Source of the DNA: Bacteroidales bacterium
GTDB taxonomy: Bacteria; Bacteroidota; Bacteroidia; Bacteroidales; SM23-62
Direction of reading: 5' to 3'
DNA: 34,502 nt
Assembly (NCBI GenBank): GCA_016783865.1
Contig: JADHVS010000027.1
Coordinates: 1-34,502, forward strand
Below the pieces are notes generated by a model that was given only the letters and a program-made list of their open reading frames with translations, was not told the origin of the DNA and made no database searches. Numbering within the stretch: position 1 is the first letter of the stretch; every line of letters starts with the position of its first letter. This document shows positions 1 to 34,502 of the stretch, piece by piece. A program made the translations under genes and the position numbers.

Positions 1-126
1 GAACTGAGAGAACAAATTGAAGCCTATGTAAAAAACTACAATAAGGAGTGCAAGCCTTTTAAATGGAGAAAAAGAGAAGTGAAAGGTTCACAGATTAAGA
101 ATAATATAGCTAACTTACGCAATTAA
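1..126 (+). mobile_element. 3' end of an IS630-type transposase (partial)
   Basis: The reading frame is open from base 1 and stops at TAA 124-126, giving 41 residues. The text contains YNKECKPFKWRKREVKG, which resembles the C-terminal tail of IS630/Tc1-mariner-type DDE transposases, where a Y-N...KPF-W motif follows the last catalytic Glu. Only the tail is visible, so activity cannot be judged. The element's right end probably lies in the following 70 bases, next to an inverted-repeat patch. It could instead be the end of another DDE-superfamily protein; the call rests on one short motif. Confidence 0.6.
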
Positions 127-129
127 ACA

Positions 130-194
130 CTAGTTACTGGTTACCAGGTAATCTGCTATCGAAGGACACCCAGCAACCAGTACCTGGTAACTAG
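130..194. repeat. Imperfect inverted repeat after the transposase end
   Basis: The left part (130-150) and right part (175-194) hold several mutually complementary pieces: ctagtta/taactag, actggtt/aaccagt and ttaccaggta (141-150)/tacctggtaa (181-190). The pieces can pair in more than one register, so the patch looks like shuffled copies of a short CTGGTAAC-type unit, not one clean hairpin. It may be the transposon's terminal repeat or an intergenic repeat unrelated to it. Confidence 0.6.
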
Positions 195-195
195 C

Positions 196-209
196 CATTC
201 AGATAGTAT
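196..209. repeat. 14-bp sequence repeated upstream of glnN
   Basis: The 14-mer cattcagatagtat occurs here and again, exactly and in the same orientation, at 20136-20149. In both places it directly follows a patch rich in CTGG/CCTGGT-like words and precedes a gene by 25-90 bp. This suggests a dispersed intergenic repeat family with a fixed end. Confidence 0.6.
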
Positions 210-295
210 GATAAAACTCTACCATAGTTTCCCAGCTCCAAAATAATAATTATATTCATAACTCTTATTAATCGCTAAAAATAAATCCGGTCTGA

Positions 296-1330
296 ATGAC
301 AGAGAATCAGTGGAGCATCCTGCTCGATGTGGTGAACGGAAAGAAAACGAATCATCCCGTTGCGGGATTTATTATCGATAGTCCCTGGATACCGGGGTGG
401 TACGGGATATCAAATATCCGGTACTATGGTTCCGGCCAGTTGTGGTTCGATGCCAATCTCAAGGCTGTGAGTGATTTTCCGGATGTGATTATGCTTCCTG
501 GATTCTGGTCAGAATTTGGCATGTGTACCGAGCCGTCTGCTTTTGGTTCGAAACTTACCTGGAATGAGGCCAGCCTGCCCCACGCCGAAAAGATCATCAA
601 TGATATTTCGGAGGTTTCATCCCTAAAAGTACCGGATCCCGGGTCGGAAGGATTATTGCCGTTTATTATTCAGCGGCTGGACGAGTTTCAGGGCAAGATA
701 AGGGATGCCGGACATGAAATAAAATTTGCTTATGCACGGGGACCCATGAATATTGCAAGCTTCCTGATGGGAACAACCGAATTCATGATGGCCCTGATGA
801 TGGCTCCGGACCAGTGTCATACCCTTCTGAAGACCATCACGCAGTTCACCACTAAATGGCTTCAGTTGCAGAAGGAATCATTCCCGGGTATTGATGGGAT
901 AATTATACTCGACGATATTGTCGGATTTGTGGATGATGCAGCCTGCCGGGAATTTGCCGTTCCCTACCTGAAAGAGATCTTCGGATCATTCGATGCGTCC
1001 ATCCGGTTTTTCCACAACGATGCCAACGGACTGGTCAGCACCCCCTATCTTAAGGAAATCGGAATAAATATGTTTAATTTTAGTTTTGAACATTCCATGC
1101 AGGAGATCCGCGATCTGGCAGGGGATACGGTAACGCTTGTGGGCAATCTTCCTCCCCGGGATGTAATGGCCGCCGGGACTCCTGAAGATGTCAGGAAAGG
1201 AGTTAAGCAGATGTGGGAATCGATCGGGGATAAATCAAGGATCCTCTGGTCGGTGGGTGGCGGGATGCCTCAGGGGGTTAAGAGTGGGAATATCCTGGCA
1301 TTTATAGATACTCTGGAAGAATTGAGCTAA
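296..1330 (+). CDS. Uroporphyrinogen decarboxylase-fold protein
   Basis: A 344-residue cytoplasmic protein of the URO-D superfamily (PF01208), which includes HemE and the MtaA/CmuA corrinoid methyltransferases. Family-like segments are the acidic/aromatic stretch LPGFWSEFGMCTEPSAFG near residues 67-84, FAYARGPMNIAS in the middle, and the GNLPP and GGGMPQGV loops near the C-terminus. Where MtaA-type enzymes carry a zinc-binding HxC motif, this protein has H240-N-D242, so a classical Zn-thiolate methyltransferase mechanism is not supported. It is not HemE-like enough to assign haem synthesis. It is the first gene of a tight operon with sugar-oxidoreductase-type genes, which suggests a catabolic role. 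The ATG at 296 gives the usual family length; there is no obvious Shine-Dalgarno. The family is clear; the reaction is unknown. Confidence 0.8.
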   Translation: MTENQWSILLDVVNGKKTNHPVAGFIIDSPWIPGWYGISNIRYYGSGQLWFDANLKAVSDFPDVIMLPGFWSEFGMCTEPSAFGSKLTWNEASLPHAEKIINDISEVSSLKVPDPGSEGLLPFIIQRLDEFQGKIRDAGHEIKFAYARGPMNIASFLMGTTEFMMALMMAPDQCHTLLKTITQFTTKWLQLQKESFPGIDGIIILDDIVGFVDDAACREFAVPYLKEIFGSFDASIRFFHNDANGLVSTPYLKEIGINMFNFSFEHSMQEIRDLAGDTVTLVGNLPPRDVMAAGTPEDVRKGVKQMWESIGDKSRILWSVGGGMPQGVKSGNILAFIDTLEELS

Positions 1331-1369
1331 AATGACTGGAATGAGCTAAATTGACTAAAATTGATAAGC

Positions 1370-2626
1370 ATGATTATACGACTATGGATAATGGTACTGT
1401 TTTTATTATTATTCCCTATGATGAGTTGCCAGGACAGCGGTTTAAAGTTTTCAATTACCCCTGAAAAAGATATAACGGATCAGCCGATGTGCATTTCACT
1501 GGATGGAATTGATACGGATGTCTCGGGACTTGTCCTGTACCGGCTTGAAGAAGGCAGCCTGGTGGAAATTCCTTCACAGGTTGAACAGGGTGCAGACCCT
1601 AAACTCTGGTTCTATCCTGGTACTGACCTGAAAAAGGGAGAAGAGGTGAAATTTGTGCTGAAGAGTGAAGCAGGAGTATCCGGACCAGGAAATATGAAAG
1701 CACAAGAGGATTCTGAAAACATTACACTCTTTGCCGGCGATAAGGAAATCCTCAGCTACCGGCATGCCATGATTGAAGCACCTGAAGGTACTGATCCCTT
1801 ATATCGCAAACCGGGAGCCTATATTCATCCTTTGCATTCCCCTGCAGGAAAAGTACTAACCCGGATACAACCTCCCGATCATTATCACCATTATGGGATA
1901 TGGAATCCATGGACATTGACCTTTTTTGAGGGCAGGCAGGTCGATTTCTGGAACCTGGCTGAAGGACAGGGTACCGTGCGTTACAAAGGAACATTGTCGA
2001 CCTCTTCGGGCGACCTGTTTACAGGATTTAAGGTGTTACACGAACATGTCGATTTTAGTGCTGATGACGGAGAGAAAGTAGCCATGAACGAGGTATGGGA
2101 TGTAAGGGCCTGGCAGATGGAAATCAATGACCGGCCGGTATGGATGCTCGATTTTGTGTTTACGCTGAGCTGTGCAACGGACAGCCTGGTCAATTTAGCC
2201 CAGTACAGGTATGGCGGGGGAATAGGATTCCGCGCAACCGAAACCTGGACCAATAAAAATTCAACCGTTCTTACTTCGGAAGGAAAGACACGGGCCGACG
2301 CCGACGCCTCCAATGCAAAATGGTGCATGCTATCCGGTGAGACAGGTGCTGATCATACTTCCGGATTGATCTTTATGAGCCACACGGGCAACCGGGCCCA
2401 TCCCGAGCCTATGCGTGTATGGCCCGAGGATGCAGTTGACGGGAGAGGAGACCTGTTTTTTGAATTTTGTCCCATCCGGCATGAAGGCTGGATAATTAAC
2501 CCTGGAAAAGAATATGTGCTGAAATACCGGGTTTTCGTTTATGACGGGGAGATTGATGCAGGTACTGCTGAAAATCTCTGGCAGGATTACGTACAACCGT
2601 TACAAATTACCATTTCTGAAAAGTAA
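1370..2626 (+). CDS. DUF6807 / PmoA-like family lipoprotein
   Basis: A 418-residue protein of the DUF6807 family (often labelled methane oxygenase PmoA-like; that name does not imply methane oxidation). A hydrophobic leader ends in PMMSC, a plausible lipobox with Cys at about residue 20, so it is probably an envelope lipoprotein. Family hallmarks are PGAYIHPLHSPAGKVLT, the His-rich PPDHYHHYGIW segment (H171, H173, H174), and a C-terminal beta-rich FEFCPIRHEGWIINPGKEY region. I chose ATG 1370 over the in-frame TTG at 1361 because it gives a normal lipoprotein leader. It lies 39 bp after the UroD-fold gene and 6 bp before the ThuA gene. Relatives sit in carbohydrate-degradation loci of Bacteroidota and Planctomycetota; their activity is not established to my knowledge. 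Confidence 0.83.
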   Translation: MIIRLWIMVLFLLLFPMMSCQDSGLKFSITPEKDITDQPMCISLDGIDTDVSGLVLYRLEEGSLVEIPSQVEQGADPKLWFYPGTDLKKGEEVKFVLKSEAGVSGPGNMKAQEDSENITLFAGDKEILSYRHAMIEAPEGTDPLYRKPGAYIHPLHSPAGKVLTRIQPPDHYHHYGIWNPWTLTFFEGRQVDFWNLAEGQGTVRYKGTLSTSSGDLFTGFKVLHEHVDFSADDGEKVAMNEVWDVRAWQMEINDRPVWMLDFVFTLSCATDSLVNLAQYRYGGGIGFRATETWTNKNSTVLTSEGKTRADADASNAKWCMLSGETGADHTSGLIFMSHTGNRAHPEPMRVWPEDAVDGRGDLFFEFCPIRHEGWIINPGKEYVLKYRVFVYDGEIDAGTAENLWQDYVQPLQITISEK

Positions 2627-2632
2627 AAACTT

Positions 2633-3376
2633 ATGAAGAGATTTCTTGTCTTTTTTTTGTTCGTTCTGGCGCTGGTTTCTTGTTCAGAAAGTCAGAAGAA
2701 GGTGCTGATCTATACCAGAAACGGAGAAGGTTATATTCATGATAATATCAAGGCCAGTGTTAAGGCATTGGAGGAGATTTGTCAGGAATTGGGCATTGCA
2801 ACCGAAGTCTCCGAAAGTGCTGAATTAATTACCAGAGAATACCTCGGCCGGTTTGATGCGATCATTTTCTCGAATTCAAACAATGATGCCTTTACCAGCG
2901 ATGAGCAAAGGAGAGTTTTCCAGGAATATTGCCGGTCGGGGAAAGGTTTTGCCGGTATTCATTCAGCCTGCGGGTCGGAGCGGGAGTGGCCCTGGTTCTG
3001 GTCGTTGCTCGGAGGAAAATTCTATCGCCACCCTTCTATGCAACCATTTGATATTAAGATCATTGATGGCAATCATCCTTCTACTGTGCATCTGCCTGAT
3101 CCATGGAAATGGGAGGATGAATGTTACTATATCCATCACCTTAATCCCGATATTCACATCCTGATCGCCGCCGATCTAACCACGGTGGAAGATGAACAAA
3201 GAGTCGAATTCCCGGGAACAGTTTTTGGCGATTATTTCCCGCTCGCCTGGTGCCATGAATTTGATGGAGGAAGGCAGTGGTATACTGCCCTGGGTCATAA
3301 ACCGGAACATTATGATGATCCCCTTTTCAGGGAGCACCTGAAAGGTGGTATCATTTGGATTCTGAATATCAACTAA
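2633..3376 (+). CDS. ThuA-like domain lipoprotein
   Basis: A 247-residue protein. The leader MKRFLVFFLFVLALVSC has a good lipobox (LVSC, Cys17), so an envelope lipoprotein is expected. The rest is one ThuA-like domain (PF06283, class I glutamine amidotransferase-like fold): KVLIYTRNGEGYIHDNI at the start, FDAIIFSNSNND, GFAGIHSACG at the nucleophile-elbow position, WPWFWSLLGGKFYRHP, and a final YTALGHKPEHY motif. The elbow has HSACG with no clear catalytic triad, as in other ThuA proteins. The family is linked to sugar (trehalose) utilisation in rhizobia, and in Bacteroidota it usually accompanies Gfo/Idh/MocA oxidoreductases, as here. It is separated by 6 bp and 10 bp from its neighbours, so co-transcription is likely. 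Confidence 0.88.
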   Translation: MKRFLVFFLFVLALVSCSESQKKVLIYTRNGEGYIHDNIKASVKALEEICQELGIATEVSESAELITREYLGRFDAIIFSNSNNDAFTSDEQRRVFQEYCRSGKGFAGIHSACGSEREWPWFWSLLGGKFYRHPSMQPFDIKIIDGNHPSTVHLPDPWKWEDECYYIHHLNPDIHILIAADLTTVEDEQRVEFPGTVFGDYFPLAWCHEFDGGRQWYTALGHKPEHYDDPLFREHLKGGIIWILNIN

Positions 3377-3386
3377 ACTAAACAAT

Positions 3387-4766
3387 ATGAAAAGAAGATC
3401 ATTCATTCGAAACACAGTTGCAGGAGCAGCCGGAGCCATTATTGTTCCGACCATCATTCCTTCATGTGTATTGAAAAAAGGACCATCGGGCAAAATCCGG
3501 ATAGCCCAGATCGGTTGCGGCCGGATAGCCCGTGGACATGATATGTTTGACACGTTCAGATCGGAAGATGCCCTGCTGGTCGCGTGTTGCGATGTTGACA
3601 GGAAACGGGCGCTGGAAGGGAAGGAGCTGTTGCGGGAATGGTACCTTGAGAAAACCGGGGATGCTGATTACCTGGATATAAAGACCTGTACTGATTACAG
3701 GGAACTGCTGGAAGATAAAAGCATCGATGCGGTGATCATTTCCACACCCGATCACTGGCATGCCCAGCCTGCTATGGAAGCTGCCCTTGCCGGTAAGGAT
3801 ATCTACCTGCAGAAACCCACCTCGCTGACCATTAAAGAGGGAAGGCAAATGGCCGATGTAATCAAAAAAACCGGAAGGATATTTCAGATCGGGAGCCAGC
3901 AGCGTTCGGTAAGTCCATGGCCCCAGTTCAAAAAAGCCTGTGAACTGGTCAGAAATGGCAGGATCGGCCAGGTGAAGGAGATTTATATTGGACTGCCGGG
4001 TGATCCTTCAGGAGAAGAGGAACTTGAAATGCCTATCCCTGATAACCTCGATTATGATATGTGGCTGGGATCAACACCGGAAGTCTATTATACCGAAAAA
4101 CGGGTACATCCCCAGGAAGGTTATGACCGCCCGGGATGGCTGCGGTGTGAGCAGTTTGGTGCAGGCATGATCACCGGATGGGGAGCGCATCATATCGACA
4201 CGGCCCACTGGGCTATGGGGACAGAATTTACCGGACCCATTGAAGTGGAAGCGGAGGCACAGTTTCCGGCATCCGGACTATGGAATGTCCATGGAGATTT
4301 CAAAGTCTGGGCCAGGTATGAAAATGGTACCATCATGCATATCAGTGGCGATTACCCCAATGGAGTTAAGTTCGTGGGAGAAGATGGCTGGATCTTTGTG
4401 GCACGGGGCGCCTATTCGGTTACAGCAAGCGATCCGGCAGCTAAAGAGGAGAGTCAGAAGGCCCTGGCTGCAAGCGATTCAACAATACTGGAATCGGTAA
4501 TCAGGGAGGATGAAATACACCTGCATCATGCTGCAGAGCAGCACCAGGATTGGATTGATTCAATCAATACCCGTGAGGAACCTGTTGCACCGGTAGAAGT
4601 GGCTCACAGATCCTGTTCGGCCTGCCTGGTCAGCCATATTGCAATGAAATTCGACAGGAAACTCTATTGGGATCCGGTGGCTGAAAAATTCAGGGACGAT
4701 GACGAAGCCAATGCAATGCTTTCGCGTCCCCAACGTTCTCCCTATGGAACAGATTTAGTAGTATGA
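3387..4766 (+). CDS. Gfo/Idh/MocA oxidoreductase with Tat signal
   Basis: A 459-residue NAD(P)-dependent oxidoreductase of the Gfo/Idh/MocA family. The N-terminus MKRRSFIRNTVAGAAGAII is a twin-arginine signal (R3-R4), so the protein is probably exported folded with its cofactor; an SC near residue 29 may also allow lipidation. The Rossmann motif is IAQIGCGRIARGHD, and the catalytic-loop EKP motif appears as Q142-K143-P144. The C-terminal half holds GWGAHHIDTAHWAMG, typical of the family's substrate domain. Related enzymes oxidise or reduce sugar hydroxyls, including 3-keto sugar chemistry; the substrate cannot be read from sequence. Its stop overlaps the next gene's ATG by 4 bp (ATGA), which points to translational coupling. 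Confidence 0.9.
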   Translation: MKRRSFIRNTVAGAAGAIIVPTIIPSCVLKKGPSGKIRIAQIGCGRIARGHDMFDTFRSEDALLVACCDVDRKRALEGKELLREWYLEKTGDADYLDIKTCTDYRELLEDKSIDAVIISTPDHWHAQPAMEAALAGKDIYLQKPTSLTIKEGRQMADVIKKTGRIFQIGSQQRSVSPWPQFKKACELVRNGRIGQVKEIYIGLPGDPSGEEELEMPIPDNLDYDMWLGSTPEVYYTEKRVHPQEGYDRPGWLRCEQFGAGMITGWGAHHIDTAHWAMGTEFTGPIEVEAEAQFPASGLWNVHGDFKVWARYENGTIMHISGDYPNGVKFVGEDGWIFVARGAYSVTASDPAAKEESQKALAASDSTILESVIREDEIHLHHAAEQHQDWIDSINTREEPVAPVEVAHRSCSACLVSHIAMKFDRKLYWDPVAEKFRDDDEANAMLSRPQRSPYGTDLVV

Positions 4767-6124
4767 AACGCATAGCAATATTTTCAATTATTATTCTTGT
4801 GTGTGCCTGCACACAAAAAAAAGAAAAAACCGTGAAGCTGATAAATCTTGATCCGGGACATTTTCATGCAGCCCTGGTCCAGAAACAAATGTACGAAGAG
4901 GTTGATCCTGAGGTGTTTGTCTATGCCCTGGATGGTCCGGAGCTGGCTGATTATCTTAAAAGGGTAGAGGGATTCAATAACCGCTCAGATCAACCCACCA
5001 GCTGGAATGAAAGTGTTTACAGGGGAGATGATTTCCTGGAGAAGATGATTGAGGAAAAGCCGGGTCAGGTTGTGGTTTTATCGGGAAACAATGCCCGCAA
5101 AACAGATTATATTTTGCAGTCGGTCGAAGCCGGTCTGAATGTGCTGGCCGACAAGCCCATGGTGATTTTTCCCGGGGAGCTGCCCAAACTGGAGAAAGCT
5201 TTTCAGATTGCCCGGGAAAAAGGTGTTTTGCTTTATGATATCATGACAGAACGGTATGAGATCACCACCATGCTGCAGCGCGAATTATCCATGATCTCGG
5301 AAGTGTTTGGAGAAATAATTCCCGGCACACCGGATAATCCCGCCATTACAAAAGAAAGCGTACATCATTTTTTCAAGTATGTGGCCGGAAATCCCATTGT
5401 TCGTCCCGGTTGGTTTTTCGATGTTAAGCAACAGGGTGATGGGATCGTGGATGTATCCACTCACCTGGCAGACCTGATCATGTGGGAAACTTTTCCCGGC
5501 CGGATAATCAAAAAAGAGGACATTGACATGATAGCTGCCAGGAGATGGACCACGGATCTCGTCCCGGAACAATTTAAACGGGTAACCGGACTGGAGAAAT
5601 ATCCGGGTTACCTGGATCAATATTTAGATGAGGATACACTAAAGGTTTACTCAAACGGAGAGATGGTTTATACCATTAAAGGAATACATGCCAAAGTTTC
5701 GGTCACATGGAATTACGAGGCCCCGGAAGGGACAGGAGACATTCATTATTCGATCATGCGGGGTACAGGGTGTGAACTTGAGATCAGGCAGGGAGCCGAA
5801 GAGAATTTCAAACCGATGCTGTATGTGGTTGCGGGCGATGATGCTGATTTACAACAATTTGAAGCTGAACTAAAACAGGCACTTGAAGAAAAAATCATTC
5901 CTGCATACCCGGGTGTTGAGCTGGAAAAGCTGAATGAGAACAGATGGCTTGTGAAGGTCCCGGATAGCTATAAAGTAGGACATGAAGCACATTTCATCCA
6001 GGTTACTGAAAAGTACCTGGAGTACCTGCATAATAATAACCTCCCTGACTGGGAGATCCCCAATATGATTACCAAGTATTACACAACCATGATTGCGCTG
6101 GAGAAGGCTGTCTCAAAAAAGTGA
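4763..6124 (+). CDS. Gfo/Idh/MocA-like lipoprotein with putative oxidoreductase C-terminal domain
   Basis: A 453-residue protein with a lipoprotein leader (MKRIAIFSIIILVCAC; Cys16). The N-terminal Rossmann-like part starts VKLINLDPGHFHAALVQKQM. It lacks the usual GxGxxG glycine pattern, and GHFHAAL stands in its place, as in the subfamily carrying the putative oxidoreductase C-terminal domain (PF16490). A D130-K131-P132 motif sits at the EKP position. The C-terminal half (from about residue 190) has VRPGWFFDVKQQGDGIVDVSTH and later GHEAHFIQV. ATG 4763 overlaps the upstream stop. It may be a partner or divergent paralogue of the Tat-exported oxidoreductase. The family is clear; whether it binds NAD(P) is uncertain because of the altered glycine loop. 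Confidence 0.85.
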   Translation: MKRIAIFSIIILVCACTQKKEKTVKLINLDPGHFHAALVQKQMYEEVDPEVFVYALDGPELADYLKRVEGFNNRSDQPTSWNESVYRGDDFLEKMIEEKPGQVVVLSGNNARKTDYILQSVEAGLNVLADKPMVIFPGELPKLEKAFQIAREKGVLLYDIMTERYEITTMLQRELSMISEVFGEIIPGTPDNPAITKESVHHFFKYVAGNPIVRPGWFFDVKQQGDGIVDVSTHLADLIMWETFPGRIIKKEDIDMIAARRWTTDLVPEQFKRVTGLEKYPGYLDQYLDEDTLKVYSNGEMVYTIKGIHAKVSVTWNYEAPEGTGDIHYSIMRGTGCELEIRQGAEENFKPMLYVVAGDDADLQQFEAELKQALEEKIIPAYPGVELEKLNENRWLVKVPDSYKVGHEAHFIQVTEKYLEYLHNNNLPDWEIPNMITKYYTTMIALEKAVSKK

Positions 6125-6130
6125 TGAAGG

Positions 6131-6352
6131 ATGAAAAGATTTTTTCTGGTTTTGTTCTCCCTGGTACTTATTCTGGCGGTACAGTGTAATGATCCTGAAC
6201 CTGAACCAAAACCGGAACCTTTCAATATCGATCTGGTGGTAGATGGTCAGATCATCATTGAAGTTAATCCTTATGGAATCTGCCCATTAGTTGCCCTGGC
6301 TACCTTTGAAACTACAGAAGATGTCAGTGTAACAATAAAAGTATTAGGATAA
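6131..6352 (+). pseudogene. Truncated arylsulfotransferase N-terminus
   Basis: This 73-residue frame begins with a lipoprotein leader (MKRFFLVLFSLVLILAVQC), a short P/E-rich linker (PEPEPKPEP), and then IEVNPYGICPLVALATFETT and DVSVTIKVLG. The latter matches the start of the N-terminal domain of aryl-sulfate sulfotransferases (NPYG-I-APL-A pattern). The family is normally about 500-600 residues, so almost the whole catalytic beta-propeller is missing. I looked past the stop in the other forward frames and saw no continuation, so this is a truncation, not a single frameshift. It lies 6 bp after the oxidoreductase and was probably the last gene of that operon. The break coincides with the start of an A+T-richer segment. 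It could still be expressed as a small lipoprotein. Confidence 0.65.
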
Positions 6353-6378
6353 AGTACACTCAATCATTAATTAAATAT

Positions 6379-7407
6379 ATGCATAGGAATATGGTGATTA
6401 CTTTTTTTATAACAGTCTTTATCATTTGCTCCTGCTTCTTAAATATAGATCCGAGAATGACGACGGTTATATATGTGACAGATTTATATCACCCCTTTGC
6501 GGATCCTGATGATCATTTCGACTTAGCAGCACTTTATGCCTTAAAACAAATTGACATTAAATCTATAATAATTGATTATGCAAAACCACATAAAACGCCA
6601 GGCAGAGTTCCAATTGAACAATTAAACTTCATTACAGGCAGAAAAATCCCTGTTTATCCGGGTCTGAAAGAAAAACTGACATCACCCGATGATACAGGAG
6701 AAAGCCAACCCAATTCTCAGGAAGGATGCGATGCTATTTTAAATTGTTTAGAAAAATCGGATAATAAAGTAACAATAATTTCGGTCGGAAGTCTTAGGGA
6801 TATTGCTGCGGCATACAACAGAAACGCCATTCTATTTGAGAATAAAGTTGACAAATTGATAATCTTTATAGGGGAATCGAGCAAGCAGGACTTTTTTGAA
6901 TATAATGTCAGGCTTGACAAGAACGCATTTATTAAGGTAATGAATAATATTCCTAATATATGGTGGATACCCTGTTTTGATGGAGGATCATGGCAGAATA
7001 ATGGTAATGCTTCTTTCTGGAGTGAACATCGTTCTGTTTTATTGAAAGGTGCTTCCGATCCAATTATTAACTATTTCCTATATGCTTTTACAAAATCTAC
7101 CGATTCTATAAACTATATCCCCCATTTATATTTTCCTGTGAATACTGAAGATTTACAATCACATATACTTGATTCTTCTATACCTTTGAGAAATTTATGG
7201 TGCAGTTCTGTTTTTCCCTATTTTGTTGAGAAGGATAAATCTAATTTCCCTTTTACTTTTGAACAAGTTAGTGTAAGTGTCGATAGTAATGCTGTATTGC
7301 AATATACAGATACTGGCAATAAAGTAATGCGATTTACAATTACAGATAAAGTAAATTACAGCAAGAAAATGACCGCAATTTTTAATAAAAAAATAAGACA
7401 ATTGTAA
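6379..7407 (+). CDS. Nucleoside hydrolase-like lipoprotein
   Basis: A 342-residue protein. The leader MHRNMVITFFITVFIICSC suggests a lipoprotein (Cys19). The remainder resembles the inosine/uridine-preferring nucleoside hydrolase fold: TVIYVTD then D42-P-D44-D45-H-F-D48 at the position of the family's DxDPGxDD calcium-binding motif, VTIISVGSLRDIAAA in place of the usual V-L-GPLTN-A segment, and VDKLIIFIGESS at the usual MGG position. The altered motifs make the substrate uncertain, and it may be a glycosidase-like relative, not a true nucleoside hydrolase. Codon use is markedly A/T-rich (many aat, ata, tta) compared with the preceding operon, suggesting separate ancestry. Its nearest upstream neighbour is a truncated gene. 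Confidence 0.65.
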   Translation: MHRNMVITFFITVFIICSCFLNIDPRMTTVIYVTDLYHPFADPDDHFDLAALYALKQIDIKSIIIDYAKPHKTPGRVPIEQLNFITGRKIPVYPGLKEKLTSPDDTGESQPNSQEGCDAILNCLEKSDNKVTIISVGSLRDIAAAYNRNAILFENKVDKLIIFIGESSKQDFFEYNVRLDKNAFIKVMNNIPNIWWIPCFDGGSWQNNGNASFWSEHRSVLLKGASDPIINYFLYAFTKSTDSINYIPHLYFPVNTEDLQSHILDSSIPLRNLWCSSVFPYFVEKDKSNFPFTFEQVSVSVDSNAVLQYTDTGNKVMRFTITDKVNYSKKMTAIFNKKIRQL

Positions 7408-7789
7408 AAATAATCATACAATGAAAAGGCACATACCTTCAACATTGGCTATGCGTAATGCGGGATTTTGTGCTAAATTGAAAGTAAATGAATATTAACA
7501 AATAAATCAGTATCCTATAAAACTTAACAGAAGTCTATAAATAATTATTTCTTAAGTTTTGGCAATCTCGAATTAATAAATAACTTTCAACAATGATCCC
7601 AATCATTAATTTGTTATTCTTGAATCCTAGGAGCGCATTGCCTGTACCTTGCAGCGGGGTTAGCGAGCGCAATTAAAAACAAATATAAAGGATCGATGAT
7701 TGGCTTCGCCGAACTCAGGAGCTCGTTTCCTCGCCCCGAGTAATCGGGGCGAGGAAAGTAAATCAGCAAGGATAAATTACTGATCAAGC
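7408..7789. other. Gene-free region with repeat-like patches
   Basis: About 380 bases with no convincing gene. The first part (7421-7498) holds a 25-codon open frame starting ATG 7421 and containing LAMRNAGFCAKLKVNEY. From loose memory this resembles short peptides predicted from intergenic repeats in other Bacteroidota genomes; I cannot verify this. The middle is A+T-rich. From about 7625 to 7757 the composition changes abruptly to G+C-rich with reiterated GAGCGCA/GCGAGCGCA words, ending in the strong hairpin at 7726-7757. It is best read as one or more decayed dispersed repeats or an insertion scar. Confidence 0.45.
7726..7757. repeat. 14-bp perfect stem with GTAA loop
   Basis: The arms tttcctcgccccga (7726-7739) and tcggggcgaggaaa (7744-7757) are perfectly complementary around the tetraloop GTAA, which as RNA is a GNRA loop. 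The stem is G+C-rich in an A+T-rich setting. Neither strand has a U-tract after it, so a simple rho-independent terminator is unlikely. A REP-like palindrome, insertion scar or RNA-processing hairpin fits better. It lies 33 bp upstream of the first possible start of the DUF2079 gene. Confidence 0.75.
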
Positions 7790-7880
7790 ATGAAAATATC
7801 CGACTATATACAGATTCATCGGCCTTCCATATCTGATTTGAAGAATTTTATTCCAAATTATAAGACCGTTTTTTTTTTTG
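7790..7880 (+). other. Probable 5' end of the DUF2079 gene, split by a T11 tract
   Basis: ATG 7790 opens a frame of 27 codons (MKISDYIQIHRPSISDL...YKTV) that runs into eleven consecutive T residues (7869-7879) and then leaves the frame of the downstream membrane protein. Removing one T (or adding two) joins the frames, giving ...YKTVFFLIIILFSGLYLAQ, a short cytosolic N-terminus plus a complete first membrane helix. The T11 run is therefore a sequencing or assembly error, a fixed frameshift, or a slippage-prone ON/OFF switch. Confidence 0.65.
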
Positions 7881-9314
7881 ATAATCATTCTGTTTTCAGG
7901 ATTGTATCTCGCCCAGGTTATTTCTAATCATTACTTCTTCAGGACCTATGCGTTTGATTATGCACTGCATAATAATGCCATCTGGGATTTTTCTCATTTC
8001 AGGGTCAATCCTAATCCAATTATGACTCCTCCGCTCAAGACATTTTTCCAGGTCCATCTTTCATATACTCTTATTTTTATTCTGCCGCTGTACTGGTTAC
8101 TTAATCCTATAGCAGGAACTTACACCCTTCTTATTATTGAGGTTCTGTTTATCATATTAGGCGGGATTGGTTGTTATAAGTTTATTAAATATTTAACCAA
8201 TGACTACAAACTCGCACTTCTTGCACTGTTCCATTACTTTATCCTGCAAGGTCATTTTGCCTCTCTGTCATCAGATTATAATGATGCAATCATGGGATCT
8301 GCAATCATAACCTGGTTCATCTATTTTTTCATCAAAAATAAATTTGTCCTGTCCAGTTTGGCATTCCTGTTTGTCCTTCTTTCAAAGGAAAATATGTCTG
8401 TATGGCTTGTATTTGTAACAGTTGTATTAATTATATGGCAATTTAAAAACCGAAAAGCACGTTATTTCGCAGGTATTTATATTGTGATAGCCATAGCCTA
8501 CTTCATAATCGCTATGACTGTCATGATCCCCTATTATGAAGATCCTGCCTTCCCTTATTGGGGATTCCATTATAGATCTTTTGGTGAAACCCCAAAGGAG
8601 GTGTTTAAATATTTTTTAGCTCATCCGATTGAGGTCTTTTTTAAACTATTTTATAATCATAACGGACATAAACTTGGGAATTGGGTAAAAGCCGAATATT
8701 ATTACTATTTCCTCATTTGTGGTGGTTGGTTATTATTCAGGCGCCCTGTTATCCTGCTGGCAATACTGCCTATGCTGGCACAAAAAATGTTAATGGATTA
8801 TCCATCCAGATGGAGCCTGGGTGCCTATCATTCAGTTGAAATTGAATCCATCTATACTCTTTCTGTTTTCTATGCTTTATCCAAAATTAAGAACCTGGAA
8901 TCCAAATATATAATTGGATTGGTAATTACAATATTATGCACTCATGCCACTATTTACGGCACAGGTGCCGAACGTAAATACTGGCATCATGAAATAAAAG
9001 AAAATGTGTTCAGCCCTAAAATGTACAGGTCTGATCTCAATATTAAAGAAATTAGAAATGCATTGAAAATGGTTCCGGACGATGCAGGTGTTTGTGCTAC
9101 AAATACTATTACGCCGCATCTGGCTTACAGGTCAAAAATCTATGTTTTCCCGGAGATACGTGATGCTGAATACATTGTACTGTTAGATGACGGGAATCCA
9201 TATCCGCTTAAAATGGATCGGTTCGAAGAATTAAAGACGGATTATCTTGACAGCCATGAATGGGAAACTATTTACAATAAATATCAGTTAACCATTTTTA
9301 GGAAAATACCCTGA
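7878..9314 (+). CDS. DUF2079-family polytopic membrane protein
   Basis: As sequenced, the open frame begins at TTG 7878 inside the T11 tract and gives 478 residues. The protein has about ten hydrophobic helices, and the loop after helix 1 reads TYAFDYALHNNAIWDFS, the DUF2079-type equivalent of the aspartate-bearing first loop of GT-C glycosyltransferase-like proteins. HPIEVFFKLFYNHNGHKLG and YPSRWSLGAYHSVEI are further family-like loops. The C-terminal about 90 residues are soluble, with VPDDAGVCATNTITPHLAYR. DUF2079 proteins are thought to be sugar-transfer membrane enzymes, but function is unproven. The likely true start is ATG 7790 with the T-run one base shorter, giving about 507 residues. 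No glycan-synthesis genes flank it. Confidence 0.75.
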   Translation: MIIILFSGLYLAQVISNHYFFRTYAFDYALHNNAIWDFSHFRVNPNPIMTPPLKTFFQVHLSYTLIFILPLYWLLNPIAGTYTLLIIEVLFIILGGIGCYKFIKYLTNDYKLALLALFHYFILQGHFASLSSDYNDAIMGSAIITWFIYFFIKNKFVLSSLAFLFVLLSKENMSVWLVFVTVVLIIWQFKNRKARYFAGIYIVIAIAYFIIAMTVMIPYYEDPAFPYWGFHYRSFGETPKEVFKYFLAHPIEVFFKLFYNHNGHKLGNWVKAEYYYYFLICGGWLLFRRPVILLAILPMLAQKMLMDYPSRWSLGAYHSVEIESIYTLSVFYALSKIKNLESKYIIGLVITILCTHATIYGTGAERKYWHHEIKENVFSPKMYRSDLNIKEIRNALKMVPDDAGVCATNTITPHLAYRSKIYVFPEIRDAEYIVLLDDGNPYPLKMDRFEELKTDYLDSHEWETIYNKYQLTIFRKIP

Positions 9315-9367
9315 CAACCACTCACCAATTATCCGAAATTGAACAAGAGTGTACGGAATTGGACACT

Positions 9368-9393
9368 TATTTAAGACGATTTTGTCTTAAATA
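9368..9393 (+). terminator. Hairpin after the DUF2079 gene
   Basis: A ten-bp stem (9368-9377 with 9384-9393; core atttaagac/gtcttaaat) closes a six-base loop, 53 bp after the stop codon. It is followed only by TTTC, so it is a weak, A+T-rich terminator candidate. Confidence 0.5.
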
Positions 9394-9481
9394 TTTCATA
9401 AACACCTATAATACAGAATAATATAAACTTTGGTACACTGATTGTGGACTATAGTGAAGTTGAATAATAAAAGCCACTGTG

Positions 9482-9679
9482 ATGAAAGAACAAGTTTATA
9501 AGTCAGGATTTCCGAGTGTGTCGAGGTTAATAGCATTCATATCATTAATAGCAGTTCTCGGATTTATGGCTACCGTTTTCCAGGGCAACACAAGTCCTGA
9601 GGAAAAAGCCATTCAGAAGGAAGCTTACCAGGCATCCGTGGATCAATATGAAAGCCTGTTTGTGATGTCCGTCAGGTAA
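9482..9679 (+). CDS. Small single-helix membrane protein
   Basis: A 65-residue protein of unknown function. I prefer ATG 9482 to the preceding GTG at 9479. The N-terminal about 12 residues are polar (MKEQVYKSGFPS), followed by one hydrophobic helix (SRLIAFISLIAVLGFMATVF, residues 14-33) and a charged tail of about 30 residues rich in E, K and Q (SPEEKAIQKEAYQASVDQYES). This suggests a membrane-anchored short amphipathic helix. A strong terminator follows 33 bp after the stop and supports it being a transcribed gene. No family is recognised. Confidence 0.55.
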   Translation: MKEQVYKSGFPSVSRLIAFISLIAVLGFMATVFQGNTSPEEKAIQKEAYQASVDQYESLFVMSVR

Positions 9680-9712
9680 AGGATACTTCTCATTTATAAT
9701 CCATCATATTTC

Positions 9713-9750
9713 ATCCCGGTAGTCGCAACGATTACCGGGATTTTTATTTT
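9713..9750 (+). terminator. Rho-independent terminator
   Basis: Arms atcccggta (9713-9721) and taccgggat (9733-9741) are extended inward by a G-U pair and tcg/cga around a three-base CAA loop, making a 13-bp stem. It is followed directly by tttttatttt (9741-9750). This is the clearest terminator in the window and ends transcription of the small membrane protein gene. Confidence 0.88.
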
Positions 9751-9782
9751 ACTTTTGGGGCTTAATTAACATCCGGTCCGAT

Positions 9783-10145
9783 TTGCGAAGCCTGATTATC
9801 ACTACCACTTTTCTTGCCGTACTCGCCTGTATGTTATGGTCAACCGCCTTTGTCGGGATCCGGTTCACCATCAACGAACCGGCCTATTATGTATCGCTCG
9901 GGTGGTTGAGTTTTATGTCGGCGGTTGCCTTCAGTATCTGGTTCATCCTGCTGAAAAGGCCCGGTGTCAAGGTCTCGGAACTGAATATATGGAAATTCCT
10001 GATACCGGTCTTCGGTGCCTTGCTTAGCTGGTTGATCCTGCCGGATGAATCTCCTGTCATGGTACAGATTGTGGGGATGGTGTTTATAGTACTCTCCCTG
10101 ATCGTCCTGAATATGAAATTCCCCGGCAAGAAAAGATCCATTTGA
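9783..10145 (+). pseudogene. EamA/DMT-family permease with internal deletion
   Basis: The frame encodes 120 residues, whereas EamA drug/metabolite transporters have about 290-300 and ten helices. The first segment (FLAVLACMLWSTAFVGIR) is a typical EamA helix 1. The text then jumps to sequence typical of the second EamA repeat: EPAYYVSLGWLSFMSAVAFS, ISVW-like IWFILLKR, KFLIPVFGALLSWLILPDE and VQIVGMVFIVLSLIVLN. The middle five to six helices are absent although the frame stays open, so this looks like an in-frame internal deletion joined near residue 32. Only a TTG (9783) is available as start, or ATG 9831 inside helix 1, which further suggests decay. It ends 11 bp from the convergent receiver-domain gene. 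A functional four- to five-helix small transporter is possible but less likely. Confidence 0.65.
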
Positions 10146-10156
10146 GTAAGGGGTGA

Positions 10157-10549
10157 CTAAATCAACTGATCGATCAATTTAAACAACTCAACTGACTTGA
10201 CCGGTTTGGTGAGGTATCCGTCGCATCCTGCAGCATAACATTTCTGTTCATCTTCTTCCAGTGCATAAGCGGTCTGGGCAATCACCGGTAATTCCGCCCT
10301 CATTTCCTTGATTTTCGCAGTGGCTGTATATCCATCCATGATGGGAAGCTGAATATCCATTAATACCAGGTTGATGCCGGAATCTTCCTGGCAGATCTGA
10401 ACAGCATCCAGTCCGTTATCGGTAATGACCAGTTCTGAACCGCGACTTTTCAGCAGAATATTAAACAGATGGCAGCTGGCCGGATCGTCCTCAACAATAA
10501 GGATTTTCTTGCCGGGCCATTGATAATCCGATGTGGGTTTTCCTGTCAT
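10157..10549 (-). CDS. Stand-alone response-regulator receiver protein
   Basis: A 130-residue CheY-like receiver domain with no output domain. The acidic pair D21-D22 is in ILIVEDD, the phosphoacceptor is D65 in LVLMDIQLPIMDG, the switch Thr is T93 in IAQTAYA, and the conserved Lys is K115 in YLTKPV. The sequence style (QLPIMDGYTAT, TAYALEEDEQKCYAAGCDGYLTKP) is that of receivers fused to hybrid histidine kinases in Bacteroidota. It may therefore be a detached receiver or one working in a multi-step phosphorelay. No kinase gene lies in the window. The start ATG is at 10549. Confidence 0.9.
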   Translation of the reverse strand: MTGKPTSDYQWPGKKILIVEDDPASCHLFNILLKSRGSELVITDNGLDAVQICQEDSGINLVLMDIQLPIMDGYTATAKIKEMRAELPVIAQTAYALEEDEQKCYAAGCDGYLTKPVKSVELFKLIDQLI

Positions 10550-10700
10550 TTCAAGGGTATACAGATTTGAAAATTATGGAATACAGTTTAGAAAAGCAAC
10601 GATTCTGCCTCATACCGGTCTTTTATTACATCACCATTTGATAAAGGGTCGTTATGAATAGATTAACGTACATTGGATGATAATAAATATATTTACTCAC

Positions 10701-10721
10701 AATATTCTTTAACAGAATATT
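10701..10721. promoter_or_regulatory. Palindrome just upstream of the FtsX permease start
   Basis: Eight-bp perfect arms aatattct (10701-10708) and agaatatt (10714-10721) flank a five-base spacer and end 9 bp before the start codon at 10731. The position fits a repressor operator or an RNA hairpin hiding the ribosome site. A TATATTTA word at 10688-10695 may be the -7 element. The site is A+T-rich, so chance is possible. Confidence 0.4.
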
Positions 10722-10730
10722 TATTGCGCC

Positions 10731-13103
10731 ATGTTTCGAAACTACCTGGTCATCACCCTGAGAAACTTCAAAAGTAACCTGCTGTATGTACTGATTAATG
10801 TTTTAGGTCTTGGGTTGGCCCTGGCTGTCTGTATCGTAGCCTATATCAGCAATAAATATGATGCTGATTTTGACACCTTTCATGAGCATGCCAAACAGAT
10901 TTACAGGATAGAAGTTACCCGGCAGATCGAGGATAGGTCTCAGGCCTATGGTATCAGCCCGGTCTCACTGGCCCCTCTGGTAAAGGAAAATATTGGCGGC
11001 ATACAGGATGTGGTCAGGGTGGTTACAAGTTATCTTCCAGTAAAACTCGGTGAAAATGTTTTTAATAAGGGAATTGCCTACTGTGATTCGGCGTTTTTTA
11101 AGATGTTTACCCTGGACCTGGTATCAGGGACGAGTGAGTCATTCGGGGATATGAACTCTATCATTATCAGCGATGAGATGGGGGAGATCTATTTTGGCAA
11201 TGAAGATCCGGTGGGTGAAATCATATCTTTAGTTACTAATAATGAAGAGAGAACCTACCTGGTGGCAGGTGTATTCAGGAAGTTCCCTCTCAATTCAAGT
11301 TTCACATTCGATGCACTCCTGTATATCGATAATTACTTTGAGATACACCAGGTGGATGAACATGACTGGCAAACAGCCATTGCAGGAACATTTCTGCTTG
11401 TACCCGACCGGTCGCAGATTCCGGTTATTGAAGAATTACTGCAGGAATACATTACTATCCAGAATGAGGCGCAGGAGCAGTTCAGGATTGAACGTTATTA
11501 CCTGGCCCCCTTTTCAGATATGGCCCACCGCGGGGGGGATCTCTGGTCGCACTGGTTCAGGCACAGTTTCCATCCGGCAGCGGTTACAGCACCTCCTTTG
11601 ATGGCCATTTTTATCTTGTTGCTGGCCTGTTTCAACTTCATGAATAATGCCATTGCCTTTTCCAGTAAAAGGTTAAAGGAGATCGGTGTCAGGAAAGTGG
11701 TTGGAGGCAATCGGAGGCAGATCATCTGGCAGTTTATGGGAGAGAATATGGTGTTAAGCCTTTTAGCAGTTGTGATTGGTTTGATAATTGGAGAATACCT
11801 GGTCGAAATTTACTCCAGGATGTGGATTTACATGGACGTTTCATTAAGTTTTAAATCCAATCCGGAGCTATTGATTTTCGTTATCCTGTTGTTTCTGATT
11901 GCCTCCCTGCTGGCCGGTGCATATCCATCTTTTTATATCAGCCGGTTCAATCCTGTGTTTATATTCCAGGATAAATTAAGGATTGGCGGCAGGAATATAC
12001 TGTCAAAAATCTTGTTAACACTCCAATTCATAATTTCAGCGAATGCACTTATTTCAGGTGTCATCTTTACGGAGAATGCCCGTTTTCAGGATAATCTTTA
12101 CCTGGGATATGACAAAGACAATATCATTGGTGTTCCGGTCAATGACCCGTCCTATTTTATTGCTTTCAGGGACGCTATAAAGGCCAATCCCAAAATTGAA
12201 AGCGTCGGCGAATCGGAAGAACATATCGGGCGGTCGAACTTTTCGAGACCGATTGATTACAAGGGGATCAGGAGAAACATCCGGGCCCTGGATATCGGAT
12301 ACGGATACTTTAACACGATGGGTTTGAAATTGACAGACGGACGGGAATTTCCGGCCGAACTCAAGTCTTCAGATATTGAAAACTCTGTTATTGTCAGCAA
12401 GGCTTTTGTTGAAGAATTCGGAATGGAAACGGTTGTCGGAGAGCGGATTATGATGGGAGACACGATGCCCTTATACATTGTCGGCGTGGTCGAAGACCTC
12501 TACCTGTATGGTTTCTGGTCAAAAAAGGATCCGATGTTGTTTCGCAGGGGTGTGGATGAAAGGATGAGGACACTGGCTGTCAGGGGTGCACCCGAAAACC
12601 TGGGTGAAATAAACGAATACCTGGAAAAAACCTGGAAAGAGATTATTCCAAATCAGCCCTACGAAGGATTCTTCCAGGATGACTTGATGGATGAGGCCCG
12701 TGATGTAAACAGGAATATTAAAAACATCAACATTTTCCTGGCCTTTCTGGCGATTATCATATCTGCCATCGGACTCTACACGCTTGTTTCATTAAGTATA
12801 ATTCGCCGCACAAAAGAAATAGGCATCCGCAAAGTGAATGGTGCCCCGATTTTCAGAATTGCCGGAATTATCAGCAGGGAGTACATGATCATACTGGCTA
12901 TTGCCTGTATTTTAGGAAGTGTTTCCGGTTATTGGGTCTCTGTCATGCTCATGGATAGTATATGGGATGCCTTTACCGATATCAGGCCATTTGTGTATAT
13001 CTTTTCCAATGCATTGATCCTGGTTGTGGCTATTGCTTCAATCGGCTGGAAAGTTAACCAGGCAGCCAGGAGAAATCCTGTTGATTCCTTGCGTTATGAA
13101 TAG
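10731..13103 (+). CDS. FtsX/MacB-type ABC transporter permease
   Basis: A 790-residue inner-membrane permease with the duplicated layout common in Bacteroidota: helix 1 near residues 18-42 (LLYVLINVLGLGLALAV), a periplasmic MacB_PCD-like domain, a first FtsX domain (about 285-410, with RLKEIGVRKVVGGNRRQIIWQF), another helix and periplasmic domain, and a second FtsX domain (about 670-785, with RRTKEIGIRKVNGAPIFRI). The repeated KEIG-RKV-G motifs are the coupling segments that contact the ATPase. No ABC ATPase or membrane-fusion gene lies next to it. Relatives export peptides or lipids or act in mechanotransmission; the substrate is unknown. It faces the POT transporter gene tail to tail with 6 bp between stops. 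Confidence 0.92.
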   Translation: MFRNYLVITLRNFKSNLLYVLINVLGLGLALAVCIVAYISNKYDADFDTFHEHAKQIYRIEVTRQIEDRSQAYGISPVSLAPLVKENIGGIQDVVRVVTSYLPVKLGENVFNKGIAYCDSAFFKMFTLDLVSGTSESFGDMNSIIISDEMGEIYFGNEDPVGEIISLVTNNEERTYLVAGVFRKFPLNSSFTFDALLYIDNYFEIHQVDEHDWQTAIAGTFLLVPDRSQIPVIEELLQEYITIQNEAQEQFRIERYYLAPFSDMAHRGGDLWSHWFRHSFHPAAVTAPPLMAIFILLLACFNFMNNAIAFSSKRLKEIGVRKVVGGNRRQIIWQFMGENMVLSLLAVVIGLIIGEYLVEIYSRMWIYMDVSLSFKSNPELLIFVILLFLIASLLAGAYPSFYISRFNPVFIFQDKLRIGGRNILSKILLTLQFIISANALISGVIFTENARFQDNLYLGYDKDNIIGVPVNDPSYFIAFRDAIKANPKIESVGESEEHIGRSNFSRPIDYKGIRRNIRALDIGYGYFNTMGLKLTDGREFPAELKSSDIENSVIVSKAFVEEFGMETVVGERIMMGDTMPLYIVGVVEDLYLYGFWSKKDPMLFRRGVDERMRTLAVRGAPENLGEINEYLEKTWKEIIPNQPYEGFFQDDLMDEARDVNRNIKNINIFLAFLAIIISAIGLYTLVSLSIIRRTKEIGIRKVNGAPIFRIAGIISREYMIILAIACILGSVSGYWVSVMLMDSIWDAFTDIRPFVYIFSNALILVVAIASIGWKVNQAARRNPVDSLRYE

Positions 13104-13109
13104 GTAATC

Positions 13110-14558
13110 CTACCTGTATCTGAATATGATCTTATCGTATATGATCAGAAGTAATCCGGTGGTGATCCCTATTCCCAGCAAAACAAATCCGAACCGGGAA
13201 GGATAGTAGTTCAACCATAAATATTCTGTAAGTGATGCATGGTCCATACCCATCACTTCCGCGGCTCGTTGATAATAATCGTTCAGGGTGAACTGTTCAG
13301 AAATAGCAGGCAGGTTAACATTCCATTTTTCCAGTTCCCTGCCCAGCAATGTAAATTTGTCGGCGGTGATCTCATATACCCGGCCGGATAATATTCCGCC
13401 GATGAAATTACCAATGGCCATTGGCAAAAAGTTTGAACCCATATACAAAGCGGCTTTATCACGCGGTGCAATCCGGCTGATATACTCCAGTATTTTCGGT
13501 GAATATGCCATTTCGCCAAAGGCAAAGATCATGATGGCCAGCAGAAGGATCCAGCCATTGTTGGTGAGGAAGGCAAGAGTGAGACCAGTGGTATTCACAA
13601 CGAAACCAATGATCATTGTGTTAATGGGTTTGTATCGTGAAACAATGGCCGAGATGATCACCTGGAACAGTATGATAACAAACGGGGCCATGGCAATGAA
13701 CTTCTCAGCTGATATTACGCCCTCAGCATTACTGATGGCCCTTGCAATACCGGGGAAAACCGATCCGATTGACTGTGTGATTACCGTGGTGTCGTTCCAT
13801 TGGTCAATAAATACCGGAAGACTATAAAAAAACTGCCAGTAAACGGTCCAGCCACCGATTATAATAATAAGGAACAGTAATAACTTAATATCTTTTAGTG
13901 CCCTGTAAACATTAACAAAAACCATTTTGATCTCCTGTCCCAGGGGTTCGGATAGTTCAGGCTTATCTGAGTCTTTGTAGAAAATCAACAATATCACAAT
14001 GTTGACCAGAATGGCTCCGGCCGACATAATAAATATATACTGCCAGTTCATCTCCCTGAGTTCTGAGGCCACCAGCGGACCAAACAGTCCTCCGAGGTTT
14101 ACCATGGTATAAAAAATGCCAAAACCAATGGAAGATGTTTTTTCATTGGTGGTTTTGGCAATGGTTGCAGAGATAATGGGTTTAAACAGGGCAGCCCCGA
14201 TCGCGACATAGAAAAAGGTAAGAAATATTCCGGCAAAGGAAGAAACAATACCCATCACGTAGTAACCTGTCGACAGGATAACAAAAGCAATGAGCAACAC
14301 TTTTTTGTATCCGAATTTGTCGGCGATTGATCCTGTTATAATAGGTAAAAAGTACAGGATGGCATTCACAACACCCATGATCAGGCCCTTCTCCACCTGG
14401 GTAAATCCAAGGGCTCCGGTATCCTGCGACCCGGTCAGGTACAAGGCAAGAAGGTTGAATATTCCGTAGTACGCCCAGCGCTCGAAAAGCTCGAGCGTAT
14501 TGGCCGACCAGAAAGTTTTTGGATATTGTCTGATTACACCTGCAAATCTGCTACCCAT
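13110..14558 (-). CDS. POT/PTR-family peptide transporter
   Basis: A 482-residue major facilitator of the proton-dependent oligopeptide transporter family, with about 12-14 hydrophobic helices. The hallmark ExxER motif is present in helix 1 (E23-L-F-E26-R27, followed by WAYYG). GSIADKFGYKKVLLIAF is the loop 2-3 MFS motif A equivalent. A later segment, GEMAYSPKILEYISRIAPRDKAALYMG, matches the family's second half. Predicted role: proton-coupled uptake of di- and tripeptides into the cytoplasm. An M20 dipeptidase gene lies about 4 kb away but is not in the same operon. The start ATG at 14558 gives a sensible N-terminus. Confidence 0.88.
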   Translation of the reverse strand: MGSRFAGVIRQYPKTFWSANTLELFERWAYYGIFNLLALYLTGSQDTGALGFTQVEKGLIMGVVNAILYFLPIITGSIADKFGYKKVLLIAFVILSTGYYVMGIVSSFAGIFLTFFYVAIGAALFKPIISATIAKTTNEKTSSIGFGIFYTMVNLGGLFGPLVASELREMNWQYIFIMSAGAILVNIVILLIFYKDSDKPELSEPLGQEIKMVFVNVYRALKDIKLLLFLIIIIGGWTVYWQFFYSLPVFIDQWNDTTVITQSIGSVFPGIARAISNAEGVISAEKFIAMAPFVIILFQVIISAIVSRYKPINTMIIGFVVNTTGLTLAFLTNNGWILLLAIMIFAFGEMAYSPKILEYISRIAPRDKAALYMGSNFLPMAIGNFIGGILSGRVYEITADKFTLLGRELEKWNVNLPAISEQFTLNDYYQRAAEVMGMDHASLTEYLWLNYYPSRFGFVLLGIGITTGLLLIIYDKIIFRYR

Positions 14559-14640
14559 CAGGAATTTAAGATCTTAAAATTTTGGTCAAGTATAGTCAAA
14601 ATTTATAATATATCATAAACAGGATTGTTAACATAGTCAT

Positions 14641-14688
14641 CCTGAACTCGGATCAGGATCTGTGAGATTCCGATCCCGAGTACTCAGG
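14641..14688. repeat. Imperfect inverted repeat between two minus-strand genes
   Basis: The arm cctgaactcggatc (14641-14654) is nearly the reverse complement of gatcccgagtactcagg (14672-14688), around an aggatctgtgagattcc centre. The word pattern GTCATCCTGAACTCGGATCAGGATCT resembles short dispersed palindromes seen between genes in many Bacteroidota; no T-tract follows. It lies between the DUF3267 and POT transporter genes. Confidence 0.55.
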
Positions 14689-14701
14689 ACGGAATTACAG
14701 A

Positions 14702-15334
14702 TTATTCCGTCTTCTTGTGGTAAAAATAAGACATTCTGTTTGCTACATCATCAAAGGAATAGATCTCCTTATCGCGGTGGGTATCGTAATAGCTCAGCAG
14801 GGCAAAATCGCCGATGCACATGGTGGTATGAAAAAAGATGACTGAAATATAGGTATAACTGGCGACGCCTGGTACAAAAAGGAAACCGGCCAGATTCAGA
14901 AGTGTAATGATGATAAATGGTGAAAGGGCCAGGACATTAAATCCAGCTTTTTGTGTAACGAACTTATCAGCTACAGCATAAAATGCAAATTGCTTTAATT
15001 CAGCACCAAACCTTATCTTCCTGGCACCAAGCAGGAAATAGACTATTCCATGGATGATTTCATGGATTGGAATTATGGCTGTAAATGAAATGATAATCCC
15101 GTATCCGTATTGCTTCAGAACAGAAAGTATCGACCTGCCGCGACCGATTACCCCGACCAGAAACGCGCCCAACAGCAAGGCAAGCATGGCCAGCAGGCAG
15201 AAGTAAAAGAACCGCATTGGACGAGATTGTTTGCGGATGTAATTACTGGCAAAATCCAGTACACGGTCATACGACAGCTTGTCGAGTAACTCGAACTGCG
15301 GATTATTTTTTAATTCCTCAACTGTCGGTTTCAT
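14702..15334 (-). CDS. DUF3267 putative zinc metallopeptidase
   Basis: A 210-residue integral membrane protein of the DUF3267 family. The zincin motif H91-E92-I-I-H95 sits at the start of a hydrophobic helix (IPIHEIIHGIVYFLLGARKIRFG), as in site-2-protease-like membrane peptidases. Hydrophobic helices lie around 42-64, 77-106, 135-155 and 158-180. FALLSYYDTHRDKEIYSFDD near the C-terminus follows the last helix. No activity has been shown for the family as far as I know. Codons 1-40 form a charged cytosolic N-terminus. The gene follows the serpin gene on the same strand, with a 17-bp inverted repeat between them. The start ATG is at 15334. Confidence 0.85.
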   Translation of the reverse strand: MKPTVEELKNNPQFELLDKLSYDRVLDFASNYIRKQSRPMRFFYFCLLAMLALLLGAFLVGVIGRGRSILSVLKQYGYGIIISFTAIIPIHEIIHGIVYFLLGARKIRFGAELKQFAFYAVADKFVTQKAGFNVLALSPFIIITLLNLAGFLFVPGVASYTYISVIFFHTTMCIGDFALLSYYDTHRDKEIYSFDDVANRMSYFYHKKTE

Positions 15335-15375
15335 GTGATAATTATTTTATTTTCAATGGCCACATGGAACTCGCG

Positions 15376-15426
15376 ATGAAAATTATTGTCATTCTGGTTT
15401 GAGCAAATTATGACAATAATTTTCAT
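15376..15426. repeat. 17-bp perfect inverted repeat between serpin and DUF3267 genes
   Basis: The arms atgaaaattattgtcat (15376-15392) and atgacaataattttcat (15410-15426) are exact reverse complements with a 17-base spacer. Neither end is followed by a T-run. The position, after the serpin stop and 42 bp before the DUF3267 start on the minus strand, fits an operator for the downstream gene, a processing hairpin or a small mobile-repeat end. Confidence 0.75.
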
Positions 15427-15443
15427 GCTCGTTTCATAATAAC

Positions 15444-16694
15444 CTATCCATTGTCGGGCGGTTGAACCAATCGGCCCATAAAGATAATGCTGCCGGTGGT
15501 TAAATCTGTAATGAAGTATAGAAATGGATGATCTGCAGTGAATCGGATTGTTTCTTCTTCATATGCCGATTTAAGGGCCATGATCACGGCGGTAGCCGCC
15601 GCCGCTTCTGTCCCGGTTTCATTCACCTCAATGAATGCCTTGTGCAACACGTCATCAATGGTCAGATCTGTGTGACCGGTTATCCCGGAGAAGTCGGCAT
15701 CGTTGCTAAAGGCTTCTTTCATTCCTAACCGCTCAAGTATTTCTTTCAAACCAAATTCGCATTCAATTGTATAACGGGGAATTGCAATCTCCACTTCTTC
15801 TCTTTTGAAGCCGTTCCTGATAATGTCTAAACGGCTAATAGTAAGGATATTGCTCACCAGCCTCCAATCATCTGTTTCTTTTGGAAGCAGGATGATCATG
15901 CTGTTCCTCTCACCCTTATACAGCAACTGAACGGCCTGAATTTCTTCATCTTCATAATACCAAACCATCTCTTTTTGATGCATAAAGTCAGTTTTCACAC
16001 TGACGCTTGAGGAGACATGAAAAATAGATGGCGATGTCTTATTCTTCTCAAACGGATTGGTCCAGTTCCCGTTAAAATAAACCGCATTGGTAATGATCAG
16101 CCTGGTAAGTTCATTTAATATCCCTTCCGGTATAAGGTTTTGGATTTTGTTATTGGTTTGTTTCTCAACCCATTTGTTGATCTTTGTGCGGCTTTTCTCC
16201 TGCTCTTCGAATGACTTAAAAGATACATTTTCAATCCGGGCTGAATAATATGCAGAGCCCAGTTCGATAAATTCGGGCAAAAGTTTATAATTCTCCTGGA
16301 CCCACAGTCCGTTGGCAATTTTTAATTCGGTCCCTTTTTCCTGACTGGCCATCGTGAGGCTATCTATAAAATCCCTGAAAGCAGCATGGAGAGATGATTG
16401 ATCGGCAGGAAAATTCAGGGTATAGCTCATCTCCCGGGCGGTATTGTTTTTTGCACCTGCGTAAGCGATGGCGAGTGCCGAAGAAATGCTAACCGGCGAA
16501 AAAACCATGTTTTCTTTTTTCTTCCCCAGTTCCTTAAACAGGTCGATGGCAAATTCATTCACCGAAGAGGCCAGGTCAGCAATTGTATAATCCCCGGATG
16601 GAATATTTGTTGTTTTGGAAACAGTTTGATTCCCCTTGCAGGTGAACAGGAAAAGGATACTTGCAAAAATGAAATATGGTAAAAAAGATTTCAT
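15444..16694 (-). CDS. Serpin-family protease inhibitor, lipoprotein
   Basis: A 416-residue serpin. The leader MKSFLPYFIFASILFLFTC suggests lipidation at Cys19, placing it in the envelope. Serpin hallmarks include NAVYFNGNWTNPFEKNKTSP, the breach/shutter region LHKAFIEVNETGTEAAAATA, and the C-terminal HPFLYFITDLTTGSIIFMGR. The hinge (E359-T-G-T-E-A-A-A-A-T) has small residues as required for an inhibitory serpin. Counting 17 residues from P17, P1 is K375 and P1' is S376, predicting inhibition of trypsin-like proteases. Full length, no breaks. Bacterial serpins are sporadic and may guard against host or self proteases. The next gene on the strand encodes a putative zinc peptidase, which serpins would not inhibit by this mechanism. 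Confidence 0.95.
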   Translation of the reverse strand: MKSFLPYFIFASILFLFTCKGNQTVSKTTNIPSGDYTIADLASSVNEFAIDLFKELGKKKENMVFSPVSISSALAIAYAGAKNNTAREMSYTLNFPADQSSLHAAFRDFIDSLTMASQEKGTELKIANGLWVQENYKLLPEFIELGSAYYSARIENVSFKSFEEQEKSRTKINKWVEKQTNNKIQNLIPEGILNELTRLIITNAVYFNGNWTNPFEKNKTSPSIFHVSSSVSVKTDFMHQKEMVWYYEDEEIQAVQLLYKGERNSMIILLPKETDDWRLVSNILTISRLDIIRNGFKREEVEIAIPRYTIECEFGLKEILERLGMKEAFSNDADFSGITGHTDLTIDDVLHKAFIEVNETGTEAAAATAVIMALKSAYEEETIRFTADHPFLYFITDLTTGSIIFMGRLVQPPDNG

Positions 16695-16702
16695 AATAAA
16701 TG

Positions 16703-16718
16703 GTTATTTCAAAATAAC
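16703..16718. promoter_or_regulatory. Palindrome just upstream of the serpin start
   Basis: The 16-mer gttatttcaaaataac has seven-bp arms around two bases and ends 8 bp from the serpin ATG (16694). It could be an operator or a hairpin at the translation start. Its A+T-rich composition makes a chance occurrence possible. Confidence 0.35.
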
Positions 16719-16743
16719 GAATTAAACAGGACAAAATTTGCGG

Positions 16744-17850
16744 TCATTGAATTTTGTTAATATCATAAACATGGGGATAAGCATTCGTCTCCTTTGCAAG
16801 CCTGTAATATTCCCTGGCCTTTTTTAAATCCCCATTGCTTTCATAGTACCTGCTCAATCCCATATAAGCATAAGCCACCTGGTAGCCTGCATAGTCACCA
16901 AAAGGTTCGGCTTCTTTAATTCCCCGAAGAAAATATCTTTTTGCTTTTTCAAAGTTCCTGTTTTTTCCTTCCTCGTATAATCCGAGGTATATCAATGCTT
17001 TCATTTTGTTAAAAGGATCCATAGTAATGAGTGAATCAATGTGTTTTTTGGCCACATCTAACTCTTCATTGACAATCAGCATCTCAATATATTTAGCGAA
17101 AAAATAGCTGTTGTTCGGAAACATGGAATATAGTTGTTCTGTATATGACAATGCGGTTTGGTAATCGTGCTCAAATCCAAGGTAGATGATGACCAGGAAA
17201 TTAGAGGCTTCAACTTTCATAAAATGGGTATTCCTGAAAGCATAATCCAGCATTTTTAATCCTGATTCTTTATTGCCATTTTTAAAAAGCCGGGTGACTG
17301 GTTTATAAACCGGATGGGCTTCCGGATAAGCTTCAATATAATAATTGTATAATCCCGTAAAAAAATAGAATTCATTATATTGATCTTCCAGTTCAAATGC
17401 ATTCATCAGTTGCCTGTAAACATTATTAAGATGAGGGAAGCACTTAGCCGGCTGCCCGTTGTCAGCGTAATACATGACCAGAAAACTTCTTGCCGCCAGG
17501 TCGAAGAAGACCCCTTCAATATCCATTTTATCCTGTTCAAGAATCTTATCGGTAAGGGCTATTGATGCTTCAATATATTCAACAAACAAGTCGCTGATAT
17601 CCCCGTTTTGCGGTACCGGATAATTTTCCCAGTAAAGCTGCATGCCCTTGTAGAAAGGTATAACCGGATGGTCGGGATATAGCAACTGCATGCTGTCGAG
17701 ATAGTAATCCGATTTATCGAATTCGAGGTTATAGATGTGGTTGATCCCTGTTCTTATATGCCTGGTTACGATGGTATCATCGAGAAAGACTGTTTGGCTG
17801 TATGCCTGCAACGGTATAATGAATAAACAGATGTATATTAAATTTCTCAT
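16744..17850 (-). CDS. Exported TPR-repeat protein
   Basis: A 368-residue protein with a classical signal peptide (MRNLIYICLFIIPLQAYSQ, cleavage after about residue 19) and a TPR-like helical array through the rest. GYQVAYAYMGLSRYYESNGD followed by LKKAREYYRLAKETN at the C-terminus is a clear TPR, and FEKAKRYFLRGIKEAEP is another. I chose ATG 17850 over the in-frame TTG 17868 because it places the signal peptide at the N-terminus. Location is probably periplasmic; role unknown, likely protein-protein scaffolding. It lies about 50 bp upstream of the serpin gene on the same strand and may be co-transcribed with it. Its start is 111 bp from the divergent DUF3109 gene. Confidence 0.75.
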   Translation of the reverse strand: MRNLIYICLFIIPLQAYSQTVFLDDTIVTRHIRTGINHIYNLEFDKSDYYLDSMQLLYPDHPVIPFYKGMQLYWENYPVPQNGDISDLFVEYIEASIALTDKILEQDKMDIEGVFFDLAARSFLVMYYADNGQPAKCFPHLNNVYRQLMNAFELEDQYNEFYFFTGLYNYYIEAYPEAHPVYKPVTRLFKNGNKESGLKMLDYAFRNTHFMKVEASNFLVIIYLGFEHDYQTALSYTEQLYSMFPNNSYFFAKYIEMLIVNEELDVAKKHIDSLITMDPFNKMKALIYLGLYEEGKNRNFEKAKRYFLRGIKEAEPFGDYAGYQVAYAYMGLSRYYESNGDLKKAREYYRLAKETNAYPHVYDINKIQ

Positions 17851-17947
17851 TGATTGATTCCCGGTCAACGATCCTTATACAAAGTTCAGGTTTATTTATG
17901 CGACAAACAAAAAAAAGCTGCCACGGTTCTGACAGTTTCATATTTAT

Positions 17948-17955
17948 TAAATTTG
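17948..17955 (+). promoter_or_regulatory. Bacteroidota -7 element (TAnnTTTG) for the DUF3109 gene
   Basis: TAAATTTG matches the TAnnTTTG -7 consensus exactly and ends 6 bp before ATG 17962. Transcription would begin close to the start codon, implying a very short or absent leader if ATG 17962 is used; with ATG 18004 the leader would be about 40 bases. No clear -33 TTTG is visible. Confidence 0.45.
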
Positions 17956-17961
17956 CGCTGT

Positions 17962-18622
<661 letters not shown>

Positions 18623-18639
18623 CCAATAAAAAAATACCC

Positions 18640-20013
18640 ATGAACATTAAGGAATACATAAAAGAAAACAAAGAGCGTTTTCTGGATGAGTTGTTCGAAT
18701 TGATCAGAATACCTTCCATAAGTGCCAATGCCGGTGCCAAACCCGATATGATCCGGATTGCAGAAGCACTGCGGGAGTTATTGCTGGCAGCCGGAGCCGA
18801 TAAAGCTGAAGTGATTGGGACCGACGGACAACCGGTAACTTTTGGTGAAAAGATCATCGATGATCAGTTACCCACAGTTCTGGTATATGGACATTATGAT
18901 GTCCAGCCTGTTGAGCCACTCGATTTGTGGAAATCCGGACCCTTCGAACCGGAGATCAGGGATGGGAAAATTTTTGCCAGGGGTTCCGATGATGACAAGG
19001 GACAATTGTTCATGCATTTCAAGGCCTTTGAGTATATGGTGGAGACAAATTCCTTACCCTGTAATGTGAAGTTTATGATTGAAGGCGAAGAAGAGGTCGG
19101 CTCCCCTAGCCTGAAAGCATTTTGTTCCAAAAACAAGGAAATGCTGAGCGCAGATATTATTCTTGTATCGGATACAACCATGATCGCTCCCGACATTCCT
19201 TCGATAACGGTTGGATTAAGAGGGCTCAGTTACATGGAGGTGGAAGTCACCGGACCTAACCGCGACCTTCATTCCGGATTGTATGGTGGTGCCGTGGCAA
19301 ACCCTGCCAACGTGCTGGCTAAAATGATTGCATCACTTACCGATGAAAACAACCGCATAACCATTCCCGGTTTTTATGACGACGTGCTCGAATACAGCCA
19401 GACTGAGCGTGAAGATATGGGACGGGCTCCCTTCGATCTGGAAGATTACAAAAAGGAGCTGGAGGTGGAATCGGTGATGGGGGAAGAAGGATTTTCCACC
19501 ATTGAACGACTTGGTATACGGCCCTGCCTGGATGTGAACGGGATATGGGGAGGATATACAGATGAAGGTGCAAAGACAGTCCTTCCTGCAAAAGCATATG
19601 CCAAAATCTCCATGAGATTGGTTCCCAATCAGGAATCTAAAAAGATTGACAAGCTGTTTGAAGACCACTTTAAGGCGATTGCTCCTGCCGGGGTAAAAGT
19701 TAAGGTAAAAAGCCTGCATGGGGGACAGGGCTACACTGCCCCTGCAGATTCAATAGCATATCAGGCTGCCAGCAGGGCACTGGAACAGGTTTATGGTGTG
19801 AAACCTGTTCCAACAAGGAGCGGTGGCAGCATTCCTATTATGGCTGATTTCGAGGAGGTGCTTGGTCTGAAAACCATCCTGATGGGGTTCGGGCTGGAGA
19901 GTGATGCCATCCATTCACCGAACGAGAATTATCCCCTCGAACAGTTTTATAACGGGATTGAGGCAATTCCATATTTTTACAAATACTTCACTGAATTATC
20001 GGCCAATTCCTGA
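18640..20013 (+). CDS. M20-family dipeptidase
   Basis: A 457-residue cytosolic metallodipeptidase (M20/M25/M40 family, carnosinase/PepV-like). Metal and catalytic motifs are in order: GHYDVQP (H85, D87), RGSDDDKGQ (D118 as bridging ligand), GEEEVGS (E151/E152), SDTT for another ligand, and the dimerisation-domain RDLHSGLYGGAVANPANVL, whose His acts in trans in relatives. ERLGIRPCLDVNGIWGGYTDEGAKTVLP and the final FGLESDAIHSPNENYPL complete the family pattern. It hydrolyses dipeptides, likely those taken up by peptide transporters. It follows the DUF3109 gene by 45 bp of repeat-containing spacer. The start ATG at 18640 is standard. Substrate range cannot be read from sequence. Confidence 0.93.
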   Translation: MNIKEYIKENKERFLDELFELIRIPSISANAGAKPDMIRIAEALRELLLAAGADKAEVIGTDGQPVTFGEKIIDDQLPTVLVYGHYDVQPVEPLDLWKSGPFEPEIRDGKIFARGSDDDKGQLFMHFKAFEYMVETNSLPCNVKFMIEGEEEVGSPSLKAFCSKNKEMLSADIILVSDTTMIAPDIPSITVGLRGLSYMEVEVTGPNRDLHSGLYGGAVANPANVLAKMIASLTDENNRITIPGFYDDVLEYSQTEREDMGRAPFDLEDYKKELEVESVMGEEGFSTIERLGIRPCLDVNGIWGGYTDEGAKTVLPAKAYAKISMRLVPNQESKKIDKLFEDHFKAIAPAGVKVKVKSLHGGQGYTAPADSIAYQAASRALEQVYGVKPVPTRSGGSIPIMADFEEVLGLKTILMGFGLESDAIHSPNENYPLEQFYNGIEAIPYFYKYFTELSANS

Positions 20014-20073
20014 TAGAAAGTAAAAGTTATTAACATTGGCCCTTTTCAACAGGGGGTTCTCTCTAATTAAGTA

Positions 20074-20149
20074 TATCTTTACACTTGCGTAGTTCGATTT
20101 GCTGGTTGCCTCGAAACTGGCACCTCGTACCTCGTCATTCAGATAGTAT
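20074..20149. repeat. Possible glnN promoter and repeat patch
   Basis: TATCTTTA at 20074-20081 differs from the TAnnTTTG -7 consensus only in the last base and may drive glnN, giving a leader of about 85 bases. The following bases hold reiterated words (GGTTGCCTCG, GGCACCTCG, GTACCTCG) and then the 14-mer at 20136-20149 shared with 196-209. The repeat patch would lie inside the leader RNA. Confidence 0.4.
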
Positions 20150-20173
20150 TGTTAACCCTTTATTTTAAAACAT

Positions 20174-22363
20174 ATGGCAACACTCAGATTCCAGGCACTT
20201 CAGGAAGTATTAAGAAGAGAGCCTGTTCTTGTTGAATCTCCTTCCTCGAAGATCTCTGACTATTTCGGGACCAGTGTTTTCACCAATGTCCAGATGCAGA
20301 AGTATTTGTCAAATATGGCATTTATCAGTGTTCAGAAAGCAATAGACAAAGGTTCCCGAATTGACAGGAAGATGGCAGATGAAGTGGCAACCGGGATGAA
20401 AACCTGGGCCGCCGAGCGGGGAGCTACTCATTATACTCACTGGTTTCATCCCCTGACAGATGCAACAGCGGAAAAACACGATGCATTCATCGAAGTGGCA
20501 GAAGATGGTTCGGTCATTGAGAATTTTTCGGGAAATAACCTGACGCAGCAGGAGCCGGATGCCTCCAGTTTCCCGAGCGGTGGAATCAGGAATACCTTTG
20601 AAGCCAGGGGTTATACGGCATGGGATCCTACATCCCCGGCATTTATTGTAGGAAATACGCTATGCATACCTACCATTTTTGTTTCATATACCGGTGAAGC
20701 ACTCGATTATAAAATGCCGCTATTGAAATCATTACAGGTGCTTGACAAGGCAGCCACGGAAGTTTGTATGTTTTTCGACCGGCGTGTCACCCGGGTTATA
20801 ACAACTCTGGGCTGGGAGCAGGAGTATTTCCTGGTGGATGATGCATTGTACAATGCCAGGCCCGACCTGGTGCTGACCGAAAGGACATTGATGGGACATG
20901 CATCGGCGCGTGACCAGCAGCTGGAAGATCACTATTTCAGCAGTATATCGGAAAGGGTTACAGCTTTTATGCGCAATTTTGAAATAGAAGCCTACAAGCT
21001 TGGCATACCACTAAAAACAAGGCATAATGAGGTGGCACCCAACCAGTTTGAGTGTGCACCCATTTTTAAGGATGCTAACCTGGCGGTAGACCAGAACCTG
21101 CTTGTGATGGATATTATGAAAAGAATTGCACGCAAGCACTATTTCAGGGTGATCTTTCATGAAAAGCCGTTTCAGGGTATCAACGGATCGGGTAAGCACA
21201 GCAACTGGTCACTGCTGACAGATACCGGAATTAATTTGCTCGCTCCGGGAAAAACCCCCAGGTCGAACCTGATGTTCCTGACTTTCCTGGTGAACACGAT
21301 TCGGGCAGTATATGAGCATGCAGATCTTTTACGTGCAAGCATTGCTTCTGCCGGTAATGCCCACCGGCTGGGTGCAAATGAAGCCCCGCCGGCAATTATA
21401 TCAGTTTTTCTGGGAGCCAAGGTGACGGAGATGCTTGATCTGATCGAGAGCAATGTCACCGATAAAAAGATGACACCGGGTGAAAAAACTGAGCTTAAAC
21501 TGAACATTGGGAAGATCCCACGTATTCTTCTCGACAATACAGACCGTAACAGGACCTCTCCGTTTGCCTTTACCGGGAACCGTTTCGAATTCAGGGCTGT
21601 GGGTTCTTCCGCTAATTGTGCCTCGCCTTTGATTCCACTCAATGTGGCTGTGGCAGAGCAACTGAAAAGGTTTACCAAAGATGTGGATGCCCTCATGAAT
21701 AAAAATGTAAAGAAGGATGAGGCGATATTCCAGGTGTTGAGAAAATATATCATAGAATGCAAACCAGTCCGTTTTGAGGGGAATAATTACAGTGATGAGT
21801 GGATGAAAGAGGCTGCGGCGCGCGGATTATCCAATATCAATGATGTGCCTGAGGCCATGGATGCATATTTGTCTGACTCAACAGTCAAGCTGTTTGCCAG
21901 ATCGGGTGTTCTGAATCTTAGTGAACTTAAGGGCAGAACAGAGGTGAAGCTGGAAATGTATACCAAGAAGATCCAGATTGAAGCCAGGGTACTGGGTGAT
22001 CTGGCGATTAATCATATCATTCCAACCGCCATTACCTATCAGAGTAAACTGGCTGAAAATGTGAGTGCATTGAAAGAATTATTTGATGATAAGGAATATA
22101 AGGAAATGGTATCAGCCAGGATTGAACGGATAAGGGAATTATCGGAAAATATCAGTTCGATTAAGCAAAAGGTGCATGAGATGATTGAAGAAAGGAAAAA
22201 AGCAAATATGGTGGAAGATACCAGGGAAAAGGCTGATTTGTACAGCAAAAAAGTATATCCTTACCTGGACCAGATACGGTATCACATCGATAAGTTGGAA
22301 CTGATGGTCGATAATGAATTGTGGCCCTTACCTAAATTCAGGGAATTGCTTTTTACCCGATAG
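20174..22363 (+). CDS. glnN: Type III glutamine synthetase
   Basis: A 729-residue ATP-dependent enzyme that condenses glutamate and ammonia to glutamine. The length and motifs are those of GS III (GlnN), the large form found in Bacteroidota and cyanobacteria: GIRNTFEARGYTAWDPTSPAF near residue 137, TTLGWEQEYFLVDD (GS ATP/glutamate site), KTRHNEVAPNQFECAPIF, GINGSGKHSNWS, NRTSPFAFTGNRFEFRAVGSS, and the helical C-terminal tail with the LSENISSIKQKVHEMIEE coiled coil. The enzyme is cytosolic and probably dodecameric. No glnB, amtB or glutamate synthase gene is nearby. A possible promoter lies about 95 bp upstream. Confidence 0.96.
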   Translation: MATLRFQALQEVLRREPVLVESPSSKISDYFGTSVFTNVQMQKYLSNMAFISVQKAIDKGSRIDRKMADEVATGMKTWAAERGATHYTHWFHPLTDATAEKHDAFIEVAEDGSVIENFSGNNLTQQEPDASSFPSGGIRNTFEARGYTAWDPTSPAFIVGNTLCIPTIFVSYTGEALDYKMPLLKSLQVLDKAATEVCMFFDRRVTRVITTLGWEQEYFLVDDALYNARPDLVLTERTLMGHASARDQQLEDHYFSSISERVTAFMRNFEIEAYKLGIPLKTRHNEVAPNQFECAPIFKDANLAVDQNLLVMDIMKRIARKHYFRVIFHEKPFQGINGSGKHSNWSLLTDTGINLLAPGKTPRSNLMFLTFLVNTIRAVYEHADLLRASIASAGNAHRLGANEAPPAIISVFLGAKVTEMLDLIESNVTDKKMTPGEKTELKLNIGKIPRILLDNTDRNRTSPFAFTGNRFEFRAVGSSANCASPLIPLNVAVAEQLKRFTKDVDALMNKNVKKDEAIFQVLRKYIIECKPVRFEGNNYSDEWMKEAAARGLSNINDVPEAMDAYLSDSTVKLFARSGVLNLSELKGRTEVKLEMYTKKIQIEARVLGDLAINHIIPTAITYQSKLAENVSALKELFDDKEYKEMVSARIERIRELSENISSIKQKVHEMIEERKKANMVEDTREKADLYSKKVYPYLDQIRYHIDKLELMVDNELWPLPKFRELLFTR

Positions 22364-22424
22364 GCCATTTTCTTTTCTCCTGACATGTGATATTCCTTTT
22401 TTTTTCGTTACAATAATATCCTGT

Positions 22425-22457
22425 TTTGCTGTATAACAGGAAAATCTCTTATTTTTA
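22425..22457 (+). promoter_or_regulatory. Predicted promoter of the PorE-like gene
   Basis: TTTG (22425-22428) and TATTTTTA (22450-22457; one mismatch from TAnnTTTG) are separated by 21 bp, the expected spacing for a Bacteroidota -33/-7 pair. A start site near 22463 would exclude ATG 22459 as initiator and favours ATG 22477. Confidence 0.5.
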
Positions 22458-22476
22458 CATGTTAAATATGCAGGTT

Positions 22477-24471
22477 ATGAGATATTTATCTTTCGTGTTC
22501 ATCTTGTTGTTGATGGGCGGTATATTGTCTGATGCAGCAGCACAGAAGCGCGATAAAACATTCAAGGCACGTGCCGCCTATGCTGCAGGAGAATATCTTG
22601 TTGCGGCTGATCTGCTTAAAGATGCTTATAACAAAGTAAATGATAAGGAAGTTAAGAAGGAATTGGTTTTTTTGGTAGCTGAATGCTACCGTCTTACGGG
22701 TGATAACAGGAATGCGGAAATGTGGTATAAGAAGGCTATCAGAGCAGAATTTCAAAATCCAATCATTTACCTCAGGTATGCCGATGCTCTCAGGATGGAT
22801 GAGGAATATGAGGAAGCCCGGGAGCAATATGAGAAATATCGTGAGCTGGTACCGGATGATCCAAGGGGAATAGATGGTATACAGAGCTGTGAGCTGGCTG
22901 TAACCTGGATGGAGAATCCAAATGGATATGCCGTGGAGAATATGAAATATTTTAATTCCCGTGACCGCGATTTCAGCCCTTGTTTTGGAACCGAAGACTA
23001 TCAATTGGTCTATTTTACAACCACCCGCGAAGAAGCTATGGGTAACGACCTCCATGGAGCGACGGGTCAGAATTTTTCAGATATTTTTCAATCCCGGATG
23101 GACAGAAAAGGAAAGTGGAGTGTACCTGTGCCGCTGGAAGAGGAGATCAACAGTGAGTTTGAAGATGGAACACCTGTAATGAATTCCGATTTTTCGATCC
23201 TCTATTTTACCCGCTGCAAAATGAATAAAAACACTAATTTCGGATGCCAGATCTATACCTCAAACCGTTCCGGTGAAAAGTGGTCAAAAGCCGAACCCCT
23301 TGCCCTGAGCGACGATAGTGTGATCATTGCCCATCCGGCAATATCATCCGATGATCTTACCCTGTATTTTGTATCCGATATGCCGGGAGGCGTAGGAGGA
23401 AAAGATATATGGAGAGTGACAAGGAGCAACGAAGGGGATGAATGGAGTACACCTGAAAACCTGGGTGAAATGATCAATACAGTGGATGATGAAATGTTCC
23501 CCTTTGTCCATGCCGACGGGACTCTATACTTCTCATCCAATGGAAGGATTGGACTGGGTGGATATGATATATTCAAGGCATCAGAAGATGAGGAGGGAAA
23601 CTGGACTGTGGAAAACATGAAATATCCGATTAATTCCGGCGCGGACGATTTTGGGATTGTATTTGAAAAGGATATGGAGAGGGGATTTTTCAGCTCTACC
23701 AGGAAAGGTCGTGGGAATGACGAGATTTATTCCTTTGTACTGCCACCATTGAAATTCAATATCATGGGGGAAGTGAGGGATGATCAGACCGACCAACTGC
23801 TGGTTAACGCCAAAGTGAAGTCCATTGGAAGCGATGGTATAACAGTAGAAACAACTACTAATGATGATGGCTCTTTCCGATTCATGCTGAAACCGAGTAC
23901 CGATTATGTTTTTGTTGCGTCGAGGGTTGGTTATCTGAATGGAAAGGAAAGGGAAACAACCAAAGGACTTGAATCCAGTACTGATATTAAAACTATTATC
24001 TACCTGTCCAACATTGCCAATACCATCGAGTTGTCGAACAGCAATGTATTCTACGATTTTGCACGCTGGGATTTGCGTCCTGAAGCCTTGGTATCACTCG
24101 ATCAGTTGGTTGAAACATTAGATGATAACCCAACAGTTACAATAGAATTGATGTCACACACCGACGTGAGGGGGTCAGATGAAGACAATATTGAATTGTC
24201 GCAAAAAAGAGCCCAGTCAGTGGTTGATTACCTGATTCTGAAAGGCCTCGATCCTGTTCGTCTTGCAGCTAAAGGATACGGTGAAACCCTGGCGAAAGTT
24301 GTTACTATGCGGATTGCAGAAGAATACACATTTTTAAGGCAGGGAACCCGCCTTACGGAACAATTTATCCAGGGCCTGCCAAACCTTGAACAACAGGAGA
24401 TCGCACATCAGTTAAACAGAAGGACAGAGTTCAGGGTTTTAAGAACAGATTACGAACCAGTTGAACAATAA
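22477..24471 (+). CDS. TPR / beta-propeller / OmpA-domain protein (PorE-like layout)
   Basis: A 664-residue envelope protein. The signal peptide is MRYLSFVFILLLMGGILSDAAAQ. Then follow an N-terminal TPR region (ARAAYAAGEYLVAADLLKDAY; AEMWYKKAIRAEF), a PD40-type beta-propeller (repeated DGTPVMNSDFSILYFTR, AISSDDLTLYFVSDMPGG and YFSSNGRIGLGGYDIFKAS), a CarboxypepD_reg-like domain (FNIMGEVRDDQTDQLL) and a C-terminal OmpA peptidoglycan-binding domain (SHTDVRGSDEDNIELSQKRA, AAKGYGET). This order is that of PorE of the type IX secretion system, but the Cys for a lipid anchor is missing and similar proteins are numerous in Bacteroidota. Role: probably outer membrane-peptidoglycan anchoring. ATG 22477 is preferred for signal-peptide and promoter reasons; the stop overlaps the purM region. 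In-frame upstream alternatives are 22459 and 22468. Confidence 0.88.
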   Translation: MRYLSFVFILLLMGGILSDAAAQKRDKTFKARAAYAAGEYLVAADLLKDAYNKVNDKEVKKELVFLVAECYRLTGDNRNAEMWYKKAIRAEFQNPIIYLRYADALRMDEEYEEAREQYEKYRELVPDDPRGIDGIQSCELAVTWMENPNGYAVENMKYFNSRDRDFSPCFGTEDYQLVYFTTTREEAMGNDLHGATGQNFSDIFQSRMDRKGKWSVPVPLEEEINSEFEDGTPVMNSDFSILYFTRCKMNKNTNFGCQIYTSNRSGEKWSKAEPLALSDDSVIIAHPAISSDDLTLYFVSDMPGGVGGKDIWRVTRSNEGDEWSTPENLGEMINTVDDEMFPFVHADGTLYFSSNGRIGLGGYDIFKASEDEEGNWTVENMKYPINSGADDFGIVFEKDMERGFFSSTRKGRGNDEIYSFVLPPLKFNIMGEVRDDQTDQLLVNAKVKSIGSDGITVETTTNDDGSFRFMLKPSTDYVFVASRVGYLNGKERETTKGLESSTDIKTIIYLSNIANTIELSNSNVFYDFARWDLRPEALVSLDQLVETLDDNPTVTIELMSHTDVRGSDEDNIELSQKRAQSVVDYLILKGLDPVRLAAKGYGETLAKVVTMRIAEEYTFLRQGTRLTEQFIQGLPNLEQQEIAHQLNRRTEFRVLRTDYEPVEQ

Positions 24472-24475
24472 GCGG

Positions 24476-25642
24476 ATGCCAGGCAACCTCAAATATGACA
24501 AGCGAGGTGTTTCTGCTTCAAAAGATGATGTCCATAAAGCGCTTACAGGTGTTGACAAAGGATTGTTCCCAAATGCTTTCTGTAAAGTTGTTCCGGACTA
24601 CCTGACAGGAGATCCCGATTACTGCATTGCCATGCATGCCGACGGAGCCGGAACGAAATCCTCACTGGCTTATATCTACTGGAAAGAAACGGGAGATATG
24701 TCTGTCTGGAAAGGAATTGCCCAGGATGCCCTGGTGATGAATATCGATGACCTGCTATGTATAGGTGCAGTTAAAAATTTTATCATTTCCTCTACTATTG
24801 GCCGGAATAAAATGAATGTTCCCGGAGAGGTTATTTCGGCGATTATTCAGGGCACAGAATCTTTTATCACTATGCTGAATGATCATGGAATGAGTATTGT
24901 TTCATCGGGGGGTGAAACGGCCGATGTTGGAGACCTTGTCAGGACAATCATTGTCGATTCTACAGTTACAGCACGGCTGAAAAGGGAAGATGTGATGCCG
25001 GTGGATATCCGGGATAGCGATGTGATCGTTGGCCTGGCCTCTTTTGGGAAGGCAGATTATGAAGAGGAGTATAACGGGGGGATGGGTAGTAATGGATTGA
25101 CCTCAGCCAGGCACGATGTTTTTTCAAAAGAGCTGGCTGAAAAGTATCCGGAAAGTTATGATCCGGGGATATCCGGCGAACTGGTTTATTCCGGACAGGT
25201 TAAGTTAACAGATATGGTCCCCGAAACTGGTTTGACGGCCGGGAAACTGGTGTTGTCACCTGCCCGTACCTATGCCCCGGTGATCTTACCTGTTCTGGAT
25301 AAATTCAAAGACCGCATCCATGGGATGATCCATTGTTCCGGAGGCGCACAGACCAAGGTGATGAACTTTGTCGATAAGAAACATATTGTAAAAGATAACC
25401 TGTTCCCGGTTCCGCCCCTGTTTAAGTTGATTCAGGAACAGTCCGGTACAGATTGGATGGAAATGTACCAGGTTTTCAATATGGGTCATCGTTTTGAAAT
25501 TTATACCGATCCGCAAACCGCCGAAGAAATAATAGGGATATCTCAGTCATTCGGAGTAGATGCCCGTGTTATCGGCCATGTCGAATCCTCAGATACAAAG
25601 AAACTTACCATATCCGGTGAACACGGTACGTTTGTTTATTGA
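24476..25642 (+). CDS. purM: Phosphoribosylformylglycinamidine cyclo-ligase (AIR synthase)
   Basis: A 388-residue protein matching the long Bacteroidota form of PurM (AIR synthase; FGAM to AIR in purine synthesis, cytosol). Motifs include YDKRGVSASKDDVHKAL, ADGAGTKSSLAYIYWKETGD, WKGIAQDALVMNIDDLLCIGA, SSGGETADVGDLVRTIIVDS, GGMGSNGLTSARHDVF and HCSGGAQTKVMNFVDKKH. Conserved from Bacteroides-type sequences as I remember them. ATG 24476 fits the family N-terminus better than the in-frame TTG 24461, which would overlap the upstream gene. It starts 5 bp after the PorE-like stop, so the two may be co-transcribed. It is followed by prfA and pyrF, the common Bacteroidales order. Confidence 0.92.
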   Translation: MPGNLKYDKRGVSASKDDVHKALTGVDKGLFPNAFCKVVPDYLTGDPDYCIAMHADGAGTKSSLAYIYWKETGDMSVWKGIAQDALVMNIDDLLCIGAVKNFIISSTIGRNKMNVPGEVISAIIQGTESFITMLNDHGMSIVSSGGETADVGDLVRTIIVDSTVTARLKREDVMPVDIRDSDVIVGLASFGKADYEEEYNGGMGSNGLTSARHDVFSKELAEKYPESYDPGISGELVYSGQVKLTDMVPETGLTAGKLVLSPARTYAPVILPVLDKFKDRIHGMIHCSGGAQTKVMNFVDKKHIVKDNLFPVPPLFKLIQEQSGTDWMEMYQVFNMGHRFEIYTDPQTAEEIIGISQSFGVDARVIGHVESSDTKKLTISGEHGTFVY

Positions 25643-25664
25643 CTCACGACTCACTTTTTTTTCG

Positions 25665-25672
25665 TAGCTTTG
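25665..25672 (+). promoter_or_regulatory. -7 element for prfA-pyrF
   Basis: TAGCTTTG matches TAnnTTTG exactly, 25 bp before ATG 25697 and after the purM stop (25642). A -33 partner is only weakly visible (TTG near 25639). It suggests that prfA-pyrF can be transcribed independently of purM. Confidence 0.5.
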
Positions 25673-25696
25673 CCATCCGAAAAATGAGAGAAAACC

Positions 25697-26785
25697 ATGG
25701 CTGAAAACCTGATACTTAAGAAGCTGGAAGGAATTAAGTCCCGATTTGAGGAAGTGGGCAGACTGATCAATGAGCCGGATGTGTTAGGCGATATGAAGAG
25801 GTATGTAAAATTGAACAAGGAATACAAGGATCTCGAACCTATTATTGAGGCTTATGAAAAGTTTAAGAACCTGTTAAGCAATATCGCTACAGCCAAAGAT
25901 ATACTGTCAAACGAAAAGGACAAAGAACTGCGGGAAATGGCAAAAGCGGAACTCGACGAGATATCCGGACAGGTGACTCCAATGGAGGAGGAGATAAAAT
26001 TATTGCTGATTCCATCTGATCCACAGGATGATAAGGATGCCTTGGTGGAAATCAGGGCTGGGACTGGTGGTGATGAGGCCAGTATTTTCGCGGGCGACCT
26101 CTACAGGATGTATCTGAAGTTCTGCGAAGTGAAAAGATGGAAAACGGAGGTAAGCAGTTTTACAGAAGGAACAGTGGGCGGATATAAGGAAATCATCCTC
26201 AAGGTTAAAGGGAACGGAGCCTATGGTATCATGAAATATGAATCGGGGGTGCACAGGGTTCAGCGGATCCCGGTGACTGAAACCCAGGGACGTGTTCATA
26301 CATCTGCAGCCACGGTAGCTGTCCTGCCCGAAGCAGAAGAATTTGATGTGGAAGTGAAGCAGGACGATATCAGGAAAGATACATACTGTTCATCTGGACC
26401 CGGAGGTCAATCGGTGAATACTACCTATTCTGCAATCCGGCTGACCCATATTCCAACAGGAATTGTCGTGACCTGCCAGGATGAAAAATCACAGATAAAG
26501 AACCTGGATAAGGCCATGGCTGAATTACGCACCAGGCTATATAACCTGGAATATGAGAAATACCTGAACGAGATCGCGAAAAAACGAAAAACGATGGTCT
26601 CAACCGGAGACCGGTCGGCAAAAATCCGGACCTATAACTATCCCCAGGGAAGGATGACTGACCATCGGATCAACCTGACCATGTATAATCTGAATGCCGT
26701 GATTAATGGTGACCTCCAGGAGATCATCGATCAGCTGCAAATGGCAGAAAATGCTGAAAGATTAAAAGTAAGTGAACTGATATAA
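25697..26785 (+). CDS. prfA: Peptide chain release factor 1
   Basis: A 362-residue class I release factor that recognises UAA and UAG and triggers peptidyl-tRNA hydrolysis. The catalytic GGQ is at G236-G237-Q238 ([20 protein letters not shown]). The codon-recognition tripeptide region reads [14 protein letters not shown], with PVT matching the RF1-type PxT (RF2 has SPF). The N-terminal helical domain, [18 protein letters not shown] and [15 protein letters not shown] are all in place. Length is normal. It is followed 11 bp later by pyrF, so the two form an operon. Confidence 0.97.
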
Positions 26786-26796
26786 TTACTTTCAGG

Positions 26797-27630
26797 ATGA
26801 ATGCAGACCAACTATTTCAAGCTATTAAGAAGAAGAAAAGTTTTTTATGTGTCGGACTGGATTCAGATCTGAATAAAATTCCTGATTCACTAAAGCCATC
26901 CGAAAAGCCGCAGCTCGAATTCAACCGTGAAATCATTGATGCCACTCTTCCTTACACTATTGCCTATAAGTTAAATGTAGCCTTTTATGAAGCCCGGGGA
27001 GCAGCTGGATGGTCGGAGATGGAAGAGACAGTGCACTACCTGCGTCAGGCCGATCCATCTGTTTTTATCATTGCAGACGCCAAGCGCGGAGATATAGGAA
27101 ATACCTCTGAAATGTACGCCCGTGCCTTTTTCGACCGGATGGAATGTGATGCAATTACACTCTCTCCTTATATGGGATTTGATGTGGTAGACCCATTCCT
27201 GAAAAGAGATGGGAGGTGGATCATTTTACTGGCAGTTACATCGAATAAAAGTGCGGAAGACTTTCAATTCCTCGAAATATCCACTGATGGAACCCCTCTG
27301 TATGAAAACATACTCAGGATTGCCCGTGAATGGGGAAGTGTAGATACAACTATGTTTGTGGCCGGAGCCACTCGTCCTGAGATCATCTCCAGGGTGAGGG
27401 AATATATCCCGGATCATTTTCTACTCGTTCCCGGTATTGGGGCCCAGGGGGGCAGCCTTGAGGCAGTTGTTGAGCATGGCATGAACAGCAGGTGTGGACT
27501 GCTCATCAATTCCAGCCGGGGAATAATTTTCGCAGATCCATCTGAATCTTTTGCAGATACTGCCCGGAGCAAAGCCCTTGAGATCCAGCAGCAAATGGAG
27601 ACTCTCCTTCAACAGCACAAGCTTATCTAA
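26797..27630 (+). CDS. pyrF: Orotidine-5'-phosphate decarboxylase, type II
   Basis: A 277-residue cytosolic enzyme that converts OMP to UMP in pyrimidine synthesis. The length and layout match the PyrF type II subfamily. Motifs: FLCVGLDSDLNKIP at the N-terminus, KLNVAFYEA, IIADAKRGDIGNT with catalytic D94 and K96, SPYMGFDVVDPFL, and the phosphate-binding LLVPGIGAQGG. It sits directly downstream of prfA with an 11-bp gap. The start ATG is at 26797. Confidence 0.95.
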   Translation: MNADQLFQAIKKKKSFLCVGLDSDLNKIPDSLKPSEKPQLEFNREIIDATLPYTIAYKLNVAFYEARGAAGWSEMEETVHYLRQADPSVFIIADAKRGDIGNTSEMYARAFFDRMECDAITLSPYMGFDVVDPFLKRDGRWIILLAVTSNKSAEDFQFLEISTDGTPLYENILRIAREWGSVDTTMFVAGATRPEIISRVREYIPDHFLLVPGIGAQGGSLEAVVEHGMNSRCGLLINSSRGIIFADPSESFADTARSKALEIQQQMETLLQQHKLI

Positions 27631-27675
27631 ATAAAAAAGGACACTTTTTCCTTCGATTTTTTCTTCTTTCTGTCA

Positions 27676-27740
27676 TTAATAATTGCCGTTCGCTTCAGCA
27701 AACGGTTCATGGAATTATTAAACAAACCGGGCTTCAGCCC
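27676..27740. repeat. Compound hairpins between pyrF and the DUF2851 gene
   Basis: Arms ttaataatt (27676-27684) and aattattaa (27713-27721) flank an inner ccgtt/aacgg stem (27686-27690 with 27701-27705) with a bulge. Just after, gggct/agccc (27729-27740) forms a second small hairpin. Both loops contain the word CTTCAGC. No T-tract makes either a clear terminator; they look like REP-type intergenic hairpins. Confidence 0.45.
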
Positions 27741-27754
27741 CAAATTACATCTTT

Positions 27755-29014
27755 ATGAAAGAAGAATTTCTCCACTATGTCTGGAAAAACAGACTGTTCC
27801 GGGAGCCCCTCGAACTTATTTCAGGTGAGGAAATTGAAGTCCTGGATGTAGGCCAGCATAACATGGATGCCGGTCCCGATTTCTTCAATGCAAAGATTAA
27901 GATCAACGGCACTATCTGGGCAGGAAATATAGAGATCCATGTACACTCATCCGACTGGCTGGCACATGGACATGGCCAGGATAAGAACTACCAGAATATC
28001 ATCCTGCATGCCGTAGGTGTTAATGATATCGATATAAGGACCGATAACAACAATATAATTCCAACCACCGAACTGAAATTTTTCCCGGAACTTCTGAAAA
28101 ACTATTTGCTTCTCCTGAATAACCGTGACTGGATTTTGTGTGGATCCTCTGTTTCCCTGGTTGATCCGCTGGTTTTAAATATATGGCTGGATCGGTTGAT
28201 GATTGAGCGCCTTGAACACAAAACAGATCAAATCAGGAGAAACCTGGATGAAACAAAGGGAGATTGGAGAGAGACTATATACAGGCAGACAGCCAGAAGT
28301 TTTGGATTCAGCATTAATTCCATGCCCTTTGAAATGCTGGCCAGGTCTTTGCCTTTTAAAAATTTGAGCAAACATCTGTCTGATCCCCAGGCTGTTGAGG
28401 CGTTGCTGTTCGGACAGGCAGGATTCCTCGATAGTGAAGCAGGAGATCCATACTATACAGCCTTGAGAAAAGAATACCTCTTCCTGCAAAAAAAATACCG
28501 CCTCAATCCGATCAGTCAGCAATTGTGGAAGATGCTGCGTCTGCGACCGGCCAATTTCCCTTGCCTGCGACTTGCCCAGTTTGCTGCATTTACCATGTAT
28601 TTACCGGAATTCTTTCAACAAATACCACGCTGCAATTGGAATTGGCTTATAGACTGCATTCAATCTCTTCAACCTACGGATTACTGGCACACCCATTACC
28701 AATTCAATAAATCAACAGGCGGGAAGAAGAAATCAATGAGTAAACAGTCTGCTCAAAATATGATCATCAACGGCATGGTCCCTCTGGTTTATGAGTATGG
28801 AAGACAGACCGGGTCACCAGACTACAAGCAAAATGCCATTTCAATCCTTGAAGCACTGCCGCCCGAATTGAATAAAATACTAAACGGCTGGAAAAACCTT
28901 GGGCTGGAGGTTCCTAATGCATTTAATTCCCAGGCTTTAATACAGCTGAAAAATTACTACTGCAATCTAAAAAAATGTTTATATTGCCAGATTGGAAACC
29001 AGATACTTCGGTAA
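27755..29014 (+). CDS. DUF2851 family protein
   Basis: A 419-residue soluble protein of the DUF2851 family, almost restricted to Bacteroidota. The hallmark N-terminus is MKEEFLHYVWKNRLF, followed by LDVGQHNMDAGPDFFNAKI and the NIEIHVHSSDWLAHGHGQD region, which looks like a nuclease-like (PD-(D/E)XK-type) core, with E-I-H-V-H as a possible acidic/His site. The C-terminal segment LKNYYCNLKKCLYCQIGNQIL carries three cysteines, including a CLYC pair, suggesting metal binding. No function is established to my knowledge. It lies between housekeeping genes with no operon partner of obvious relevance. Confidence 0.88.
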   Translation: MKEEFLHYVWKNRLFREPLELISGEEIEVLDVGQHNMDAGPDFFNAKIKINGTIWAGNIEIHVHSSDWLAHGHGQDKNYQNIILHAVGVNDIDIRTDNNNIIPTTELKFFPELLKNYLLLLNNRDWILCGSSVSLVDPLVLNIWLDRLMIERLEHKTDQIRRNLDETKGDWRETIYRQTARSFGFSINSMPFEMLARSLPFKNLSKHLSDPQAVEALLFGQAGFLDSEAGDPYYTALRKEYLFLQKKYRLNPISQQLWKMLRLRPANFPCLRLAQFAAFTMYLPEFFQQIPRCNWNWLIDCIQSLQPTDYWHTHYQFNKSTGGKKKSMSKQSAQNMIINGMVPLVYEYGRQTGSPDYKQNAISILEALPPELNKILNGWKNLGLEVPNAFNSQALIQLKNYYCNLKKCLYCQIGNQILR

Positions 29015-29063
29015 GAACGCATAGCGAGTTACATGCGACAATTGAAAGTTAAATGATAAACGC

Positions 29064-30089
29064 ATGAAATCGGAAACTAAAAGGTCGATATATATTGCAT
29101 TGGGTTTACTTTTCATCATCGGTGCGGTCGGTGTTGCCGGATTTATGCTGATTGAAGGGATGTCCTTTACCCAGGCTGTGTATATGACCGTCATAACCGT
29201 AGCCACGGTAGGTTTTAAAGAAGTAGCCCCGCTTTCTAATACCGGAATGTGGTTTACCAGTTTTCTTATCATTATCAGTTTTGGTATCTTTGTTTACGCT
29301 GTGACCAACCTCACACGCTATGTTATTGATGGAGTGGTCAGGAATTATTATCGCGACAGAAAGGTTATGAGACGCATTGAAAGATTATCGGATCATGTGA
29401 TTATCTGCGGTTATGGCAGAAACGGGAGCCAGGCTGCACTCGATCTGAATTATCGCAATGTTCCGTTCATCGTCATCGAAAACGATGCAGATATTGTCGA
29501 ACTTCTCAGATTATCTGATAATGTAATGTATATAGTAGGAGATGCCACTCAGGATGAGGTACTGCGGCAGGCCGGAATTGAGAAAGCAAAAGCAATGATC
29601 ACTACTCTGCCGGTGGATGCCGATAACCTGTATGTTGTGCTGACAGCAAGGGAGATAAATCCCGGACTGACCATTATTTCCAGGGCTTCTAATGAGAATT
29701 CAGACAAAAAGCTGAAACGTGCAGGTGCTACCAATGTGATCATGCCCGACCGGGTAGGGGGACAGAGGATGGCCAAGCTGGTTACCCAGCCCGATGTGGT
29801 AGAATTCATCGATTTTATAATGCTCCAGGAGCCGGACAATGTATTTCTCGAAGAGCTGAGTTGTGATGTGATTGCTACCTGTTTCGATGGTAAAAAGATC
29901 CAGGAACTGGATATCAGAAACAAGACAGGTGCCAATATAATAGGTTTAAAGAGATCGGACGGTACATATTTAATAAATCCTGGTGCCAATACTATCCTTT
30001 CGAATAATGATAAACTATTCGCACTTGGGAGTGCTAACCAGATAAATCACCTCAGAAAGTTACTTGCCGAGGAAACTAATCCAGCCTGA
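29064..30089 (+). CDS. Two-helix potassium channel with RCK (TrkA-N/TrkA-C) domain
   Basis: A 341-residue inner-membrane channel subunit. Helix 1 is about residues 9-30 and helix 2 about 70-90, with a pore loop between them. The selectivity filter reads T48-V-G-F-K, where K+ channels usually have TVGYG; TVGF-K variants occur in Bacteroidota channels, so this may be normal for the group. The cytosolic part has a Rossmann RCK domain (HVIICGYGRNGSQAALDL, GxGxxG) and a C-terminal TrkA-C domain (DIRNKTGANIIGLKRSDGT). Ligand and gating are unknown; RCK domains bind NAD(H), ATP or Ca2+ depending on subfamily. It starts 50 bp after the DUF2851 stop. Confidence 0.88.
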   Translation: MKSETKRSIYIALGLLFIIGAVGVAGFMLIEGMSFTQAVYMTVITVATVGFKEVAPLSNTGMWFTSFLIIISFGIFVYAVTNLTRYVIDGVVRNYYRDRKVMRRIERLSDHVIICGYGRNGSQAALDLNYRNVPFIVIENDADIVELLRLSDNVMYIVGDATQDEVLRQAGIEKAKAMITTLPVDADNLYVVLTAREINPGLTIISRASNENSDKKLKRAGATNVIMPDRVGGQRMAKLVTQPDVVEFIDFIMLQEPDNVFLEELSCDVIATCFDGKKIQELDIRNKTGANIIGLKRSDGTYLINPGANTILSNNDKLFALGSANQINHLRKLLAEETNPA

Positions 30090-30106
30090 GAAAATTTATC
30101 GTTTTT

Positions 30107-30139
30107 TTTGCCCTATATAGAAAAAAATGAATAATTTTG
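30107..30139 (+). promoter_or_regulatory. Promoter of rpsO
   Basis: TTTG (30107-30110) and TAATTTTG (30132-30139) match the Bacteroidota -33 and -7 consensus with a 21-bp spacer. The transcription start would be near 30146, leaving a leader of about 37 bases before the rpsO ATG. Confidence 0.7.
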
Positions 30140-30182
30140 CAGTTCAATTTTTAGAAGTAGTATAGATTATTAGAAAATTATA

Positions 30183-30452
30183 ATGTATTTAACGTCAGAG
30201 AAAAAGAAAGAGTTTTTCAAGATGTATGGTAAAAGTGCCGAAGATACAGGTTCGGCCGAAGGTCAAATTGCATTATTCTCCCACAGGATTGCCCACCTGA
30301 CTGAACACCTCAAGAAAAACAGGAAAGATTACAGTACACAACGTGCACTGGTAAAATTGGTCGGTAAGCGCAGACGTCTGCTAAACTATCTGAAAGACAG
30401 GGACATCGAAAGATACCGGCAGATTATCAAGTCACTAAAACTAAGAAAATAA
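30183..30452 (+). CDS. rpsO: 30S ribosomal protein S15
   Basis: An 89-residue primary 16S rRNA-binding protein of the small subunit. The sequence has the family's helical pattern: FKMYGKSAEDTGSAEGQIALFSHRIAHLTEHLKK, with D-TGS-E-Q as the rRNA-contacting region, and LVKLVGKRRRLLNYLKDRD. Length equals the bacterial standard. It has its own promoter and a terminator, with pnp following, the classic rpsO-pnp order. Whether S15 represses its own mRNA here, as in E. coli, cannot be seen. Confidence 0.97.
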   Translation: MYLTSEKKKEFFKMYGKSAEDTGSAEGQIALFSHRIAHLTEHLKKNRKDYSTQRALVKLVGKRRRLLNYLKDRDIERYRQIIKSLKLRK

Positions 30453-30458
30453 TTTAGG

Positions 30459-30488
30459 AAAAGGCAATTCTTGTAATTGCCTTTTTTT
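30459..30488 (+). terminator. Terminator between rpsO and pnp
   Basis: Eleven-bp arms aaaaggcaatt (30459-30469) and aattgcctttt (30475-30485) close a five-base loop, followed by T7 (30482-30488). It lies just after the rpsO stop and probably attenuates read-through into pnp. Confidence 0.85.
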
Positions 30489-30523
30489 GATTTTATTAAC
30501 GATATTATAAAATCACAGAAAAT

Positions 30524-32692
30524 ATGTTTAAAACGATAGAGAAGGTTATTGATCTGGGGGATGGAAGACAGATTACTATTGAAACCGGAAAACTGGCCAG
30601 ACAGGCCGACGGATCAGTGGTTGTTAAGATGGGAAAGACCATGTTGCTGGCAACCGTTGTCTCAGCCAAAGAAGCAAGAGAAGATGTTGATTTTATGCCA
30701 CTGACGGTAGAGTATAAAGAAAAATTTGCATCTGCCGGGAGATTTCCCGGAGGATTTTTAAAAAGAGAAACACGCCCCGGCGATTATGAGATCCTCATCT
30801 CACGTCTGGTCGACAGGGCCCTGAGACCGCTGTTTCCTGAAGATTATCACTCAGAGACTTTTGTAAATATATTGCTCATTTCAGCTGAAAATGACATTAT
30901 GCCGGATGCGCTGGCAGGACTTGCTGCATCAGCTGCACTTGCTGTTTCAGATGTTCCTTTCAACGGACCCATTTCAGAAGTCAGGGTGGCAAGGGTGAAT
31001 GGCGAGTTTATCATTAATCCGACTTTCAGCAAGCTGAAGGAGGCTGATCTTGATATCCTTGTAGGTGCAACTGCAGAAAATATTCTTATGGTAGAAGGGG
31101 AAATGGCAGAGGTGTCTGAAGCAGAAATGCTGGAAGCCATAAAATTTGCACATGAGGAGATCCGCAAGCAATGCAGGGTTCAGCTCGAACTTATGCGAGA
31201 TGTCGGATCCATTGAGAAGCGTGAATATTCTCACGAAGAGAACGACGATAATTTTAAGGCACAGGTTGAGAAAAAAGCCTTTAAGAAGTTATATGATATT
31301 GCCAGGGCTCAAAAGCCCAAGCAAGAGAGGCATGAAGCCATTGATACAGTGAAAGAAGAGCTGATGGAGGAGTTACTGCCAGAAGATGATGAGAACCTGG
31401 CAGCAAAAATACTCATGTTTAAAAGGTATTTCCACGATGTGGAGAAAAAAGCCTTGCGTACTTTAATTCTTGATGAGGGTATCCGGATTGATGGCAGGAA
31501 AACCGATGAAATCAGACCAATTAACTGTGAAGTAGATTATTTGCCTGCCGCTCATGGTTCGGCCCTGTTCACCAGGGGTGAAACCCAATCCCTGACAACG
31601 GTTACTCTGGGTAACAAAATGGATCAGAAGATAATTGATGAAGTACTCATCCAGGGTACAGATAAGTTTGTGCTGCATTATAATTTTCCACCTTTCTCAA
31701 CAGGTGATGCCAGGCCCTTTCGGGGCATCAGCAGGCGGGAGGTTGGACACGGTAACCTGGCACACAGGGCGCTGAAAAGAATGGTTCCGGCAAATGCGGA
31801 TAATCCTTATGCAGTGCGTGTTGTATCTGATATCCTGGAATCGAACGGTTCATCATCGATGGCCACTGTTTGTGCTGGCGCAATGGCGCTGATGGATTCC
31901 GGGATTAAACTGAAAAAACCGGTATCCGGTATTGCCATGGGTTTGATAACAGAGTCAGGTTCAAAAAAATATGCTGTCCTCTCCGATATCCTGGGTGATG
32001 AAGACCACCTGGGAGACATGGACTTCAAAGTGGCTGGAACCAGAGATGGGATAACGGCCACCCAAATGGATATCAAGGTGGATGGACTACCATATGAGGT
32101 ATTGGCTGAGGCCCTTGAACAGGCGCGCATAGGCAGATTGCATATACTTGATAAAATGACCGAAGTGATCAGTGAACCCAGAGCAGATTTTAAACCCCAT
32201 GTACCAAGGATCGTTCAAATTACAGTTCCAAAAGACATGATAGGTGCTATCATTGGACCGGGTGGTAAGATAATACAAAAAATACAGGAAGAGACAGGGG
32301 CACGCATCACTATAGAAGAGATTGATGCACAGGGTATTGTAGATATTTTCGCCGTTGATGAACAATCCGTTAAAGCAGCCCTTGACAGGATAAACAGAAT
32401 AACTGAAGTCCCTGAGGTGGGTAAGGTTTATAAGGGTATTGTTAAATCCATCGTTTCTTTTGGCGCTTTTATCGAAATTCTTCCCGGGAAAGAGGGTTTG
32501 CTGCACATCTCGGAAATAGATTGGAAGCGAATTGAGAAAGTGGAAGATGTTTTGAAAGACAGGCAGGAGGTTGAAGTAAAGCTGATCAGTATCGAGAGGG
32601 ATGGGAAATTTAAACTTTCCATAAAAGCTTTACTGCCCAGACCCGAGAGAAGTCCTCATCATGATCAGCCGAGGGGAAGGGAGAATAATTAA
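30524..32692 (+). CDS. pnp: Polyribonucleotide nucleotidyltransferase
   Basis: A 722-residue 3'-5' phosphorolytic exoribonuclease. Two RNase PH domains come first ([27 protein letters not shown] in the first; [27 protein letters not shown] and [26 protein letters not shown] in the second, with [16 protein letters not shown] holding catalytic acidic residues). A KH domain ([20 protein letters not shown]) and an S1 domain ([30 protein letters not shown]) follow. Length is typical. It acts in mRNA decay and RNA quality control. A promoter of its own is not clearly visible in the 35 bases after the rpsO terminator, so read-through is likely. Confidence 0.97.
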
Positions 32693-32733
32693 TCCCCAGG
32701 CCTTTTGACCCGCTGCACTTTTCATTAACCTTT

Positions 32734-33366
32734 ATGGATTATAATTATATTGTTATTGAAGGAAACATTGGTGCCGGAAAAACATCCCTTGCCCGGATGA
32801 TTGCTCATAAACACCATGCCGACATCATCCTTGAACAATATGCTGACAATCCATTTCTTCCAAAATTTTACAAAGATCCCGGACGATATTCTTTTTCCCT
32901 GGAGATGTCCTTTCTGGCAACCAGGTATCACCAGCTTTCAGGCGATCTGCAAAGGAAAAAAACACCGCAGGTAGTTGCCGATTATGCCATTTCAAAATCA
33001 CTGGTATTTTCCAGGACCACCCTGCAACCGGATGAATTTAAGCTGTATCAGCAACTATTTGATATAATCAGCAGCCAGTTGCCAACACCTGACCTTTATG
33101 TTTACCTCTATTTGCCTGCTGATCAACTGCTTAAAAACATTCAAAGCAGGGGAAGAGAATATGAGGTAAGTATAACATGTGACTATCTCGAACATATTCA
33201 TCAAAACTATGTGATCTACCTGAAATCAAGAAAAGACATGAGAATACTCTATGTAGACAGGTCAAACATTGATTTCATAGGGGATCCGAAGGATTATGAT
33301 AAACTGGAAGAAATAATATTTAATGAAACCTATAACTATGGTATTTCAAAGGTCCAAATACCCTAG
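32734..33366 (+). CDS. Deoxynucleoside kinase
   Basis: A 210-residue cytosolic kinase of the deoxynucleoside kinase family (deoxyadenosine/deoxyguanosine-type). The P-loop is G10-N-I-G-A-G-K-T17. LEQYADNPFLPKFYKDP is the family's substrate-binding Glu/aromatic motif, VVADYAISKSLVFSR corresponds to the DRS/catalytic segment, and LYLPADQLLKNIQSRGREYE is the lid with the arginines. It phosphorylates deoxynucleosides in the salvage pathway; the nucleoside preference cannot be fixed from sequence. It follows pnp by 41 bp. Its stop codon lies inside a terminator-like hairpin. Confidence 0.87.
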   Translation: MDYNYIVIEGNIGAGKTSLARMIAHKHHADIILEQYADNPFLPKFYKDPGRYSFSLEMSFLATRYHQLSGDLQRKKTPQVVADYAISKSLVFSRTTLQPDEFKLYQQLFDIISSQLPTPDLYVYLYLPADQLLKNIQSRGREYEVSITCDYLEHIHQNYVIYLKSRKDMRILYVDRSNIDFIGDPKDYDKLEEIIFNETYNYGISKVQIP

Positions 33367-33382
33367 AATACAAGGGTATTTT
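33356..33382 (+). terminator. Hairpin overlapping the kinase gene stop
   Basis: Arms aaataccct (33356-33364) and agggtattt (33373-33381) with an eight-base loop overlap the stop codon (33364-33366). The following run is only TTTTC, so termination may be weak. Confidence 0.6.
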
Positions 33383-33418
33383 CTATTCAAACTATTTTTT
33401 AATATAAAAAAACATTAT

Positions 33419-33426
33419 TAAGTTTG
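33419..33426 (+). promoter_or_regulatory. -7 element for the last lipoprotein gene
   Basis: TAAGTTTG matches TAnnTTTG exactly and lies 50 bp before ATG 33476. The -33 region is A+T-rich without a clear TTTG. Confidence 0.45.
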
Positions 33427-33475
33427 TATTTACTATACCTTAACAAGAATTAATTAAACTAACAACCAAGTAATT

Positions 33476-34502
33476 ATGAGAAAAATTAAAATCCTAGCAT
33501 CTCTTTTTGTAGCCGTCTTGCTCATAGTGAGTTGCGGTGGGCCACAAAAAATGGCTGACAATGCGTCTCTGGTCAAATACACGGTGACACCTGATCCACT
33601 CGAAACCCATGGTGGCAAGGTAGCCCTGACCATTGATGTAAAATATCCGGAAAAGTATTTCCATAAAAAAGCAATTGTTGTTGCTACTCCTTTCATCAAG
33701 TATGAAGGTGGTGAAACCGACCTTAAATCTGAAACGCTTCAGGGTGAAGCAGTTGAGGATAATTATAAGGTCATTTCATTTACCACTGGTGGTAGTTTTA
33801 AGTATGAAACCACCTTTGATTATGCCGATGATATGATGAAATCTGAATTATTTGTAAAGGGAGATGCCACAGTAGGGAGTAAGAAGGTAGCGCTTCCTCC
33901 TGTAAAGATCGCCGATGGTATTATAACCACTCCGCTCCTGGTGACCATCGATCCAAAACCCATCTTTTTCGGCGATAATTTTAAACGGATTGTCCCTGAA
34001 GCCTATCAGGCCGATATCCATTATGTTATAAACAGATATGATGTAAGGGACTCAGAGTTAAAGCAGGAAGACATTGATGGAATGAAGAAATTCCTGATCG
34101 CTGCGAATGAAAATGAAAGAGTTGAAATGAAGGGAATTGGCATTTCTGCCTATGCTTCACCAGACGGAAAAGAAGATCTGAACACAAAGCTGTCAGGTAA
34201 CAGGGGAAGTTCGGCAAGCAAGTACCTGAAGAATACAATTACCAAATCAAAAATCCAAATTCCTGAAGAAAAGGAATTCTTCTCTCTAATGTCTACTCCT
34301 GAAGACTGGGATGGATTTAAGAAGTTAATGGAAGAGAGTACGATTACAGACAAGGATCTGATACTTCGTGTTCTTTCCATGTATTCTGATCCCGTCGTCA
34401 GGGAAAAGGAGATCAAAAATATTTCCGCTGCGTTCGAGGAAATTAAAGTTCAGATCCTGCCCAAGCTTCGCAGGGCAAATTTCGCTGTTAATGTAGAGAA
34501 AG
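33476..34502 (+). CDS. Large lipoprotein with OmpA-like periplasmic segment (3' end outside the window)
   Basis: The frame opens at ATG 33476 and is uninterrupted to the window end (342 codons seen). The leader MRKIKILASLFVAVLLIVSC has a strong lipobox (LIVSC, Cys20). After it comes a beta-rich domain (LVKYTVTPDPLETHGGKVAL; VTIDPKPIFFGDNFKRIVPE), and then a segment of OmpA-C-like style (GIGISAYASPDGKEDLNTKLSGNRGSS with following helix SASKYLKNTI), which resembles the A-SP-G-...-N--L-S--RA pattern of peptidoglycan-binding domains. This suggests an envelope lipoprotein of the large TPR/OmpA-type proteins of Bacteroidota. The C-terminus is not available, so the family is only tentative. Confidence 0.75.
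   Translation, partial: MRKIKILASLFVAVLLIVSCGGPQKMADNASLVKYTVTPDPLETHGGKVALTIDVKYPEKYFHKKAIVVATPFIKYEGGETDLKSETLQGEAVEDNYKVISFTTGGSFKYETTFDYADDMMKSELFVKGDATVGSKKVALPPVKIADGIITTPLLVTIDPKPIFFGDNFKRIVPEAYQADIHYVINRYDVRDSELKQEDIDGMKKFLIAANENERVEMKGIGISAYASPDGKEDLNTKLSGNRGSSASKYLKNTITKSKIQIPEEKEFFSLMSTPEDWDGFKKLMEESTITDKDLILRVLSMYSDPVVREKEIKNISAAFEEIKVQILPKLRRANFAVNVEK

What the first reader, a model, noticed from the sequence alone, without database searches (positions are those of the whole stretch)
7790..7900. T11 homopolymer splits the start of a DUF2079 membrane protein: possible phase-variable switch
An in-frame ATG at 7790 with a plausible 27-residue cytosolic N-terminus enters eleven Ts and loses frame. 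Shortening the run by one T fuses it seamlessly to a complete first membrane helix. Long homopolymers at the 5' end of genes for surface-glycan enzymes are a known cause of ON/OFF phase variation by slipped-strand mispairing. As sequenced the gene would be OFF, or would start at a TTG inside the tract.
Basis: partly seen in the sequence, partly recalled or inferred. Interest (0 to 1): 0.7.

Follow-up and report, generated by a model that had tools for sequence, protein, structure and literature searches.

The report
Membrane sugar-transferase gene split by T-run
In this uncultured Bacteroidales-like bacterium, a run of eleven Ts breaks the first membrane helix of a likely sugar-transferase gene; the break is real in the sequence and could flicker or leak, but nothing available shows that it works as a switch.

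Summary
T11 sits at 7869-7879; ATG 7790 reads into it and ends at TAA 7925-7927 after 45 codons, while the DUF2079 ORF (to 9314) continues in another frame. The true start is very probably upstream of the tract: 74 of 75 relatives with a held 5' end have a canonical in-frame start at least 10 codons upstream of the residue aligned to TTG 7878, and the window's N-terminus matches one relative (L040) above all of 1000 shuffles. A model of a relative puts TTG 7878 in mid helix 1 of a GT-C fold. The rest of the gene keeps 30 of 30 invariant columns. The switch is unproven: none of the 75 has T10 or more there, none of 17 long A/T runs in 7 family genomes visibly splits a gene, and no reads or same-species copy were reachable. 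'OFF' is doubtful too, since E. coli RNA polymerase drops bases on T8 (PMC6260861). Most likely this is an accidental, mutable, leaky homopolymer frameshift; phase variation or consensus error remain possible.

The parts
7790..7868 (+). N-terminal coding piece of the DUF2079 gene (ATG start, 26 codons plus one base before the tract)
   Evidence: First start after a stop in its frame; its translation matches the N-terminus of relative L040, score 45, 0 of 1000 shuffles; extension length within the range of relatives
7869..7879 (+). T11 homopolymer at the frame junction, inside the stretch that codes membrane helix 1
   Evidence: longest A/T run in the window
7790..7927 (+). Short ORF as sequenced: 45 codons and TAA, ending out of frame after the tract
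7878..9314 (+). DUF2079 (PF09852) ORF as called, 478 aa, from a TTG at the tract's end; GT-C-fold membrane protein by its relative
   Evidence: Pfam E 4.4e-32; 30 of 30 invariant columns kept; model and fold search of relative P0002
7726..7757 (+). GC-rich hairpin (14-bp stem, 4-nt loop) in the spacer upstream of ATG 7790; role unknown
   Evidence: minimum free energy -40.6 kcal/mol for 7690-7800, z -4.17

Best explanation
The DUF2079 gene starts at ATG 7790 and codes a GT-C-type, glycosyltransferase-like membrane protein. An ordinary run of T-rich codons in membrane helix 1 has changed length by slippage during replication, so the consensus is out of frame at T11. The rest of the gene is undamaged, so the break is recent or tolerated. 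RNA polymerase slippage on the T-run probably still gives a minority of in-frame messages, and replication slippage could restore the frame at times. This would be an accidental, leaky, mutable frameshift (a 'pseudo-pseudogene'), not an evolved switch. Shown: the tract, the frame break, the evidence for the upstream start, the intact remainder, the predicted fold of a relative. Inferred: that the eleventh T is real in the cell, and that slippage gives in-frame product.
For: Start upstream of the tract: alignment; 68 of 75 relatives with an in-frame ATG and 6 with only GTG or TTG, all 74 at least 10 codons upstream; N-terminal match to L040. Remainder undamaged: no stop in 478 codons, 30 of 30 invariant columns kept. 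A T-rich site by codon make-up: 11 of 75 relatives have T8 or more in the 40 codons from 10 before the aligned point, against 10.8 expected under synonymous randomisation. Slippage: E. coli RNA polymerase gave about 10% of the in-frame reporter signal on T8 by deletion, rising with T length (PMC6260861 section 19); C. rodentium tssM1 with A11 about 20% (PMC4256274 passages); genes with a frame break in A/T runs described as 'pseudo pseudogenes' (PMC1088944 Results and Discussion).
Against: Slippage was measured in other bacteria and other constructs; nothing is known for this lineage, and there are no transcript data. T9 or more is seen in 1 of 75 relatives against 3.8 expected and T10 or more in 0 against 2.2, so long runs may be selected against here; by that reading a run of 11 needs some explanation. 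The eleventh T could be a consensus error.
Confidence: 0.48

Rival explanations
1. Evolved phase variation: the tract is a contingency locus. Slipped-strand mispairing changes its length at a high, reversible rate; one in three lengths gives the full protein, so a clonal population is mixed for the glycan change that the enzyme makes.
For: Frame-changing tract at the 5' end of a gene for a likely GT-C-fold protein. A/T runs of 11 or more are rare in the nearest held family (17 in about 27.3 Mb), and the window's is the only one of these 18 runs that splits a gene. In N. meningitidis, candidate homopolymers of 8 or more were mostly variable in four or five of five deep-sequenced genomes (PMC5084427 passages).
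Against: T10 or more in 0 of 75 relatives. Of 17 long runs in 7 family genomes, 1 is in a long ORF and leaves it open, and where a run precedes an ORF that ORF has its own ATG after the run, so no repertoire is seen. A review says that mutable homopolymers without shown reversal should not be called phase variation (PMC11868660 passages). No glycan cluster by Pfam.
Confidence: 0.17
2. Consensus or assembly error: the cell carries a frame-keeping tract and the gene is ordinary.
For: Homopolymers are the classic place for indel errors (recalled); the rest of the gene is undamaged; no relative of 75 has so long a run; no whole genome is held for the window.
Against: The sequencing method is unknown. 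The protein cluster P0001 stands for 3 member sequences on 3 contigs with a 478-aa representative, which hints that other assemblies have the short form; but members could not be read, and short calls also arise from start choice (P0027, apparently the gene of L007).
Confidence: 0.2
3. Early pseudogene: the gene is no longer needed and T11 is its first lesion.
For: An EamA transporter remnant, apparently internally deleted, follows at 9783-10145; the upstream spacer holds repeat-like pieces.
Against: No second lesion in the 1,437-base ORF; 30 of 30 strictly conserved residues kept.
Confidence: 0.1
4. Real start downstream or non-canonical: TTG 7878, or an ATT upstream in the downstream frame, starts the protein and no frame break matters.
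For: The database protein P0001 has 478 aa, the length from TTG 7878; the stop-to-stop frame opens at 7842 with ATT at 7845; L030 also lacks a canonical upstream start.
Against: TTG 7878 aligns to residue 25 of P0002, inside modelled helix 16-43; best 19-residue hydropathy is 1.38 against 2.03 in P0002; 74 of 75 relatives have a canonical start at least 10 codons upstream; the N-terminal match to L040 needs ATG 7790.
Confidence: 0.05

Closest known systems
Frameshifted genes rescued by transcriptional slippage in A/T runs ('pseudo pseudogenes', PMC1088944; Blochmannia genes, PMC3017870; Citrobacter rodentium tssM1, PMC4256274)
   Same: Single frame break at a run of 9 or more A or T, otherwise undamaged gene, homologues in one ORF
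   Different: No transcript evidence here; window GC is about 43%, unlike the AT-rich endosymbionts; the tract lies near the start codon
Simple-sequence-repeat phase-variable genes (Neisseria, Campylobacter, Haemophilus; PMC5084427, PMC11868660)
   Same: Long mononucleotide tract near the 5' end, frame-changing, possibly a surface-glycan enzyme
   Different: No length polymorphism, rate or reversibility shown; no repertoire seen in the nearest family; in N. meningitidis G/C repeats were half of the strong candidates while 95% of the weak ones were A/T tracts (PMC5084427 passages)
PF09852 DUF2079 within the GT-C fold (ArnT, PglB, Pmt, OST in the PDB)
   Different: Sequence identity about 10%; donor, acceptor and glycan unknown

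Membership tests
SSR phase-variable (contingency) gene | Long simple-sequence tract in or before the gene whose length change alters frame or promoter | tested here: met
   T11 at 7869-7879 at the junction of two frames
SSR phase-variable (contingency) gene | Tract length differs within a population or between close strains | not testable with these tools
   No reads; no same-species copy found in genome contigs, viral contigs or the 393 order and 395 class genomes sampled
SSR phase-variable (contingency) gene | High rate and reversibility of switching | not testable with these tools
   Needs culture or deep reads
SSR phase-variable (contingency) gene | Supporting, not strictly defining: tract kept in related genes, or a repertoire of such loci in the lineage | tested here: inconclusive
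   Not found: 0 of 75 relatives with T10 or more; 0 of 17 long A/T runs in 7 family genomes visibly split a gene. But relatives are at most 42% identical in named genomes, so a species-level tract is not excluded
Transcriptional-slippage 'pseudo-pseudogene' | A/T run of 9 or more at the frame break and homologues encoded in a single ORF | tested here: met
Transcriptional-slippage 'pseudo-pseudogene' | Heterogeneous mRNA lengths at the run and full-length product | not testable with these tools
   Needs RNA or protein
Programmed slippage site | Run and split-ORF layout conserved among homologues | tested here: not met
   0 of 75 relatives have T10 or more there; 79 of 80 best matches have no stop inside, L077 has one
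PF09852 DUF2079 | Match above the curated cut-off | tested here: met
   112.2 bits against 28.2
GT-C glycosyltransferase fold | Fold match over most of the protein | tested here: met

The most novel reading that the evidence does not exclude
An uncultured environmental Bacteroidales-like bacterium, from a group known for invertible promoters, switches a GT-C glycosyltransferase by a poly-T tract inside membrane helix 1, with RNA polymerase slippage setting a leaky floor in the 'off' state, so that one tract gives both heritable switching and cell-to-cell noise.
Probability: 0.1. Interest if true: 0.6.

Novelty: new member of a known kind. Interest (0 to 1): 0.3.

Why it matters
If the tract is real and variable, it would be a mononucleotide switch of a glycan-type enzyme in a group whose phase variation, in the review passages that I saw (PMC11868660) and by recall, is described as DNA inversion. 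If it is a leaky frameshift, it is one more gene that annotation wrongly truncates: a start at TTG 7878 removes the N-terminus and about a third of helix 1. Either way it is a cheap test case, since raw reads of the source sample decide.

Tried and rejected
Own genome: none held.

A programmed -1 ribosomal frameshift on a U run was considered and rejected: a -1 step leads from the ATG frame into the third frame, not the DUF2079 frame (frame arithmetic).

P0006, P0033 and P0054 also lack an N-terminal extension of 5 residues or more. I did not count them as further broken genes, since their DNA was not seen and P0027, apparently the gene of L007, shows that gene callers can pick a late start. 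L030 has no canonical start codon in frame upstream; not followed.

Family A/T runs: my first sorting would not have told a run before a gene from a run that splits one, since the window's own tract sorts the same way; therefore looked for each ORF's own ATG after the run. Its ORFs are mechanical and were judged by eye.

Synteny: the nucleoside-hydrolase-like neighbour (6379-7407) gave no match at E 1e-20 in 7 family genomes; the permease (10731-13103) was found at 63, 53 and 53% in three of the 7, next to many weaker paralogues. Neither helped to date the DUF2079 gene. Rfam at gathering scores: no match. Sigma-70-type sites in 7300-8200 were 6 against 4.1 in shuffles, terminators 0; a Bacteroidetes-type promoter pattern TAnnTTTG (recalled) was absent from 7408-7880. 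PDB by sequence: nothing below E 0.09. Literature: DUF2079 gave 0 papers in the held library.

Full report
What is there. The window has T11 at 7869-7879. ATG 7790 is the first start after a stop in its frame; it reads 26 codons, enters the tract, passes through it in its own frame and ends at TAA 7925-7927 after 45 codons. The DUF2079 ORF (PF09852, 112 bits) runs from TTG 7878 to 9314 in another frame. T11 is the longest A/T run in the window. Composition alone gives such a run in 7 to 28 of 60 simulated windows, by Markov order, so its presence is not by itself surprising. In genomes of the nearest held family it is rarer: 17 distinct A/T runs of 11 or more in 7 genomes, about 27.3 Mb by the sizes. 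That family was chosen because G016 (locus L036, Bacteroides sp. SM23_62) has the best match, 77%, to the window's glutamine synthetase III among 25 genomes tried, 21 of which matched. The window's own genome is not held, and its taxonomy is inferred from this.

Is the start upstream of the tract? Very probably. In the alignment of 28 proteins, 26 of 27 relatives begin before the window's TTG (by eye; the exception is P0006). In A2, 44 of 47 relatives have an extension of 5 residues or more; P0006, P0033 and P0054 do not. At DNA level the best 80 of 111 loci were kept; 5 of the 80 are cut at the 5' end and were dropped. Of the other 75, 68 have an in-frame ATG, 6 only GTG or TTG, and L030 none; all 74 have a canonical start at least 10 codons upstream. 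The window's first 27 residues were compared with 156 N-terminal peptides of relatives (those under 20 residues, or without the anchor motif or a start, were dropped): the best, L040, scores 45 over 19 residues; the best of the same 156 peptides against each of 1000 shuffles of the window peptide never reached that (mean of maxima 29). The next peptides score 24, within noise, and the closest relatives (P0002-P0006) do not share this motif, so the N-terminus is variable in the family; L040 is only 32% identical overall. Extension length in the 74 loci, counted to the farthest start within 60 codons: median 16.5, range 10-56; the window's 29 lies within this, and 8 of 74 are 29 or longer.

Is the gene otherwise sound? 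Yes. Of 30 columns invariant in the other 27 rows of A1 all are kept; of 41 columns at 95% or more, one is changed. There is no further stop. The neighbourhood is less tidy: an apparently internally deleted EamA remnant follows at 9783-10145, and the 382-base spacer upstream holds a 73-base stretch 89% like intergenic DNA of a Persicobacter plasmid, a stretch of 69-88 bases that recurs at 80-82% in two family genomes, and a strong hairpin.

Is it a switch? Not shown. No relative of 75 has T10 or more in the -90 to +60 stretch; the longest T run is T9 in one. The site is T-rich by codon make-up: in the 40 codons from 10 before the aligned point, T8 or more is seen in 11 of 75 against 10.8 expected when synonymous codons are shuffled; T9 or more 1 against 3.8, T10 or more 0 against 2.2, a slight lack if anything. 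Of the 17 long A/T runs in the family genomes, one lies in a long ORF and leaves it open (L102), one in a 99-aa ORF of doubtful standing (L101), one (L090) in a TTG-begun extension before an evident ATG, and 14 outside ORFs of 80 codons or more or touching a start (L086). Where a run precedes an ORF within 100 bases, the ORF has its own ATG after the run in all but one of the rows; the exception is a TTG-begun frame opposite an ATG-begun ORF in L086. The window's tract is the only one of the 18 that sits where the ORF's first ATG is far off (142 bases) and an upstream ATG frame runs into the tract for 79 bases. There is thus no sign of a repertoire of contingency loci; equally, the window's tract stands out. 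The relatives are distant (at most 42% in named genomes), so a species-level switch is not excluded. A review of phase variation (PMC11868660, passages) asks for high rate and reversibility and sets aside mutable homopolymers without shown reversal.

Is it off? Probably not fully. E. coli RNA polymerase on T8 gave about 10% of the in-frame signal by deletion, with more rescue on longer T runs (PMC6260861, section 19 read). A11 in tssM1 gave about 20% frameshift product (PMC4256274, passages). Genes whose frame is broken in a run of 9 A/T were named pseudo pseudogenes, since a share of messages is whole (PMC1088944, Results and Discussion read), and the same is argued for eight Blochmannia genes (PMC3017870, passages). 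A -1 ribosomal shift would give the wrong frame here. All this is inference from other species.

Verdict. Observation confirmed; start upstream of the tract well supported; the phase switch is possible (0.17), an accidental leaky frameshift more likely (0.48), consensus error next (0.2). Raw reads would decide at once.

Noticed in passing
L087, L090, L093 (genomes G006, G016, G029): A T12 run lies 30-31 bases upstream of the ATG of the same gene (MIKK[IV]L[IV]ANRGE, a biotin-carboxylase-like start by recall) in 3 of 7 family genomes, and an A11/T11 run lies 35 bases upstream of MERIQFGTDGWR in L098 and L104 (G016, G029). Conserved long A/T runs at fixed distance from starts suggest promoter or leader elements.
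   Followed up: partly
window 18576-18621: Tandem heptamer AGTAGAC, 6.6 copies, 97% match. It runs over the stop codon (TAG 18592-18594) of the DUF3109 ORF and ends 18 bases before ATG 18640 of an M20 peptidase. Heptamer repeats near start codons are described for TAACTGA in Beggiatoaceae and a few Bacteroidetes (PMC4679880, passages); this unit differs.
   Followed up: partly
window 9783-10145: EamA transporter remnant of 120 codons; the start of such a protein appears joined to the end of one, so probably an internally deleted pseudogene.
   Followed up: partly
window 7440-7512: 73 bases 89% identical to intergenic DNA of Persicobacter psychrovividus plasmid pPP2, although that host belongs to another order (Cytophagales).
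   Followed up: partly
window 7620-7701; L110, L111, L112: Dispersed intergenic repeat, 80-82% alike at three places in two genomes of the nearest held family. In L112 it is followed by a different hairpin (CCTCGCAGC/GCTGCGAGG) from the window's.
   Followed up: partly
P0006: A 52%-identical metagenome relative also begins inside helix 1, with Met-Leu-Phe-Phe-Phe.
   Followed up: no
L030: DUF2079 gene without any ATG, GTG or TTG in frame upstream of helix 1, possibly another broken 5' end without a long homopolymer.
   Followed up: no
window 175-209 and 20115-20149: A 35-base repeat pair outside the main ORFs, 80% identical.
   Followed up: no
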